Shown in pieces: positions 1 through 64,000 of a stretch of DNA of 64,000 nucleotides (the first letter of the stretch is position 1; each line of letters begins with the position of its first letter). The stretch is from Brachyspira alvinipulli ATCC 51933 (GTDB lineage Bacteria; Spirochaetota; Brachyspiria; Brachyspirales; Brachyspiraceae). The position numbers and the translations under genes are program-made. Below the pieces are notes generated by a model. The model saw nothing but the letters and a program-made list of their open reading frames with translations. It was not told the origin of the DNA and ran no database searches. The stretch spans positions 178,544-242,543 of the forward strand of contig NZ_KI912402.1 of assembly GCF_000518245.1 (NCBI RefSeq), given 5' to 3'.

Positions 1-360
1 GTTAAGATGAAAAGCGGTGCAATGGCTGTTATAACCGCTTCAAGATTTGCTAATTACGGATATGATCAAAGAGCAGAAGTTTTAGGTACAAACGGAAGTT
101 TAATATCTGAAAATGACAGTCCTACTAACGTTATACTGCAAAATCAAAATGGTATTATTAAAGATAAGCCTTTTTATACTTTTTTACCTAGATATATAAA
201 TGCTTATGCTGATGAAATGTCTCAATTTGTGGAATATGTATCGGATAATAGAGATTCTCCTGTTACTGCTGAAAAATCTTTACCTGCTTTGAAAATGGCA
301 TTAGCGGCTAATTTATCTTTGAAAGAGAATAGAGCCGTAAAAATTAGTGAAATTGTGTAA
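1..360 (+). CDS. iolG: Inositol 2-dehydrogenase family oxidoreductase, C-terminal part (5' end outside window)
   Basis: The reading frame is open from base 1 and enters from the left, so only the last 119 codons are present; the ATG at 7 is internal. The fragment (GAMAVITASRFANYGYDQR and onward) matches, segment for segment, the C-terminal substrate-binding domain of the complete IolG encoded at 2950-3957. That family oxidises myo-inositol to 2-keto-myo-inosose with NAD. The N-terminal Rossmann domain is missing from view. It lies 20 bp upstream of a sugar ABC ATPase in an inositol operon, so a role as inositol dehydrogenase, or a dehydrogenase for a stereoisomer such as scyllo-inositol, is likely. 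Substrate choice cannot be decided from this fragment. Confidence 0.85.
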   Translation, partial: VKMKSGAMAVITASRFANYGYDQRAEVLGTNGSLISENDSPTNVILQNQNGIIKDKPFYTFLPRYINAYADEMSQFVEYVSDNRDSPVTAEKSLPALKMALAANLSLKENRAVKISEIV

Positions 361-380
361 AAATAATATTTGGATTTTAT

Positions 381-1901
381 ATGGAAAATAAACAACAATA
401 TTTATTAGAAGCTGCTGGAATTAATAAAACTTTTGGCGGTACAAAAGCTCTTGATGGTGTTCAAATACATATAAAACCTGCAAGTGTGCATGGACTCATG
501 GGAGAAAACGGTGCAGGAAAGTCTACATTAATGAAAGTTATAATGGGAATTATACAGCCTGATAGCGGAACATTAATATTTGACGGCAAGCATTGTCATT
601 TTACATCGCCAAGACAAGCATTAGAAATGGGTATTGTGATGATACATCAGGAACTGTCATATATACCTTACAGAAGTATTTGTGAAAATTTGTATTTGAA
701 TAGAGAACCTTTAAATAAGTTCGGGCTTATTAATCATAAAAAAATGTATAATGATGCTTTAAATTTATTAAAGAGTCTGAATTTTGATACTATTATAGGC
801 GATCCTAAAAAACTTATGGCAGAATTAACTGTTTCACAACAGCAAATGGTGGAAATAGCAAAAGCCGTTTCATATAATGCCAAATTGGTAATAATGGATG
901 AACCATCATCTGCCATAACTGAAAAAGAAATAGATATATTATTCAATGTTATTAGAGATTTAAAAAGCAGAGGTATTAGCATTATATATACTACTCATAA
1001 AATGGAAGAGACTTATAAAATTGTAGATGACATTACAATATTAAGAGACGGTAAATGGATTGCTACTGGAAGTAAAGATGAGATAGATAATACTAAGCTG
1101 ATAAATTATATGGTTGGAAGAAGTTTAGATGATTTTTACAAGATAGATAATAGTAAAAAAGATATAGGAGAGGAAATAATAAGAGTAGAAAATTTGTCTT
1201 CTGAAAATAAATTTAAAGATGTTTCCTTCTCTATAAGAAAGGGAGAAATATTAGGTTTTGCAGGATTAGTTGGTTCAGGCAGAACTGAAATAGCAGAAGC
1301 TATATTCGGCATTAGAAAACTTTCTTCTGGAAAGATATTTTTTAATGGAAATGAAATAAACATAAAAAAACCAATTGATGCAATAAAAAATAAGATAGCA
1401 TTTATAACAGAGGATAGAAAAGTTACAGGTATATATCCTATACTGTCAGTTGCTAATAATATGACTATAGTTTCTTTAAATAAGTTTTTGAGTAAATTTC
1501 AATTACTTAATTATAAAGTATTGAATAATGAGTGTGAAAATTTAAGAAATAAACTTTCTATTAAAATGTCAAATATCAATATTCCAATATCTTCATTAAG
1601 CGGCGGAAATCAGCAAAAAGTATTGCTTGCTAGATGGATGATTGAAGATGTAAATTTGTTTATATTTGATGAGCCTACAAGAGGAATAGACATTGGTGCT
1701 AAAACGGAAATTTATCAATTAATAAAGGATTTAGCTAATAAAGGATGTGCTGTAATGTTTATTTCTTCTGAAATGCCTGAAATAATAGCTAATTGTGATA
1801 GAGTTGTTGTAATGAATTCTGGGAATTTGATGGGTGTTTTGGATAAGGAAGGGCTTACGCAAGAAAAAATAATGACATTAGCTGCAGGCATGGAAATGTA
1901 A
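381..1901 (+). CDS. Sugar (probably inositol) ABC transporter, tandem ATP-binding protein
   Basis: This 506-residue protein has the two fused nucleotide-binding domains typical of RbsA/MglA/XylG-type importers. Domain 1 shows Walker A GENGAGKS near residues 41-48, a diverged signature LTVSQQQ near 149 and Walker B MDEPSSA near 172. Domain 2 has a degenerate P-loop GLVGSGRTE near 297, signature LSGGNQQK near 405 and Walker B FDEPTRGID near 430. The weak second P-loop is normal for this family. It energises uptake together with the permease 31 bp downstream. Placement inside an iol operon points to inositol as substrate. The cognate periplasmic binding protein is not in the window and is probably just to the left. 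Confidence 0.9.
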   Translation: MENKQQYLLEAAGINKTFGGTKALDGVQIHIKPASVHGLMGENGAGKSTLMKVIMGIIQPDSGTLIFDGKHCHFTSPRQALEMGIVMIHQELSYIPYRSICENLYLNREPLNKFGLINHKKMYNDALNLLKSLNFDTIIGDPKKLMAELTVSQQQMVEIAKAVSYNAKLVIMDEPSSAITEKEIDILFNVIRDLKSRGISIIYTTHKMEETYKIVDDITILRDGKWIATGSKDEIDNTKLINYMVGRSLDDFYKIDNSKKDIGEEIIRVENLSSENKFKDVSFSIRKGEILGFAGLVGSGRTEIAEAIFGIRKLSSGKIFFNGNEINIKKPIDAIKNKIAFITEDRKVTGIYPILSVANNMTIVSLNKFLSKFQLLNYKVLNNECENLRNKLSIKMSNINIPISSLSGGNQQKVLLARWMIEDVNLFIFDEPTRGIDIGAKTEIYQLIKDLANKGCAVMFISSEMPEIIANCDRVVVMNSGNLMGVLDKEGLTQEKIMTLAAGMEM

Positions 1902-1932
1902 AAATAAAAAACTATAATATGGAGTCGACATT

Positions 1933-2922
1933 ATGAAATCTAAATTTTCAATTAAAAAATTTTTAAATAATTATGGTCAGATATTAATATTAATAGCTCT
2001 TATAATATTGGCAACTATACTAACGCAGGGTTTATTTCTTAAAACAAGAAATCTATTAAATATATTGAGGCAGGTTAGTATGATGGGCTTAATATCTCTT
2101 GGAGTTACATTAGTTATAATATCCAAAGGTATTGATTTATCATCAGGTTCTGTATTGGCTCTTGTTACAGTTGTGGTGGCTTCATTGGCTCAGCAGGCTT
2201 CATGGAGTTTGAAAATGTTCCCTAATTTACCAGAACTTCCTGTTATTATTCCAATATTAGTAGGTTTATTGATAGGTGTTGTTTGCGGTGCTATTAATGG
2301 AGGTTTCATTGCTTATGCTGGTATTCCCGCCTTTATATCAACTCTTGGTATGTACACATCCGCTAGAGGATTAGCATTTGTATATAGTAATGGTAATCCT
2401 ATAAGTACTTTAGTTCCTTCATATACTGTTATAGGACAAGGCGACATATTAGGAGTACCTATACCTGTTATTATATTTTTATTTTTTACAGTTATAACGT
2501 ACATAATGCTTAATTATACAAAATTTGGAAAATTTATTTATGCTATAGGAGGAAATGAAAATGCTGCTGTTGTAAGCGGTATACCTATAGCAAAAGTAAA
2601 AATAGCTATATATGCCTATGCTGGTTTATTGTCATCTGTAGCTGCCATAATATTATCATCAAGAATTAACTCAGGACAGCCCGGTCTTGGAGTAGGGTAT
2701 GAACTTGATGCAATAGCAGCTGCAACAGTTGGAGGTGTATCTCATTCAGGAGGAATAGGTACTATAGGAGGTACTCTTATAGGTGTTCTTATAATGGGAA
2801 CATTAACTAATACTATGGATTTAATGAATATATCTCCTTATTGGCAGCAGTTTGTAAGAGGTGCAATAATAGTAGCAGCAGTATGTGTGGATATATATAG
2901 AAGAAAAAGATCTATTTCTTAA
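1933..2922 (+). CDS. Sugar (probably inositol) ABC transporter, permease
   Basis: A 329-residue, very hydrophobic membrane protein of the RbsC/XylH class (BPD_transp_2), with about eight to ten membrane spans. Recognisable stretches are GLISLGVTLVIISKGIDLS (the conserved loop near residues 55-75) and GGVSHSGGIGTIGGTLIGV near 270-290, both characteristic of ribose/galactose-type permeases. It would form a homodimeric pore with the preceding double ATPase. It follows that gene by 31 bp with a GGAG-like ribosome site, and precedes the second iolG by about 27 bp, consistent with one transcript. Confidence 0.9.
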   Translation: MKSKFSIKKFLNNYGQILILIALIILATILTQGLFLKTRNLLNILRQVSMMGLISLGVTLVIISKGIDLSSGSVLALVTVVVASLAQQASWSLKMFPNLPELPVIIPILVGLLIGVVCGAINGGFIAYAGIPAFISTLGMYTSARGLAFVYSNGNPISTLVPSYTVIGQGDILGVPIPVIIFLFFTVITYIMLNYTKFGKFIYAIGGNENAAVVSGIPIAKVKIAIYAYAGLLSSVAAIILSSRINSGQPGLGVGYELDAIAAATVGGVSHSGGIGTIGGTLIGVLIMGTLTNTMDLMNISPYWQQFVRGAIIVAAVCVDIYRRKRSIS

Positions 2923-2949
2923 AAAAATTAATATATGGGAGTTTTTATT

Positions 2950-3957
2950 ATGATAAAAATAGGAATTATCGGTGCAGGACGTATTGGTAAAGTCCATGCA
3001 AAAGCAGCTTTAAATGTTAATGGAGCTATGGTTAAATGGATAGCAGATCCTATAGCAGGAGATTTAGAAGAGACTGCCAAAACAATGGGCATCGAAAAAA
3101 CTTCTAAAGACTATAAGGATATATTGAATGATAAAGAAGTTGATGCTGTATTTATATGTACTCCTACTGATACGCATTATAGTATTTCTATAGAGGCTTT
3201 AAATGCCGGCAAGCATGTATTTTGTGAAAAGCCTGTAGATTTGGAATTAGATAGAGTTAAGGATGTAAAAGAATTGGTTGCAAAAACTTCTAAAAAATAT
3301 ATGGTTGGATTTAATAGAAGATTTGACCATAATTTTAAAGCTATTAGAGACAATATAAATAAAGGTGTTATAGGAAAATTAGAACTAATACAAATAACAT
3401 CAAGAGATCCTGAGCCTCCTCCAATAAGCTATGTTAAAGTATCAGGCGGATTATTCTGCGATATGATGATTCATGATTTTGATATGGTTAGATATTTATC
3501 CAGCTCAAATCCTAAAAGTGTAACAGCAATAGGAGATGCTTTGGTTGATTCTAAAATTAAAACTGAAGGCAGCGATATAGATACAGCTATAGTGAGTATA
3601 GAATTAGAAAATGGTGCTTTGGCTGTAATAACTAACAGCAGAAGAGCAAGCTATGGATATGATCAAAGAGCTGAAGTACATGGTGAAAAAGGTGCTTTAT
3701 CATGCACAAATGATACTTCTAATACTTTAGTTATATCTACATCTGATGGAATAACACATGATAAACCTTTGCATTTTTTCTTAGAGAGATATATGGATGC
3801 TTACAGAACAGAAATAGAAATGTTTATGGATGCTGTTATAAATAATAAAGAAACTCCTGTAACAATAGAAGAAGCATATCAATCTCTTTTATTAGCTAAA
3901 GCAGCTAAAAAATCTTTAGAAGAAAATAGAAAGGTTTATATAAAAGAATTGCTATAA
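2950..3957 (+). CDS. iolG: Inositol 2-dehydrogenase
   Basis: NAD-dependent dehydrogenase of the GFO/IDH/MocA family, catalysing the first step of inositol catabolism (myo-inositol to 2-keto-myo-inosose). An N-terminal Rossmann fold is visible as GIIGAGRIGKVHA (residues 6-18), followed by CEKPVDL near 91-97 and the catalytic Asp/His stretch MMIHDFDM near 172-179. An in-frame ATG lies upstream at 2935, but its own bases include the ribosome site GGGAG (2937-2941), which is correctly spaced for the ATG at 2950, so 2950 is chosen (335 residues). It is clearly paralogous to the partial gene at 1-360. The two bracket the transporter genes, which suggests two substrates or two isomers. Confidence 0.9.
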   Translation: MIKIGIIGAGRIGKVHAKAALNVNGAMVKWIADPIAGDLEETAKTMGIEKTSKDYKDILNDKEVDAVFICTPTDTHYSISIEALNAGKHVFCEKPVDLELDRVKDVKELVAKTSKKYMVGFNRRFDHNFKAIRDNINKGVIGKLELIQITSRDPEPPPISYVKVSGGLFCDMMIHDFDMVRYLSSSNPKSVTAIGDALVDSKIKTEGSDIDTAIVSIELENGALAVITNSRRASYGYDQRAEVHGEKGALSCTNDTSNTLVISTSDGITHDKPLHFFLERYMDAYRTEIEMFMDAVINNKETPVTIEEAYQSLLLAKAAKKSLEENRKVYIKELL

Positions 3958-3973
3958 ATTTATAGAGGGAAAT

Positions 3974-4821
3974 ATGGTAATAAAAACTAATAATTTGAAT
4001 AAAGAAATTATAACAGAAGAAACAGGCAGACATGCTTTTACTATGATGGATGTATCATTAATAAGATTAAATAATGATACTTACAAGGTAGATAAAAAAG
4101 AAAATAAAGAAACTGCAATACAATTAGTAGAAGGAGAATTAGATTTCAAAGTAAATGGCAAAACATATACTGCTAAAAGAGGCGGAGTGTTCGAGAAACC
4201 TGGTTTTGTTTTGCATATACCTAGCAATATTGAAGTTGAACTTAGCACTAAATCTAATGCTGAAATACTAATAATATCTACAACTAATAAAAATACTTTT
4301 GATATAAAGTTTTATACTCCTGAAGATGTATTGGTTCAAAGATTTGGTGTAGATGTTTGGGATAATACAGGAATTAGAGAAGTATTAACATTTTTTGATT
4401 ATGATAATGCTCCTTATTCTAATTTAGTAGTTGGAGAAGTATTCTCATTGCCTGGAAGATGGTCAAGCTATATACCGCATTCACATCCTCAGCCTGAAAT
4501 TTATTATTATAGATTTGATAAGCCTCAGGGATTCGGTGCAGCATTTATAAACGAAGAAGCTAAAACCATAAATGATAAAAGCTTTTTACTAATACCAGGT
4601 TTATAAACGAAGAAGCTAAAACCATAAATGATAAAAGCTTTTTACTAATACCAGGAGGTAATACTCATCCTCAATGTGCTGCTCCTGGATATGCTTTATA
4701 TTTTTCATGGATAATAAGACATATAGATGGAAATCCATGGAAAAAAACTAGAAATGTTGATCCTAGACATGCATGGTTGGAAGATAAAGATGTTTCATTA
4801 TGGAAAGGTTTTAAAAAATAA
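3974..4821 (+). pseudogene. iolB: 5-deoxy-glucuronate isomerase, frameshifted by a 56-bp tandem duplication
   Basis: IolB converts 5-deoxy-glucuronate to 2-deoxy-5-keto-gluconate. The frame opened at 3974 (ribosome site GAGGG at 3964) runs through the bicupin, including HSHPQPEIYYY near residue 169, then hits a stop at 4604-4606 after 210 residues. The cause is visible: bases 4544-4599 are repeated exactly at 4600-4655, and 56 is not a multiple of three. Removing one copy restores 263 residues ending at 4821, the usual IolB length, with the expected tail GGNTHPQCAAPGYALYFSW and so on. The truncated product lacks this last cupin strand, which carries the conserved histidine, so it is probably inactive. 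All flanking iol genes are intact. It could be a true recent mutation, a reversible allele or an assembly error. Confidence 0.85.
4544..4655 (+). repeat. Perfect 56-bp direct tandem duplication inside iolB
   Basis: Copy 1 occupies 4544-4599 and copy 2 occupies 4600-4655. The two copies are identical over all 56 bases. The base before each copy differs (a versus g) and the base after each copy differs (t versus a), so the boundaries are exact and there is no extra microhomology. The event shifts the iolB frame by two and brings a TAA into frame at the start of copy 2. Confidence 0.97.
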
Positions 4822-4839
4822 AAAATAAGAGGCATTATT

Positions 4840-6750
4840 ATGGAAACTATAAACATGACAGTTGGACAAGCTTTAACAAAATTTTTAGATAATCAATATA
4901 TTAGTTTCGATGGAAAGGAGTATAAGTTTGTAGAGGGAGTATTTGCTATATTCGGACATGGTAATGTAGTTGGTTTCGGAGAGGCTTTAGCACATACTAA
5001 TCATAATTTAAAATTTATAATAGGCAGAAATGAACAGGGTATGGCTCATTCGGCTACTGCTTTTGCAAGACAAAATAGAAGATTAAAAATATATGCATGT
5101 ACTTCATCAATAGGCCCTGGAGCTATGAATATGGTTACAGCTGCTGCTACAGCTACAGCAAATAGAATTCCTTTGCTATTATTGCCTGGAGACACTTATG
5201 CATGCAGACAGCCGGATCCAGTATTACAACAAATAGAGCAGGAAGAATCTGCTTTAATTACAGCTAATGATTCATTTAGAGCAGTATGCAAATATTTTGA
5301 CAGAGTTAGCAGACCTGAACAGCTTATGACTGCTATGATTAATGCCATGAGAGTATTAACAGACCCTGCTAAAACAGGTGCTGTATGTGTGGCATTGCCT
5401 CAGGATGTACAAGGCGAAGTTTATGATTTCCCAAAATCTTTTTTAGATAAAAGGGTACATTATATAGAAAGACAGTCACCTAGTGAAAATATAATAAAAA
5501 TTGCATCTGAAAATATTAAAAAATATAAGAAGCCTTTAATAATATGCGGAGGCGATGCAAGATATTCTTTGGCTGATGAGACATTATTAAAATTTGCTAA
5601 AAAATTTAATATACCTGTAGGAGAAACTCAAGCTGGAAAAGGCGTATTAATGGAAGGCGAATTATATAATCTTGGAGGAATAGGTGCTACAGGAGCTTTG
5701 GCTGCTAATATAATAGCTAAAGAAGCTGATTTAATAATAGGTGTAGGAACTAGATATTCTGATTTTACAACATCTTCAAAAAGTCAATTTGTAAATGCTA
5801 AAAAATTTATAAATATCAATGTTAATCCATTGGATGCTGCTAAATTGGATGCTGTTCAAATAAAAGCCGATGCTAAATTATCATTGGAGGCTTTAGAAAA
5901 AGAATTGTCAGGTTATAAGGCTGAGTATACTGAAGATTATCTAAAAGAAGTAAAGGATAAATGGAATAAAGAATATGATAGACTTGCTAGTATAACTTTT
6001 GATAAAGATAAGCCATTTACGCCTGAAATAAAAAATCATGATGATAATGCACCTAAAAAATTTTTTGAAGAGTCAAATGGTGCTTTACCTCAAACAACTG
6101 CTTTGGCTTTAATAAATAAATTAATTGATAAAAATGCCATAATAGTTGGTTCTTCCGGATCTTTACCTGGTGATTTGCAAAGAATGTGGAAAGTATATGA
6201 TAAAGATACTTATCATGTTGAGTATGCATTCTCATGTATGGGCTATGAAGTTAATGGAGCTTATGGTGCAAAATTAGCCTATCCTGATAGAGAAGTTTAT
6301 GCTATGACTGGAGATGGTTCTTTTATTATGGGGCATTCTGAGATAGCTTCTGCTTTGGCTATTGGTGTGAAAATTAATGTTATACTGTTCGATAATGCTG
6401 GTTTTGGATGTATTAATAATTTACAGAGAAATAATGGAATAATATCTTATGGTACTGAATTCAAATATGATAATGGTAATTTCCAAATAGTTGATTTTGC
6501 CAAAATAGCTGAAGGTTACGGTATGGTTTCATATAAAGTTAAGACATTAAAGGAACTTGAAGAGGCTATAGAAAAATCAAAAAAAGAAACTAAATCAACA
6601 CTTATAGATATAAAAGTTATGCCTAAGACAATGACTGATGGATATGAAAGTTTCTGGAGAGTTGGCGTAGCTCAAGCTTCAAGTAAAGAAAGTGTTTTAA
6701 ATGCTGCTAAGGCACAAAATGATATGAAGAAACATTTAATACAATATTGA
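4840..6750 (+). CDS. iolD: 3D-(3,5/4)-trihydroxycyclohexane-1,2-dione acylhydrolase
   Basis: A 636-residue thiamine-diphosphate enzyme that opens the inositol ring, hydrolysing the dione to 5-deoxy-glucuronate. The N-terminal pyrimidine-binding domain contains GRNEQGMAHSATAFARQ (the catalytic Glu is near residue 65). The C-terminal domain shows the ThDP motif beginning GDGSF near 490 and ending in NN near 520. Length and order (pyrimidine, central, pyrophosphate domains) fit IolD rather than acetolactate synthase, which is shorter. A ribosome site AGAGG lies about ten bases before the ATG. It follows the broken iolB by 18 bp, so it should still be translated from its own site in the shared transcript. 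Confidence 0.93.
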   Translation: METINMTVGQALTKFLDNQYISFDGKEYKFVEGVFAIFGHGNVVGFGEALAHTNHNLKFIIGRNEQGMAHSATAFARQNRRLKIYACTSSIGPGAMNMVTAAATATANRIPLLLLPGDTYACRQPDPVLQQIEQEESALITANDSFRAVCKYFDRVSRPEQLMTAMINAMRVLTDPAKTGAVCVALPQDVQGEVYDFPKSFLDKRVHYIERQSPSENIIKIASENIKKYKKPLIICGGDARYSLADETLLKFAKKFNIPVGETQAGKGVLMEGELYNLGGIGATGALAANIIAKEADLIIGVGTRYSDFTTSSKSQFVNAKKFININVNPLDAAKLDAVQIKADAKLSLEALEKELSGYKAEYTEDYLKEVKDKWNKEYDRLASITFDKDKPFTPEIKNHDDNAPKKFFEESNGALPQTTALALINKLIDKNAIIVGSSGSLPGDLQRMWKVYDKDTYHVEYAFSCMGYEVNGAYGAKLAYPDREVYAMTGDGSFIMGHSEIASALAIGVKINVILFDNAGFGCINNLQRNNGIISYGTEFKYDNGNFQIVDFAKIAEGYGMVSYKVKTLKELEEAIEKSKKETKSTLIDIKVMPKTMTDGYESFWRVGVAQASSKESVLNAAKAQNDMKKHLIQY

Positions 6751-6777
6751 TTATTAAATTATAATAGAGGAATTATC

Positions 6778-7701
6778 ATGAAACAAAAAAAAGAATTTAA
6801 TAAAATTAATTTAGCTATAGCACCTATAGGTTGGACTAATGATGATGATCCTTCTTTAGGCGGAGAAATTTCTTTTAGACAATGTATTAGTGAAATGGCA
6901 CTTGCTGGTTTCAGCGGATGCGAAGTTGGTTCTAAGTATCCGGTAGATGATATAAAATTGCTTACTAAAGAGCTTAGTCTTAGAAATTTATCTATATGCA
7001 ATCAATGGTTCAGTGCTTTTTTCACTGGAAAAGATGCTAATGAAAAGGCTACAGAAGAAGCTTTTAGAAAACAATGTCAATTTCTTATGCAAATGGGTGC
7101 CAAAAGAATAGGGGCATGTGAGGTTGGAACATCAATACAAGGTCAGAATGTACCAATATTCAAAGGAAAATATGTTTTTTCTGATAAGGAATTTAATGAT
7201 TTAGCAAATGGTCTTAGTAAGTTGGGAAAGATAGCTTTGGAAGAATATAATATTGAATTGGTATACCATCATCACATGGGTACAGGAGTTCAGACTTTAG
7301 AAGAGACTAATAAATTGATGAGCTTGACAGATCCTAAATATGTTAACTTGTTGTATGATACAGGACATATATATTTGAGTGACGGAAGCATGGAAAATAC
7401 TTTAAAATTGTTATACCAAAATGCTGATAGAATAAAGCATGTTCATTTGAAAGATGTTAGAGGAAAAGTAAAAGAAGAAGTTATTAACAAAGATTTGAGT
7501 TTCTTGGATGGTGTAAGAAAAGGAGTATTTACAGTACCGGGAGACGGAGAAATATATTTTGATCCTATATTTGATTTCTTGAAGTCAATAAATTATGAGG
7601 GTTGGTTTGTTGTTGAGGCAGAGCAGGATCCTAATATAGCAAATCCTTTAGAATATGCTTTAAAGGCAAGAAAATTTATATCAGAAAAAACAGGTATATG
7701 A
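6778..7701 (+). CDS. iolE: Inosose dehydratase
   Basis: A 307-residue sugar-phosphate-isomerase-like TIM-barrel protein (AP_endonuc_2 superfamily) that dehydrates 2-keto-myo-inosose to the dione used by IolD. Characteristic stretches are LAIAPIGWTNDDDPSLGGE at the N terminus, YHHHMGTGVQT near residue 163, LLYDTGHIYLSDG near 198, IKHVHLKDVRGK near 220 and FVVEAEQDP near the end; these carry the metal-binding Glu/Asp/His residues. A ribosome site AGAGG precedes the ATG by seven bases. It ends 22 bp before the ATG of iolA. Confidence 0.93.
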   Translation: MKQKKEFNKINLAIAPIGWTNDDDPSLGGEISFRQCISEMALAGFSGCEVGSKYPVDDIKLLTKELSLRNLSICNQWFSAFFTGKDANEKATEEAFRKQCQFLMQMGAKRIGACEVGTSIQGQNVPIFKGKYVFSDKEFNDLANGLSKLGKIALEEYNIELVYHHHMGTGVQTLEETNKLMSLTDPKYVNLLYDTGHIYLSDGSMENTLKLLYQNADRIKHVHLKDVRGKVKEEVINKDLSFLDGVRKGVFTVPGDGEIYFDPIFDFLKSINYEGWFVVEAEQDPNIANPLEYALKARKFISEKTGI

Positions 7702-7723
7702 ATACTATAATTTGGAGGAAAAA

Positions 7724-9226
7724 ATGGAAGTAAAAAAATTAAAATTTTTCTGCGATGGTCAATGGTTAGAATCTAAAACAGATAAATATATGGATTGTTA
7801 TAATCCATCTACAGGAGAAATTACTGCAAAAGCACCTCAATGTACAATTGAAGAAGTTGAAATGTGCATTAATTCTGCAAATGAAGCTTTCAAAAAATGG
7901 TCTGATGTTCCTTCTAATGAAAGAGTACAGATTTTATTTAGAATGAAGGCATTATTAGATAAACATATGGATGAGCTTACAGAGATTTGTGCTAGAGAAC
8001 ATGGAAAAAACTGGGATGAATCTAAGGGAGATATTCTTAAAGTTAGAGAGGTTGTAGAATTTGCATGCGGAATAACTCATTTAATGAAAGGAAGCTCTAT
8101 AATGAATGCATCAAGAAGATATGATACAGTTCAATATTTAGAGCCTTTAGGAGTATTTGCCGGAATACCTCCTTGGAATTTCCCTGGAATGATTCCTATG
8201 GGTTGGATGGCTCCTTTATGTATAGCTACTGGTAATACTATGGTAATAAAATTAGCAAGCTTTACTCCTCAGACTTCTATGAGAATTATGGATTTGTGGG
8301 TTGAGGCAGGTCTTCCTAATGGTGTTTTGAATTTAATAACTTGTTCAAGAAATGAATCTGAAATATTCTTGAAACACCCTTTAATAAAAGGAATAAGTTT
8401 TGTAGGTTCTACTTCTGTTGGTAAATATATATATTCTACAGCTGCTGCAAATGGAAAGAGAGTACAGGCATTAACTGAAGCTAAAAACCATGCTCTTGTA
8501 CTTAAAGATTGTGCTTTAGAGAGAACAGTTAATGGTATTATTAACTCAGCTTTCGGATGTGCTGGCGAAAGATGTATGGCATTGCCTGCTGTTTGCGTAG
8601 AGGAAGCTATTGCTGATAAATTTGTTGAAAAAATAGTTGAAGCTTGTAAAAAAATAAAAGTTGGACCTGCTTATGATAAAACAACAAAATTAGGACCTGT
8701 TGTAAATGAAGGTCATAAAAAATTCGTTATGGATTGGATAGAGACAGCTATTAAAGAGGGAGCTGAACTTGTATTGGACGGAAGAAATGTAAAAGTAGAA
8801 GGATATGAAAAAGGCTTCTATTTGGGACCAACTGTATTTGATAAAGTAACTCCTAATATGAGCGTTGGAAATAAAGAGGTTTTCGGACCTGTATTATTCA
8901 TTAAAAGAGTTAAGAACTTTGAAGAAGGCTTAAGAATAATGAATGATAATGAATTTGCTAACGGATCTGTAATATATACTCAAAGCGGATATTATGCTAG
9001 AGAATTCGCTAAAAGAACTCATGGAGGAATGGTTGGAGTAAATGTTGGAATACCAGTTCCTATAAGCGTATTCGGATTTACAGGACATAAAAATTCATTC
9101 TTCGGAGATTTGCATGCTATGAGTACAGACGGAGTGAGATTCTTTACAGAGCAAAAAACTGTAACTACTCATTGGCCGGAAGAAGGAGATACTGAGATAA
9201 AAGGCTCTTGGGATGGTATGATATAA
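7724..9226 (+). CDS. iolA: CoA-acylating (methyl)malonate-semialdehyde dehydrogenase
   Basis: An aldehyde dehydrogenase superfamily enzyme that closes the pathway, turning malonate semialdehyde into acetyl-CoA and CO2. A strong GGAGG at 7714-7718 sets the start at ATG 7724 (500 residues); the longer frame from a TTG at 7712 would put the start inside that ribosome site. Evidence: NAD-binding FVGSTSVGKYIY near residue 226, LTEAKNHALVL, and the catalytic cysteine in GCAGERCMALP (Cys284). The MMSDH family is CoA-dependent. It is the last gene of the iol run. IolC kinase and IolJ aldolase, needed between IolB and IolA, are not in the window. Confidence 0.92.
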   Translation: MEVKKLKFFCDGQWLESKTDKYMDCYNPSTGEITAKAPQCTIEEVEMCINSANEAFKKWSDVPSNERVQILFRMKALLDKHMDELTEICAREHGKNWDESKGDILKVREVVEFACGITHLMKGSSIMNASRRYDTVQYLEPLGVFAGIPPWNFPGMIPMGWMAPLCIATGNTMVIKLASFTPQTSMRIMDLWVEAGLPNGVLNLITCSRNESEIFLKHPLIKGISFVGSTSVGKYIYSTAAANGKRVQALTEAKNHALVLKDCALERTVNGIINSAFGCAGERCMALPAVCVEEAIADKFVEKIVEACKKIKVGPAYDKTTKLGPVVNEGHKKFVMDWIETAIKEGAELVLDGRNVKVEGYEKGFYLGPTVFDKVTPNMSVGNKEVFGPVLFIKRVKNFEEGLRIMNDNEFANGSVIYTQSGYYAREFAKRTHGGMVGVNVGIPVPISVFGFTGHKNSFFGDLHAMSTDGVRFFTEQKTVTTHWPEEGDTEIKGSWDGMI

Positions 9227-9356
9227 TAAATTGTTATCATAACATATTCCAAATTGGTTATTTTTTTAAAATTATATTGTTTAATTATTTATATAGTTTA
9301 CAATTATATAATATAAATGTTTTATATTATATATATCTAAATGAAGGAGTAAATAT

Positions 9357-9545
9357 ATGGATATTTCAGCTTATAGCAGTTATTCAGCAAATATGCTTAA
9401 ACAAGATATATCTTTAAGCATGATAAGAGAAACATCTGATATGCAGGCTCAAGCAGTTGACAAAATTATGTCTAGTGTTCAGCCTCAGGCAGTATCAGCA
9501 CCTGTTAGACCTGGTGTTGGTCAAAACTTAAATGTTTATGCATAA
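9357..9545 (+). CDS. YjfB-like putative motility protein
   Basis: A 62-residue peptide starting MDISAYSSYSANMLKQDI, with a strong AAGGAG ribosome site at 9344-9349. The pattern fits the YjfB family: a short N-terminal stretch, a central SLSMIRETSDMQAQAVDKIM helix and a glycine/proline-rich tail ending in NLNVYA. That family is annotated as putative motility proteins in flagellated bacteria; its molecular function is unknown. It stands alone, followed at once by a terminator, and is 130 bp downstream of iolA. Confidence 0.75.
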   Translation: MDISAYSSYSANMLKQDISLSMIRETSDMQAQAVDKIMSSVQPQAVSAPVRPGVGQNLNVYA

Positions 9546-9570
9546 TTAATTAATTTCCAAAAAATTATAA

Positions 9571-9597
9571 GGCTACCCCATATGTGGGTAGTCTTTT
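9571..9597 (+). terminator. Rho-independent terminator after the YjfB-like gene
   Basis: An 8-bp stem (ggctaccc at 9571-9578 with gggtagtc at 9586-9593, one G-U pair), a 7-base loop, and then tttt. It lies 25 bp after the stop codon. Confidence 0.75.
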
Positions 9598-9727
9598 ATA
9601 TAAGAACTATAGTTATATAAAAGATACTTTTTTCTAAAATAGTCATATTATAAATTGTTTTTTTTATAAAATTATCATATATCATGTTATTTGAGAGTAA
9701 AATATATAGATATTGGAGATTATGATA

Positions 9728-10102
9728 ATGATTGGAACAGATGATATGCTAAAAAATTTAGGAAAAAATATCAGATCTTTGAGAAAAAGTAAGAAAATGA
9801 CAATAGATCAGCTTGCTGAAAAATCATTTCTTTCTGGAAAATATCTTCAAGGTGTTGAAGTAGGAAGCAGAAACATATCTATAAAAAATTTAAATAGAAT
9901 ATCCAAAGCATTAGATACATCTCCAGAAATTCTTTTAAATATGAGAACTTATGAGCTTAAAAATAGTGATGATAAAATATTTGCAATATCTGAAAAACTT
10001 AAAAAATTTGAGGATAATAAATTGGATTTTATAGGTGATATGTTGGATCATTTAAATGATATAATGAAAGAGAAAGTAGAAAATAATAAAAAAGATGAGT
10101 AA
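9728..10102 (+). CDS. XRE-family helix-turn-helix regulator
   Basis: A small DNA-binding protein of about 124 residues. The HTH is seen in LGKNIRSLRKSKKMTIDQLAE and LSGKYLQGVEVGSRNISIKNL near residues 10-55, the classic HTH_3 pattern, followed by a helical acidic/lysine-rich tail likely to dimerise. Start: GGAG at 9715-9718 is nine bases before ATG 9728 and only three before ATG 9722, so 9728 is preferred; a TTG at 9713 is inside the ribosome site. No target is obvious. It lies 66 bp upstream of the flavoprotein gene on the same strand and could control it. Confidence 0.85.
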   Translation: MIGTDDMLKNLGKNIRSLRKSKKMTIDQLAEKSFLSGKYLQGVEVGSRNISIKNLNRISKALDTSPEILLNMRTYELKNSDDKIFAISEKLKKFEDNKLDFIGDMLDHLNDIMKEKVENNKKDE

Positions 10103-10168
10103 AAAATTTATATTGTCATTTTATTATTATAAAATATAATATTACTAAATTATTTATAAGGATATATA

Positions 10169-11530
10169 ATGAATATTTTAGTAATAAATGGAAGTCCTAA
10201 AGGAAACAACAGCATAACTTTGCAAACTATATTATTTTTAGAGAAATTATTTATAGAGCATAAATTTGAATTTTTAAATGTAGGACAAAAAATAAAATAT
10301 TATGAAAAGAATTTCAATGAAATAAAAGAAGCATTTGAAAAATCGGATATAATAATTTTTTCTTATCCTGTATACACCTTTTTAATACCTTATCAATTGC
10401 ATAGATTTATAGAATTACTAAAAGAAAATAATATAAATGTTAAAAATAAATTTGCAACGCAGTTTTCTACATCTAAACATTTTTATGATGTAACTGCTCA
10501 TAAGTTTTTGGAAGAAAATTGTTTAGATTTAGGATTTAAATATATAAGGGGGCTTTCTGCTGATATGGAGGATTTAACTAATAAAAAAGGACAGGATGAT
10601 GCTATAAACTTTTTTAATTATTTAATATTCTCTATAGAAAATAATTTATATATTCAAAATATTAATTCGAAATCGAAAGATAAAATTATATACAAAAGAA
10701 GATTTAATAATAATATTGGAAACAAAGACAGCAGCAAAGATGTTCTAATATTAAGTAATACTTCAAAAGATGATGAGAATTTAATAAATATTATAGAAGA
10801 TTTTAAAAATATTTTTCCATATAAAACAAGAGAGATAAATATAAGAGAGTATAATTTTCATGGCGGATGTTTAGGATGTTTCGGATGTGCTATAACAGGC
10901 AAATGTGTTTATAAAGACGGATTCGATGATTTTCTTCGTAATGAGATACAAAAAGCCGATGCTATTATATATGCATTTACTATAGAAAACCATTATACAC
11001 ATTCAAGTTTCAAACTTTATGAAGACAGGCAATTTTGCAATGGACATAGAACAGTTACAGAAGGTATGCCTATAGGATATATTATAAGCGGTGATTATGA
11101 CAGCGAATATAATTTGCAGACTTTTATAGAATCACGTGCTGAAGTAGGAGGAAATTTTTTAACTCATATAGCTAATGATTGTAATAGAGATATATATAAT
11201 GAACTTGAAAAATTATCTTCTATTATGAAATATTCTATAGATAATAAATGCACTCGTCCTAAAAATTTCTATGGTGTAGGCGGAATGAAAATATTTAGGG
11301 ATTTAATATATGTAATGCAGGGGCTTATGAAAGAGGATCATAAATATTATAAGAAACACAATATATATGATTTCCCTCAAAAGCAGAGAATGAAAATGCT
11401 TCAGATAAAATTAGTAGGAGCTTTAATTTCTATTCCATCAGTTCAGAATAAAATGAAAAATAAAATGAATGAATATATTTTAATGCCTTATAAAAAAATT
11501 ATAGATAATGCAAAAATAAAAAGAAGCTAA
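10169..11530 (+). CDS. Two-domain iron-sulfur flavoprotein / NAD(P)H oxidoreductase
   Basis: A 453-residue protein that looks like two flavodoxin-fold modules in series. Module 1 begins MNILVINGSPKGNNS (an FMN-phosphate loop) and covers roughly residues 1-165. Module 2 begins near residue 190 (KDVLILSNTS), where the FMN loop is less clear. Between strands it carries the compact cluster motif C-x2-C-x2-C-x5-C at Cys234, 237, 240 and 246, typical of archaeal and anaerobic iron-sulfur flavoproteins that bind 4Fe-4S plus FMN. The fused layout is longer than the usual ISF of about 200 residues. Probable role: electron transfer or reductive detoxification in the cytoplasm; the substrate is unknown. 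Confidence 0.75.
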   Translation: MNILVINGSPKGNNSITLQTILFLEKLFIEHKFEFLNVGQKIKYYEKNFNEIKEAFEKSDIIIFSYPVYTFLIPYQLHRFIELLKENNINVKNKFATQFSTSKHFYDVTAHKFLEENCLDLGFKYIRGLSADMEDLTNKKGQDDAINFFNYLIFSIENNLYIQNINSKSKDKIIYKRRFNNNIGNKDSSKDVLILSNTSKDDENLINIIEDFKNIFPYKTREINIREYNFHGGCLGCFGCAITGKCVYKDGFDDFLRNEIQKADAIIYAFTIENHYTHSSFKLYEDRQFCNGHRTVTEGMPIGYIISGDYDSEYNLQTFIESRAEVGGNFLTHIANDCNRDIYNELEKLSSIMKYSIDNKCTRPKNFYGVGGMKIFRDLIYVMQGLMKEDHKYYKKHNIYDFPQKQRMKMLQIKLVGALISIPSVQNKMKNKMNEYILMPYKKIIDNAKIKRS

Positions 11531-11558
11531 TAAAATATTATCAGCTTCTTCTATATTT
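11521..11558. terminator. Probable bidirectional terminator between flavoprotein and YwnB-like genes
   Basis: An 8-bp perfect stem, aagaagct (11521-11528) with agcttctt (11543-11550), overlaps the flavoprotein stop codon and is followed by tatattttt. The genes on both sides converge here. Confidence 0.6.
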
Positions 11559-11567
11559 TTATAATTA

Positions 11568-12203
11568 TTATTTTGAACAGAATGTTATTTGTTGATTTAA
11601 ATATTTTTTATTTTGTATTTCATCAACAAAAGCAATTGCATAATCAGCATAACTGATAGAACTTTCACCTTTAGAATTGAAAAGTAATTCATTATGCCCT
11701 ATATTGTATTCTCCTGTTCTCTTTCCTTCAGCTTGAAAATCTGCAGAAGGGGATACATAAGTCCATAAAACATCTTTTTTGCTTTTTAATATATCAAATG
11801 CTTTAATAGAACTTACAGCTACACCCATGAAAATATCTGGAAAATCAGGAGTATCTTTTAATATCATAGTATGCTCTTTATTTACATATAAACTTGAAGC
11901 ACCTCCTATTACCATTAATCTAATATTGGTATTAGCGAGTATTTTACATAAATGCTCCATGACTAATGAATGCTTATCAAGTTCTTTTTCTTCCCATACT
12001 CCGAATGCACTTACAACGGTATCAAATTCTTTCAAATCATCTTTTGTCAAATTAAATAAATCTTTTTCTATAACTTTTACTTTTGGATTATTTATTTTTG
12101 TTTTATCCCTTACTATTGCTGTAACATCTAATCCTCTTGCTAATGCTTCATTCATAATTAATTTTCCAGCTTTTCCATTTGCTGCTATTATTGCAATTTT
12201 CAT
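11568..12203 (-). CDS. NAD(P)-binding oxidoreductase, YwnB-like
   Basis: A 211-residue atypical short-chain dehydrogenase (NAD(P)-binding, NmrA-like). The N-terminal MKIAIIAANGKAGKLI is a Rossmann glycine motif; VVSAFGVWEEKELDKH and LMVIGGASSLYVN follow. No catalytic Tyr-x3-Lys is evident. Bacillus subtilis YwnB is the nearest family I recognise, and its neighbour there is the Rrf2 protein YwnA, whose homologue is encoded here at 14081. The gene has its own promoter immediately after the sirtuin gene, with the same operator layout as the macrodomain promoter, so it is very likely co-regulated with the ADP-ribosylation genes. Substrate unknown. Confidence 0.75.
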   Translation of the reverse strand: MKIAIIAANGKAGKLIMNEALARGLDVTAIVRDKTKINNPKVKVIEKDLFNLTKDDLKEFDTVVSAFGVWEEKELDKHSLVMEHLCKILANTNIRLMVIGGASSLYVNKEHTMILKDTPDFPDIFMGVAVSSIKAFDILKSKKDVLWTYVSPSADFQAEGKRTGEYNIGHNELLFNSKGESSISYADYAIAFVDEIQNKKYLNQQITFCSK

Positions 12204-12249
12204 TTTAATTCTCCTTTTTATGTAAAAATATTATCTTTAATTAAAGAAT

Positions 12250-12274
12250 AGTTGTAATAGCTATTATTACAACT
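12250..12274. promoter_or_regulatory. Palindromic operator 1, over the start region of the ywnB-like promoter
   Basis: Perfect 10-bp arms agttgtaata (12250-12259) and tattacaact (12265-12274) with a 5-bp spacer. It sits directly downstream of the -10 hexamer. It belongs to the set of four 25-bp palindromes with consensus TTGTAATA-N5-TATTACAA found only around this locus. Confidence 0.8.
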
Positions 12275-12303
12275 ATAATAACATGTTTTGGTTATAATGT
12301 CAA
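12275..12303 (-). promoter_or_regulatory. Promoter of the ywnB-like gene
   Basis: On the minus strand a perfect -35 TTGACA (12298-12303) is followed by a 17-bp spacer and a -10 TATTAT (12275-12280). The hexamers and spacing are the same as in the macrodomain promoter at 13973-14001. Confidence 0.8.
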
Positions 12304-12314
12304 GTATTACAACC
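12290..12314. promoter_or_regulatory. Palindromic operator 2, overlapping the -35 of the ywnB-like promoter
   Basis: Arms ggttataatg and tattacaacc with spacer tcaag; eight of ten arm positions pair. The 18-base core at 12295-12312 is identical to the core of operator 4 (13993-14010), which occupies the same place in the macrodomain promoter. Confidence 0.75.
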
Positions 12315-12321
12315 AAAAAAA

Positions 12322-13173
12322 TTAATTTTTTATATATTTTAACACTTTAGAAATATCATCATCTATGCATATAGAACGATCTTCCAATCTTGAAACAGGA
12401 ATGGAATTATTTATATTAATAGAAGCATAAATTGAATTCTTATTTTTTAAAGCCATTTCTAAAAAAGGATATTTTATTATGCCTGGAGTATTATATCCTA
12501 CACCTAATTCTAAAAATAGTATTCTGCCATTTTTTGACTCATCTAAAAAATTTTTATATTTATTTTTTGATTTATACCAATTTTCATCTTGAACAAAAGT
12601 ATTATCTGATCTTAAATTCATTGACATATTGGCACCGCAATACGGGCATTTTGGAACTAATTCGCTTGGTATTTTCATGTCTTTTCTATATTTTACCATT
12701 TCTCTAATATATTTCTCATTATAAAAAGTTTCCTGCTTACATGGTATTGAACATTGAAAAAGTGAATAGTCTCCCTGAACTTTAAATAGTTTTTTGCTAT
12801 CAAAATTTGCTTCTTCAAATCTGCCATCTACATTTGTTGTAATAACAAAATAATTTTTATTTTTCACTATATCTAAAAGATTTAAATGTGTTTCATCTGC
12901 TGGTATATCGTATCTGTTAAGGTAAACAAAAAGAGAAAAATATCCCCAAAAATCTTCTATTGTTGGATATTTATAAAATCCTGCAATGTACATATCTGTT
13001 AAACCGTATTTTTCTTTATATTCGTGAAAATTGTCATCAAATCTTTTTCCGCTATATAAGAAACCCGCTGAAGCTGAAAGTCCTGCACCTGCTCCTATTA
13101 GTATGTAATCCGATTTTTCTATAGCTGATTTTAATTGTTCTGCAGATTTTGTATCTTTTAATTTTTCATTCAT
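12322..13173 (-). CDS. Class M sirtuin (SirTM), probable protein ADP-ribosyltransferase
   Basis: A 283-residue Sir2-fold protein. NAD-binding GAGAGLSASAG lies at 27-37, TTNVD at 112-116 (Asn114) and four zinc cysteines at Cys141, 145, 176 and 179. The usual catalytic HG is replaced by QG (Gln133), and the region CPYCGANMSMNLR plus LELGVGYNTP matches the SirTM class. SirTM enzymes of Staphylococcus aureus and Streptococcus pyogenes ADP-ribosylate a lipoylated GcvH-like protein instead of deacetylating. The start overlaps the macrodomain stop by four bases (ATGA), so the two are translationally coupled. Known SirTM operons also contain gcvH-L and lplA2; neither is present here, so the target in this organism is open. 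Confidence 0.85.
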   Translation of the reverse strand: MNEKLKDTKSAEQLKSAIEKSDYILIGAGAGLSASAGFLYSGKRFDDNFHEYKEKYGLTDMYIAGFYKYPTIEDFWGYFSLFVYLNRYDIPADETHLNLLDIVKNKNYFVITTNVDGRFEEANFDSKKLFKVQGDYSLFQCSIPCKQETFYNEKYIREMVKYRKDMKIPSELVPKCPYCGANMSMNLRSDNTFVQDENWYKSKNKYKNFLDESKNGRILFLELGVGYNTPGIIKYPFLEMALKNKNSIYASININNSIPVSRLEDRSICIDDDISKVLKYIKN

Positions 13174-13940
13174 ATTGTAACTCCCAAATTATTATAATAA
13201 AGCTCATAATCTAAATCTTTAAATACATTAAATAATATTTTTATATCATAATCGTTTTCATTTAAAAAAGATTTTGCTGCTTTGACTGCTATATCTGAAG
13301 CTAATTTATTTGGAAATCTAAACTCTCCAGTAGATATACAGCAGAATGCGATACTTTTTATACCATTGTTTTTAGCTGTTTCTAAGCATGATTTATAGCA
13401 TTTATATAAAAGCTCCTCATCATTTTTTGATACTTCATTTTGTATTATTGGACCTACTGTATGCAAAATATATTTACTAGGCAAATTGAAAGCTGGAGTT
13501 ATTCTGCATTTTCCTGTCTCTTCTGATGTTCCTTTCATCATATCATTGCAGTATAATCTTAATCTAGTTCCAGCAGCACTATGGATAGCATTGTCTATAC
13601 ATTTATGAAGAGGAACAAAACATCCAAGCATAGCAGAGTTTGCAGCATTGACTATTGCATCTATTTTTAAAGTTGTTATATCTCCTTTCCATAAACATAA
13701 ATTATTATTAATTGGTTTTATATCATCTATATTAGTTATTATTTTATTTTTTAATCTTTCTTGTAAATATTCATCTTCAATTTTTAGATATTCTTCACTT
13801 ATAGTTTTTGGGTATCGTATATTCATTAAATATCTAAAATAATTATATAATTCTTCTTCATTGTTATTTTTTGCTTCTATATCTATATTATATTTTCCTT
13901 CTTCTATAAGATAGTTTATTAAAAATAGTAATTTATCCAT
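13170..13940 (-). CDS. Zinc-dependent macrodomain protein (ADP-ribosyl hydrolase)
   Basis: A 256-residue protein: an N-terminal helical region (about 1-75), then a macrodomain from residue 80 with GDIT at 86-89, IVNAANSAMLGCFVPLHKC at 96-114 and STGEFRFP at 203-210. Cys107, His112 and Cys114 match the Cys-His-Cys zinc site of the Zn-macrodomains linked to SirTM, which remove ADP-ribose from the SirTM target. It is the first gene of the pair with the sirtuin, so writer and eraser are made together. A consensus promoter with two palindromes lies just upstream, divergent from the Rrf2 gene. Overall confidence in the fold is high; hydrolase activity is inferred from the family. Confidence 0.87.
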   Translation of the reverse strand: MDKLLFLINYLIEEGKYNIDIEAKNNNEEELYNYFRYLMNIRYPKTISEEYLKIEDEYLQERLKNKIITNIDDIKPINNNLCLWKGDITTLKIDAIVNAANSAMLGCFVPLHKCIDNAIHSAAGTRLRLYCNDMMKGTSEETGKCRITPAFNLPSKYILHTVGPIIQNEVSKNDEELLYKCYKSCLETAKNNGIKSIAFCCISTGEFRFPNKLASDIAVKAAKSFLNENDYDIKILFNVFKDLDYELYYNNLGVTI

Positions 13941-13950
13941 ATCTGATTCC

Positions 13951-13975
13951 TAATGTAATTGTGCTTATTACAATA
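13951..13975. promoter_or_regulatory. Palindromic operator 3, over the start region of the macrodomain promoter
   Basis: Arms taatgtaatt (13951-13960) and tattacaata (13966-13975), spacer 5 bp, eight of ten positions paired. It covers the expected transcription start of the macrodomain gene, mirroring operator 1 at the ywnB-like gene. Confidence 0.65.
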
Positions 13976-14001
13976 ATATGCTGATTTTATTGTAATGTCA
14001 A
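13973..14001 (-). promoter_or_regulatory. Promoter of the macrodomain-sirtuin operon
   Basis: On the minus strand: -35 TTGACA at 13996-14001 (perfect consensus), 17-bp spacer, -10 TATTAT at 13973-13978. The -35 is embedded in operator 4. Confidence 0.8.
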
Positions 14002-14012
14002 GTATTACAATA
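13988..14012. promoter_or_regulatory. Palindromic operator 4, overlapping the -35 of the macrodomain promoter
   Basis: Arms tattgtaatg (13988-13997) and tattacaata (14003-14012), spacer tcaag, nine of ten positions paired. It also lies just upstream of the divergent Rrf2 promoter, so one bound dimer could affect both directions. Confidence 0.78.
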
Positions 14013-14025
14013 AAAAATATTTTTG

Positions 14026-14054
14026 TTGTAATAAGAGCATAAATGTATTATAAT
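14026..14054 (+). promoter_or_regulatory. Promoter of the Rrf2 regulator gene
   Basis: -35 TTGTAA at 14026-14031, 17-bp spacer, -10 TATAAT at 14049-14054. The -35 lies within a lone half-site (ttgtaata at 14026-14033) of the operator consensus, which suggests weak autoregulation. Confidence 0.65.
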
Positions 14055-14080
14055 ATTTCAATAATTTTAAGGATAATTTA

Positions 14081-14500
14081 ATGAAAATTAGTTCAAGGTT
14101 TACAATAGCAGTTCATACATTACTTTGCATATTAGAGTTTAAAGATGATAAAATTACATCAAATTTCATATCAGGAAGTGTTAATGTTAATCCTGTTATA
14201 ATAAGAAATATATTACTTCAATTGCAAAAAGGAGATATTATTACTGTTAAGAGAGGTACAGGAGGAATATCTTTAAATAGAAAACCGGAAAATATTACAT
14301 TATTAGATATATTCAATGCTGTGGAAAGTTTAGATGATAATAAGCTTTTTAGCTTCCATGAAAATCCTAATAAAAAGTGTCCTATCGGAAGCAGAATTAA
14401 TGATATTTTGCAGCCTAAATTAGATAATGTGCAAAATGCTATGGAGAAGGAATTACAAAAGACTAGTTTAAGAGATATATTCAAAAATTTAAATCCTTAA
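14081..14500 (+). CDS. Rrf2-family transcriptional regulator, YwnA-like
   Basis: A 139-residue winged-helix protein. The N-terminal SSRFTIAVHTLLCIL and SVNVNPVIIRNILLQLQKG carry the Rrf2 HTH; KRGTGGISLNRKPENITLLDIF is the wing; HENPNKKCPIGSRI follows near 93-106 and matches YwnA-type proteins. It has only two cysteines (Cys16, Cys100), not the three of IscR/NsrR, so an Fe-S cluster is unlikely; Cys100 could be a thiol sensor (inference). It is divergent from the macrodomain-sirtuin operon and sits beside repeated 25-bp palindromes also present at the ywnB-like gene, so it is the natural candidate repressor of all three genes. Confidence 0.87.
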   Translation: MKISSRFTIAVHTLLCILEFKDDKITSNFISGSVNVNPVIIRNILLQLQKGDIITVKRGTGGISLNRKPENITLLDIFNAVESLDDNKLFSFHENPNKKCPIGSRINDILQPKLDNVQNAMEKELQKTSLRDIFKNLNP

Positions 14501-14605
14501 AAATATTCTATATTTAAGCTTTATATATTGTAAAAAAATAATTCTTGATATTTTAATTGTATTATGTTAATATTATTATGTAAACTATATTATGATAATA
14601 AGATT

Positions 14606-16312
14606 ATGATAACTAATATTAAAGAAAAATATCTGAAAGAAAATTTAATAGCGTATATTGGAAATAAGAGGAGACTTTTACCTTTTATAGAAAATACAAT
14701 ACTTAGCATTTTAGATGAAGATAATAGTATAAAAACAGCTTTAGATTTATTTGCAGGAAGCGGCAGCGTATCAAGACTTTTGAAAACTTTAAATTTGGAA
14801 GTATATTCAAATGATTGGGAATATTATTCTTATGTATTAAATTATGCTCATTTAGAAATTAATATTGAGGACTTAGATAATATGTTTATTCATACTGGAG
14901 GATTGGAAAATACAATACGTATGATTAACAATATTACTAATATTAATGATTCAGATAGGTATATATCGAAATATTATGCACCATTGGATGATAATAATCC
15001 AGATTTATTGAATGAAAGACTTTTCTACACACAATATAATGCTACAAGAATAGATATAATAAGGCATAATATAGAACAGCTTTATAAAAATAATGCAATA
15101 AATCAAAAAGAATATTATTATCTTTTAGCATCAATAATATATGAAGCAGCAACACATACAAATACATCAGGTGTTTTCAAAGGATTTCATGCTGGGTTTG
15201 GCGGAAGAAATAAAGATGCTTTAAATAGGATACTCGCAGAAATATCATTGAATGAAATACCTTTATATTCAGGAAAAAAATGTTATGCAAGTATGCTTGA
15301 TGCAAATGAGTTTGTATTAAAAAATAAAAATAAACATTTTGATTTAGTATATTTAGATCCGCCTTATAATCAGCATCAATATGGAAGTAATTATCATTTA
15401 TTGAATACTATAGCTTTATGGGATAAGCCGTCTATTAATAAAGATATATACATTAATGGTAAAAAAACTGATAAGAGCGGTATTAGAAAAGATTGGATAA
15501 AAACAAAATCTTTATACTGCTATAAAAAAACAGCCAAAGAGACTTTAATAAATTTACTTGATAATATAGATTCTAAACATATAGTTATGAGTTATTCTAC
15601 AGATGGTATAATAGAATATGATGATTTAATATCTATACTTGAGAGCAAAGGTGAATTAAATATAGTAACTTCAGAATATACAAAATACAGAGGTGCTAAA
15701 AGATCTATAGTTAATAAAACAAAAAACGTTGAATATTTATTTGTAGTCAATACAGAAAAACAAAAAATTACTGGAAATAAAATAAATAAAAATTTGAAAT
15801 ATATAGAAAATATTAGATTAAAACTTGAGAATCCATTTGATTGTACAAATGATAATATTATTTTCCTAAATAAAGAAGGCAACATAATATTTCAATTAGA
15901 ATATTCCACTCATGCAGTAAATAAAGATGAAATATGTAATAAACTTCAAAATAAGAGTTTAGAATATATAAATGCATTTTCTTTGTTTTTAGATAAGTAC
16001 ATAAAAGAAGATAATATAGAAGCATTAAAAATATACTCATCTCATTTTAAAAGTGCAGTTATATCAAATAATACAAAACTTATAAAATATTTTGGAGAGC
16101 ATATATTAAAAGTTTACAGCAGGCTATGTTCTAAAAAATCTAATGAGTATATAATTGATATTACTAATGATATTTTAGATATTATATCATATTATGAGTA
16201 TAATGATATTTGCGTTATTAATAAGATAAGAAATAGGATAATTTACAATATTACGCATTCTAATATTCCAGATTTTAAGAAAAATAAATTATTAATAAGG
16301 CTTGAAAAATAA
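14606..16312 (+). CDS. D12-class adenine-specific DNA methyltransferase with long C-terminal extension
   Basis: SAM-dependent N6-adenine methyltransferase. Counting from ATG 14606 (568 residues), AYIGNKRRLLPFI (16-28) and DLFAGSGSVS (47-56) form the SAM site, and DPPYNQHQYG at 251-260 is the catalytic motif IV; this order is that of the MethyltransfD12 group. An ATG 42 bases upstream adds an unrelated hydrophobic stretch and has no ribosome site, so it was not used, though neither start has a strong one. Residues from about 375 onward (roughly 190) are a helical region I do not recognise. No restriction endonuclease gene is adjacent, so it looks solitary. Confidence 0.8.
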   Translation: MITNIKEKYLKENLIAYIGNKRRLLPFIENTILSILDEDNSIKTALDLFAGSGSVSRLLKTLNLEVYSNDWEYYSYVLNYAHLEINIEDLDNMFIHTGGLENTIRMINNITNINDSDRYISKYYAPLDDNNPDLLNERLFYTQYNATRIDIIRHNIEQLYKNNAINQKEYYYLLASIIYEAATHTNTSGVFKGFHAGFGGRNKDALNRILAEISLNEIPLYSGKKCYASMLDANEFVLKNKNKHFDLVYLDPPYNQHQYGSNYHLLNTIALWDKPSINKDIYINGKKTDKSGIRKDWIKTKSLYCYKKTAKETLINLLDNIDSKHIVMSYSTDGIIEYDDLISILESKGELNIVTSEYTKYRGAKRSIVNKTKNVEYLFVVNTEKQKITGNKINKNLKYIENIRLKLENPFDCTNDNIIFLNKEGNIIFQLEYSTHAVNKDEICNKLQNKSLEYINAFSLFLDKYIKEDNIEALKIYSSHFKSAVISNNTKLIKYFGEHILKVYSRLCSKKSNEYIIDITNDILDIISYYEYNDICVINKIRNRIIYNITHSNIPDFKKNKLLIRLEK

Positions 16313-16335
16313 AAAAAATTTATTATATTTTATGT

Positions 16336-16797
16336 ATGTTTAGAATAGTAATTATATTTATTTTAACTTTTACATCATTATTATATTCGCAAATTAATAA
16401 TGGTATAATTACAAATGATGTTGCAGAAACATTAAAAGTTATAAATGAGATAAGAGAGAAGGAAAATTTATTTTTATTAGAGAACGCTGATAACCTTAAT
16501 AATATAGCAGATATTAGGGCAAGAGAACTTTCTATTAATTTCTCTCATGTTAGACCAAATAATACAAAATATGATGAATTGCTTTATCAAAATAGAATAA
16601 GAGTATTTTCTTCAGATGAAAATATTGCCTATAGATTCAAAAATGCAGAAACTGTTGTAAGTTATTGGATGAATTCGGATCAATATAAAATTAATATACT
16701 AAGTGAAAAATTTACCCATGTAGGAATATCACATTATGCAGTCAATGGTGAAGATTTTTGGGTCGTTATATTTGTTCAATTAAGAAGACAGAATTAA
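16336..16797 (+). CDS. Secreted CAP/SCP-domain protein
   Basis: A 153-residue protein with a signal peptide (MFRIVIIFILTFTSLLYSQ) followed by a compact CAP domain. NEIREKENL, LNNIADIRARELSINFSH, SSDENIAYRF and the closing THVGISHYAVNGEDFWVVIF correspond to the CAP signature strands, with His56-like and His125-like positions present. Bacterial CAP proteins are exported; most have unknown activity. It lies 23 bp after the methyltransferase gene on the same strand and converges with hflX, whose stop is 1 bp away. Confidence 0.8.
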   Translation: MFRIVIIFILTFTSLLYSQINNGIITNDVAETLKVINEIREKENLFLLENADNLNNIADIRARELSINFSHVRPNNTKYDELLYQNRIRVFSSDENIAYRFKNAETVVSYWMNSDQYKINILSEKFTHVGISHYAVNGEDFWVVIFVQLRRQN

Positions 16798-16798
16798 A

Positions 16799-17920
16799 TC
16801 ATTCTTTGCTTAGTTCCAAGATAGTATCAAGTATTTTATTTTTTAGAACTTCTATATTTATATTATTTTTGGCACTTATAAATACTGCATCATTATATGT
16901 AGTGGATATTCTATTTTTTTGAATTTCATCAATACTGTCAGATTTATTAAATACAACTATTCTTTTTATATGCGAAGCATCTATTTCTTTTATTATGCCT
17001 TCAACATGTATTAGTTTTTCATCTATATTTTCATCGCTTGCATCTGATAAATGCAGTAATAAATCAGCCTCTACAACCTCAGAGAGAGTAGATTTAAATG
17101 AAGCTACCAAAGTATGAGGAAGTCTATCTATGAAACCTACGGTATCACTAATAATAACTTCAACAGGTGTATCATCACTGATATAAAGTTTTCTAGTATG
17201 CGTATCTAAAGTTGCAAATAATTTATCCTCTACATAAACAGTTTCTTTGCATAATAAATTAAATAATGTGCTTTTTCCAGCATTTGTATATCCTACTATA
17301 GCTATTCTAAATGTACTTCCTCTTCCTTTTCTTCCAGTGCTTGCAGATTTTTCTACTTTACTTAATTGTGATTTTAGCTTATGTATTCTCTCTCTTGCAC
17401 GTCTTCTGTCATATTCCAGTTGTTTTTCCCCAGCACCGCCTCTTAATCCGATACCTCCTTTTATCTGACTTAAATTTGTCCTTTTTCCTTTTAGCCTTGG
17501 ATATTCAAATTCTAAAAAAGCCAATTCCACCTGCATTTTTGCAGTCATTGTTTTAGCACGCATTGCAAATATTTCTAATATGATTTCTGTTCTCGTTAGG
17601 GCTGTTATATTAGAACCTTCTTCTATAGCATTCACCTGCGAACCGCTTAATTCATTGTCAAATACAAAATATTCAACATTATCAATTAAGGCAGTCTCTT
17701 TCAAACTTTCTAATTTTCCAGTGCCTATATATGTACCTGCTGATATTTTTTGCTGAATGAACGAATATCTTTCTATTACTTCATAACCAGCAGTATCACA
17801 TAACATTGAAAGTTCATTAAGTATATTATCTATATTTATTTTACTATTTCTATATTGTTTGCTGTCAGCTACAAATATTATATATGCTCTTTTTTTTGTA
17901 TTATTGTTTTTATTTTCCAT
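16799..17920 (-). CDS. hflX: GTPase HflX
   Basis: A 373-residue ribosome-associated GTPase that helps rescue or split stalled ribosomes under stress. The N-terminal HflX domain contains GTYIGTGKLESL (62-73), FDNELSGSQ near 87-95 and the glycine-rich linker GGIGLRGGAGEKQLE (155-169) before a coiled-coil. The G domain has GYTNAGKST at 210-218, DTVGFIDRLPH and FNKSD. The length is normal. It is followed upstream on the same strand by yqeK at a distance of 9 bp, so the two form one operon. Confidence 0.95.
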   Translation of the reverse strand: MENKNNNTKKRAYIIFVADSKQYRNSKINIDNILNELSMLCDTAGYEVIERYSFIQQKISAGTYIGTGKLESLKETALIDNVEYFVFDNELSGSQVNAIEEGSNITALTRTEIILEIFAMRAKTMTAKMQVELAFLEFEYPRLKGKRTNLSQIKGGIGLRGGAGEKQLEYDRRRARERIHKLKSQLSKVEKSASTGRKGRGSTFRIAIVGYTNAGKSTLFNLLCKETVYVEDKLFATLDTHTRKLYISDDTPVEVIISDTVGFIDRLPHTLVASFKSTLSEVVEADLLLHLSDASDENIDEKLIHVEGIIKEIDASHIKRIVVFNKSDSIDEIQKNRISTTYNDAVFISAKNNINIEVLKNKILDTILELSKE

Positions 17921-17929
17921 AAATGTATA

Positions 17930-18499
17930 TTACCTAATAACTAATGAGTTGTAAAGTTCTATTGTTCTATCTGATAAATATTGTTTTTTACTAATTACAA
18001 AACTTATAGATTCCATAACCACTTCCAAAAAAGCATTATCAAAATCTGTAAAAATTTTTTCTCTTATCTTATCTGCTGTTTCTAGTTTGCGTGTAGGTTC
18101 AAGATAGTCAGCAGCATATATTATTTTTTCAAGCATAGTCATATTACCATGTCCTACTGTATGGCTTTCTATGGCATTTAGAATTTCTTTGTCTGTTATA
18201 TAAAATTCTTTTTCGGATATTATAGCACTTACTCTAGCATGAAGTAAAGCTCCGGTTATATAGCTTGGATACTCTTTATTATCATTTTCAAGTATAATTT
18301 TACGCATTTCATCATCTTTGTATCTTTTTCCTAAATCATGGCATAATGCTGCTATTGAAGTTTTATATAAGTCTATATTGTATTTTTCAGCTATTGATAC
18401 AGAAAGTTCTCTAGTTGAAAGTATATGTTTTTCTCTAAATGGTAAATATTCTCTTATATATTTTATTATTTCTAATTCTTTATTGCTAAATTCTATCAT
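17930..18499 (-). CDS. yqeK: HD-domain symmetrical Ap4A hydrolase, YqeK-like
   Basis: A 189-residue HD-superfamily protein. Metal-ligand candidates are His25, His54-Asp55 (ALCHDLGKRY), His87 (LLHARVS), His113 (ESHTVGH) and Asp131 (YAADYLEPTR). The YqeK family hydrolyses diadenosine tetraphosphate to ADP and is often next to nadD. Here nadD is over 40 kb away (58852-59430), and yqeK instead precedes hflX by 9 bp. Assignment rests on the arrangement of motifs and the length. Confidence 0.87.
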   Translation of the reverse strand: MIEFSNKELEIIKYIREYLPFREKHILSTRELSVSIAEKYNIDLYKTSIAALCHDLGKRYKDDEMRKIILENDNKEYPSYITGALLHARVSAIISEKEFYITDKEILNAIESHTVGHGNMTMLEKIIYAADYLEPTRKLETADKIREKIFTDFDNAFLEVVMESISFVISKKQYLSDRTIELYNSLVIR

Positions 18500-18681
18500 T
18501 TTATTACTACCGGTATTATATTTTATGTTATTTTATTATACTGATATAATTTTGTCAATTTTATACATTATTAAAATAAATTTATTTTATTTGTGAAATT
18601 ACCGTTAAAAAATTAATTATCATATTGACTTATGCCATTAATAAAGTTAACATTATTATATAATATTTTAGGATTTTTATA

Positions 18682-19866
18682 ATGATTAACTATGATAATA
18701 TTGTATCTTTTAAAAAATCCTCTTTAATATTTATAGAGGATCAGTATCCAAAACATTCTTTCTATATAATAACTAAAGGTAAAGCAGTATCATACGGTAA
18801 TTATTTTGATGATAATATTGAATATTCTAAAGGTCATATATTAGGTTTAGTTAATTGTGTTTTGAATGAACCATACTTTTTTAATGTAAAAGCAGAAGAA
18901 GATGTTGAAGCATTAGAAATATATATAAATGATATTATAAATATATATAATAAAGATATAATAAAAAAGATTTATGGTTATTTATATAATTCTTTTGAAC
19001 TATGGCTTAGTAAATATTATAGAAAGTTATCTCATAATCAGTCTATTACTAAAGATGATTTGACAGAAGAATATATTTTAGATATGGCAAAAATATATAT
19101 TGATAATGATTTGCCTACAGTTTCATATAAAATTTATAATCAATATTTAGAGTTATTTCCTAATAGTAGTAATATCGGTATGGTTAAAAATTTTATCTCT
19201 TCAATGCAGGAATACAATGTAGAAGAGGCTACTGAAATGGAAGATAATATTTTTTATTATAAGAAAGGATATTGTTTATATAGTGAACTTAGGGCAAGCA
19301 ATTATATTTATCTTATTAATTCTGGTAAGATTGGAATATATAATATAGTAAACTCCAAATTAGTTACAAGATATATATATTCCAGCAATAATGTTATAGA
19401 TGGATATGCCCCTGATCTTAATTATCAAGCATTATCAACTGCTGCTGTCATATTGGAGGATGCTAAAATAAAATTATTAAAAAAAGAAGATGTGATGTCA
19501 ATGATATTTAATGTTAACTCATTAAGATTGTATTATTTGAAAATAGTATCTGCAAAAATAAGAAATAATATATTAAAAGTTATGGCACTTAATGCAGATG
19601 ATATATCAATGAAATTATTTATAACCATTTATTATATTTTAAAAACAGAAATACTATTTAGTAAAGAAATAAATTCTGTTGATCTTTTATATAAAGTAAA
19701 TGATATAGCTGCAATAATAGGTTATAGTAATATTTCTGTAGTAAAAAATGAATTAAAAAAAATAAATTCCTTAAGCATACATGATGATTATATACATGTA
19801 TTAAATATTAATAATTTTATAAAAGAATATGAAACGCATAAGAAAATAATAATATCAAAGAATTAA
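18682..19866 (+). CDS. Crp-like protein with two degenerate cyclic-nucleotide-binding-type domains
   Basis: A 394-residue protein. Residues about 5-85 (HSFYIITKGKAVSYG, SKGHILGLVNCVL) and about 195-285 (NYIYLINSGKIGIYN) each resemble a cNMP-binding beta roll. Between them is a helical stretch like a TPR-type pair (DMAKIYIDNDLPTVSYKIY). The C terminus (residues about 330-385, KVNDIAAIIGYSNISVVKNE) looks like a Crp-type winged helix. The phosphate-binding cassette arginine is not obvious in either roll, so true cyclic nucleotide binding is doubtful. Comparable double-domain proteins occur in spirochaetes. A candidate promoter TTGACT (18625) with TAACAT 17 bp later precedes it. Confidence 0.65.
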   Translation: MINYDNIVSFKKSSLIFIEDQYPKHSFYIITKGKAVSYGNYFDDNIEYSKGHILGLVNCVLNEPYFFNVKAEEDVEALEIYINDIINIYNKDIIKKIYGYLYNSFELWLSKYYRKLSHNQSITKDDLTEEYILDMAKIYIDNDLPTVSYKIYNQYLELFPNSSNIGMVKNFISSMQEYNVEEATEMEDNIFYYKKGYCLYSELRASNYIYLINSGKIGIYNIVNSKLVTRYIYSSNNVIDGYAPDLNYQALSTAAVILEDAKIKLLKKEDVMSMIFNVNSLRLYYLKIVSAKIRNNILKVMALNADDISMKLFITIYYILKTEILFSKEINSVDLLYKVNDIAAIIGYSNISVVKNELKKINSLSIHDDYIHVLNINNFIKEYETHKKIIISKN

Positions 19867-19891
19867 AGTTATTGCAAAATTAATTTATTAT

Positions 19892-21295
19892 TTATTTTCC
19901 TATACAGAAGTTAGCAAATATTTCATTTATTACTTCTTCTGCATCAATTTTTCCGCTTATATTTCCAAGTATGTTATTTAATATATTCATCTCTTCTGCA
20001 ACTTCATCTAAAGAAAAAGATTGTTTTGATTTTTCTATACATATATCAAGCTGTTTTAGACTCTTTTCCAAATATCCTTTTTCTCTGCTGTTAACGTAAC
20101 TTTCTTTATTAAAGATTTCCATATCAGAATCAGAAACATAATTTTTTAATGACTGTATTAATTTTTCTTTGCCTTCTTTTGTTTTGGTGCTTATTTTTAT
20201 TATGTTTTCAGAGTTAATATTATAATCAAATTTATTTTCTGAGTCTGTTTTATTTAGAATATAAATTATATTTTTGTTATTTAATGTTTTTAAGAATTCT
20301 ATTAAGTTTATATCATCTTCATTGGCTTTATCGCTTATATCAAAAACTGCAATTATAATATTAGCTTCATCAGCACATTTTTTCGCTCTTTCAATACCTT
20401 CAAGTTCTATATCATTATCAGCCTCTTTATGAAATCCTGCTGTATCCATTAAATAAAAAGGTATATTATCAATATAAATATTTTCACTTAAAAAGTCCCT
20501 AGTAGTACCCGCTATATTAGAAACAATAGCTCTTTCTCTATCAAGTATCATATTAAATATACTGCTTTTTCCAGCATTAACTCTTCCTAGTATAGCAACT
20601 TTTATACCGTTTATAAGTGTTTCAACTCTTTTTGAATTGGATAAAATATTTTCTATATCTTTTTTTAATTCATAAAAATTTTCTATTAATTTATCATACG
20701 AAAAATTTTCAGTATCATCTTCTGGAAAATCTAATTCTCCGCATACAAGCATAAGAGAGTTTTTGATATTTTCTCTGAGTTTATCTATCTCTCTAGTGAG
20801 TCTTCCACGCATTTTATATATGCTTGCCTCAGCCATAAGTTTATTATTGGAATCTATTAAATCATGTATAGCTTCAGCCTCGCTTATTCCTATACGTCCG
20901 TTAATGTATGCTCTGTATGTAAACTCGCCTCTGTTAGCAGCTCTTGCTCCTTGTCTTATTATAAGATTTATTAAAGAATCTATTACTACAATACTTCCAT
21001 GAGATATAAACTCTATAGTATCTTCAGAAGTAAATGTATTTGGAGATAGGGTAGAAAGAACAATAAGCTCATCTATAGGCGTATTATTTTCATCTTTTAC
21101 CAAAGCATAATAACTTTTTCTATGTTCAAAATTATTTATGTTTTTACTTTCATTACCAGCATAATAACATATTTTTGATGCTATTTCTAATGCTTTATTT
21201 CCAGACATTCTTATTATAGCTAATGCGCTTTTTGAATACGGGCTTGATAATGCCACAATAGTATCTTTTATATCGTATAAGTTATATTCATTCAT
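19892..21295 (-). CDS. mnmE: tRNA modification GTPase MnmE
   Basis: A 467-residue protein that, with MnmG, modifies U34 of tRNAs (cmnm5U). The N-terminal folate-binding domain shows LSSPYSKSALAIIRMSG and RGEFTYRAYINGRIGISEAEA. The G domain has GRVNAGKSS near 231-239, DTAGFH and NKTDS. The C-terminal residues CIGK give the conserved C-x-G-K ending. Complete and of normal length. It is last in an operon-like minus-strand run, after tsaE and the BatD-like gene. Confidence 0.96.
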   Translation of the reverse strand: MNEYNLYDIKDTIVALSSPYSKSALAIIRMSGNKALEIASKICYYAGNESKNINNFEHRKSYYALVKDENNTPIDELIVLSTLSPNTFTSEDTIEFISHGSIVVIDSLINLIIRQGARAANRGEFTYRAYINGRIGISEAEAIHDLIDSNNKLMAEASIYKMRGRLTREIDKLRENIKNSLMLVCGELDFPEDDTENFSYDKLIENFYELKKDIENILSNSKRVETLINGIKVAILGRVNAGKSSIFNMILDRERAIVSNIAGTTRDFLSENIYIDNIPFYLMDTAGFHKEADNDIELEGIERAKKCADEANIIIAVFDISDKANEDDINLIEFLKTLNNKNIIYILNKTDSENKFDYNINSENIIKISTKTKEGKEKLIQSLKNYVSDSDMEIFNKESYVNSREKGYLEKSLKQLDICIEKSKQSFSLDEVAEEMNILNNILGNISGKIDAEEVINEIFANFCIGK

Positions 21296-21301
21296 ATTTC
21301 T

Positions 21302-22315
21302 TTATAATGATTTTTCTTTTAATTTTTTTGTTTTCTTTTTTAATTTCTTTTGTTCTCTTCTTTCTTCTTTCATTATTTTTTTATTTTCTTTTTCCTGTAA
21401 TTTTAAAGCAGTTTGTAAATTACCATTTTTTATTATATAGTCAACACAGAAATTATAGTCTTTCTGCATTATATTAAGTTCCGGAATTTGTTTGGCAAAT
21501 TTTACATAATCTGCCTGCTCAAACATATTTATTATATATTCACTTTCTTCAAAATTATTTTCTTTGAATAATTGATTTATTTCACTTGTTGTCATATCTT
21601 CTATATTAAATTTAAATCTCTTAGTAAGATATCTTTTGAATATAAAAGTTAATTCAAAATAGTATTCGGCATATCTATGTTCATTATAATAAACATTGCT
21701 GTCCATGTTTTTTAATGAGTTTAATGCTTCGGTATCTTCTTTTATATTAATTTTTTCATTAAATTTCTTTTCTATATATTTTACTATAGAAAATATTAAT
21801 ATTATTATTCCTACAATTGCAAAAGCAATTAATACAATGATTCCCCATACATATTTAGGCATTTTTAAGCCAATAGTATTTTTCATAGGAGGTAGTATTT
21901 CACCATCTGAGAAAGGATATACTAATACCGTTACATCTTCCCCATATAGTTCTTCATATTTATTATTATAATTGTATGATATCTTAAAAGGAAATATAAC
22001 AAATTGTCCTACATCATAAAAACCAATTTGGTATTTAATTATTCTTTCTTTATATTCGCCTATATCACTATTTTTATTTTCTACTGAGATGATTCTGCAT
22101 TTATTATCTCTGTCATCAAATGAAACATCTTCATATTTATATTCTATATCTTTTTTAGATATTATATGAACCTCATATTCTATTGTATTTCCAATTATTG
22201 TATTTACTGATGATACGCTTGTTTTTGCATACATTACAGTATTTTTTTCTATTTTCTTTGAACATGAATTCAATAATATAAATAGTATTAAAAAAAATAA
22301 AAACACTTTTTTCAT
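21302..22315 (-). CDS. BatD-like membrane lipoprotein (uncertain)
   Basis: A 337-residue protein. The N terminus is a lipoprotein signal with lipobox ending LLNSC (Cys18). An immunoglobulin-like exported region (about 30-140) follows, then one membrane span (about 153-175, WGIIVLIAFAIVGIIILIF), then a cytosolic helical domain and a Lys/Glu-rich tail (KKLKKKTKKLKEK). This order resembles the second half of BatD (aerotolerance-type) proteins, but sequence identity cannot be judged by eye. The start overlaps the tsaE stop by four bases, so it is translationally coupled to it. A DUF58 protein, the usual Bat-operon partner, is encoded far away at 55623. Confidence 0.55.
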   Translation of the reverse strand: MKKVFLFFLILFILLNSCSKKIEKNTVMYAKTSVSSVNTIIGNTIEYEVHIISKKDIEYKYEDVSFDDRDNKCRIISVENKNSDIGEYKERIIKYQIGFYDVGQFVIFPFKISYNYNNKYEELYGEDVTVLVYPFSDGEILPPMKNTIGLKMPKYVWGIIVLIAFAIVGIIILIFSIVKYIEKKFNEKINIKEDTEALNSLKNMDSNVYYNEHRYAEYYFELTFIFKRYLTKRFKFNIEDMTTSEINQLFKENNFEESEYIINMFEQADYVKFAKQIPELNIMQKDYNFCVDYIIKNGNLQTALKLQEKENKKIMKEERREQKKLKKKTKKLKEKSL

Positions 22316-22761
22316 GAAACTAAACTTATCCTATATAATCTGCTGTCTTCTTCTTCTCTGCATATTTCAAATATATAATAAGGCGGTTCAAAATAATCTT
22401 TAAATTTATCTCCCCATTCAATCATTGTAATACCATTTTCTCTAATTTTATCTTTAAAACCTATATCATCAAGTTCTTCCTTACTTTCAAGTCTGTATAA
22501 GTCTGCATGTCTTAAGATGCTTTCATCTCCATTTAGAATAATATTATATTCATTTATCAATGTAAAAGACGGACTGCTTACAATATCTTCGCTTTCTAAT
22601 AATCTTGATAATATTCTTACAAATGTGGTTTTTCCAAATCCTAAATTGCCTTCCATTATTATGATGTCGCCATCTTTTAATATGCTTTTTAGATATTTGG
22701 CAATATCCTCTATGTTTTCAATCTTTATATTTTTTTCTTCTTTTAGGATTTCTTTCTTCAT
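22312..22761 (-). CDS. tsaE: tRNA N6-threonylcarbamoyladenosine biosynthesis ATPase TsaE
   Basis: A 149-residue ATPase of the t6A pathway, partner of TsaB and TsaD. Walker A is GNLGFGKTT near residues 41-49, followed by SSPSFTLINEY (switch-like, about 80-90), LYRLESKEELDDIGF and the family hallmark MIEWGDKF near 116-123. Complete. It is first of three tightly packed minus-strand genes (tsaE, BatD-like, mnmE), two of which act on tRNA. Confidence 0.94.
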   Translation of the reverse strand: MKKEILKEEKNIKIENIEDIAKYLKSILKDGDIIIMEGNLGFGKTTFVRILSRLLESEDIVSSPSFTLINEYNIILNGDESILRHADLYRLESKEELDDIGFKDKIRENGITMIEWGDKFKDYFEPPYYIFEICREEEDSRLYRISLVS

Positions 22762-22798
22762 AGTTTTTCAAAAAATAAAATAATAGAAAAATAATATA

Positions 22799-23779
22799 TT
22801 ATAGGGAATTATTTGTCAAATATAGATTGTCATCTTTTTGAATATTTTGTATATTAAGCATTTCCATAATTGCAAACATAGATATTAATCTTAATGAAAA
22901 ATTGCTCATATCAATTCCTGCAAGCATAAAGAGTGTAAATATTATTAATTTAGGATAATAAATTTTTACCAAAATTGATGTCATAAATGATGTAAATAAA
23001 GTCATAAAAAACATTATTATTATTACCATATAAACTATGAATGGTAAATACATTACAATACCTAATGCACTAAAAAATGATATTACCATTAAGAAAAAAT
23101 GACTTCCAAATACAAATATAGCCACAGAAGCAAATACTATAGATAAAGTTACAAATATGAATGATTTATTAATATTATGCATAACTACATGTTTTATAAA
23201 CACTAAAATATATGCTATCATCAATATAGTAAAGGAAAATGATGATAATTTTATCATATAGTTAGAAATAAAAGTTGATATATAATGAAAAATATCAGTA
23301 TCTATAATTTTATTTGAAGATATTATAAGATAATTTATATTAGATGATAATAAAGATAATAGAACAAATATATATATTCCTCTTTCTAATTCATTTATAT
23401 CTTTTGATAAAATTATAGGAAGCATGATTTTTATAGTAAGAATTAATGTAATTATAAAAAATGATAATTCTATAATATTATGTATAGTGATTTCCATTAT
23501 ATATAATCTTAGAGTACCAAGTATTAAAAAAAGTATTCCAATTACAGCAAGCATAATATTAGAGTTGAATAAGCAATTATAAAATTTATAAAATACCAGT
23601 AAAAAGAAAATGAGCAATACTGCATAATCCAAAATAGAAGTAATTAAATATAGAAAAGAATTGTTATCAATAATAATAGCTCTAAAAAGCAAATAATTAA
23701 ATAATACAATAATAATCAATACATAAGACCAAAAGTTGTATGTACTGACAAAAGATATATTTTTATTTAATTGAATCAT
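22799..23779 (-). CDS. Multi-span membrane protein of unknown function
   Basis: A 326-residue protein that is almost entirely hydrophobic, with about eight to nine predicted spans and no signal peptide apart from its first span. Short charged loops occur near residues 125-130 (SKDINELERG) and 200. I see no transporter or enzyme motif. It sits between tsaE and the L,D-transpeptidase on the same strand, with gaps of 37 and 64 bp. I do not recognise the family. Confidence 0.6.
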   Translation of the reverse strand: MIQLNKNISFVSTYNFWSYVLIIIVLFNYLLFRAIIIDNNSFLYLITSILDYAVLLIFFLLVFYKFYNCLFNSNIMLAVIGILFLILGTLRLYIMEITIHNIIELSFFIITLILTIKIMLPIILSKDINELERGIYIFVLLSLLSSNINYLIISSNKIIDTDIFHYISTFISNYMIKLSSFSFTILMIAYILVFIKHVVMHNINKSFIFVTLSIVFASVAIFVFGSHFFLMVISFFSALGIVMYLPFIVYMVIIIMFFMTLFTSFMTSILVKIYYPKLIIFTLFMLAGIDMSNFSLRLISMFAIMEMLNIQNIQKDDNLYLTNNSL

Positions 23780-23843
23780 TAACCTACTATCCGATTATTA
23801 TGTATTCTACATATTAATATCATTATAAAAAAATTGCAAGGAT

Positions 23844-24587
23844 TTAAAATACATAGTTTCCATTTGAATCTACTTTGATATTTAATTCTTTTTTAGAATT
23901 TTGGAATATATCATATCCTGTTTTTATATTGCTCCAAAAATCTGTTAATGATTTGCCGTATTCTTTTTTATAATAATTAAAATTAGCATCATTCATTTTA
24001 AAAGGGAATATATAAACAGGTATTTTATTTTGTCCGCTGTCTTTAGCATATACGGCATATATATAAATTTCTTTTATTTTGTCATCAGTCATAGGCATGC
24101 ATCCTATTGTAACTGTAGAACCATGAATAAATATATCTCCTCCCAATCTTGCAGCATCGCTTTTCTTTTTATCAGATTCATTTGGATAATTGATTCCAAG
24201 TGAAAGATAATAACTGCTTGCAGGGTTAAATCTGTCTATATAATAAAAACCTTCCGGTACTTGCAAATCGCCTTCTTTTCTTTTAGGACCTAATATTCCG
24301 GATTTTGATACTATATTGTATGTTTTTATTAATTTATATGTTTTATCTGTTTTATTTTTGGCGTATATTTCTAATATGTCCTCTTGCTTGTATGCTGTTA
24401 TTAGAATATTTAATTCATTTAATTTTATATTATTATTTTTTAATGTATCTTTTACTAATTTATCTTTTTCTTTTATTGCTGTTCTTACTCTGCTGTATCT
24501 TTTTTGATCTTCAAGAAAATTGCCTGCAAATAGCATTGAATTTATCATATTTAAAATAATTATAATGAATAATATTATTTTTTTCAT
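23844..24587 (-). CDS. L,D-transpeptidase (YkuD domain) family protein
   Basis: A 247-residue exported protein: signal peptide to about residue 21 (NSMLFA), a helical N-terminal part, then a YkuD catalytic domain. The domain begins GPKRKEGDLQVPEGFYYI (100-117) and carries the active-site motif FIHGSTVTIGCMPMTDD with His155 and Cys163. The combination resembles YafK-type proteins, which in E. coli act on lipoprotein-peptidoglycan links, so a cell-wall role in the periplasm is likely. Exact reaction not determined. Confidence 0.87.
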   Translation of the reverse strand: MKKIILFIIIILNMINSMLFAGNFLEDQKRYSRVRTAIKEKDKLVKDTLKNNNIKLNELNILITAYKQEDILEIYAKNKTDKTYKLIKTYNIVSKSGILGPKRKEGDLQVPEGFYYIDRFNPASSYYLSLGINYPNESDKKKSDAARLGGDIFIHGSTVTIGCMPMTDDKIKEIYIYAVYAKDSGQNKIPVYIFPFKMNDANFNYYKKEYGKSLTDFWSNIKTGYDIFQNSKKELNIKVDSNGNYVF

Positions 24588-24623
24588 AAACCTTCCTTTT
24601 AATCTATTATCGTAAATATTTTC

Positions 24624-24652
24624 TTGATAAAAAGTGTTTTTTATAGTATTAT
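24624..24652 (+). promoter_or_regulatory. Promoter of the thioredoxin-like/GNAT pair
   Basis: -35 TTGATA (24624-24629), 17-bp spacer, -10 TATTAT (24647-24652), 43 bp before the start codon, which is preceded by a strong cggaggg ribosome site. Confidence 0.65.
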
Positions 24653-24694
24653 GTAAGTATATTCTAACATATATTTTAACGGAGGGAGTTATTA

Positions 24695-25054
24695 ATGATA
24701 ACTTTTAAAGATATTGATGAAAAAGAAATGCAATATATAATTGATAACAATGAAGTAAGCGATAATATAAAAAAAGCATCTGAAAATGTTCTTGCTATAT
24801 TTACTCAAGATTGGTGTGGAGATTGGAAAGGATTAGAAAGAGAGTTAAAATCTAATGAAGAGAAATCTCCTATAGATATTACAATTTTTATTTGCATGTA
24901 TAATCAAAGTCCATTATATGAACCTTTTATGAATTTTAAAGAAACTGTATGGAATAATGAATTAATACCATATTTAAGATATTATAAAAATGGTTCTCTT
25001 GTTAAAGATACTAATCATTTGCCTTTTCAAAGATTAATAAAAGCCTTTGAGTAA
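24695..25054 (+). CDS. Thioredoxin-like protein with a single active-site cysteine
   Basis: A 119-residue cytoplasmic protein with a thioredoxin-type start (VLAIFTQDWCGDWKGLEREL). The usual C-x-x-C is C-G-D-W here (Cys41 followed by Trp44), so the resolving cysteine is missing. The only other cysteine is Cys68 in IFICMYNQ. It resembles small thioredoxin-fold proteins found in Firmicutes and spirochaetes. A monothiol or non-redox role is possible. The next gene follows directly, and the end of this one overlaps an upstream TTG of that frame. Confidence 0.7.
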   Translation: MITFKDIDEKEMQYIIDNNEVSDNIKKASENVLAIFTQDWCGDWKGLERELKSNEEKSPIDITIFICMYNQSPLYEPFMNFKETVWNNELIPYLRYYKNGSLVKDTNHLPFQRLIKAFE

Positions 25055-25070
25055 ATTTAAAAGTAATAAT

Positions 25071-25520
25071 ATGTTTAAAATTGAGAGGGCGAGTTTAGAA
25101 AATCTTGAAGATGTTTCTATTCTCGCCAAAAATATATATTTGAAATATAATTCCAATTTGGACACTAAAGAAGGAATTGAGAATGTGCTTATGTTTATTT
25201 CATTTGAGAATATGAAAGTAAGGTTTTTTATGGAAGGTTCCTTGATACTTACCGCAAAAGATGATAATGATATTATAGTAGGAATGCTTGAAATAACTAA
25301 TTATGATCATATATCTCTTTTTTTTGTAGATGATAAGCATTTTAAATTAGGAATAGCAACCCAGTTATTTGAAGAGGCTAAAAATATATTAAAATCTGAT
25401 AAATATACTGTAAAATCTAGTAATTATGCTTTGGAATTTTATAAAAAGTTGGGTTTCGTACAATTATTTAATGATATTCAAATTGAAAATGGGGTTCATT
25501 TTCATTATATGATTTATTAA
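25071..25520 (+). CDS. GNAT-family N-acetyltransferase
   Basis: A 149-residue acetyltransferase. Recognisable: MFKIERASLENLEDVSILA at the N terminus, LEITNYDHISLFFVDDKHF (motif A strand) with FKLGIATQLFEEAKNIL (the acetyl-CoA loop, a variant of R/Q-x-x-G-x-G/A) and SSNYALEFYKKLGFVQLF at the end. ATG 25071 is preferred; a TTG eight codons earlier overlaps the previous gene. Substrate unknown. A strong bidirectional terminator follows. Confidence 0.85.
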   Translation: MFKIERASLENLEDVSILAKNIYLKYNSNLDTKEGIENVLMFISFENMKVRFFMEGSLILTAKDDNDIIVGMLEITNYDHISLFFVDDKHFKLGIATQLFEEAKNILKSDKYTVKSSNYALEFYKKLGFVQLFNDIQIENGVHFHYMIY

Positions 25521-25568
25521 AGTAAAAGCAATGTTTTATATTCATTACTTTTACTTTAAATATTTTTT
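25519..25568. terminator. Bidirectional terminator between GNAT and chemoreceptor genes
   Basis: A perfect 10-bp stem, aaagtaaaag (25519-25528) with cttttacttt (25548-25557), extended by aatg/catt inside the loop and followed by attttttatt. The two flanking genes converge. Confidence 0.75.
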
Positions 25569-25569
25569 A

Positions 25570-27219
25570 TTAAACTTTAAAAAATTCCATAAGGCTTACT
25601 AACTCTTTAGCTTGATGCATAAGTGCCTGAGATGCTTCTGATGACTCTTGAACTAATGAAGCATTCTGCTGAGTTACAGAATCCATTTGAGTTATTGCTG
25701 TATTTACTTGATATACACCTTGCTGCTGTTCTACTGCCATAGAGCTTATATCCTGCATTATTTTAGAAGTGTTTGCTATCTTTTCTTCTATTAATCTAAA
25801 TATTTCTAGTGATTTTCTTGCTGTTTTTATTTTTTTATTTGAATCTTCTATCAATAGTGTAATACTTTTTACAGAACTTTGAGATGTCTGAGCCAAATTC
25901 CTTACTTCTGAGGCTACTATGGCAAATCCTTTTCCCTGTTCTCCGGCACGTGCTGCTTCTACTGAGGCATTAAGTGCTAATATATTAGTTTGCGATGCTA
26001 TTCCTTCTATTATCTTTGTTATATCTGTTATTTTATTACTTGCTTCATATACTAATTCTATATTGCTTGTTGTTTCTTCTATTATATTTCCAGCCTCTCT
26101 TACAGATACTTCTGAGTCTTTCATCATTTCATTTCCATAAACTGAATTATCAGCAGAAGATTTTATTGTTGATGCTATTTCTTCCATACTTGAAGCTGTT
26201 TCTTCCAAACTTGAGGCCTGCATTTCTGTTCTATTAGATAAATCATTATTTCCATTTGATATTTCTGTTGCTGCTGTTGATATTCTATCTGAACTTTTAA
26301 GTACTTTGGATATTATGTCTCTAAGATTATCAGACATATTTTGAAAACTTTTTAGCAATTCTGCAAATTCTGTTTTTTGATTTAATAATCTTTCATCTAT
26401 TTCTATTTTTAAATTACCTTTAGATATATTTGAAGAAAGATTAACACATAAATTTAAATTTTTCATTATGCTTTTTGCAATAGAAACCAAAAATAAAAAT
26501 ATAGATATACCCACAAACATTAATACTATATAAAATATGATATTTGATCTTACAACTTTATTATTTGCTTCTTCTAATTTAATTATATTGTCACTTTCTA
26601 ATTTATCAAAAAATTTATCTATAGGCTGCATTATTTCATACACACTATTTTCATATTCTTTACCATTAACTAACTCTATTGCTTCTAATTGTCTTGCCTG
26701 ATATTCCGGAGCAATAATATTATTTGTTCCCTTTGGTATTGATTTTATTATTTCCATCGCTTTAGTTTCTAATTCTACTAATTCTTCTGATCTGGATTTT
26801 GATAAGTTTAAATAATCAAACATCTCTTTAGAAAAATTTAATTCTTTCATAACTTCTTCATAAGATTTTGTTTCCCCATCCTCATATGGTTTATTTCCGT
26901 TTGCCAAATATAATGCCCAATATAATCCTCTGTCATATTTTAATGGTGTAGCTTGAGTTCCTCCTGATATTGCTATGCATTCATTATATGCTTTCTCATA
27001 TTTTGCATCTGCTGTTGCAACATAACTTCTTACAAATTGAGTTAAAAATGCTGAATTTTGCTGGTATTTTCTTGCTATTGACGATGATTTAATGACATAT
27101 TGATATATATTTCTAAACTCTTTTATACTATTTCTTATATTTGTTTGTAATATGATTAATATTGCGATAGATATAATTGTGTAGATTCCGAATATAATAA
27201 ATTTAGTTTTTATTTTCAT
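25570..27219 (-). CDS. Methyl-accepting chemotaxis protein
   Basis: A 549-residue transmembrane chemoreceptor. An excellent ribosome site (ggaggt, with the start 7 bases on) fixes ATG at 27219, 19 codons inside the longest frame. TM1 is about residues 6-26, then a helical sensor domain (about 30-240), TM2 about 232-255, a HAMP-like stretch, and a long cytoplasmic coiled coil. The signalling tip is [20 protein letters not shown] near 423-442, with methylation-type helices rich in Glu/Gln/Ser ([18 protein letters not shown]). Ligand unknown. It would feed CheA/CheW control of the periplasmic flagella. Confidence 0.93.
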
Positions 27220-27403
27220 ATTTCCACCTCCCAAAAACATTATTTCCACAATTAAGACTAGATATTTATTGTACACTAAAAGAAAATTATTTCAATTTGT
27301 TTAATTTGTTTTATTATTTTTTTATTTATAAATTTTCATTTATTGTAAAAATATTAATATTATATTATAATTAACATAATATATTATTTTAAGCAGGAAT
27401 AAT

Positions 27404-28363
27404 ATGGAGAGCATATTAAAAGTTGAAAATTTAAAAATGTACTATCATACTTCAAAAGGTATAGTTAAAGCTATTAATGATATAAGCTTTGAAATAAAAA
27501 AAGGTGAAACTTTAGGTATAGTAGGGGAGTCAGGATGCGGAAAAACAAGTCTTGGAACTTCTTTATTAAGAATGCCTTCAGTTCCTGGTAAATATGATGG
27601 AGGAAAAATTATACTTGATAATGAAGATATTATACCGCTTAAAGAAGAATATATTAGAAAGAATATAAGATGGGCAAAAATATCTATGGTTTTTCAAGGG
27701 GCTATGAATTCTCTTACTCCTGTATACACAATAGGAAGCCAGATGATAGAAACTCTTAACAGGCATGCTGATATGTCAAAATCAGAGGCTAATAAACTTA
27801 TAGAGGAATATTTAGGATATGTAGGACTTCATCCTAATGTGGCAGATAGATATCCTCATGAGCTTTCAGGAGGAATGAAGCAGAGAGTTGTTATAGCGGC
27901 AGCTTTATTTTTAAAACCTAAACTTATAATATTAGATGAGCCTACAACGGCATTGGATGTTATAGTTCAGGCACAGATAATTAATCTTTTGAAAAAACTA
28001 AAGAAAGATTTTAATTTGTCATTTATTTTTATCACGCATGATTTGGCATTGGAGGCAGAGATTTCAGATAGGGTTTGTGTAATGTATGCGGGAAAAATAG
28101 CAGAGCTTGCCGACAATGAACAGATATATAAAAATGCAAAACATCCATATACTAAAAGATTATTAGCAGCTACTCCTAGATTAAATAAAGCTGTAAGTAA
28201 ATTAGAGTTTATAGAAGGTACTCCTCCGGATTTGATAAATCCTCCAAGCGGATGTATGTTTTATGATAGATGTAAGGAACGCATAGATAGATGCAAAAAT
28301 GAAGAGCCTATTATAAAAGATATTGGGAATGGGCATTTATGTGCTTGTCATTTGATTAATTAA
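27404..28363 (+). CDS. oppD: Oligopeptide/dipeptide ABC transporter ATP-binding protein, OppD-like
   Basis: A 319-residue peptide-importer ATPase. Walker A GESGCGKT is near 40-47, Q-loop MVFQGAMNSL near 93-102, signature LSGGMKQRV near 148-156, Walker B LIILDEPTTALD near 168-179 and H-loop ITHDL near 205. The C-terminal peptide-transporter extension ends in a cysteine-containing tail (SGCMFYDRC, DRCKNEEP, LCACH). The OppF partner is at 30111 on the same strand, but an opposite-strand gene lies between. No permease or binding-protein gene is present in the window. Confidence 0.92.
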   Translation: MESILKVENLKMYYHTSKGIVKAINDISFEIKKGETLGIVGESGCGKTSLGTSLLRMPSVPGKYDGGKIILDNEDIIPLKEEYIRKNIRWAKISMVFQGAMNSLTPVYTIGSQMIETLNRHADMSKSEANKLIEEYLGYVGLHPNVADRYPHELSGGMKQRVVIAAALFLKPKLIILDEPTTALDVIVQAQIINLLKKLKKDFNLSFIFITHDLALEAEISDRVCVMYAGKIAELADNEQIYKNAKHPYTKRLLAATPRLNKAVSKLEFIEGTPPDLINPPSGCMFYDRCKERIDRCKNEEPIIKDIGNGHLCACHLIN

Positions 28364-29885
28364 TATTTGTTTTAAATTCTTTATATGTGATATATTGTTC
28401 GTTACTATAAATTATTTTCATATTTGAATTATTGAAATTTTTATCAGAACTAGAAATTATGTTGTATTTTATATTTGAATTAGTGTTTAGTTGAAAATTA
28501 GGATTTTTTATTTTAATTAACGGATATGAATAATTATCAGAGTCATATAAATCAAAAGAATTTACATTTGAATCTTCTAATATTTTATCTATATGATTTA
28601 TCATAAATTCCCATCCTAAATTTTTTCTATCTTTATAATTATCATATACTTGTATATAAACAGCAAACAAATTTATTACTGAGAATATAACTATCAAATA
28701 AAAATATTTTTTATGTTCTATTTTTGTTATTAAATATATAATTGGTATATATGTTAAAGGATATATATTATAAAAATATCTAGGTCTTGCAGCACCTAAA
28801 TTTAATACCATAAATATAATTATAGTAGCTACAATGTATATACAATATATTGCGGCAGATTCTTTAAATATTAATTTATCTTTAAGTTTTTTTTGAAATA
28901 AATCTTTTATTAAAATTATAAAAGATGATAATCCAATAAGTATTGATATTATATAAAATATAAAACTAAATATTAATTTTATATCTCCCTTAAACCATCT
29001 TGTAAATATGGTTATTACTTGATTACCATAATTATAGTTTGGTTCATTTGTAGGAAAAAATAGTATAGACCATATTTGAGGAGGCTGTACTATTGGTTTT
29101 GTAGAATTTTTTAAATTGACAACATTCATAAAATTGGGAAAATTATTTTTTATTTCATATACAAAATATGGAACATATAATAAAAATGATATTAATATTC
29201 CAATTGATAATGGTATAATATAATTTTTAGTTTTTTTCCATCTTAATATTAAATATATAATAAATGTTGGAACAATACTAAAAAAAGTAGCTATATGGCA
29301 CATAGATTCCATAGCTAAAATTGGAAATATAAAAATACTTGCTATATATGATATCTTATTATCTGATGATATATAAATTAATATTAATGTTATTGATAAA
29401 AATGATAAAATAAAAACAGTATCAGGATTATATATTTCATTTTGAAGATTCAAAAAAGTAATATTCATAAACAATAACGATATTATTATAGACGCTATTT
29501 TAATTCCAAATTTTTTTAACACAAAAAGTATAAATATTATTGGAGATATAGTAATAAGTATATAATTTAACAATTTTGTTATATCGAAATTTTCTTTGGA
29601 TAATAGGTATAATAATGTGTATTGTATATAAAATGTTCCGCCTGGTATTCTTGGTGTATTAATATCATATACATCTTTAGAACCTATAATTAATTGAGGT
29701 GATACTACATGTGCTCCCATTACAGGAAATTCTTTATTATCATAATATTTTCTCATATTATAATAATGTTCTAAACTATCTCCGCTAGTTAAATTATACT
29801 TATCATATAATTGTATTCTTGTAAATATCCCCATAATAATTGAAAGAATGATGATCAGTATATAAATTAAATATTTATATTTCAT
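28356..29885 (-). CDS. Multi-span glycosyltransferase-like membrane protein (GT39/PMT type, uncertain)
   Basis: About 509 residues from ATG 29885; the frame extends 10 codons to a TTG with no better ribosome site. Roughly ten to twelve membrane spans. After the first span comes YNLTSGDSLEHYYNMRKYY, an acidic first external loop of the sort seen in GT-C transferases (PMT/ArnT), and a soluble C-terminal tail (about 440-509). I infer a lipid-linked sugar transferase but see no decisive motif. It is on the strand opposite to oppD and oppF, separates them, and overlaps the oppD end by 8 bp. Confidence 0.5.
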   Translation of the reverse strand: MKYKYLIYILIIILSIIMGIFTRIQLYDKYNLTSGDSLEHYYNMRKYYDNKEFPVMGAHVVSPQLIIGSKDVYDINTPRIPGGTFYIQYTLLYLLSKENFDITKLLNYILITISPIIFILFVLKKFGIKIASIIISLLFMNITFLNLQNEIYNPDTVFILSFLSITLILIYISSDNKISYIASIFIFPILAMESMCHIATFFSIVPTFIIYLILRWKKTKNYIIPLSIGILISFLLYVPYFVYEIKNNFPNFMNVVNLKNSTKPIVQPPQIWSILFFPTNEPNYNYGNQVITIFTRWFKGDIKLIFSFIFYIISILIGLSSFIILIKDLFQKKLKDKLIFKESAAIYCIYIVATIIIFMVLNLGAARPRYFYNIYPLTYIPIIYLITKIEHKKYFYLIVIFSVINLFAVYIQVYDNYKDRKNLGWEFMINHIDKILEDSNVNSFDLYDSDNYSYPLIKIKNPNFQLNTNSNIKYNIISSSDKNFNNSNMKIIYSNEQYITYKEFKTNIN

Positions 29886-30110
29886 ATACCGACCATAAAA
29901 TATTTTTGGTAACAAAGATGAAGCTGTTTAAGTATGTAAAACTTGAATTCTATTTGTTTCATAGGTACACTTACAATTTAATTTATTTAATTATACTATA
30001 ATACATATAAATAGTCAACTTTTATTATTTTATAAAAAATAAATACTTGATTTCTGTATTATAATATATTAATATTATGTTAATATAAAATAATTATTTA
30101 AGAGATTTTA

Positions 30111-31103
30111 ATGAATAATGATGTAATATTAAAACTTGAGAATGTCAAAAAATATTTTTATCCCCATGCTAATTTTCTAGAAAGTCTAATGAAAAAAACT
30201 AAAGAAATTAAAGCTGTTGATAATATAACCATTGAAGTAAAAAGAGGAGAGATACTTGCTATAATAGGGGAATCCGGAAGCGGAAAAACTACAATAGGCA
30301 AACTTGTTATGAAGTTAATAAATCCTACTTCTGGAAATATTATATTTGAAAATGAAAATATAAATGATTTTAATAAAGAAGAAACAGCGGTATATAGAAG
30401 AAATGTTCAGATGATATTTCAAGATCCTTATGCTTCTATGAACCCTAGATTTAAAATAAAAGATGTATTAAAAGAGCCTCTATATATTCATAATATTAAT
30501 GGTGATGAAAAAGAATACGATGAGATGGTAATAAAAGCATTAAAAGATGTAAAGATTAATCCGCCTGAGGAGTTTATGGATCGTTATCCGCATATGCTTT
30601 CTGGGGGACAGCGTCAGAGAGTAGCTACAGCCAGAGCTTTGATACTTAATCCAAAATTAGTTGTTGCCGATGAGCCGGTATCTATGATAGATTTATCTAC
30701 TAGAGCAGAAATTCTTTATATGATGAAAGAACTTCAAATAGAAAAGAATTTAAGTTATATATATATTACACATGATTTATCAACAGCAAGATATTTTGCA
30801 GATAGAATAGCTGTTATGTATTTAGGAAGTATTGTTGAAATAGGTGATGCTGATGAAATAATAGATAATCCTAAACATCCATATACAAAGGCTTTGATTG
30901 CAGCTGTACCTGATGCTTCTTCAGGCAGAGTAAACATAATAAAAGAATTGCCTATTACAGGAGAGATTCCTAATGCTTCAGATATACCATCAGGATGCAG
31001 ATTCCATACAAGATGTATATATGCTAAAGAAGAATGTAAAAATACAGTACCTAAATTAGAAAATGTAAATGAAAATCATAGTGCGGCATGCTTATTGGTT
31101 TGA
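30111..31103 (+). CDS. oppF: Oligopeptide/dipeptide ABC transporter ATP-binding protein, OppF-like
   Basis: A 330-residue ATPase pairing with OppD. Walker A GESGSGKT near 54-61, Q-loop MIFQDPYASMNPRFKI near 104-119, signature LSGGQRQRV near 163-171, Walker B LVVADEPVSMID near 183-194, H-loop ITHDLS. The C-terminal extension HPYTKALIAAVPDA and SGCRFHTRCIYA is typical of DppF/OppF. Its end overlaps the convergent hprK gene by 12 bp. There are 225 bp between the glycosyltransferase-like start and this gene, which hold its own promoter region. Confidence 0.92.
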   Translation: MNNDVILKLENVKKYFYPHANFLESLMKKTKEIKAVDNITIEVKRGEILAIIGESGSGKTTIGKLVMKLINPTSGNIIFENENINDFNKEETAVYRRNVQMIFQDPYASMNPRFKIKDVLKEPLYIHNINGDEKEYDEMVIKALKDVKINPPEEFMDRYPHMLSGGQRQRVATARALILNPKLVVADEPVSMIDLSTRAEILYMMKELQIEKNLSYIYITHDLSTARYFADRIAVMYLGSIVEIGDADEIIDNPKHPYTKALIAAVPDASSGRVNIIKELPITGEIPNASDIPSGCRFHTRCIYAKEECKNTVPKLENVNENHSAACLLV

Positions 31104-32057
31104 ATCATTATCTACTTTTTTCTTTTCTATTTGAGCTATTAATGATTTATCCAATTCTTTAGCGCTATTATAACCCATTTCTTTTAAACGAAGATTTTTA
31201 GCAGCAGTTTCTATTAGAATACATATATTTCTTCCAGAACGTACAGGTATTTTAAGATAAGGTACTTCTGTATTGAGAATATTATATGTTTTATCAAATA
31301 AACCCATTCTATCATACTGTTCATCATCTTTCCAATGTTCAAGTTCTATTACTAAATCTAATCTCTTTTTATCTCTTATAGCACTCATTCCGGAAAGTCT
31401 GCTTATATCTACTACTCCTATACCTCTTACTTCCATATTATGCTTTATAAACTCGTTTTTCTTTCCTATTATTCTGCCATCTTTAAGTTTTCTAAACTCA
31501 ACTGTATCATCTGAAATTAATCTATGACCTTTTGATATAAGCTCTAATGTAGCTTCACTTTTTCCAACACCGCTCTTTCCTAATATTAAAACACCAACAC
31601 CGAATACTTCTACAAGCCCTCCATGAATAGTAAATGATTCTACAAATTCATCTTCAATTAATGCTTCTATAGATCTAATCATTTCAGAAGTTGTTAATTC
31701 GCTTATTACAACACATATATTATTTTTTTTAGCTATCTCTAAAAATGATTCTGGAGGATCAAGATTATAAGTGAATATACATATAGGAATAGGGTAGATA
31801 AGCATTTCTTCAAATACATCAGTTTTATTTTCTTCATCAAGTGTTACAACATAGTTTCCTTCGCCTTTACCAAATATTTGTATTCTTTGATATGCAAAGT
31901 CTTTAAAATATTTGAACAATGCCATGCCTGGTCTGTTAATTTCATAACTAACTATTTCATTTTTCATTCCAACCAAACCGGTTAAACGTCTTACTTTTAA
32001 GAAGTTATTTTTTGCTTCACTAAGGTCAAGAAATTTTTTTACAGATATTTTAGGCAT
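31092..32057 (-). CDS. hprK: HPr kinase/phosphorylase
   Basis: A 321-residue bifunctional enzyme that phosphorylates a serine of HPr-type proteins. The N-terminal domain is followed by Walker A GKSGVGKSE near residues 154-162 and the HprK signature EVRGIGVVDIS near 204-214. Its start codon overlaps the ptsN stop by one base (TAATG), so the two are coupled. It belongs to the hpf-ptsN-hprK-rpoN neighbourhood known from proteobacteria and spirochaetes, where it is thought to serve regulatory, not sugar-uptake, phosphotransfer. Confidence 0.94.
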   Translation of the reverse strand: MPKISVKKFLDLSEAKNNFLKVRRLTGLVGMKNEIVSYEINRPGMALFKYFKDFAYQRIQIFGKGEGNYVVTLDEENKTDVFEEMLIYPIPICIFTYNLDPPESFLEIAKKNNICVVISELTTSEMIRSIEALIEDEFVESFTIHGGLVEVFGVGVLILGKSGVGKSEATLELISKGHRLISDDTVEFRKLKDGRIIGKKNEFIKHNMEVRGIGVVDISRLSGMSAIRDKKRLDLVIELEHWKDDEQYDRMGLFDKTYNILNTEVPYLKIPVRSGRNICILIETAAKNLRLKEMGYNSAKELDKSLIAQIEKKKVDNDSNQ

Positions 32058-32521
32058 TATATTTTCATTTCCTCTTTGGCAATAAGTTCTATTACTTCAT
32101 CAGATTTTTCTGCATTTATAAGTTTTTCCAAGAAATGCGGATTATCTCTTAATATTTTAGCTATTGCAGTAAGAACTTTTAAATTTTCACTTGCTGAATC
32201 TCTAGGGGCAAGAAGCATAAATACAGCAAATACTTTTTTCTTATCAACTGATTTATAATTGATTCCATTTTTTATTGTTGCTACACTTAGAATAATAGAT
32301 TTTACAGCATCTGTTTTAGCATGCGGTATAGCAATACCGTTTCCAACTCCGGTACTCATTAGTTGTTCTCTAGCCATAATAGCATGTTCAGCATCATCTT
32401 TATTTAACAAAAGCCCGCAGCTGTTTAACCTTTCAACCATTTTAGAGAGAAGATGTTCTTTATCCGTCTCTTGTACATCTATCATTATAGATTCTTTATT
32501 TATGTAGTCTATTAAACTCAT
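32057..32521 (-). CDS. ptsN: PTS IIA-like nitrogen-regulatory protein
   Basis: A 154-residue EIIA(Ntr)/fructose-type domain. The phosphorylated histidine lies in GVGNGIAIPHAKTDAV (His68). MLLAPRDSASENLKVLTAIAKIL is the second conserved block. No IIB or IIC domain is attached or adjacent, which favours a regulatory role. It is coupled to hprK and preceded by hpf with a 39-bp gap and a GGAGGG-type ribosome site. Confidence 0.93.
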   Translation of the reverse strand: MSLIDYINKESIMIDVQETDKEHLLSKMVERLNSCGLLLNKDDAEHAIMAREQLMSTGVGNGIAIPHAKTDAVKSIILSVATIKNGINYKSVDKKKVFAVFMLLAPRDSASENLKVLTAIAKILRDNPHFLEKLINAEKSDEVIELIAKEEMKI

Positions 32522-32560
32522 ATTATATTCCCTCCAAAATGGTTTGTAATTATGTTTTTA

Positions 32561-33337
32561 TTAAATATCAAAAATTCTTATCAATACAAACGAATTATTT
32601 GATTCTTTATATACAGCTTCTGCTTGTTCTGTTATGCTGCTTATGTAAACAACAAATTTTTTATCAGGGTTATCTGTTAAATAATTAACAGCTTCACTAA
32701 CATTATATTCTTTAATTAGGTAAGTTTCACTTTTACTTGCATCTATATTGTTGTCAGAAGTTACGCTTACCTCATCTATGTTCCAATATTCATCATTATG
32801 ATATATTTCCAATACTTTGTTATCATCACCTTTGAATAAGAAAACAGGGTATTTTCCGATTTTAATGCTGTATAAGTCTTCTCCTTGTTTAATAGGTAAG
32901 TATGCCATATAAGGTTTTTTATCAGCATTAAAATGAAGTACAGCATCCAATTCATCTAAAGGCTTTTCATATATTCCTACAGAATTAATAGAATAAGTAT
33001 TTTCATCATCATCGTCAGTTTGAATACTTTTATCAACTACTGCTCTTTGACTTCTATCTATATTTCTTTCTTTAGATTTTCTTATTTCTCTTTCTATTTT
33101 TTGGAACATAGCATCTATTGCTACATATAAATCTTTTTCTTTTTCTTTATCATGGAAAACTTTTTTTCCGAAAGCTATAGTACCTTGTACTGTATATTCT
33201 CCATGCATATGCTCACATATAATATTAGCATCTATTATTCTGTCAGCATGAATTTTGATATTTTGCATCTTATTTGCTATATGCTCTTTAACATTTTTAG
33301 TGATTCTTACATTCTTTCCAATAATATTTTGATGCAT
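32561..33337 (-). CDS. hpf: Ribosome hibernation promoting factor, long variant
   Basis: A 258-residue protein. Residues 1-100 (NVRITKNVKEHIANKM, VAIDAMFQKIEREIRKSKE) are the ribosome-binding HPF/YfiA domain. The C-terminal 50 residues (YNVSEAVNYLTDNPDKKFVV ending FVLIRIF) look like the S30AE dimerisation domain of long HPF. Between them is an extra region (about 125-190, IYEKPLDELDAVLHFNADKK, then PVFLFKGDDNKVLEIYHN) that resembles a second, diverged copy of the same domain. Usual long HPF is about 190 residues. It would inactivate ribosomes in stationary phase. Classical position next to rpoN. Confidence 0.85.
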   Translation of the reverse strand: MHQNIIGKNVRITKNVKEHIANKMQNIKIHADRIIDANIICEHMHGEYTVQGTIAFGKKVFHDKEKEKDLYVAIDAMFQKIEREIRKSKERNIDRSQRAVVDKSIQTDDDDENTYSINSVGIYEKPLDELDAVLHFNADKKPYMAYLPIKQGEDLYSIKIGKYPVFLFKGDDNKVLEIYHNDEYWNIDEVSVTSDNNIDASKSETYLIKEYNVSEAVNYLTDNPDKKFVVYISSITEQAEAVYKESNNSFVLIRIFDI

Positions 33338-33353
33338 AAAATCTCCTTGTACT

Positions 33354-34652
33354 TTATCTAAACCTTGATGATAGAATATTCATACTTTTTCTGTATTTTG
33401 CAACAGTTCTTCTGGAAATTTCTATTCCCTCACTTTTAAGTATCAATCTAATCTTTTCATCACTCAATTTTGCTGGAGAATTTTCTATAATTCTTTTAAT
33501 AATTTCTTTCACAGATCTAGAACCAAGCCCGCCATTTATAGCTCTAGAGAAAAAATATTTTATAGAAAAAGTACCCCAAACCGTATTAAGATATTTGCCG
33601 TTAGCTATTCTACTTATAGTAGATTCGCTTAAATTAACTTCTAAAGACATATCTTTTAAAGTTAATGGCTTTATAAACTCTTTTCCATACTCAAAAAAAT
33701 CAATTTGAAGCTTAAGCAGATTTTCTCCTATTTTTAACAATGTTTTTTTTCTTTCATTTGATGCATTGATTAAACTTTCAGCCTCTCTTTTCTTTTCTTT
33801 CAAAAAGTTTACACTATCTTTATTTTTTTCTATATTTAATAGTTTAATATATTTTTTACTAATTTTCAAGGGGGCGATAAATGTTTCATCTGTTTTTACA
33901 ATCCATACATCATTTTCTTTAAAAATAAATAATTCGGGCACTATATATTTTATCATAGAAGTATCATATTCTCTTGCTGGGTATGGTTCTAAAGTTTGTA
34001 TTAATTTAAGAGCTTTTAATATATCGTCTTCTTCTGCTCCTATATTAGATGCTATATATTTGTAATTTTTTTTAGATAGTTCATCCAAATAATTTTCTAC
34101 TATTTGTATGGCTATGTCGAATATCTTTTTATCTCCTTCTTTACTTTCCTGCTTTTTGAATTTAAGCTGTATTGATAAGCATTCATTTATATTTTTGGCA
34201 GCTACTCCTATAGGATCTAATGTTTTTAATATAGATACTATTTTTTCAACTTTTTGTATATCTGCATTTAATGTATTTGATATTTCATCATAGCTATTAG
34301 TTAAGTATCCGTCTTGATTTATGAAACTGCATATATGCTCTGCAAGTTCTATATCTTTTTTATCATTAAGTATTATTTCTAATTGGCTTTTTAAATGTGA
34401 AAATAGGCTTTCTTTATCATTTTGGGCTGTATTTTCTATTATAGAATCAATATCTAAAGAAGATGATTTTGAATTTTTAAACTCTTTTACATCATATTCT
34501 AAAAATGGATTTTCTTCCATTGTCTTTTCTATTTTCTCTTTGAGTTCTATTGCAGGCATTGATATTACATCAAGCCAAAGCTTAGTTTGATAATTTAATC
34601 TTAAATCATTTTTTATAGCTGTTCTTGTTGATGTATTAGTTGATAATGCCAT
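33354..34652 (-). CDS. rpoN: RNA polymerase sigma-54 factor
   Basis: A 432-residue sigma factor for -24/-12 promoters, dependent on activator ATPases. Region I is visible in YQTKLWLDVISMPAIELKEK and the acidic NPFLEYD, the HTH in LKDMSLEVNLSESTISRIAN near 310-330, and the RpoN box as ISRRTVAKYRK near 412-422. Slightly shorter than the E. coli protein (477). It ends 17 bp before hpf and starts 6 bp after the DUF4132 stop, so a single long transcript is plausible. No sigma-54 activator gene is in the window. Confidence 0.94.
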   Translation of the reverse strand: MALSTNTSTRTAIKNDLRLNYQTKLWLDVISMPAIELKEKIEKTMEENPFLEYDVKEFKNSKSSSLDIDSIIENTAQNDKESLFSHLKSQLEIILNDKKDIELAEHICSFINQDGYLTNSYDEISNTLNADIQKVEKIVSILKTLDPIGVAAKNINECLSIQLKFKKQESKEGDKKIFDIAIQIVENYLDELSKKNYKYIASNIGAEEDDILKALKLIQTLEPYPAREYDTSMIKYIVPELFIFKENDVWIVKTDETFIAPLKISKKYIKLLNIEKNKDSVNFLKEKKREAESLINASNERKKTLLKIGENLLKLQIDFFEYGKEFIKPLTLKDMSLEVNLSESTISRIANGKYLNTVWGTFSIKYFFSRAINGGLGSRSVKEIIKRIIENSPAKLSDEKIRLILKSEGIEISRRTVAKYRKSMNILSSRFR

Positions 34653-34657
34653 AATTT

Positions 34658-37600
34658 TTAATCATAAAACCCAAGCTCTAAATAATGTAAAATAGTACTT
34701 ATAAATCTAGGAGGAATAGCAAAAGGATCTATTAATGTTTTAAATAAATTATGTTCCTCAAGTTTATAAAATTTTATGTTGTCTATTATTATATCTTCAT
34801 CATAAGCTATACAGTTAATTTCGCATACTATTTTCAATATATCATCTAGTATGTAATAAGATACATTTTCATTATAATAGTTTATTTTTATTTCTAAATC
34901 TTTAGATAATTCTTTTATGTATTTTTCTGATATTTTTTTACCATGAAATGCCATCATAGCATTATTTTCAACATGTTTTTCTTCTAAAATATATCTTTCT
35001 AATTGTATCTGCTCTATAGGCTGATTTATTTCATATAAGTCTATTTGTTTAGCCCATTTTTTTGTATATTCTTCGTCAGCATCTACTGGATGGAATAAAG
35101 TTATGTAATTTTTAGAATGTGTTTCTTTAGGAAGTTCATATAAGTCTTCATCTATAGAAGATAATGAACCGTCTTCCATATATCTAAATGAATCTATTAA
35201 ATTGCCATCCTCATCATATACTCCCCAAACGAATGCCAAAGTGAAATACTGCATAACAGGATTTTCTACAAAAACTTCAAAAAATGTTTGATAATCCCAT
35301 TTTCTGCCATTTAAAAGCACTTTTTTCAATTTCTGTTTCTGATATACAATAATTGCTTCAAGTGCATTTTTAGTTTCTAGCAATATTTTTCTAGCTTCTT
35401 CAACCTTTTGTTTATCATCGCCTTCTTCTACTTCAGGAAGTTCTTTCAATATTCTATGATTAGTATTATCTATAATTTCTAAATATGCATCGCTTAAAAG
35501 CTGCAATGTGAAGCTTCTATCCCCATAAGATATTTTTTTATTTCTCTCTATATTAAATCCCAAATTTGGAAGAACTTTATCGAATAAATTGTCTACAGGA
35601 ACTCCTAGACATTCTGCTGCTTTTTTGAATGATTCTTTTGCAGCATTTTTTAATTTTTTGTTTTTAGACATATATATTATATTGTTTATAATCATCAAAG
35701 CAAATTTATCACCGTTCATTGCTATTGCAGGTACTATGTATGAAGCTAAAGATGATTTGAAATTATCATGCCAATATTCTATTCTGTCATATATACTTAC
35801 TATTTGATTATAATTACCATAAATACAATATGGTATAATTATATTTTTATGTTCTTCTTTTGAGCCATTATCAATCCAATATCTATATATATTTTCAAAA
35901 GTATTTCTAACAGAATTTATATCAAATATAGCTATCATACTGTCAGCATCTTTTATTCTGTATGGTTCTTCAAGAAACATATACTCTAATAATATATATT
36001 TTAATACTTTTGATGGAACTTTTATATTATTATCTTTTTTCATCAACACATTGCTTATTAAAGATTCATCTATAAAATCAATCAAATGCTCATATTTTTC
36101 TTCATAGTAATCATCAATATATTGATTTATTTCATCTATGGAATTGAATTTAAATCCTTTTCTATTATAATTCCATTTTTTTATTATACGTTTTAATTCA
36201 AATTGTACATCTTCTCTATATGCATGTATACTGTTTTCTACATAGCTTCTTGAGTTATATTCATCTTTTTCTATCAAATTTAATGCACATTTTATAATAT
36301 CTTTATTCTTTAAATGAAGTATGTAGCATAAAATAGAATAATTAGTTAATCCTGCTTTATCTTTATTATATAAAAGTTCTAAAAAGTCTATCAATGCATA
36401 ACTTTTATATGAAACAGCTTTTAAAAATACTTTATCATTAAACATACTTACTATGTGATCCGTATTTTTATTAACTATATTTAATATGTATTTAGGTTTG
36501 AATATATACATAGGATAAGTAAATAAATATGTAATTATCAAATCTTTTAAATCTAATTCATATCCTTGTAAATATTCTAATATTTCTTTAAGTTTTATAT
36601 TAAGAAATTGCTTTCTTTCTTTTATCATTATTGGAATTGCCAAATTATACGGCAATGATTTCAATAAAGCTCTTACAACTTTTCTTGCATTTTCATTATA
36701 ATCATACATTATAACTATTATTTTTGTTGAAAATATTATATCGTTGCTTAATTCAATGGATAAATCATATTTGTCAATTTTCTCATTTGATAATAATTCA
36801 AATATATTATCAGATTTTATTTTATAAACTTTTTCTAAGTCCTTTTTTATATTGTCTATAAAATAATCTATATTATTATCTAATATGGTCATATCAGCAT
36901 TTTCATCATTCATTATTAATAGAATACATGTTAGTATAACTTTTAATTCTATTATATATGGAATATTAACATGCTTTAATATTTCATATAATTCATAGAA
37001 TGAAGTTTTGTCATTTTCATAAAGAATTTTAACTCCGTCAAAAATTTTGTTAGAATTTACTAATATATTATAATCTAGGTATTCAATTAGGAATACAAAG
37101 TATTTAGGCATATTAAGCTGTTCTAAATAATTAATAAATTCATTAAAACTTTTGTTTTCTAATTTTTTGCTAAAGTTTTTTCTTATTAGGAAGAATATTC
37201 TTATCAAGTAAGCTAAATTTACAAGCAAATCATTATTTTTATTGAGAATATTATTTTCAAGTAATTCTATAAATTTATTTTTTATATTATCATCTAAATC
37301 TATTATTAACAATAAAGATAACATATAATCTAAATAATTAACTTTATCTAAATATTCTAATATCTTTTCTATCTTTTCATAATCACCATAATATATTTTT
37401 ATAGATATTGCCATTAAAGCAATTAATATATTGTCTTTATACTCTTCTATTATTTCATCAATGTTAGAATTGCATATACTTTCTATATATTCATCAGTTT
37501 CTTTAGGAAAATATTTTTGTGCATAGTAATAATAAATAGATATGTGCATTTTAGCATTCATAATTTCATTAGATATAGGATTTATACTATATGAATGTTT

Positions 37601-37954
37601 TTTATATTCTCTATTCCAATTATTAATTTTTTCTAATGATATGCATTTTAATAGAGCTTCTTTTATACCAATACCTGATATCATATTTATTATTAGTATT
37701 TCAAAGATATATATATTTTCTACATAATGCAAAGATATTACTTTAAACAATCTTAATATAGATTCATCATTTTTATTTTCTGAATATATATCTAATAGTT
37801 TTGAATATATATTATGATCATTTGACATACTATATATTACTTCATTAGGATTAAAATCTATGCTGTCAATTTCATTAAATACGTATTTTTTTATACTTTC
37901 TTTATAAGCATGATTTTTAAAAATATCATCTATATAATTTTCCCTAACACACAT
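34658..37954 (-). CDS. Large DUF4132-domain protein
   Basis: A 1098-residue protein with no signal peptide. The first 700 or so residues are helical and repeat-like (HEAT-like in appearance, many Ile/Leu/Asn). The C-terminal third carries the DUF4132 pattern: WDYQTFFEVFVENPVMQYF, LAFVWGVYDEDGNLIDSFRY, DGSLSS, ITLFHPVDAD and INQPIEQIQLERYIL, then the ending PPRFISTILHYLELGFYD. DUF4132 (MolR-like) has no established biochemistry. It is immediately upstream of rpoN, and the 6-bp gap suggests co-transcription. Confidence 0.75.
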   Translation of the reverse strand: MCVRENYIDDIFKNHAYKESIKKYVFNEIDSIDFNPNEVIYSMSNDHNIYSKLLDIYSENKNDESILRLFKVISLHYVENIYIFEILIINMISGIGIKEALLKCISLEKINNWNREYKKHSYSINPISNEIMNAKMHISIYYYYAQKYFPKETDEYIESICNSNIDEIIEEYKDNILIALMAISIKIYYGDYEKIEKILEYLDKVNYLDYMLSLLLIIDLDDNIKNKFIELLENNILNKNNDLLVNLAYLIRIFFLIRKNFSKKLENKSFNEFINYLEQLNMPKYFVFLIEYLDYNILVNSNKIFDGVKILYENDKTSFYELYEILKHVNIPYIIELKVILTCILLIMNDENADMTILDNNIDYFIDNIKKDLEKVYKIKSDNIFELLSNEKIDKYDLSIELSNDIIFSTKIIVIMYDYNENARKVVRALLKSLPYNLAIPIMIKERKQFLNIKLKEILEYLQGYELDLKDLIITYLFTYPMYIFKPKYILNIVNKNTDHIVSMFNDKVFLKAVSYKSYALIDFLELLYNKDKAGLTNYSILCYILHLKNKDIIKCALNLIEKDEYNSRSYVENSIHAYREDVQFELKRIIKKWNYNRKGFKFNSIDEINQYIDDYYEEKYEHLIDFIDESLISNVLMKKDNNIKVPSKVLKYILLEYMFLEEPYRIKDADSMIAIFDINSVRNTFENIYRYWIDNGSKEEHKNIIIPYCIYGNYNQIVSIYDRIEYWHDNFKSSLASYIVPAIAMNGDKFALMIINNIIYMSKNKKLKNAAKESFKKAAECLGVPVDNLFDKVLPNLGFNIERNKKISYGDRSFTLQLLSDAYLEIIDNTNHRILKELPEVEEGDDKQKVEEARKILLETKNALEAIIVYQKQKLKKVLLNGRKWDYQTFFEVFVENPVMQYFTLAFVWGVYDEDGNLIDSFRYMEDGSLSSIDEDLYELPKETHSKNYITLFHPVDADEEYTKKWAKQIDLYEINQPIEQIQLERYILEEKHVENNAMMAFHGKKISEKYIKELSKDLEIKINYYNENVSYYILDDILKIVCEINCIAYDEDIIIDNIKFYKLEEHNLFKTLIDPFAIPPRFISTILHYLELGFYD

Positions 37955-38020
37955 TGAAAAATGCCTTAATATATTAATTATTGATAATATATCATATTTT
38001 CAAAAAAAATGAATAGAAAA

Positions 38021-38857
38021 TTAATCAATTATAAATATAACTTTGCAATTTTTTATAGCATTCTTTAATTTAGCACTGCTCATTATAATACTTGCATCCT
38101 CATTTCCTATTACTAGGTCACTTGCAAGTCTGCCTCTAGATCTCCAAGCAACTACATTATATGGTTTTTGACCTACTATATTAGTGATATTTCCATTAGT
38201 TAGGAATGAATTTGTAGAATATGTAATATAACCGTTTGTAGCTGCTATAGCCTTATTTATATAAGCTATGCTGTATATTTCGTTTCCGTCTTCATCATAT
38301 ACTGTAGGGAATAACGATGGTGTAAAACCTATATTCCTAGCATCTATTACAAGACTATCATAATCGGTACCAGTATCAAAATATGTTATAATTGGATCTG
38401 TCTTATATACATTTATATTATTTACAAGATCTGCCATCAAATTATTTGTTGTCATATCCAAAGCCATAAGAACTTTTACGCTTGTTCTAGTGGGATATGA
38501 TATTCCTACAAGTCTAGCATTATTTATAGAACTTACAACTTTTTCTTTTAAAACCATATTGTTTTCTATGATATTGTATATTGTATCATCACTGTCTATA
38601 GGTATATTGCCTAATGTATCATACAATGTTTTTACAGTTTCTTCTTCAGCCTGCTGCTGTAATATTAATAATGCTTCAGGATGCAAACGGCTATCTGTTA
38701 CAAAATCAGCAGTTGCATCAGCATATATTGTATATGTTGTATAATCAACCCTTCCTTCCCCAGTATTAACTAATATATTATTATTAGTTGTAGATGTATA
38801 TTGAGCGAAAAGCAATATATTTATAGTAACAAAGAGTAAAATAACCTTAATATTCAT
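38021..38857 (-). CDS. Secreted protein of unknown function (LPP20/FlgO-like features)
   Basis: A 278-residue protein with a clear signal peptide (MNIKVILLFVTINILLFAQ). The mature part starts with an Asn/Thr-rich stretch, then GEGRVDYTTYTIYADATA and HPEALLILQQQAEEETVKTL, a pattern seen in LPP20-type envelope proteins, and ends with a beta-rich region. I cannot assign a function. It is 66 bp from the DUF4132 gene and 71 bp from the ankyrin gene at 38929-39735, all minus strand. Confidence 0.6.
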   Translation of the reverse strand: MNIKVILLFVTINILLFAQYTSTTNNNILVNTGEGRVDYTTYTIYADATADFVTDSRLHPEALLILQQQAEEETVKTLYDTLGNIPIDSDDTIYNIIENNMVLKEKVVSSINNARLVGISYPTRTSVKVLMALDMTTNNLMADLVNNINVYKTDPIITYFDTGTDYDSLVIDARNIGFTPSLFPTVYDEDGNEIYSIAYINKAIAATNGYITYSTNSFLTNGNITNIVGQKPYNVVAWRSRGRLASDLVIGNEDASIIMSSAKLKNAIKNCKVIFIID

Positions 38858-38928
38858 ATAAACTCCAATATGCTGTAAATATTCTCGGTTTATAAAAAAA
38901 ATCCTTAAAGATATTTTTATAATAGTTA

Positions 38929-39735
38929 TTATCTTTTTTCTAATTTTTTTAAATATGTAGATACATTAATATATCCATTATATTTCATAACTTCATAAGC
39001 TTTTAAACCTATGGAGTTTGTTTCTGTATAGTTTATATCATTATAAATTAAATATCTAGCTATTTCTATTTTTGTGGCAAAGAATATGGCATTCTGTCCC
39101 CAATCATCTTTTTCATTAATATCTACCTTTACATTTTCAACTAAATACTTTATAAGCTCAATATTTTCATTTTCGACAGCGTACATAAGTATAGTTTTAC
39201 CTAATATATCCCTTTTATGTATATCAGCACCACTTTTTATAAGCAATTTTACAGAATATAAATCACCTGCTGAACAAGCATAATGAAGAGCTGTTTTTCC
39301 ACTGTTGTCAGAAGCGTTAACATCTCCATTATTATTTATAAGAAGATTTAGTATATATGGATAATTAGCAGATAATATTAATGCATTCTCACCTTTAGCG
39401 TTTGTTATTGATATATCAGCCTTTTTTTCTATAAGGTAGTCAGCTAAGTCATAATAACCTATTGAAACGGCTTCCATTAATAAAGTGTTTCCATTTTCAT
39501 TTGTTATATTAATATCGCCGTCATTTTCTAAATATCTGTCAATTTTTTCTATAATATATATTAGTTTATTATCATCTGTTATATAATCAAATACACTAGG
39601 TTTTTTTGGAATATTTGAATTGTTGAATACATTATTTTCTTCATTTTCGCTATCATAATATATATTTTCACTAAATAGGTCAGGAAGTAAATAACTGTAC
39701 ATTACAAATATTAGAATTAAATACTTTGTTTTCAT
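38929..39735 (-). CDS. Exported ankyrin-repeat protein
   Basis: A 268-residue protein with signal peptide (to about residue 22, YLLPDLFS) and about six ankyrin repeats from residue 70 onward. Examples are NTLLMEAVSIGYYDLADYL, KTALHYACSAGDLYSVKLL and KTILMYAVENENIELIKYL. Ankyrin stacks mediate protein contacts. Export suggests a periplasmic or surface role. A GGGGG ribosome site precedes it. Confidence 0.87.
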   Translation of the reverse strand: MKTKYLILIFVMYSYLLPDLFSENIYYDSENEENNVFNNSNIPKKPSVFDYITDDNKLIYIIEKIDRYLENDGDINITNENGNTLLMEAVSIGYYDLADYLIEKKADISITNAKGENALILSANYPYILNLLINNNGDVNASDNSGKTALHYACSAGDLYSVKLLIKSGADIHKRDILGKTILMYAVENENIELIKYLVENVKVDINEKDDWGQNAIFFATKIEIARYLIYNDINYTETNSIGLKAYEVMKYNGYINVSTYLKKLEKR

Positions 39736-39788
39736 ATCCCCCCAAGTTTTAGTTATATTAATTAATAAAAAATATTAGAAATTATAAT

Positions 39789-40526
39789 TCAGCTATTTCT
39801 TATCTTTTTTAATTCTTCAAGCATAAAATTCAAATCATCTATTACTTTTTGTTCCTCTTTCTGATTTCTTAAAATATATGCAGGATGATATGTTGCTATA
39901 ACTGCTACATCTTTTCCATTGTTATTATAATAATGAACTTTATTTCTAGCTTTTCCAAAAGGTGTTTTTAAATCAAAATCTATTAAATTACCAAATCCAT
40001 GCCTTCCCAAAGCACATATTATTTTTGGATTAAGTATTTGCAGCTGTTTTACAAAAAAATCTCTGCAGTTTTTCTTTTCTTCAGGTAAAGGATCTCTATT
40101 TTCAGGAGGTCTGCATTTTAAAGCATTCATAATGTAATATGGCTCTTTATCGATATTAAGCTGCTCAATCCATTTATCTAATAATTTTCCGCCTCTGCCT
40201 ACAAAAGGAAGTCCTTGCTTATCCTCATCAGCTCCTGGAGCTTCTCCTACAAATACTATATCAGGCTTTTCATTTCCGCGTCCGAATACAACATTCAATC
40301 TGCTATTGCATAAAGCCTCGCATTTCATACATTTTTCAACTTCGCTGTATATTTTTTTTAATTCTTCATCTTTTATTTCTTTCATTATATTAATATCCTT
40401 ACCGCTTTGCTTTTTTATTATTTTTGATGGATTTCTTAATATTATTTTCTTGCTATGAGAATTACAAACAACATTTGAGAATTTTATTTTATTTTGCTGT
40501 AAAAAATAGCTTTCTATTTTGTTCAT
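39789..40526 (-). CDS. Family 4 uracil-DNA glycosylase
   Basis: A 245-residue DNA repair enzyme removing uracil. Motif 1 is VGEAPGADEDKQGLPFVGRG near residues 92-111 and motif 3 is ATYHPAYILRN near 210-220. The four cysteines of the 4Fe-4S cluster are seen as C-x2-C (KCMKCEA, about residues 66-69) plus Cys in NALKCRPPENRD and KKNCRDFF. The first 45 residues or so are a lysine/asparagine-rich extension absent from typical members; an internal ATG (IMKEIKDEE, residue 48) is an alternative start that would give a standard-length enzyme. Confidence 0.9.
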   Translation of the reverse strand: MNKIESYFLQQNKIKFSNVVCNSHSKKIILRNPSKIIKKQSGKDINIMKEIKDEELKKIYSEVEKCMKCEALCNSRLNVVFGRGNEKPDIVFVGEAPGADEDKQGLPFVGRGGKLLDKWIEQLNIDKEPYYIMNALKCRPPENRDPLPEEKKNCRDFFVKQLQILNPKIICALGRHGFGNLIDFDLKTPFGKARNKVHYYNNNGKDVAVIATYHPAYILRNQKEEQKVIDDLNFMLEELKKIRNS

Positions 40527-40735
40527 ATTAATAAATCCTAAATATCATATTTAAAACATTGTTTATATTATATAATAAAATGGAATTTATTAAAAATTTT
40601 TTATTTATTTATAGCCTATAGATTGACTATAAGTATTAGCTTCTTTAAAAATTATAATTGATTAAATTTTTTAATATGCTTATCTTTTACAATATATAAT
40701 GCATAAGGTAAATGTAACATTTTTAGCATAAAAAT

Positions 40736-43003
40736 TTATTTTCTGTTTCTTTGAGCTTTTTTTAGAATATCTGCAATTTCTCTAAGTTTAAGATTCTCTG
40801 CCATATCTAAAGCAGTATCTCCATAGTCATTTTCTATATTTACATCGGCTCCTTTTTCTACTAGAAATTTAACATATGGTTCATCAACTTTTCTTGAACA
40901 AGCCCAAATTAAAGAAGTGTATCCATTATAATCTTGAGCATTAATATCTGCACCTTTTTCTAATAAAACTTTAGCTAATTTTATACGATTTTCCTGAAAA
41001 CTTATATTATTAAAATTACCTTCAAGCATACCAAGATATATCAAAGGAGTATATTGGTTTTCATTCTTTATGTTTACATCAGCACCTTGCTCTATTAAAA
41101 AATTAGCTATTTCAAAGTCTAGTATATCAATACTGCCTTCATTTAAATGATAAAAAGTTTTATTTAAAGCTGTGTCTCCTTGATGATCTTGTGCATTTAT
41201 ATCAGCATCTTTTGAAACTAAATATTTTATTACATCTATATTTCTTCCCCTACGAGGCTTACATGCTAATATTAAAGCAGTACTTCCTCCTTTCTGAGAG
41301 TTTACATCAGCACCGTTTTCAACTAATAATTTTACTGTTTCTAAATTATTTACACCATACATTAAGGCTGTATTTCCATAATCATCGAAAGCATTTATAT
41401 TTGCCCCTTTTTGTATTAGAAGTTCTACCATTTTTATATTATGAAGTTTGGAAGCATACATTAAAGGTGTTTCTCCATCCTCATTTGTTACATTTATATC
41501 TGCACCATTATTTATTAAAAATTCTGCAACAGATGAATTTTCATTTTTATAATAATAATATCTATAGTCAGGATGTTCATTATCTAATGAGAGTAATAGG
41601 GGAGTTTCTACTGAGCTATGTTCAGAATGTGTTTTGGCATTTACATCAGCACCTTTTTCAACCAAAAATTTAACCATATCATAGTCATTTCTTAAAGCTG
41701 CTATCATTAAAGGAGTATAATCATAATCAGAATTCTCCACACACTTTATTCTTGATTCTAAGTCAAAACCATTTTCTACTAATACTTTAAACATTTCTAT
41801 ATTTAGTGCCAATGCTGTTGTATAAGCTGTATCAAGAAGTGATGCTCCATCATTGTCTTTAGTATTTACATCAGCACCATATTTTATTAATAAATTAAAT
41901 ATTTTTTTAGCATTTTCTAGTTTTTCTTCTTTTTCGTAATGATCATAGCGAATATTATAATATAATACAGTGTTTCCATCATTGTCTTTAGTATTTATAT
42001 TGGCACCTTGTTCTAATAAAAATTTAACCATTTCATAGTCTCCTATCATAGCAGCGTTCATTAATGCTGTAAGACCGTGTTCATCTTGTGTGTTTATATT
42101 TGCACCTTGTTGTATAAGTAATTTTGAAATATCAAATTTTCCATAATCATTAGCAATCGTTAAAGCTGTTTTGTTTTCATTATTTGCTGTATTAGGATTG
42201 GCACCTTTATCAAGCAAATATTTAACCATATCATAATCATTTCTTAAAGCTGCTATCATTAAAGGAGTATAATCATAATCAGATCTACCCGTCTTTATTC
42301 TTGACTCTAAATCAAAACCATTTTCTACTAATATTTTAAACATTTCTTTATTTTTATCAAAAGATTCTGAAATTCTATAGGATACATCAAGGAGGGATGT
42401 TCCATCATTGTCTTTAGTATTTACATCAGCACCGTATTTTATTAATAAATTAAGTATTTTTATAGCATTTTCTTGTCCGAAACTATCATGCTGAATACTA
42501 TAATATAATGCAGTTTCTCCTGATGTATCTCTAATATTTACATCAGCACCATTTTTTAATAAAAATTCAACCATTTCATAATTTGTATCTCTAGCAGCAT
42601 ACATTAATGCTGTAGCACCTGCATTATCTTTAATATTGACATCAGTACCTTCTTCTATAAGTAATTTTGCTATATCATCATATCCCATTAAAGCAGCGTA
42701 CATTAATGCTGTAAAACCGTATTCATCTTGAGCATTTGGATTTGCTCCTTTATCTAAATATGATTTAACTCCTTCTATGTTATTATATTGTACAGCTAAA
42801 AAGAAAGTCTGAGAATACATAGGATACATTTTTGTAACTTGAACATATTCATTAGTATTTGTAGTTGTTGGATTAATATATACTTGTTCATTTGTTTGAG
42901 TTTGATTAGTTTGAGTATTTTCTGTTTGTTTAGTATTGCCGCTGTTACCGCCGCCGCAGGCTATTAAAACAAAAATAGAAATAATGTAAATAATATTTTT
43001 CAT
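40736..43003 (-). CDS. Large ankyrin-repeat lipoprotein with internal duplication
   Basis: A 755-residue lipoprotein: lipobox VLIAC with Cys17, then a Gly/Thr/Asn/Gln-rich linker (about 18-60) and about 19 to 20 ankyrin repeats to the C terminus. Two blocks are near duplicates: one containing KNKEMFKILVENGFDLESRI with SDYDYTPLMIAALRNDYDMV after it, and another with NIEMFKVLVENGFDLESRI and the same following stretch, about 185 residues apart. This shows expansion by segmental duplication. It is likely anchored at the outer membrane or periplasm and used in protein-protein contacts. Partner unknown. Confidence 0.88.
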   Translation of the reverse strand: MKNIIYIISIFVLIACGGGNSGNTKQTENTQTNQTQTNEQVYINPTTTNTNEYVQVTKMYPMYSQTFFLAVQYNNIEGVKSYLDKGANPNAQDEYGFTALMYAALMGYDDIAKLLIEEGTDVNIKDNAGATALMYAARDTNYEMVEFLLKNGADVNIRDTSGETALYYSIQHDSFGQENAIKILNLLIKYGADVNTKDNDGTSLLDVSYRISESFDKNKEMFKILVENGFDLESRIKTGRSDYDYTPLMIAALRNDYDMVKYLLDKGANPNTANNENKTALTIANDYGKFDISKLLIQQGANINTQDEHGLTALMNAAMIGDYEMVKFLLEQGANINTKDNDGNTVLYYNIRYDHYEKEEKLENAKKIFNLLIKYGADVNTKDNDGASLLDTAYTTALALNIEMFKVLVENGFDLESRIKCVENSDYDYTPLMIAALRNDYDMVKFLVEKGADVNAKTHSEHSSVETPLLLSLDNEHPDYRYYYYKNENSSVAEFLINNGADINVTNEDGETPLMYASKLHNIKMVELLIQKGANINAFDDYGNTALMYGVNNLETVKLLVENGADVNSQKGGSTALILACKPRRGRNIDVIKYLVSKDADINAQDHQGDTALNKTFYHLNEGSIDILDFEIANFLIEQGADVNIKNENQYTPLIYLGMLEGNFNNISFQENRIKLAKVLLEKGADINAQDYNGYTSLIWACSRKVDEPYVKFLVEKGADVNIENDYGDTALDMAENLKLREIADILKKAQRNRK

Positions 43004-43123
43004 ATATACCCCCTAAGTATATACAGGATTATATATTAATGATTATACTTTGTCAATTAGAATGACTTTATTCCTGTATAGTTTTTATTAATAGCAATAA
43101 AAGAAGAATAATAAAAAATAGTA

Positions 43124-44986
43124 TTATCTAAAGAATTTTTTATCTAAATATTCTTTTGAGAGCCTTAATACAAAAGGCCTTCCATGAGGGCAGTTTGTAA
43201 GTATATTTTCTTCTTCAAGCAAATCAAGCAATGTCTGCATATCGCTGTTTGAAAGTTTATCTCCAGCCTTTGGAGAATATTTGCATGATATAGTAGAGCA
43301 GGTATGTTTTATAACTTTTTCTAAATTGTTATTGTCGCCCTTTGAAATGTATATATCCAAAATGTCTTTTATGATTTTTTCTATTTTTTGATTTCTAGGA
43401 ATGTATATTGGTATATCTTCTATTATAATGCTATGTTTTGAATTGGCTTCAAATTTTATTCCTAATGATTCTATAGATTCTTTTGAGGCATTTAAAATAT
43501 CAATTTCATAATCTCTGTACTCAATTTCACAAGGTATAAGGAGTTTTTCATATTCTATTTTTTTTGACATAAGAGTTTTGTATATTCTTTCATAATTGAG
43601 CCTTTCATAAGCGGCATGCTGATCTATTATATACATTTCTCCTCCGCGCTCAGCTACTATATATGATGAAAATACCTGTCCTATGGCCCTTGTATACTCT
43701 CCAAATTCTATATTATTGTAGGTAAAATTATTGTTATTTAAATTTATTTCTTTATTAATATTGTTTTCTTCTATTATATTGTCATTTATATTATCATTGT
43801 TTTCTACATTTAAATCATTTTTATTATAACTATTATTTGAATAGCTTGTATTATCATATTTTATTTCACTTGCTGATTCGGTATTATAGTTTGAGGTATT
43901 ATATGTATTGTAATTATTATTCTGCTGCATAGGAAATGTAGGGGTGATATCTTTATCAAGATCAATTTCTATATTAACAGAATCAAAGTTGTTGCCAGAA
44001 TTTATATTGTTTACTATAGTGTTATATAGTATTCCTGAAATCTCTCTTTCATTTTTTATTCTTACTTCCTTTTTACTAGGGTGAACATTTACATCTATTT
44101 TACTGCTGTCAATATTTATGTATAGGAAAAAGAAAGGATATCTCTCTTTAGGTATGGCATTTGAATATGCATTTTTTATAGCATAAGCAAGAACTCTATT
44201 TTCTATAGGTCTGTTATTTAAGAATATAAAATTATTCTTTCTCATAGATTGGCTTATTTTAGAATTTGAAAATAAACCGTATATTAATACATCATCTTTT
44301 TCTATTTCAATTTCTATTAAATTTCTAAATACATTGCTGTCAGATAGATAATTTTCTATTCTTTCTTTTAGAGTATCAACTTTTATATATGAACTTACAA
44401 CCTTACCATTATTTTTTAATTTCATAGATATTTTAGGCTGAACTAATGCTTCCATATCAAAAACTTCTTTAACTAAGAAAAACTCTCTTGAAATATGTTT
44501 TAAGAATTTATATCTTGCAGGAATATTAAAGAATAGATTTTTAGCTATGATTTTTGTACCCTGCGAAGCAGCGGCAGGTTTATGTTCTATTATTTTACCG
44601 CCTTCAATTATTATTTTTCCTCCATTATCTTCATCTATGTTTTTGGAGACAATTTCTAAATTCGTAACATCCGATATAGATGCTAAAGCCTCGCCTCTAA
44701 ATCCAAGTGTATATATTGAATCTAAATCTTCTATTGAGTGTATTTTGCTTGTTGCATGATGAGTAACAGCAAGAGGAAGCTCATCAAAACGTATTCCGTT
44801 TCCATTGTCTTCTACAATCATAGATTTAATACCTGCTTCTTCTACAGATACTTCAATATTATCAGCTCCAGAATCCACAGCATTTTCAAGCAGTTCTTTA
44901 AGCATTGATGCAGGTCTTTCTATAACTTCTCCAGCAGCTATACGGTTAGCTACAGATTGAGGTAATTTCATTATATTTTTATTCAT
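43124..44986 (-). CDS. mutL: DNA mismatch repair protein MutL
   Basis: A 620-residue mismatch-repair ATPase/endonuclease. The N-terminal GHKL ATPase shows ENAVDSGADNIEV, DNGNGI, ATSKI and GFRGEALASI, and HPSKKEVR near 310. A linker of roughly residues 345-420 is very Asn/Tyr-rich. The C-terminal domain has the endonuclease motif DQHAAYERLNYE (pattern DQHA-x2-E-x4-E), SCKYSPKAGDKL and CPHGRPF, so this is an endonuclease-type MutL. Complete. Divergent from the thiolase gene. Confidence 0.96.
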   Translation of the reverse strand: MNKNIMKLPQSVANRIAAGEVIERPASMLKELLENAVDSGADNIEVSVEEAGIKSMIVEDNGNGIRFDELPLAVTHHATSKIHSIEDLDSIYTLGFRGEALASISDVTNLEIVSKNIDEDNGGKIIIEGGKIIEHKPAAASQGTKIIAKNLFFNIPARYKFLKHISREFFLVKEVFDMEALVQPKISMKLKNNGKVVSSYIKVDTLKERIENYLSDSNVFRNLIEIEIEKDDVLIYGLFSNSKISQSMRKNNFIFLNNRPIENRVLAYAIKNAYSNAIPKERYPFFFLYINIDSSKIDVNVHPSKKEVRIKNEREISGILYNTIVNNINSGNNFDSVNIEIDLDKDITPTFPMQQNNNYNTYNTSNYNTESASEIKYDNTSYSNNSYNKNDLNVENNDNINDNIIEENNINKEINLNNNNFTYNNIEFGEYTRAIGQVFSSYIVAERGGEMYIIDQHAAYERLNYERIYKTLMSKKIEYEKLLIPCEIEYRDYEIDILNASKESIESLGIKFEANSKHSIIIEDIPIYIPRNQKIEKIIKDILDIYISKGDNNNLEKVIKHTCSTISCKYSPKAGDKLSNSDMQTLLDLLEEENILTNCPHGRPFVLRLSKEYLDKKFFR

Positions 44987-45128
44987 AATCGTTAAACTAT
45001 ACTAATTTTTTTGATATATATTACCATATAAATTAATAAAAATGAATATCATGTTATTATATACATAAGTAAATTATTTGTTATATCCTATACTGTAGTT
45101 AGGTATAATAAAAAAATATAATATTTAA

Positions 45129-45157
45129 TTGAAATTGAAAAAAAAATGTACTATACT
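45129..45157 (+). promoter_or_regulatory. Promoter of the thiolase gene
   Basis: -35 TTGAAA (45129-45134), 17-bp spacer, -10 TATACT (45152-45157), about 67 bp before the start codon, which follows a ggag ribosome site. Confidence 0.6.
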
Positions 45158-45223
45158 AAAAACAACGTATTAATATTATAAATAGAAATGCGGTACAATT
45201 TATAATTTTTTGGAGATTAGAAT

Positions 45224-46411
45224 ATGTTTAGAAAAATAGTTATAGCAAGTGCATGCCGTACAGCAATAGGAAGCATGGGTGGATCTTTAAGTACAGTTCC
45301 TGCTGCTGAATTGGGTTCAATAGTGATAAAAGAAGCTTTAAATAGAGCAAAAGTTGTACCAAATCAAGTAGATATGGTATATATGGGTTGTGTAATACAA
45401 GCATCATTAGGACAAAATGTTGCACGTCAATGTTCAATAAAAGCAGGACTTCCTGTGGAGGTACCAGCTATGACAATTAATGTTGTATGCGGTTCCGGAC
45501 TCGATGCTGTTAATATGGCTGCTAATATGATAGCATCAGGTAATGCTGACATAGTTGTTGCAGGCGGTACAGAAAATATGTCGTTAGCTCCTTATGCTCT
45601 TAAAAATGCACGTTATGGATATAGAATGGGTAATAACACAGTAATAGATACTATGGTTAATGATGCTCTTTGGGATGCATTTAATAATTATCATATGGGT
45701 ATAACAGCAGAAAATATTTGTGATGATTGGAAACTTACACGCGAAGAATTGGATGCATTTGCTGCTAATTCTCAGCAGAAAGCTATTAAAGCTCAGGAAT
45801 CTGGGGCTTTCAATAAAGAAATAGTACCGGTTACAATAAAAACTAAAAAAGGTGACATAGTTTTTGATAAGGATGAAGGTCCTAGAGCAGGTACTACAGT
45901 AGAAACTTTAGCTAAATTAAAACCAGCATTCAAACCGGATGGCGGAAAAGTAACTGCAGGTAATTCTTCTAGTATTAATGACGGAGCTGCAGCGGTTGTT
46001 GTTATGAGTGAAGAAAAAGCTAAAGAATTAGGTATTAAACCTATGGCTACTTGGATTGCAGGCGGTTTAGGAGGGGTTGAGCCTAGAATTATGGGTATAG
46101 GACCGGTTGCAGCTACTAAAAAATTGATGGCTAAAACAGGATTAACTATTAAAGATTTTGATATCATTGAATCTAATGAGGCTTTTGCTGCTCAGTCAGT
46201 TGCAGTTGGTAAAGAACTAGGTATAGATGTAGAAAAGCAGCTTAATCCTAATGGAGGAGCTATAGCTTTAGGACACCCAGTAGGTGCTTCTGGATGCAGA
46301 ATCCTAGTTACTTTGCTTCATGAAATGGAAGCTAAAAATTCTAAAAGAGGTCTTGCTACTCTTTGTATTGGCGGCGGTATGGGTTGTGCTACTATTGTAG
46401 AGAGAGAATAG
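45224..46411 (+). CDS. thlA: Acetyl-CoA C-acetyltransferase (thiolase)
   Basis: A 395-residue biosynthetic thiolase joining two acetyl-CoA to acetoacetyl-CoA, first step of butyrate formation. Nucleophile Cys89 in [20 protein letters not shown] near 318, His350 in [10 protein letters not shown] and Cys382 in CIGGGMGCA. Normal length. It is followed by crotonase and 3-hydroxybutyryl-CoA dehydrogenase genes on the same strand, but with unusually long gaps (189 and 90 bp) that contain inverted repeats. Confidence 0.94.
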
Positions 46412-46519
46412 TGTAATAGGCTTAGTTTTTTCTGAGTTTATATTTTAATATAATATTGTTTTGAGTTTGTTTAATAATGTAAATACCTTATTTAATTTAA
46501 GGTTATTAATTTTATATTG

Positions 46520-46548
46520 CCTTTGTATTTATGATTTTAATACAAAGG
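46520..46548 (+). other. Stem-loop in the thiolase-crotonase gap
   Basis: A perfect 10-bp stem, cctttgtatt (46520-46529) with aatacaaagg (46539-46548), and a 9-base loop, without a following T run. A smaller inverted repeat (acctta/taaggt) lies just upstream at about 46484-46502. It could be an RNA processing, stability or partial termination element that sets unequal expression of thiolase and crotonase. Confidence 0.5.
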
Positions 46549-46600
46549 TTAATATAAAATTATATTTAAATGATAATAACTTGAATTTAAGGAGATATAG

Positions 46601-47377
46601 ATGGAATTCATAAAATATGAAGAAAAAGGTATGATTGGTATTATTACTATCAACAGAGAAAAAGCACTAAATGCTTTAAACTCGCAAGTTTTAGATGAGA
46701 TAAGTAAAACTTTTGATTCTATTGATATTAACAATATAAGATGCTTGATATTAACAGGAGCAGGAGAGAAATCTTTTGTTGCTGGTGCTGATATATCAGA
46801 GATGAGCACAGCTACTAAAGCAGAAGGAGAAGCTTTTGGTAAGAAAGGAAATGATATATTTAGAAAAATAGAAACTTTCCCTATACCAGTAATAGCTGCT
46901 ATTAATGGTTTTGCTTTAGGCGGTGGATGTGAAATAGCTATGAGCTGTGATATACGTATTTGTTCTGATAATGCAGTATTTGGTCAGCCGGAAGTTGGTT
47001 TAGGAATTACCCCTGGTTTTGGCGGTACTCAGAGACTTCCTAGGATAGTTGGTATAAGTATGGCTAAACAAATGATTTATGCCGGTAAAAATATTAAAGC
47101 TGATGAGGCATTGAGAATAGGACTTGTTAATGCTGTTTATTCTCAAAGTGAACTTATGGCAGCTGCTGAAAAGTTAGCTTCATCAATAGCTGCTGCTGCT
47201 CCTATTGCTGTACGTAATAGTAAAAAAGCTATTAATGAAGGTGTACAAGTTGATATGGATAAGGCTATTGTTATAGAAGAAAAATTATTTGCGGATTGTT
47301 TTGAAACAGAAGATCAAAGAGAAGGTATGAAAGCTTTCTTAGAAAAAAGAAAAATTGAAAAATTTGTTAATAAATAA
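46601..47377 (+). CDS. crt: Short-chain enoyl-CoA hydratase (crotonase)
   Basis: A 258-residue crotonase that interconverts 3-hydroxybutyryl-CoA and crotonyl-CoA. The oxyanion hole and catalytic glutamates are in INGFALGGGCEIAMSCDIRI near 105-124 and FGQPEVGLGITPGFGGTQRL near 127-146. Strong AAGGAG ribosome site. It lies between thiolase and hbd. The crotonyl-CoA reduction genes (bcd-etf) are not in the window. Confidence 0.94.
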   Translation: MEFIKYEEKGMIGIITINREKALNALNSQVLDEISKTFDSIDINNIRCLILTGAGEKSFVAGADISEMSTATKAEGEAFGKKGNDIFRKIETFPIPVIAAINGFALGGGCEIAMSCDIRICSDNAVFGQPEVGLGITPGFGGTQRLPRIVGISMAKQMIYAGKNIKADEALRIGLVNAVYSQSELMAAAEKLASSIAAAAPIAVRNSKKAINEGVQVDMDKAIVIEEKLFADCFETEDQREGMKAFLEKRKIEKFVNK

Positions 47378-47467
47378 ATATTTTATAAGTCTATATACTA
47401 TAGCTTATGATTATGAAGTTGATTGTAAGCTAGTTTATGGCTTTACATAATAAAAAAGGAGTTAAAA

Positions 47468-48310
47468 ATGAAAGTAGGTGTAATAGGTGCTGGTGCTATG
47501 GGTTCTGGTATAGCACAGGCTTTTGCTCAAACAGAAGGTTATGAAGTTTGCTTATGTGATATAAAAGATGAATTTGCAGCAGGCGGTAAGGATAGAATTG
47601 CTAAAAATTTTGCCGGAAGAGTAGCTAAAGGTAAAATGGAACAAGCTGATGCGGATAAAATTTTAGCTAAAATTACTACTGGTTTAAAAGATATTTGTAA
47701 AGATTGTGATTTAATAGTTGAGGCTGCTTTTGAAAATTTGGAAGTTAAGAAAACAACTTTCAAAGAACTTCATACTATTTGTAAACCAGATTGTATTTTC
47801 TCATCTAATACTTCTTCTCTCTCTATTACAGAAATAGGTGCTGGAATAGGAAGACCTGTTGTAGGTATGCACTTCTTTAATCCTGCTCCTGTTATGAAAT
47901 TGGTTGAGGTTATTTCAGGACTTAATACTCCTAGAGATGTTGTTGAAAAAATTATAAAAATATCTGAAGAGATAGGTAAAACTCCTGTAGAAGTTAATGA
48001 AACTGCTGGTTTTGTTGTAAACCGTATACTTGTACCTATGATTAATGAAGCTATTGACTTATATGCTATGGGTGTTGCTTCTGCTGAAGGTATTGATAAT
48101 GCTATGAAATTAGGTGCTAATCATCCTATGGGACCTTTAGCTTTAGGAGACTTAATAGGACTTGATATAGTTCTTGCTATTATGGAAGTTCTACAAAAAG
48201 AAACAGGAGATCCTAAATACAGACCTAGTGCTTTGCTTAGAAAAATGGTTAGAGGAGGAATGCTTGGTCAAAAAACAGGTAAAGGTTTCTATGATTATAC
48301 TAAAAAGTAA
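47468..48310 (+). CDS. hbd: 3-hydroxybutyryl-CoA dehydrogenase
   Basis: A 280-residue NAD(P)H-dependent enzyme reducing acetoacetyl-CoA to 3-hydroxybutyryl-CoA. Rossmann motif [17 protein letters not shown] (4-20), catalytic His in [16 protein letters not shown] near 136, ETAGFVVNR near 178, and C-terminal GLDIVLAI and GKGFYDY. An AAGGAG site precedes the ATG. A 7-bp inverted repeat (tagctta/taagcta, 47401-47432) sits in the 90-bp upstream gap. A strong terminator follows. Confidence 0.95.
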
Positions 48311-48331
48311 TAATTAGTTTTATATAAATAA

Positions 48332-48365
48332 AGCATATAGATATTTTTTGTCTATATGCTTTTTT
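48332..48365 (+). terminator. Rho-independent terminator after hbd
   Basis: A perfect 10-bp stem, agcatataga (48332-48341) with tctatatgct (48351-48360), followed by ttttt. Confidence 0.85.
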
Positions 48366-48445
48366 ATTGACAAAAATATTGGGTGGTATATAATTTTATA
48401 AGTTATTAAATTTCTGTTTGAAATCTTTTATTTGGAATTGTATAA

Positions 48446-49504
48446 ATGGATAAAAATATAGAAAATGCTATAAAAAATCTTGTGTGGTTTATTCCAATTA
48501 AAAAAATTAGAAATAGTGTAGAAGAAATACTTGCATACATTGTAAATAAGAATGATAATATAGAAAATAAATTATCCTACTTTATAGATCATTATAATAC
48601 AATAGATAACAAAAAGGCAGAATGTGTTATTATTAAGATGGCAGGAGGATTTACAGATCAATTACTCACATATGTTATTGGAAAATATATAAATACAGAA
48701 TATGATATAAAAGTTAAATATGATAATTCATGGTATAAAGATTATGGTATGGATAATATTGGTAAAAATAGTAGAAATTTTGAATTAACTAATGTTTTTC
48801 CTAATATACATTTTGAAATTGCTACAGAAGAAGAAATAAATATTTTTTCTTCTTTGTTTAATTTTACTTTATTTCCTCTTAATATTAATGAGCTTAACAG
48901 TCTTTTGTACAAAAAAAGATATATTTATTTGACTTCAAGATATATGGAAATTTCTGTTTATTTAAAATATAAAGAATTGTTTGATAGTATATTTGATTTT
49001 GATAAATATTTGTTTCCAAAATTGGATGCTAAAAATATTGATATATATAAAAAAATAACTTCTTGTTCATGTCCTGTTGCAATACATATAAGGCTTGGAG
49101 ATTTATCAAATGAGTTTAAATCTATTGATAATAATTATTTTATGAATGCTATGAATACTATTGTTTCTGAAGTAGGGCAATTACAACCTAAATTTTTTAT
49201 TTTTTCTAATGATATGGACTATGTAAAAAATAATATAAAAGATTTTTCGAATTTTGATTATGAATTTGTAGATGGTAATGATAATGATAAGGGTTATATA
49301 GACTTTTATCTAATGAGTAAATGCAATCATATAATAGCTTCATTAAGCAGATTCGCTTTTGGAGCTTATAATTTTATAAAAAATCAAAATAAGATTTTTA
49401 TATTACCAAAAAATAATGCTTATGGTATTATAAACGATTTTAATAATAGTAATTTTTATGAAGTTAATGAAAGTAATGATAAATTTATCATTAAACCTAA
49501 GTAA
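48446..49504 (+). CDS. Glycosyltransferase family 11-like (alpha-1,2-fucosyltransferase-type)
   Basis: A 352-residue protein. IIKMAGGFTDQLLTYVIGKY near 63-82 corresponds to the N-terminal GGLGNQLFQYA-type motif of GT11. VAIHIRLGDL near 210-219 is the nucleotide-sugar motif (H-x-R-x-G-D), and DFYLMSKCNHIIASLSRFAF near 290-309 is the C-terminal acceptor motif. GT11 enzymes transfer fucose from GDP-fucose to galactose in surface glycans; Asn/Trp substitutions in the motifs leave the sugar open. It stands alone, without other glycan genes nearby. Confidence 0.75.
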   Translation: MDKNIENAIKNLVWFIPIKKIRNSVEEILAYIVNKNDNIENKLSYFIDHYNTIDNKKAECVIIKMAGGFTDQLLTYVIGKYINTEYDIKVKYDNSWYKDYGMDNIGKNSRNFELTNVFPNIHFEIATEEEINIFSSLFNFTLFPLNINELNSLLYKKRYIYLTSRYMEISVYLKYKELFDSIFDFDKYLFPKLDAKNIDIYKKITSCSCPVAIHIRLGDLSNEFKSIDNNYFMNAMNTIVSEVGQLQPKFFIFSNDMDYVKNNIKDFSNFDYEFVDGNDNDKGYIDFYLMSKCNHIIASLSRFAFGAYNFIKNQNKIFILPKNNAYGIINDFNNSNFYEVNESNDKFIIKPK

Positions 49505-49513
49505 TTATTTAAG

Positions 49514-49542
49514 TTGTAATTAATTTTATTTATTATTATAAT
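49514..49542 (+). promoter_or_regulatory. Promoter of the truncated haemoglobin gene
   Basis: -35 TTGTAA (49514-49519), 17-bp spacer, -10 TATAAT (49537-49542), 31 bp before the start codon. Confidence 0.6.
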
Positions 49543-49573
49543 ATATTAAAAATAGTGTTTAAGGATAATAATT

Positions 49574-49948
49574 ATGAAATATACAGAAATCAATGAAGAA
49601 GGCATAGAAAAATTAATGGATATTTTTTATGCTAAAATAAGAGTTCATAAAGAATTAGGTCCTATATTTAATGGAACAGTTGGTACAGACGATGCTTCTT
49701 GGGAGCGACATAAAGAAAAAATAGCTAAATTTTGGAAAACTATGCTTTTGAATAAAAATTTATATATGGGTAATCCTGTTCAGCCTCATATTAATTTGAT
49801 GCCTTTTGATATTCAACTTTTTGATTCTTGGCTTAATCTATTTAAAGAAAGTTTAGATGAAGTTTTTGAAAGTAAGGCTGTTAATAGATATTATGAAGTT
49901 GCTGAAAATATAGCTAAAAATTTTAAGGCTGTTTTATTTCCTAATTAA
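49574..49948 (+). CDS. Group III truncated haemoglobin
   Basis: A 124-residue globin. The group III pattern is clear: SWERHKEKIAKFWKTMLL near 42-59, LYMGNPVQPHINLMPFD near 63-79 with proximal His72, and LFDSWLNLFKESLDEVF. Family members bind O2/NO and are thought to act in nitrosative or oxidative stress or microaerobic metabolism. In an anaerobe, oxygen or NO scavenging is plausible. It converges with the MarR gene (5 bp apart), and the metallo-beta-lactamase-fold gene follows beyond that. Confidence 0.9.
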   Translation: MKYTEINEEGIEKLMDIFYAKIRVHKELGPIFNGTVGTDDASWERHKEKIAKFWKTMLLNKNLYMGNPVQPHINLMPFDIQLFDSWLNLFKESLDEVFESKAVNRYYEVAENIAKNFKAVLFPN

Positions 49949-49953
49949 GTAAT

Positions 49954-50367
49954 TTAATTTGATATATTATTTCTTATTTTTTCTAATATTTTAATAAGAT
50001 TATCTGTGTCTTCTATATCGAGACCATTAATTATTTTTTCTGAAACTTTTTCATCATGTTCTTCCATCTTTGGCAATTCATTTTTAGCCTTATCTGTTAA
50101 AAATAGAGAGAATGCTCTTTTGTCATATTCATTTTCTTTTCTTTTAACAAGTGATTTTTTTTCTAGCTTATCTATGATAGCTTTAACTGTATTTTGATCT
50201 TTGTCTAATTTCAATGAAAGTTTTTTTTGGGATATACCTTCTTCTTTTAGAAGCTCTTTAAGAACTATAAATTGTTCCGGAGTAATATCGAAATCGTTTA
50301 TTTGCTTTCCTATATACTGGTATATTTTTCTAGCAGTATAACAAATTTCATATCCTATATTATTGAT
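49954..50367 (-). CDS. MarR-family regulator, apparently starting at ATC
   Basis: The stop is at 49954. The frame is open upstream beyond any ATG, GTG or suitable TTG. Residues read INNIGYEICYTARKIYQYIG, then DFDITPEQFIVLKELLKEEG, SQKKLSLKLDKDQNTVKAII and KRKENEYDKRAFSLFLTDKA: a full-length MarR winged helix of 137 residues. A perfect ribosome site GGAGG (50375-50379) stands seven bases before ATC 50365-50367, which is therefore the only well-placed start. A TTG at 50214 would cut off half the HTH. Either ATC is used or the start codon is mutated. It probably regulates the metallo-beta-lactamase-fold gene upstream. Confidence 0.75.
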   Translation of the reverse strand: MNNIGYEICYTARKIYQYIGKQINDFDITPEQFIVLKELLKEEGISQKKLSLKLDKDQNTVKAIIDKLEKKSLVKRKENEYDKRAFSLFLTDKAKNELPKMEEHDEKVSEKIINGLDIEDTDNLIKILEKIRNNISN

Positions 50368-50386
50368 AAATAAACCTCCAAATAAA

Positions 50387-50432
50387 AAATATATGCTATC
50401 ATAGATATAATAATTTATGATAGCATATATTT
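50387..50432 (-). terminator. 17-bp inverted repeat: terminator of the MBL-fold gene overlapping the MarR promoter
   Basis: Perfect 17-bp arms at 50387-50403 and 50416-50432 with a 12-base spacer. Transcripts arriving from the MBL-fold gene (minus strand) would form the hairpin and then meet attttttatt. The right arm also contains the -10 of the MarR gene, so transcripts starting there would begin between the arms and escape the hairpin. It may also be an operator. Confidence 0.65.
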
Positions 50433-50445
50433 CATTTTTTGTTAA
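50417..50445 (-). promoter_or_regulatory. Promoter of the MarR-family gene
   Basis: Minus strand: -35 TTAACA (50440-50445), 17-bp spacer, -10 TATCAT (50417-50422). The -10 lies in one arm of the 17-bp inverted repeat. Confidence 0.6.
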
Positions 50446-50472
50446 GACATATTTATATTTTATTAAACCATG

Positions 50473-51306
50473 TTATCTTTTAGCTTTTTCGATTAATCCA
50501 TTCAAATATTTTTCCATATTTTCTTTTGACATAATGAATGGATTTTGTTCTCCATCTTTTAGATTTCTTACTTTTTCTAAATTTGCATATCCATTATCTG
50601 CAAATAGATGAGCTGTTAATGAAACTTCTGCATTTCTTGCTGTAGCTTCTTTTTTAAAATATTCAGCTGATTCTTTATATTTTTGTATTAAATCTTTATC
50701 TCTTGGAAGTCCTGTCCCTCCCCAAAGTACAGCAGTATATTCTTTTCCTTTGTATTTTACAGGGAATATAAAAGATGTGCATCCTGCTGTATGTCCAGGA
50801 GTTTCTAATATTGTAATACTAAAATCTCCAAGTTTTACTATATCTTTATCTTTTGAATAAATATCAACTTTAGTTTTTGGGGAACGTGGAGAGTTGGCTC
50901 CTGTATTTAAATTGTACATTAAATCTGTATCTGTTTTTGTAAGAACTACTTTAGCACCATATTTTTCTCTTAAATATTTAGCTCCGCCATAATGATCTCC
51001 ATGTCCATGACTCAATATGATATATTTTAAATTTTTTGGATCTAATCCAAACCCTTTAATACCTTCTTCTATTAATTTAGCATCTCTGTCATCCCACATA
51101 GAGTCTATCAATATTAAACCATCTGAAGTATTGATAACCCAAGCCACAACGCTTACACTTCCTATGCAGTATACATTGTCAAACACTTTTGTAGGTTTTA
51201 ATGGAGTATTGTCGTTCAAATAATCCATAGGTGTTTTTTCGGCAGCAGATAAAGTATATGCATATATTAAACATATAACAAATATATTTTTTAATAATTT
51301 AATCAA
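50473..51306 (-). CDS. Exported metallo-beta-lactamase-fold hydrolase, subclass B3-like
   Basis: A 277-residue protein. Start is TTG 51306, set by AAGGAGG (51313-51319) seven bases earlier. Signal peptide to about residue 21 (LIYAYTLSAA). Zinc motif LSHGHGDHYGG with His100, His102, Asp104 and His105; His172 in ETPGHTAGCTS; a third-site His in SLTAHLFADNGY. The order and the glycine-rich GHTAGC match B3-type lactamases, but B3-like proteins include lactonases and other hydrolases, so drug resistance should not be assumed. Two palindromes sit on its promoter, and a MarR gene follows. Confidence 0.85.
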   Translation of the reverse strand: MIKLLKNIFVICLIYAYTLSAAEKTPMDYLNDNTPLKPTKVFDNVYCIGSVSVVAWVINTSDGLILIDSMWDDRDAKLIEEGIKGFGLDPKNLKYIILSHGHGDHYGGAKYLREKYGAKVVLTKTDTDLMYNLNTGANSPRSPKTKVDIYSKDKDIVKLGDFSITILETPGHTAGCTSFIFPVKYKGKEYTAVLWGGTGLPRDKDLIQKYKESAEYFKKEATARNAEVSLTAHLFADNGYANLEKVRNLKDGEQNPFIMSKENMEKYLNGLIEKAKR

Positions 51307-51326
51307 TTTATAGCCTCCTTAATTAG

Positions 51327-51338
51327 TACGTATACGTA
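51327..51338. promoter_or_regulatory. Palindrome TACGTATACGTA, copy 1 (over the transcription start of the MBL-fold gene)
   Basis: A 12-bp perfect self-palindrome just downstream of the -10. Its centre is 20 bp from that of copy 2, two helical turns, and the pair forms a larger inverted repeat with 15-bp arms (51325-51339, 51346-51360). It is a likely repressor operator. Confidence 0.8.
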
Positions 51339-51339
51339 T

Positions 51340-51368
51340 ATATTAATACGTATACGTACTATTGTCAA
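51340..51368 (-). promoter_or_regulatory. Promoter of the MBL-fold gene
   Basis: Minus strand: -35 TTGACA (51363-51368), 17-bp spacer, -10 TAATAT (51340-51345). The spacer contains palindrome copy 2, and the start region contains copy 1. Confidence 0.7.
51347..51358. promoter_or_regulatory. Palindrome TACGTATACGTA, copy 2 (between -35 and -10 of the MBL-fold gene)
   Basis: An identical 12-bp palindrome placed within the promoter spacer, where bound protein would exclude RNA polymerase. Confidence 0.8.
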
Positions 51369-51532
51369 TAGTAAATATATAAAATTTAAAAAAATTATGA
51401 AATAACATACAAATGATTAATTAATATGTTATAATTAATAATAATGTTTAAATATTAAGATGTTTAATATAAAATTATAAGTAGTTTATATTTAGAAAAT
51501 TTTTATTAGCAATAATATATTTGGGATTTGTT

Positions 51533-52678
51533 ATGTTAAGAAAAATATTTATTGTATCATTATTATTAATAAGTTTTTTATATTCACAAGAAGAACAGCA
51601 ATTGCCAGTAGATATACCTTTAATAAAAGCTGTTGCTGATAATGATCTTAATGAGTTAAAAAGTTTGATAAAAGATGGAAGCGATGTAAATGTAAAGGAC
51701 AATGAAGGTAATACTCCTTTAATATGGGCATCATTGTTAGGGTATCAAAATATAGTAAAAGAACTTATATCTAATGGTGCTGATATAAATGCATGTAATA
51801 ATTTTGGAAATACATCTATAATGGGGGCTATATTAGAAGGGCATAGTTCTATAATAAGAGAGCTTATATCTAATGGTGCGGATTTAAATGCTAAAAATAA
51901 GGATGGATGGACTGTAATAATGTGGGCTGTAGTTAATGGTGATTTTGGAATTTTTAATATGCTTATCAATGCTAGAGTTAAAATTGATGTAGAGGATGAA
52001 AGTGGAAATACTCCTCTTATGATAGCAACAGACAGCGGTTATATAGATATAATAAAAGAGCTTATTAAGCTTGGTGCGGATGTAAACAAAAAAAATAATT
52101 TAGGCTCTACTGCATTAATGGTAGCTTCTGTAAATGGTGATTTAGAAAGTGTTCAGGAATTAATTAAGGCTGGAGCAAATATAAATGATAAAGATGAAAA
52201 TGGAGTTTGTGCTATTATTTTTGCATGTAGGTTTGGAAGAACGGATATAGTTGAAGAGCTTATAAAAAATAAAGCTGATGTAAATGCTGCGGCTGATGAT
52301 GGCACTAGTCCTATATTAGCTGCTTGTATAGATGGTTATTCTGATATAGTAAGGATTTTAATAAATTCAGGGGCTGATATAAATAAAACAGATAATAAAG
52401 GATATACTCCTTTAATAGTTGCTGCTATAGAAGATCATATTGTTATAGTTGAGAATTTGCTTAATTCTGATGCTGATATTAATGCTTCTACTAAAGAAGG
52501 ATATACAGCTTTAATGGGAGCTGCTATAAGAGGTAATCTTGAGATGGCACAGGTTTTAATTGATGCTGGGGCTAATGTAAATACTAAGGCGCATAATGGA
52601 AAGACAGCCTTAACTCTTGCTAAAGAAAAGGAAAATCAAGAAATGGTTGATTTATTAAAGACTAATGGAGCTATATAA
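51533..52678 (+). CDS. Exported ankyrin-repeat protein
   Basis: About 381 residues from ATG 51533 (the frame extends four codons to a TTG without a ribosome site). Signal peptide MLRKIFIVSLLLISFLYSQ, then about ten to eleven ankyrin repeats filling the rest, such as NTPLIWASLLGYQNIVKELI and STALMVASVNGDLESVQELI, with the regular GADINAKN-type turn. No other domain. Third ankyrin gene in the window, on the opposite strand from the other two. It is not linked to an obvious partner. Confidence 0.88.
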   Translation: MLRKIFIVSLLLISFLYSQEEQQLPVDIPLIKAVADNDLNELKSLIKDGSDVNVKDNEGNTPLIWASLLGYQNIVKELISNGADINACNNFGNTSIMGAILEGHSSIIRELISNGADLNAKNKDGWTVIMWAVVNGDFGIFNMLINARVKIDVEDESGNTPLMIATDSGYIDIIKELIKLGADVNKKNNLGSTALMVASVNGDLESVQELIKAGANINDKDENGVCAIIFACRFGRTDIVEELIKNKADVNAAADDGTSPILAACIDGYSDIVRILINSGADINKTDNKGYTPLIVAAIEDHIVIVENLLNSDADINASTKEGYTALMGAAIRGNLEMAQVLIDAGANVNTKAHNGKTALTLAKEKENQEMVDLLKTNGAI

Positions 52679-53187
52679 TTAATCATATATATGTAGAATT
52701 TTATTTTATATATGTTTAATTTGTGATAAAATATTTATTTTTAATTGACAATTTGCTATAAACGTACTATAATATTAGTATGGATAGGTTAGCATTATAT
52801 ATTTATGATATAATCTCGAATCTCGAATCTCGAATCTCGAATCTCGAATCTCGAATCTCGAATCTCGCCAATAATTTACTCTTAATAAATTTTTTTTATG
52901 CCTTAAAAAAGCATAAGAGGCTTTTTTTATTGCAAGATATTTTTGTCTGCAATTATATTCCAATAATTTATTTAAATTTAAATACTCTATTCACTTCATT
53001 AAAGAATATTATTCCCTATTTTAGTAGAAATTATCTAATGGGGGTTTATATGAGTATAAATTCACAAATAAAATATTCAATTATATCTCATGATATTAAT
53101 TATAACTTTATATGCAGAATATATATATACCCCATTTAGTCATATTTGAATTCATGAAATATATATTATTTTAAGGAGAATATAATT
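52679..53187. other. 508-bp gene-poor stretch with a heptamer tandem repeat and a hairpin
   Basis: Between the ankyrin gene and creatininase I see an AT-rich spacer, the 7-bp tandem repeat at 52812-52867, and a hairpin at about 52905-52927 (aaaaaagc with gctttttt, 7-base loop) that may terminate transcription from either side. A frame of 119 codons across the repeat (52780-53139) has no ribosome site and no family resemblance. The last 20 bp hold an aaggag ribosome site for creatininase. Confidence 0.7.
52812..52867. repeat. Eight tandem copies of the 7-bp unit aatctcg
   Basis: Uninterrupted perfect copies start at 52812, 52819, 52826, 52833, 52840, 52847, 52854 and 52861, 56 bp in total. 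The unit is much richer in G/C than its surroundings. No spacers are present, so it is not a CRISPR. Such arrays usually vary in copy number by slippage. Confidence 0.95.
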
Positions 53188-53952
53188 ATGACAAAAACAG
53201 TATTAATGCATGAAATGGATGCTTTTACATATATAGATAAAATAAAAAATGGAAATAAAACAATAATAATTCCTGTTGGAGCTATAGAGCAGCATGGACC
53301 TCATATGGCAATGAATGTTGATGTTAATTTATCAGTTTCAATGTCTAAAGGAATTGCAGAAAAAATAAATGCTGTTGTGGCTTATCCTGTTTCTTATGCG
53401 GCTAAATCTCAGCAAAGATCTGGAGGCGGATACCATTTAGTTGGAACAACTAGTATAGCTGGAAATACATTAATATCATATGTGAAAGATATTATAAAAG
53501 AATATGTCAGGCATGGGTTTAGAAACATAATTTTAATAAATGGACATTTTGAAAATAATTCATTCTTAATGGAAGCTATAGATTTAGCTCTTGATGAAAA
53601 ATATAAAGATGTAAAAATAGCTTTATTATCATATTGGGATTTTGTTCCTGAAGAAACTATTGATAAATTATATCCGGATGGTTTTACAGGATGGGCTTTA
53701 GAGCATGCTGGTGTAATGGAAACTTCATTAATGCTTTATTTATATCCAGATTTAGTTGATATGAATAGAGTACAAGATTTAGCTCCAGCTGACCTTCCTT
53801 TGTATGATATATATCCAATAATTCCAGAAAGAACTCCTAAATCAGGATGTTTGTCATCTCCTAAAAATGCCAGCAAAGAGAAAGGTGAAATATTATACAA
53901 TGTTTGCATTGAAAAAATTTCAGAGGCATTAAAAAAAGAATATTCTATATGA
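53188..53952 (+). CDS. Creatininase (creatinine amidohydrolase)
   Basis: A 254-residue metal-dependent hydrolase interconverting creatinine and creatine. VGAIEQHGPHMAMNVDV supplies Glu34, His36 and Asp45, and LINGHFEN supplies His120 and Glu122, matching in position the metal ligands I recall for the Pseudomonas putida enzyme. SQQRSGGGYHLVGTTSIAG and ALEHAGVMETSLMLYLYPDL also match true creatininase, not only the wider superfamily. Length is typical. It precedes a BCCT transporter by 18 bp, so one operon is likely. No creatinase gene is in the window. Confidence 0.88.
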   Translation: MTKTVLMHEMDAFTYIDKIKNGNKTIIIPVGAIEQHGPHMAMNVDVNLSVSMSKGIAEKINAVVAYPVSYAAKSQQRSGGGYHLVGTTSIAGNTLISYVKDIIKEYVRHGFRNIILINGHFENNSFLMEAIDLALDEKYKDVKIALLSYWDFVPEETIDKLYPDGFTGWALEHAGVMETSLMLYLYPDLVDMNRVQDLAPADLPLYDIYPIIPERTPKSGCLSSPKNASKEKGEILYNVCIEKISEALKKEYSI

Positions 53953-53970
53953 TTAGTAAGGGGTGAAATT

Positions 53971-55515
53971 ATGGAAAATAATAATTTTGAAGATAATAGG
54001 TATAAAATAGATTTTATTATTAAATTGGCAAGTAGCATTATAGTTGTATTAATAGTTTTGCTAGCTTTGTTTTTTAAAGAAGCAACTTCAGATGTAATCA
54101 ATTACATAAGAACATTAGTTACAAAATATTTGAATTGGTATTTTGTATTATTAGCTTCTGTTTTATTGATATTTTCAATATGGCTTACTTTAGGTCGTTA
54201 TAGTAAGGTAGTGTTAGGTGGTAAAGATGCCAAGCCGGAGTTTAACAGATTTGCTTGGTATTCTATGCTTTATGCTTGCGGACAGGGTGTTGGTATGATA
54301 TTCTGGGGCGTTGCAGAACCAATAATGTTTTTTGATTCTGGTAAATTTGCTACCGCAAGATCTCTTGAGAATATAGGACATGCCATGAATTGGACATATT
54401 TCCACTGGGGAATACATGCTTGGGTTATATATTGTATAGCTTCTATTTGTATGGCATACTCATTCCATAACTCAAAAAAACCTTTAACATACAGAGATAC
54501 TGTTTTGGAATTATTCCCAGAAAAAACTAGAAATGTTTTGGCTATAGTTGTAGAAACAGTTGCTATTTTGACTACAGTTCTTGGTTTGTCTACATCTTTT
54601 GGTTTTGCTATAGTACAATTTGCATCTGGTTTGGAAAATTTATTTAATATAAAAATAACACTATTGCATCATATAATAATTATAGTATCATTAGCTGTTA
54701 TAGTTGGTTTAGAAATGTCAACTGGTATACATAGAGGAATAAAAATAGTTAGTGAAACCAATACAATACTTAGTTTAGTATTATTAGCCTTTGTATTTTT
54801 ACTTGGACCTACAATATTTATACTTTCTCTATTTGTAGAGTCATTAGGAAGTTATTTATTTAATTTATTCCCTATGGGATTTTATACAGATTCAACTTCT
54901 ATGATTGAAGGTTTTACAAAATGGCAGGATAGTTGGAGCGGTTGGTGGACTGTATTCATTTGGTGTTGGACATTTGCATTTGCTTCATTTACAGGAGGAT
55001 TTGTAGCAAGAATATCAAAAGGAAGAACTATAAGAGATTTTATGATAGGTGTTATTTTAGTTCCTTCTTTGTTCGTTATAATATGGTCTTGTATAATGGG
55101 AGGAAGTGCAATTTATTATGATATAAAAAGTTCTGGAGCTATAGCAGCCGCTGTTGCTGTAGACAATTCAAGCGGAATTTTTGCTATGTTCAAAAATATG
55201 AATATAGGTATATTAGCTAACTTTGCTACTATAATGGCTACTGTATTAGTTGCTACATACTATATATCATCATTGGACTCTGGTATAATAGTATTATCAG
55301 ACTATGTTTCTTCAAAAAAACATCCTTCAAATAAATTTAAGATAGTATTGCTTGTATTAGTTACATCAATAGCATTGGTTTTATTTACAGTAGGAGGAGC
55401 GTATGCTTTGACTACTGTTCAGATTGCCGCTATTATAGCAGGTGTTCCTTTCTCTTTCCTTATGATTTTCATGTGTATAAATTTGGTTAAGAGATTAAAA
55501 AAAGACAACAGTTAA
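53971..55515 (+). CDS. BCCT-family transporter
   Basis: A 514-residue, twelve-span secondary transporter of the betaine/choline/carnitine family. Signatures: GMIFWGVAEPIMFF near 109-122, MNWTYFHWGIHAWVIYC near 139-155, and WSGWWTVFIWCWTFAFASF near 324-342 with the family tryptophans. BCCT proteins import quaternary amines and related zwitterions. As it follows creatininase by 18 bp with its own aagggg ribosome site, creatinine, creatine or a related methylated amine is the likely cargo (inference). Short N and C tails argue against an osmosensing type. Confidence 0.92.
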   Translation: MENNNFEDNRYKIDFIIKLASSIIVVLIVLLALFFKEATSDVINYIRTLVTKYLNWYFVLLASVLLIFSIWLTLGRYSKVVLGGKDAKPEFNRFAWYSMLYACGQGVGMIFWGVAEPIMFFDSGKFATARSLENIGHAMNWTYFHWGIHAWVIYCIASICMAYSFHNSKKPLTYRDTVLELFPEKTRNVLAIVVETVAILTTVLGLSTSFGFAIVQFASGLENLFNIKITLLHHIIIIVSLAVIVGLEMSTGIHRGIKIVSETNTILSLVLLAFVFLLGPTIFILSLFVESLGSYLFNLFPMGFYTDSTSMIEGFTKWQDSWSGWWTVFIWCWTFAFASFTGGFVARISKGRTIRDFMIGVILVPSLFVIIWSCIMGGSAIYYDIKSSGAIAAAVAVDNSSGIFAMFKNMNIGILANFATIMATVLVATYYISSLDSGIIVLSDYVSSKKHPSNKFKIVLLVLVTSIALVLFTVGGAYALTTVQIAAIIAGVPFSFLMIFMCINLVKRLKKDNS

Positions 55516-55548
55516 TTTTAAGAATCAGTTAAGATATTTATATTTCAC

Positions 55549-55583
55549 TCGCTAGTCTTTTATAAGGCTGGCGATTTTTTTTT
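55549..55583 (+). terminator. Rho-independent terminator after the BCCT gene
   Basis: A 9-bp stem (tcgctagtc at 55549-55557 with ggctggcga at 55566-55574, two G-U pairs), an 8-base loop and a run of nine T. Confidence 0.88.
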
Positions 55584-55622
55584 ATTAGTATATAATATTT
55601 ATCATAATAAAAGTATAGGTTG

Positions 55623-56513
55623 ATGATGTTTAAAGATAATAGTATAAGTTCACAAGAGTTATTAAAGTCGGTTAGACAAATAGAGATAAAAACTTCTAAA
55701 ATAGTTAATTCATATTTTGCCGGTCAGTATCATTCTGCTTTCAGAGGACATGGTATAGAATTTGATGAGGTTAGAAAGTATATAGTAGGCGATGATGTTA
55801 GGGCTATGGATTGGAAAGTTAGTGCTAGATATAATGAGCCTTTTATAAAAAGATTCAGAGAAGAAAGAGAACTCAGCGTAATAATATTAGCCGATTTTTC
55901 AGCTTCTACTGATTTTGGATTTACAAAAACGAAGCATAATTTAATTGTTGAACTTAGTGCTTTGCTTAGTTTTTCTGCTTTAAAAAATAATGATAAAGTT
56001 GGACTTTTAATATTTACAGATACAGTTGAAAAGTTTATACCTTTGAAAAAGGGAAGAAACCATGTACTTAGGATAATAAGAGAATTAATAGAATTTGAAC
56101 CTAAAAGTATAGAAACAAATGTGGCAAATGCATTAGAATATTTTAACAGAATACAAAAAAGAGATAGTATAACATTTCTCATCACTGATTCATGCAGCGA
56201 ACTTCCTAAAAAAGAAATAGATATAACTAGAAAACGTCATGATTTGATAGTATGTTTGGTTAATGATAATTTGGAATATAATCTTCCTAGTTTAGGCGGT
56301 ACTTTAGTATTGTCCGATTTAGAAAAAGAAGATTATGTTTACTTTGATATGTCTAATAAATCTGTAAGAGAGCAATATTTTAATGAGCAAAATAAACTAA
56401 TGGAAGATAAATTAGATTTTCTAAAGAGAAATTCTATAGATAAAATAATATTAGATACCTCAAGTGATTATGTTACTGATGTTATGAAGTTTTTTGTTAA
56501 GAGAAGAAGATAA
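55623..56513 (+). CDS. DUF58-domain protein
   Basis: About 296 residues from ATG 55623 (55626 is equally possible). The DUF58 hallmark is visible as HSAFRGHGIEFDEVRKYIVG and DVRAMDWKVSARYNEPFIKR near 38-78, followed by a von Willebrand A-like region: VIILADFSAST (a D-x-S-x-S/T type metal site), LLIFTD and FLITDS. Such proteins usually sit beside MoxR ATPase and Bat genes; here neither is adjacent, and a BatD-like gene lies at 21302-22315. Function is probably in envelope or stress-related complex assembly, unproven. Confidence 0.85.
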   Translation: MMFKDNSISSQELLKSVRQIEIKTSKIVNSYFAGQYHSAFRGHGIEFDEVRKYIVGDDVRAMDWKVSARYNEPFIKRFREERELSVIILADFSASTDFGFTKTKHNLIVELSALLSFSALKNNDKVGLLIFTDTVEKFIPLKKGRNHVLRIIRELIEFEPKSIETNVANALEYFNRIQKRDSITFLITDSCSELPKKEIDITRKRHDLIVCLVNDNLEYNLPSLGGTLVLSDLEKEDYVYFDMSNKSVREQYFNEQNKLMEDKLDFLKRNSIDKIILDTSSDYVTDVMKFFVKRRR

Positions 56514-56581
56514 AGTATTAATTATATTTTGCTGCATTATTTTATTTATTTTTTATTATTATATAGTTTTAGAGTTGCAGT

Positions 56582-57919
56582 ATGACAAAAGATATGACTG
56601 TTGGAAGTCCATTTAAAACAATAATTTATTTTTCTATACCTATGCTTATAGGCGGAATATTCCAACAGTTTTATGGTGTAGCCGATACTATTATAATTGG
56701 CAAATTTGTGGGTTCTAGAGCTTTGGCATCTATAGGAGCTACAACTTCTACAATGTTTTTCTTTTTATCATTTGCTATAGGATTTACCAATGCTTTTTCT
56801 ATAGTAATGGGGCAGTTCTTTGGAGCTAAAAATGAAACTATGCTTAAAAGAACTTTTTTAAACTCCATATATGTGACATTGTTTAGTTCGGTAATACTTT
56901 TAATATTTGGTTTATTTTTTTCAAGACCTTTAATGCTATTATTAAAAACTCCTTCTGATATTATAGATAATTCTGTATTGTATTTAAAAATATGTGTTGG
57001 TTTATCTGCCGGTCAGCTTATTTATAATGGGGCAGCTAGTATATTAAGGGCTTTAGGAGATAGTAAAACTCCATTATATTTTTTGATACTTACTACAATT
57101 TTAAATATTATACTAGATTTAGTATTTGTTGCTTTATTAAAAATGAATGTTGCAGGTGTTGCTATAGCTACAGTAATATCTCAAATGATTTCTGCTTTTT
57201 TAAGTGTTTTATATATTATAAAAAAGTTTCCAATATTAAATCTAAATAAAGAAGATATGGAATTTGATTCTTCAAATTTATTGATGATAGTAAAAATTGG
57301 TGCATCTATGAGTATACAATCCGTATTCTTATCAATAGGAGAGATGATTATAAGCGGTGTAGTTAATACATTTGGAACTAATGTTGTAGCATCATATACA
57401 ACAGGAAATAGAATAAATCAATTTGCTTCTATGGCGTTTTTTGTTATATCAGAAGCTTTTGCAGTTTATGTTGCTCAGAATTATGGGGCTTGTAAATTTG
57501 ATAGGATTAAGGAAGGTTTTAAAAGCATAATATTATTATCTTTGATTCTTAGCGTAATATCTAGTATTATTATATTTATATTTGGCGATAATATTGTTAG
57601 ACTTTTCATATCGAATAATGATGAATATATAAATGTTATAGCTGATATATGTATGAGCTATTTAAGAATATCATCATTGTTTTATCCATTTTTAGCAACC
57701 ATATTTTTGTATAATAATTCTGTTAGGGCTATAGGAAATGCTTTAATTCCTCTTATATCTGGTGCTGTTGAACTTTTCATTAAAGTATTTGGTTCTATAT
57801 TTTTATCTATACATTTTGGTTATATTGGTATATGGTCTACAAATCCTATTGCTTGGATTATTGGAATGATTCCTACATGCATTTATTTTCATAAGTATGC
57901 TTTTAGGGAAAAGAAATAA
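56582..57919 (+). CDS. MATE-family efflux transporter
   Basis: A 445-residue protein with twelve predicted spans in two related halves. The start MTKDMTVGSPFKTIIYFSIP and FQQFYGVADTIIIGKFVGSR near residues 27-46 are typical of DinF/NorM-like MATE exporters, as is SIGEMIISGVVNTFG in the second half. It exports cationic or organic compounds using ion gradients. Substrate unknown. It converges with the NMT1-type gene, 21 bp away. Confidence 0.92.
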   Translation: MTKDMTVGSPFKTIIYFSIPMLIGGIFQQFYGVADTIIIGKFVGSRALASIGATTSTMFFFLSFAIGFTNAFSIVMGQFFGAKNETMLKRTFLNSIYVTLFSSVILLIFGLFFSRPLMLLLKTPSDIIDNSVLYLKICVGLSAGQLIYNGAASILRALGDSKTPLYFLILTTILNIILDLVFVALLKMNVAGVAIATVISQMISAFLSVLYIIKKFPILNLNKEDMEFDSSNLLMIVKIGASMSIQSVFLSIGEMIISGVVNTFGTNVVASYTTGNRINQFASMAFFVISEAFAVYVAQNYGACKFDRIKEGFKSIILLSLILSVISSIIIFIFGDNIVRLFISNNDEYINVIADICMSYLRISSLFYPFLATIFLYNNSVRAIGNALIPLISGAVELFIKVFGSIFLSIHFGYIGIWSTNPIAWIIGMIPTCIYFHKYAFREKK

Positions 57920-57940
57920 TTTTTTTTAATATATTAGTTA

Positions 57941-58834
57941 TTATTTTTCAATATAATAAAAGTTATCTAAAGGTATTTTATTTCCTATTAGTTGTTTGTC
58001 AAAGTTGTATAAAAAATTGTAATAGCTATTTAAAGCAAATTTCATTTTTGCTCCGTCATAAAAAGTTAATCCCATTCTGTTTAATCCGTAAACTGCTGCT
58101 TTAGGATTAATTATCATTGGAGAATTTTTTATTAGATTTTCTATTTCATTTTTATTATTCAAAATATATTCTGTGGATTTTTTATATTCATTTAATACTT
58201 CATCTAATAATGCTTTATTATGATTTATAAAAGTATCTTTTGCTATAAGTATTGCTACAGGATAATTTTCAACATATTTTGATATTTCAACTACTATATG
58301 TACATTTTTATTTTCAAGCATTGCTGATGATACAAACGGTTCAGGCAATATAGCTATATCTGCATTTTCTGAAGCTATCATTTTTGCTAAATCAGGATTG
58401 CTGAAAGAATAATTAATATTGGCTTTTTCTATTTTTTCTTTTGATATCAAATATTGAAGCATTAGATCCGGAGCAGCTAATTTGGTACCGCAGTAAATTG
58501 TTTTGTTTCTTAAATCATTTATGGTTTGTATATTTTTATTTGCAGACACTATAAAAAATTTGGTTTCTGATATTACAGCAACTGCTTTATATTGCAATTG
58601 TCTATTAAATATTATAGCGGCCATATTAGCCGGAATAGCAGCAATATCAGCTTCTCCTTTTATAATCATTGAAAGCATATTATTAGGGGCATTAATCATT
58701 TTTATATCTATTGCTTTATAATCTTTCATCATTTTTAATCCGCCTATACCAGTAGGACCGTTTAGCAGATACATTTGGTACGAATGAAGTGTATTTATTA
58801 AAATGAATATTAGTATTAATATTTTATTTCTCAT
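57941..58834 (-). CDS. NMT1/SsuA-type periplasmic substrate-binding protein, orphan
   Basis: A 297-residue exported protein: signal peptide to about residue 18, then a type 2 periplasmic-binding fold. IKGEADIAAIPANMAAIIFN, TINDLRNKTIYCGTKLAAPD and SENADIAILPEPFVSSAM are the standard landmarks of the NMT1/THI5/SsuA/TauA group, which binds pyrimidines, sulfonates and similar. No ABC permease or ATPase is adjacent, so it either uses a distant transporter or acts otherwise. It is 17 bp from nadD and possibly co-transcribed with it. Confidence 0.82.
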   Translation of the reverse strand: MRNKILILIFILINTLHSYQMYLLNGPTGIGGLKMMKDYKAIDIKMINAPNNMLSMIIKGEADIAAIPANMAAIIFNRQLQYKAVAVISETKFFIVSANKNIQTINDLRNKTIYCGTKLAAPDLMLQYLISKEKIEKANINYSFSNPDLAKMIASENADIAILPEPFVSSAMLENKNVHIVVEISKYVENYPVAILIAKDTFINHNKALLDEVLNEYKKSTEYILNNKNEIENLIKNSPMIINPKAAVYGLNRMGLTFYDGAKMKFALNSYYNFLYNFDKQLIGNKIPLDNFYYIEK

Positions 58835-58851
58835 TTAATTTTCCTAATTTT

Positions 58852-59430
58852 TTAGTATAAATTGTTTGATATTATATAATCATAAACTTTTTTGCTTACA
58901 AAATATCTAAATCCTTTTTTTTCTTTTATTCTATTTCTTATTAGGCTTGAGGATATATCTATTCTTGGAGCCATTATAATTTTTATATTGTATTTTTCTA
59001 TATTTTCTTTGTATAAATTGTTATCATCTTCTCTGTTTACTACAACTATATTTGCTATTTCTGAAATTTTTTCAGGTTCTTTCCATTTATGAAAATCTTT
59101 TATTAAATCGGCACCTATTATAAGTCCTATTTTTTCCTGAACATCATAATTTTTGTATATGTAATTCAATGTTTTTATAGTGTATGAAATTCCATCATTA
59201 TTGAGTTCATATTCATCTACAATAAATCTTTCATCATCTTCAACAGATAGCTTAAGCATATTTAATCTGTCTGTATCTGAAACTTTTCCGCTTATATTTT
59301 TATGAGGCGGTATTTTAGCTGGTATAAACAACACTTTATCATAATTGCAGTTTGTAATTACTGTATCAGCTAGTATCAAATGTCCAAGATGAGGAGGATC
59401 AAATGTCCCGCCCAGCATAGCTATTTTCAT
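58852..59430 (-). CDS. nadD: Nicotinate-nucleotide adenylyltransferase
   Basis: A 192-residue enzyme of NAD synthesis (nicotinate mononucleotide plus ATP to deamido-NAD). Nucleotidyltransferase motif GGTFDPPHLGHLILAD (7-22), LFIPAKIPPHK near 35-45 and the C-terminal ISSSLIRNRI near 159-168, where family members have ISST-x-IR. Complete and normal length. Yqek, often its neighbour, is elsewhere in the window. Confidence 0.94.
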   Translation of the reverse strand: MKIAMLGGTFDPPHLGHLILADTVITNCNYDKVLFIPAKIPPHKNISGKVSDTDRLNMLKLSVEDDERFIVDEYELNNDGISYTIKTLNYIYKNYDVQEKIGLIIGADLIKDFHKWKEPEKISEIANIVVVNREDDNNLYKENIEKYNIKIIMAPRIDISSSLIRNRIKEKKGFRYFVSKKVYDYIISNNLY

Positions 59431-59527
59431 TTATAAAATCCGTAATTTAAGAAGTTTATTATATTTTAATATTTTAATCATAATTTGCAATATCATAATT
59501 TTATTTAGAAATAAAACAATAAAAAAA

Positions 59528-59556
59528 TTGACATAAAATTAAAAGTAATATATTAT
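59528..59556 (+). promoter_or_regulatory. Promoter of selC
   Basis: -35 TTGACA (59528-59533), 17-bp spacer, -10 TATTAT (59551-59556), 14 bp before the tRNA 5' end. Confidence 0.75.
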
Positions 59557-59570
59557 ATATGATAATGCTT

Positions 59571-59659
59571 GGAGGTAGATGAGTCCCGGTGGGCTCCGCG
59601 CTCTTCAAAAGCGTTGGATGTCATAGCGACATCGGCAGGTTCAACTCCTGCCTCTTCCG
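59571..59659 (+). tRNA. selC: tRNA-Sec (anticodon UCA)
   Basis: Hand folding gives a 6-bp D stem gagtcc/gggctc with loop cggt, an anticodon stem gcgct/agcgt with loop cttcaaa (anticodon TCA), a long variable arm gatgtc/gacatc, and a T stem gcagg/cctgc with loop ttcaact. The long D stem, UCA anticodon and extended variable arm identify selenocysteine tRNA. The acceptor (ggaggtag against cctcttcc) has apparent mismatches at positions 6 and 7 in this folding, so the ends may be off by a base. CCA is not encoded. selA follows 107 bp downstream. Confidence 0.93.
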
Positions 59660-59766
59660 ATAAATAAGCGATTATAAAAGTTATAGTATGATTAAATTAC
59701 TCATAATTAATAGTCTCTTATCTTAAAGTATATTTTATATTTAATTTAATTAGAGAGAGGCTAACA

Positions 59767-61113
59767 GTGAACAACAAATTTAACTTAATACAAACCAATA
59801 CTGTATTAGAACACGATTCCATAAAACCATATTTTAAAATTCTTTCACGTCCTATAGTAGCAGATATAATACGCGATACCTTAGAAAAACTTAGAATAGA
59901 GATAAAAAATAAAAATGCTAGCTATTCAAAAGAAGATATTATTAAGTTATGTGAAAAAAAGGTAAAACAAAGATCCAATCTTCCAATAAAAAAAGTTATA
60001 AACGCTACAGGTACCATTATGCATACTAATTTAGGACGTTCTCCTATAGATAGTGATGTATGGGATGAGGTAAAAGCATTAAATACAGCAAGTAATAACC
60101 TTGAATATAATATTAACAGTGAGGGCAGAGGCTTAAGGGGAGAGTTTTTGTATTCTCTTTTGGCTAAATTAACAGGTGCTGAGGATGCATTGGTCGTTAA
60201 TAATAATGCCGCTGCTGTATTTTTAATATTGAAAACTTTAGCACAAGGCAAAGAGGTTATAGTTTCTAGAGGAGAGCAGGTACAAATAGGCGGAGGATTT
60301 AGAATACCTGATATACTTAGAGAGGCAGGAGCTAAATTTGTAGAAATAGGTACAACTAATATAGTAACTGTAAAGGATTATGAGGAAGCTGTAACAGAAA
60401 ATACTGCTATGATACTTAAAGTGCATGCTTCTAACTTTAAAATTAGAGGATTTGTTAAGCATCCGTCATTTAAAAAGATAAGAGACGCTGTACCAAATAA
60501 TATACCATTAGTTTATGATGAAGGTGCAGGAATATTTGATGAGAATATGTCTGAAGAAGAACATGTGAAATCTGCTTTAAAAAGCGGTGTAGATTTGGTA
60601 TGTTTTTCCGGGGATAAAATGTTTTCAAGTGTGCAGGCTGGTATTATAGTTGGAAAAAGAGAGTATATATCCAGAATATATAAGCATCCTTTGATGAGAG
60701 CTTTTAGATGCGGTAAAACAGTTTTATCTATTTTGGAAAAAAGTGTTATAAAAAGATTAAATTCCACAGGTCAATTTAAGGGTTATTGCGAAACTTTACT
60801 TTCTATTAAGCCGGAAATTATAAAACAAAAAGCATTAAAAATTATAGAAAATATCAGCGGTTTCGATGTTATAGAAGAAACTATAGAAACAGGCGGCGGA
60901 GCTATGGCGGATACTTTCTATCCATCTTATGCTATTAGTTTTAAACCTAAAGATATAAAAGCAACTATTAAATTTATGCATAACTTAGATATACCTATTA
61001 TACCAAAGGTAAAAAAAGATTTTGTTCTTATTTATGTTATTACCATAAATGATGATGATATAGAATATGTTAGGGAGGTATTGAAAAAAATTATAGATAG
61101 TAATTTGTTATAA
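59767..61113 (+). CDS. selA: L-seryl-tRNA(Sec) selenium transferase
   Basis: A 448-residue PLP enzyme converting seryl-tRNA-Sec to selenocysteyl-tRNA. It starts at GTG 59767 behind gagagagg. N-terminal LPIKKVINATGTIMHTNLGR near 76-95 and the PLP lysine in CFSGDKMFSSVQAG (Lys near 284) are diagnostic. GEQVQIGGGFRIPDI follows the substrate-binding pattern. Normal length. It is placed between selC and selB, the classical sel set. SelD (selenophosphate synthetase) is not in the window. Confidence 0.95.
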   Translation: MNNKFNLIQTNTVLEHDSIKPYFKILSRPIVADIIRDTLEKLRIEIKNKNASYSKEDIIKLCEKKVKQRSNLPIKKVINATGTIMHTNLGRSPIDSDVWDEVKALNTASNNLEYNINSEGRGLRGEFLYSLLAKLTGAEDALVVNNNAAAVFLILKTLAQGKEVIVSRGEQVQIGGGFRIPDILREAGAKFVEIGTTNIVTVKDYEEAVTENTAMILKVHASNFKIRGFVKHPSFKKIRDAVPNNIPLVYDEGAGIFDENMSEEEHVKSALKSGVDLVCFSGDKMFSSVQAGIIVGKREYISRIYKHPLMRAFRCGKTVLSILEKSVIKRLNSTGQFKGYCETLLSIKPEIIKQKALKIIENISGFDVIEETIETGGGAMADTFYPSYAISFKPKDIKATIKFMHNLDIPIIPKVKKDFVLIYVITINDDDIEYVREVLKKIIDSNLL

Positions 61114-61241
61114 AAATTGTTTTATTTTTTAATGGAAATTATTATTTTCTATTAAAAATTCGTACAAAATTTAGTATTTTTACATAGAAATTATGTGAAT
61201 AAGTTGCATAGAGTTTATTGCTAAAAATAAAGGAAATATAA

Positions 61242-63059
61242 GTGAATAGAATTATAGGAACAGCTGGTCATGTTGACCATGGTAAATCAGAATTAATAAA
61301 AGCCTTAACTGGTATTGCTATGATGAGACTCCCTGAAGAAAAAAAGAGGGAGATGACTATAGATTTAGGTTTTGGATTTTTCAAGCCTAATGAAGATATT
61401 ACTATTGGAGTAATAGACGTTCCTGGTCATGAAAGGTTTATTAGAAATATGGTAGCAGGCATGTGGAGTTTGGATTTAGTTATGCTTGTAGTATGTGCTA
61501 ATGAAGGTTGGATGAATATGACCGAAGAGCATGCCAAAGTTGCTTTATCTCTTGGCATAAGAAATATTATATGTGTAATGAATAAAATAGACCTTGTTGA
61601 TGAAAATAGATTAAAAGAAAGTGAAGAAAATATTAAAAAGAATTTATATAGAATATTTAATAAAGATATAGAAATAGTAAAAGTTTCTGCTATAAATGGT
61701 ACTAATATAGACTTTTTAAAAGAGAGAATAACTGATATATTGCTTAATGATAAATCATCAGATGATATAAAGACACATATTTATGTTGATAGGGTTTTTT
61801 CTATAAAAGGTGCAGGACTTACAATTACAGGCAGTATAAAAGGCGGCAGTATAAAAAAAGATGACACATTAATACATTATCCTACTAAGAGAGAAGTTTC
61901 TATAAGAAATATACAATCTTACCATGAGGATAGAGAAATTGTATATGCTACTTCACGTATCGCTATAAATTTAAAGAATATAAAAAAAGAAGAAATAAGA
62001 AGAGGTCATCTTTTATGCGATAAAGATGAAACAGTATTTTTGACAGATGAAATTATATTAGAGTTGGTTCATAATAGTGATGTAGAATATTTAAAAAAGA
62101 TAAAAAATGCTGAGTTTGCAATTGGTACTGAATGTTTGGTTGCCCAAATTATTCCTATGTATAAAAGAGCGTCTTATAATGAATCTGAAAAGAAAGTAAA
62201 AACTGAAGTTGATATTAGAGAAATAGATGATAGATTTATAAGACTTAAATTTGATGAGCCTATATCCGTATTTTGGAAAGAAAGAGGAATATTAATAAGT
62301 CATGGAGGAAGTGCCATAATAGGAACTGGCGACGTATTTTGGGGGAGCAAAACTACACCGCAGATTAGAAAAAGTATAATGGATAATGCTCATGATTTTT
62401 TAGGCAAGATAAAAAGAGATAAATATACAGATTTAGTTATGTCTGTAAATGGATATTCTATTGCTAGTGGAGAATTGCCTGAATATGCCATTAAAATGTC
62501 TAACTTCTTCGTTAAAAAAGATTATTTAAATAATCTTTTAACTGAGGCTAAAAAATTAATAGAAAATAAAAAGGATGGTTTTTCTTTTGAAGATATAAGA
62601 AATCATCTTAATATAGATAATGCATTTACTAAGCCTTTCATAGATCATCTTATTCAAAATAAGATTATAATGCCTTTTAACAATATATATAAAAAATATA
62701 CTCAAAGTGTTGAATTAACAAATTCACAAAAGCAGCTTCTTGAAAGATTGAAAAAAGAAGATTTAAATGGCTTAGATGAAAAAGTTATAAAAACATTTAC
62801 AAATGGAATAAAAGATATAAAAGTTTTATCAGCTCTAAAACAGGCAATGTATCTTGAAGAGGGAATATATTATCATATTGAAGTTTATAATAGAGTAAAA
62901 AATTTAATTATGAAAAACTCTAAACCAAAAGATATTATAACAATAGCATTTGTTAAAGAAAAAACTGGACTTTCAAGAAAATATGTTATTCCTTTATTAA
63001 ATGCTTTAGAAAGGGAAAAACTTCTTAAACGTCAAGGCAATGATAGAATAGTTATTTAA
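61242..63059 (+). CDS. selB: Selenocysteine-specific elongation factor
   Basis: A 605-residue EF-Tu-like GTPase that brings selenocysteyl-tRNA to UGA codons with a SECIS element. It starts at GTG 61242 behind aaagga. G1 GHVDHGKSE (9-17), switch region RLPEEKKREMTIDLGFGFF near 30-48, DVPGHERFI and NKID. The C-terminal half contains winged-helix repeats (about 400-605; KKDGFSFEDIRNHLNIDN, VKEKTGLSRKYVIPLLNALE) that bind SECIS RNA. Complete, normal length. Presence of selA, selB and selC implies selenoproteins elsewhere in the genome. Confidence 0.95.
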   Translation: MNRIIGTAGHVDHGKSELIKALTGIAMMRLPEEKKREMTIDLGFGFFKPNEDITIGVIDVPGHERFIRNMVAGMWSLDLVMLVVCANEGWMNMTEEHAKVALSLGIRNIICVMNKIDLVDENRLKESEENIKKNLYRIFNKDIEIVKVSAINGTNIDFLKERITDILLNDKSSDDIKTHIYVDRVFSIKGAGLTITGSIKGGSIKKDDTLIHYPTKREVSIRNIQSYHEDREIVYATSRIAINLKNIKKEEIRRGHLLCDKDETVFLTDEIILELVHNSDVEYLKKIKNAEFAIGTECLVAQIIPMYKRASYNESEKKVKTEVDIREIDDRFIRLKFDEPISVFWKERGILISHGGSAIIGTGDVFWGSKTTPQIRKSIMDNAHDFLGKIKRDKYTDLVMSVNGYSIASGELPEYAIKMSNFFVKKDYLNNLLTEAKKLIENKKDGFSFEDIRNHLNIDNAFTKPFIDHLIQNKIIMPFNNIYKKYTQSVELTNSQKQLLERLKKEDLNGLDEKVIKTFTNGIKDIKVLSALKQAMYLEEGIYYHIEVYNRVKNLIMKNSKPKDIITIAFVKEKTGLSRKYVIPLLNALEREKLLKRQGNDRIVI

Positions 63060-63166
63060 TTTTTTGGTATTCATTTTGTACTTGATATTATATTTTTTTA
63101 TAGTAAAATATTAATATATTTCGATATTTTATATGATATAAATCGTATAAAACAAAGGGTAAAAAA

Positions 63167-64000
63167 ATGAAAAAACTTTTTTCTATTCTATTTATGATGA
63201 TATTGTATTATAATTTATTTTCACAAAATAGATTAACATTCCCTGAATATATAGAAGATTTGCAGGAAAAATCTCCTAAAAAAGCAATAGAATGGTTTAG
63301 AGAAAATACATATAGTTCTGAATATGGAGTTAATGAATATGTATTTGATTTTTATAGAGGTGTAAGCAGATATTCATCATTTATTAAATTTAAAGGTGCA
63401 AGAACAGAGGTTAATAGAGCAGCTAGTGATTTTAGACAAGCATTGGAATTGCCTAATGATCCTATTTATTCATATAAAGACAGGGCATTCCTTTATATAG
63501 GAGGTATACTTACTGTTTTGCCTGGAGATAAAGAACTTCCTGCTAGAATATTTAAATATTATGCTGATAATTGTCAGACATCCAATCCTAATTATGCTAC
63601 TTCTATATATTGGAGTATGTATTTGAGTTATATTACTCCAAAAGTTTATGAGACATATTATCAAACATTAATGATACTTTCAAGAAATGCAGATAATTTT
63701 ATACATGATTATTTTTCTGGGGAAAATAAAACTATTAATGAAATGATAAGAAATTTAAAAACTCCTGAGAATATGGAGCAGAAAATTTATGAATGGACTA
63801 CATCAGATATGGATGTATATACACTTATAAAAAATTCTATTCCTGTACTTCCTGAAGAAGAGGGGCTTCCTGTTTATACTGGTCAGAAATTTGCAGTTTT
63901 TGAAAGATATTCTTCATCAAAAGAAATAGATGATATAGAAAAAGATATAGAAAAAGAAAATAAAGTAAATGAAATTCCTTTAGAAAATGAAAATAATGAG
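63167..64000 (+). CDS. Secreted protein of unknown function, 3' end outside window
   Basis: The frame opens at ATG 63167 behind aaaggg (seven bases) and is still open at base 64000, giving 278 codons so far. A signal peptide is clear (MKKLFSILFMMILYYNLFSQ). The mature protein is helical (QEKSPKKAIEWFRENTY, ATSIYWSMYLSYITPKVY), compatible with TPR-like repeats but without a firm match. The visible end is rich in Glu/Lys/Asp (repeated DIEKDIEKEN), probably a linker. I do not recognise the family. It lies 107 bp after selB and is probably independent. Confidence 0.7.
   Translation, partial: MKKLFSILFMMILYYNLFSQNRLTFPEYIEDLQEKSPKKAIEWFRENTYSSEYGVNEYVFDFYRGVSRYSSFIKFKGARTEVNRAASDFRQALELPNDPIYSYKDRAFLYIGGILTVLPGDKELPARIFKYYADNCQTSNPNYATSIYWSMYLSYITPKVYETYYQTLMILSRNADNFIHDYFSGENKTINEMIRNLKTPENMEQKIYEWTTSDMDVYTLIKNSIPVLPEEEGLPVYTGQKFAVFERYSSSKEIDDIEKDIEKENKVNEIPLENENNE

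Follow-up and report, generated by a model that had tools for sequence, protein, structure and literature searches.

In S. aureus and S. pyogenes, the extended SirTM operon consists of LplA2, GcvH-L, Macro, SirTM, OYE and LLM, and it has been linked to oxidative stress. Bacterial SirTM and macrodomain genes occur in independent as well as extended operons, with Spirochaetaceae among those listed (Rack 2015, PMC4518038). The structure of MorMacro of Methanobrevibacter oralis, which comes from a minimal operon, has been solved, and the pairs that stand alone in E. faecalis and Treponema pedis have been modelled (Ariza 2024, PMC11490716). Minimal pairs of this kind are two adjacent genes without GcvH-L or LplA. 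The latter report also showed that MorMacro and the fusion-type Zn-Macros cannot demodify GcvH-L, and calls the targets of other SirTM/Zn-Macro systems elusive.

On the regulatory side, SifR of pneumococcus, which is related to YwnA of B. subtilis, is an Rrf2 repressor that senses quinones via one conserved Cys in the motif HxxPNPxC and binds TGTAA-N9-TTACA; YwnB, which SifR regulates in pneumococcus, is an NAD(P)H quinone reductase, and HypR of S. aureus binds the same core operator (PMC9218516). The word "macrodomain" is absent from the main text of that paper, and the SirTM operon of S. aureus was not found in a quinone-stress paper looked through for it.

An earlier reading of the locus described here, made from the DNA letters without database searches (the sequence-only reading), had offered a pair without GcvH-L and LplA2 as the novelty. 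However, such minimal pairs, spirochaetes included, are found already in PMC4518038 (2015) and PMC11490716 (2024), and the pair of Brachyspira alvinipulli is therefore one more example of an architecture already on record. No target was identified here, in agreement with the sequence-only reading, and PMC11490716 had already raised the question of what other SirTM/Zn-Macro systems modify. The enzymes are known and, judged on the open-access literature, the new part is the regulatory neighbourhood: no regulator, operator or quinone-reductase partner is given for minimal pairs in the examined parts of the two papers, whereas the Brachyspira pair lies in a SifR/YwnA-type regulon. This bears on a question left by the published work, namely the substrates of minimal SirTM/Zn-Macro pairs and the conditions under which these pairs are active.

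The macro-sirTM locus

The window, the whole stretch of DNA that was analysed, comprises 64,000 nt of Brachyspira alvinipulli ATCC 51933 (GCF_000518245.1, NZ_KI912402.1 178,544-242,543, forward strand). The features of the locus, in window coordinates, are as follows.

11519-11552, minus strand: terminator-like hairpin 3' of ywnB, a likely end of the transcription unit; the evidence is weak because 1 hairpin was found and 0.5 expected
11568-12203, minus strand: YwnB-like NAD(P)H-binding protein (PF13460, 2.9e-14), predicted quinone reductase, downstream of sirTM with its own promoter
12252-12272, minus strand: candidate operator 2 of ywnB, TTGTAATAATAGCTATTACAA; the genome (3.42 Mb) contains no other perfect 8-5-8 palindrome
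12275-12303, minus strand: ywnB promoter, TTGACA-17-TATTAT, 11 of 12 consensus matches
12292-12312, minus strand: candidate operator 1 of ywnB, TTGTAATACTTGACATTATAA, including the -35 box
12322-13173, minus strand: SirTM, class M sirtuin of 283 aa, predicted mono-ADP-ribosyltransferase
13170-13940, minus strand: Zn-Macro, zinc-dependent macrodomain of 256 aa, predicted mono-ADP-ribosylhydrolase
13953-13973, minus strand: candidate operator 2 of macro-sirTM, TTGTAATAAGCACAATTACAT, just 3' of the -10
13973-14001, minus strand: macro-sirTM promoter, TTGACA-17-TATTAT, 11 of 12 consensus matches
13990-14010, minus strand: candidate operator 1 of macro-sirTM, TTGTAATACTTGACATTACAA, including the -35 box TTGACA and conserved in the genus
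14026-14054, plus strand: putative, promoter-like site of rrf2, TTGTAA-17-TATAAT
14081-14500, plus strand: Rrf2 regulator of SifR/YwnA type, predicted thiol-based quinone sensor, divergent from macro-sirTM

Beyond rrf2, positions 14564-16312 (plus strand) encode a protein of 582 aa that resembles D12-class adenine methyltransferases and has a long extension at its C terminus, and it is also found beside rrf2 at two other loci (L046 and L169).

The macro and sirTM genes overlap by 4 bp (ATGA at 13173-13170), and both the sirtuin and the overlapping macrodomain that the sequence-only reading had proposed were confirmed, on the minus strand. The best PDB match of the sirtuin in phmmer searches was SpySirTM (5a3a, 1.3e-64), followed at a distance by the fungal Mfs1 (8e-25). 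The motifs that had been named by eye are all present: TTNVD, Q133 where deacylases have His, and the zinc cysteines (Cys 141/145/176/179), which are conserved in the alignment of relatives. N114, Q133 and R188 correspond to Asn118, Gln137 and Arg192 of SpySirTM, mutation of which strongly lowers transfer (PMC4518038); these three residues, as well as the QG (Q133-G134) in place of the catalytic HG, are invariant across 18 relatives. When a profile of the 18 SirTMs was run against all PDB chains (E<=0.01), SpySirTM and Mfs1 alone were recovered and no deacetylase chain was. The sirtuin is therefore predicted from its sequence to be a SirTM, that is, an ADP-ribosyltransferase rather than a deacylase, in agreement with the earlier assignment.

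For the macrodomain, MorMacro is the closest solved structure (8rsi, 1.2e-80, compared with 2e-67 for SauMacro), and the score against NF003163 was 328.8 bits with a cut-off of 272. By sequence, the N-terminal three-helix extension is covered, since the match to NF003163 is full-length (2-252) and that to MorMacro spans 3-249. The Cys-His-Cys zinc site ascribed to the upstream gene is present as a Cx4HxC loop at 107-114 (C107, H112, C114), together with NAAN and a D116/H120 dyad (D-x3-H), and the triad is kept in 93 of the 93 Zn-Macro rows of the alignment. The protein is thus predicted to be a Zn-Macro with mono-ADP-ribosylhydrolase activity. In the macrodomain tree, Brachyspira forms a strongly supported clade (100/99) separate from SauMacro and SpyMacro, with the copy of genome G022, which is also the unlinked one, as its deepest member; the deep branching order is poorly supported and long branches come together, and therefore no claim is made on the root position of the clade.

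Rrf2 regulator and shared operators

The sequence-only reading had named a YwnB-like protein and an Rrf2 regulator as neighbours, which is correct, but it drew no inference from either. These neighbours are the most informative part of the locus, as they point to a SifR/YwnA-type, predicted quinone-stress regulon with the pair among its members. The Rrf2 protein (PF02082, 9e-30) contains HENPNKKCPI, which fits HxxPNPxC before helix 5; its Cys100 is 100% conserved in SirTM-linked relatives, and in the Brachyspira Rrf2 a Lys takes the place of the motif's second Pro, which several relatives have.

Both the macro-sirTM and the ywnB promoters carry a 21-bp palindrome, TTGTAATA-N5-TATTACAA (that is, tTGTAA-N9-TTACAa, which fits the SifR consensus), over the -35 and a second copy just past the -10; the operator TGTAA-N9-TTACA is thus present upstream of ywnB as well. 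This double-operator layout is common to the two promoters across the genus loci, with flanking sequence that drifts. Operator 1 of macro-sirTM occupies the same position in 13 of the 14 genus loci, with 1-3 mismatches to the 21-bp model, and is absent in L047, where the second of the macro operators alone remains. The -35 of the rrf2 promoter-like site lies within an operator half-site, which suggests that rrf2 may be autoregulated.

The strict form, TTGTAAY-N7-RTTACAA, was found twice in the B. alvinipulli genome, once per promoter, and the reversed control pattern was not found; with up to 2 mismatches allowed, there were 44 genome sites, 4 of which fall in the ~260 bp that make up the macro-sirTM and ywnB gaps. 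All strict sites in G118, G078, G108, G113 and G022 (4, 4, 4, 3 and 2, respectively) are at the macro-sirTM/ywnB promoters. This includes G022, in which macro-sirTM is 1.76 Mb from rrf2-ywnB and a strict site is present at both. Genomes G072, G009 and G093 have additional strict sites elsewhere. What is shared with the SifR/YwnA-YwnB system, here from sequence alone, is therefore an Rrf2 protein with its Cys in PNxxCP(V/I), the TGTAA-N9-TTACA operator, and YwnB under that operator. In contrast to that system, the strict-operator regulon of B. alvinipulli consists of macro-sirTM and ywnB only, a second Cys (Cys16) is conserved, and the host is a spirochaete.

Distribution within Brachyspira

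SirTM is present in 14 of the 26 genomes of the genus, and ywnB is retained in 8 of the 12 SirTM-negative ones. In six of these eight (G009, G065, G128, G147, G155 and G171), rrf2 and ywnB are divergent neighbours and the region between the two genes carries operators; the ywnB of G065 is split into two frames. Thus rrf2-ywnB can exist in the absence of the pair, which represents a layer that was added or lost. A double operator in which a TTGACA is embedded was found near a flavodoxin/ferredoxin-type gene of G093 (L207, G093:C2:2466038-2466097), a genome that lacks both SirTM and YwnB, and it is possible that this gene is a further member of the quinone regulon. A tandem duplication of ywnB was seen at L039:8605-9980, in which the second copy has no operator in the 160 bases upstream.

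Association of the pair with redox genes beyond the genus

The comparison outside the genus covered 106 non-Brachyspira loci; the 80 loci taken from genome contigs were the best of a longer list, and therefore the frequencies hold for the sampled loci only. In this sample, 14 of 15 Rrf2 relatives were within 2.5 kb of SirTM and none was beyond 5 kb. Enrichment near SirTM was also seen for YwnB (at 9 loci), a PNPOx-ferredoxin flavoprotein (at 21), nitroreductase (at 12) and an HxlR-family regulator (at 28), but not for ABC transporters, MATE transporters or flavodoxins. Chance linkage was ruled out, because no Rrf2, YwnB, PNPOx or nitroreductase gene was seen at distances above 5 kb, where ABC/MATE transporters and flavodoxin still occur. 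YwnB adjoins SirTM/Macro in differing gene orders in Treponema-like spirochaetes and Clostridia, and examples of gene order are HxlR<>YwnB-Macro-SirTM and Rrf2-rSAM-nitroreductase-PNPOx-Macro-SirTM; since gene order varies, the association is not one inherited block.

In Clostridia and spirochaetes other than Brachyspira, too, the pair occurs together with the TGTAA-N9-TTACA operator and an Rrf2 regulator. Outside the genus, 20 perfect copies of the operator were found within 3.5 kb of SirTM, compared with an average of 0.76 and a maximum of 5 in shuffles, and other spacings (5-8 and 10-14) occurred 0-2 times; at least one of the 20 sites is inside coding sequence and may be due to chance. Genome counts, shuffles and spacer controls rule out a chance operator. 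On the other hand, Rrf2 is not linked to the pair in many of the clostridial cases, and an HxlR (DUF24) regulator is found near SirTM at 28 of the 106 loci (for instance L080, L099, L127, L144 and L146), usually divergent, as if substituting for Rrf2. Therefore, the circuit is not universal.

Proposed mechanism and nature of the signal

We consider that the locus is probably a lipoate-independent mono-ADP-ribosylation switch within a quinone/electrophile-stress regulon. At the level of sequence, this is based on the enzyme families, the catalytic residues, the lack of GcvH, LplA and lipoyl-type domains (see below), the shared operators, the confinement of the strict operator and the recurrence across phyla, and we infer the enzymatic activities, the quinone signal and the repression. 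With thiols reduced, Rrf2 would occupy TGTAA-N9-TTACA over the -35 and start region of both promoters, keeping macro-sirTM and ywnB off. A quinone or another thiol-reactive electrophile would react with Cys100 and release the repressor from both promoters, after which YwnB could reduce quinones with NAD(P)H. SirTM would transfer ADP-ribose from NAD+ to an acceptor, from which the co-induced Zn-Macro would remove it by zinc-dependent hydrolysis. Since writer and eraser are co-transcribed, their balance may be set after transcription, for example by the NAD+ level or the state of the substrate. The shared operator points to a trigger that can be tested, namely quinones or related electrophiles, and to a cell state suited to a search for the modified protein.

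A quinone is the predicted signal by homology with SifR. Alternatively, the same pair and regulon could respond naturally to hypochlorite or to disulfide/oxidative stress, with Cys16 and Cys100 acting as a HypR-like dithiol. Cys16 is 96% conserved in the linked Rrf2 set, besides the fully conserved Cys100, and therefore these proteins may be dithiol sensors of the HypR (HOCl) kind instead of monothiol sensors of quinones; the core operator bound by S. aureus HypR is the same (PMC9218516), and the HypR family NF041852 is the best NCBIfam match of the window Rrf2. However, this match scores 57 bits, far below the cut-off of 180, the residue at the position of HypR Cys33 is not Cys, and both the PNxxCP(V/I) motif and the YwnB partner belong to the SifR/YwnA cluster. 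We therefore regard a HypR-like signal as unlikely, but as the strongest of the alternatives, and quinones or related electrophiles as the better candidates.

Candidate targets of the pair

Within the proposed quinone/electrophile switch, the acceptor could be YwnB or another co-regulated flavin/NAD(P)H enzyme, by analogy with GcvH-L, which is encoded in the extended operon together with the pair. YwnB has the operator in common with the pair and is adjacent to it in Brachyspira, and its position beside SirTM/Macro in varied gene orders in Treponema-like spirochaetes and Clostridia would also be consistent with such a role. However, 8 Brachyspira species have YwnB without SirTM, most clostridial SirTM genes have no linked YwnB, and other flavoproteins are more often linked to SirTM, so that YwnB or another such co-regulated enzyme seems an improbable target. 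Since no neighbour is universal, we name no target, and the acceptor may be encoded elsewhere.

At L049, L050, L052, L061, L091, L093, L095 and L150, SirTM was found with no Zn-Macro within the fetched flanks, and some of these genes directly follow a YwnB or PNPOx-ferredoxin gene; the eraser may have been lost or may be encoded elsewhere.

A lipoylated GcvH or lipoyl E2, as in Staphylococcus and Streptococcus, is a far weaker candidate. The lack of GcvH-L and LplA2 beside the pair had been recognized, and the genome-wide search proposed at that time was carried out here. In the genome of B. alvinipulli (3.42 Mb, 99.99% complete), family searches found neither GcvH nor an LplA/LipB-type ligase; the 2 matches of the broad BPL/LplA/LipB family are biotin-ligase-like, one of them adjoining bioB, and the 2 Biotin_lipoyl domains both have the biotin motif AMKM and are in decarboxylase-type subunits, so that no lipoyl-type carrier domain was found among the Biotin_lipoyl matches of the genome. 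Furthermore, Arg175/Arg176 of SauMacro, which are part of the GcvH-L-binding patch, are Gln/Asn in the window macrodomain. Taken together, these searches and replacements exclude a lipoyl-GcvH-L substrate in B. alvinipulli as far as sequence can tell. The homology of the pair to the Staphylococcus/Streptococcus system favors such a substrate, but the minimal MorMacro was unable to demodify GcvH-L (PMC11490716), and a lipoyl substrate is largely refuted.

The same pattern was found more widely. In 54 of the 63 spirochaete genomes with SirTM, no GcvH scored above the family cut-off (in 50, there was no match at E<=0.001), and LplA is missing from 52. Both are missing in 13 of the 14 SirTM-bearing Brachyspira; the fourteenth, G022, has LplA only. 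Thus a writer/eraser pair can persist in an organism without detectable GcvH, LplA or lipoyl-type domains, and lipoyl-GcvH-L is therefore not the general substrate. In comparison with the extended operon, B. alvinipulli shares the homologous writer and eraser, flavin/NAD(P)H oxidoreductase neighbours and a stress context, but differs in the absence of GcvH-L and LplA2, in having no OYE or LLM neighbours and no detectable protein lipoylation, and in the replacement of the GcvH-L-binding basic residues of SauMacro. In a broader reading, which taken as a whole is possible but doubtful, the lipoyl-GcvH-L system of staphylococci and streptococci would be a specialised offshoot.

SIR2 domains occur in defence systems. 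Because of this and its sirtuin fold, the protein might be taken for an anti-phage NADase or a deacetylase, but this is very unlikely, since PADLOC gave no match, which speaks against a defence-system identity, the context is that of a stress regulon, and the profile search and the Gln in place of the catalytic His speak against a deacetylase. Some other sirtuin genes were seen in the course of the survey. The sirtuins of other spirochaetes at L067, L068 and L069 are just 27% identical to SirTM. In one copy (L011/L040, G167:C115), an in-frame TGA in SirTM and a split macro frame indicate a decayed copy or an assembly error, and in Robinsoniella peoriensis (L116) Macro and SirTM have a second, partial match to SirTM between them, located ~700 bases 5' of the SirTM match itself.
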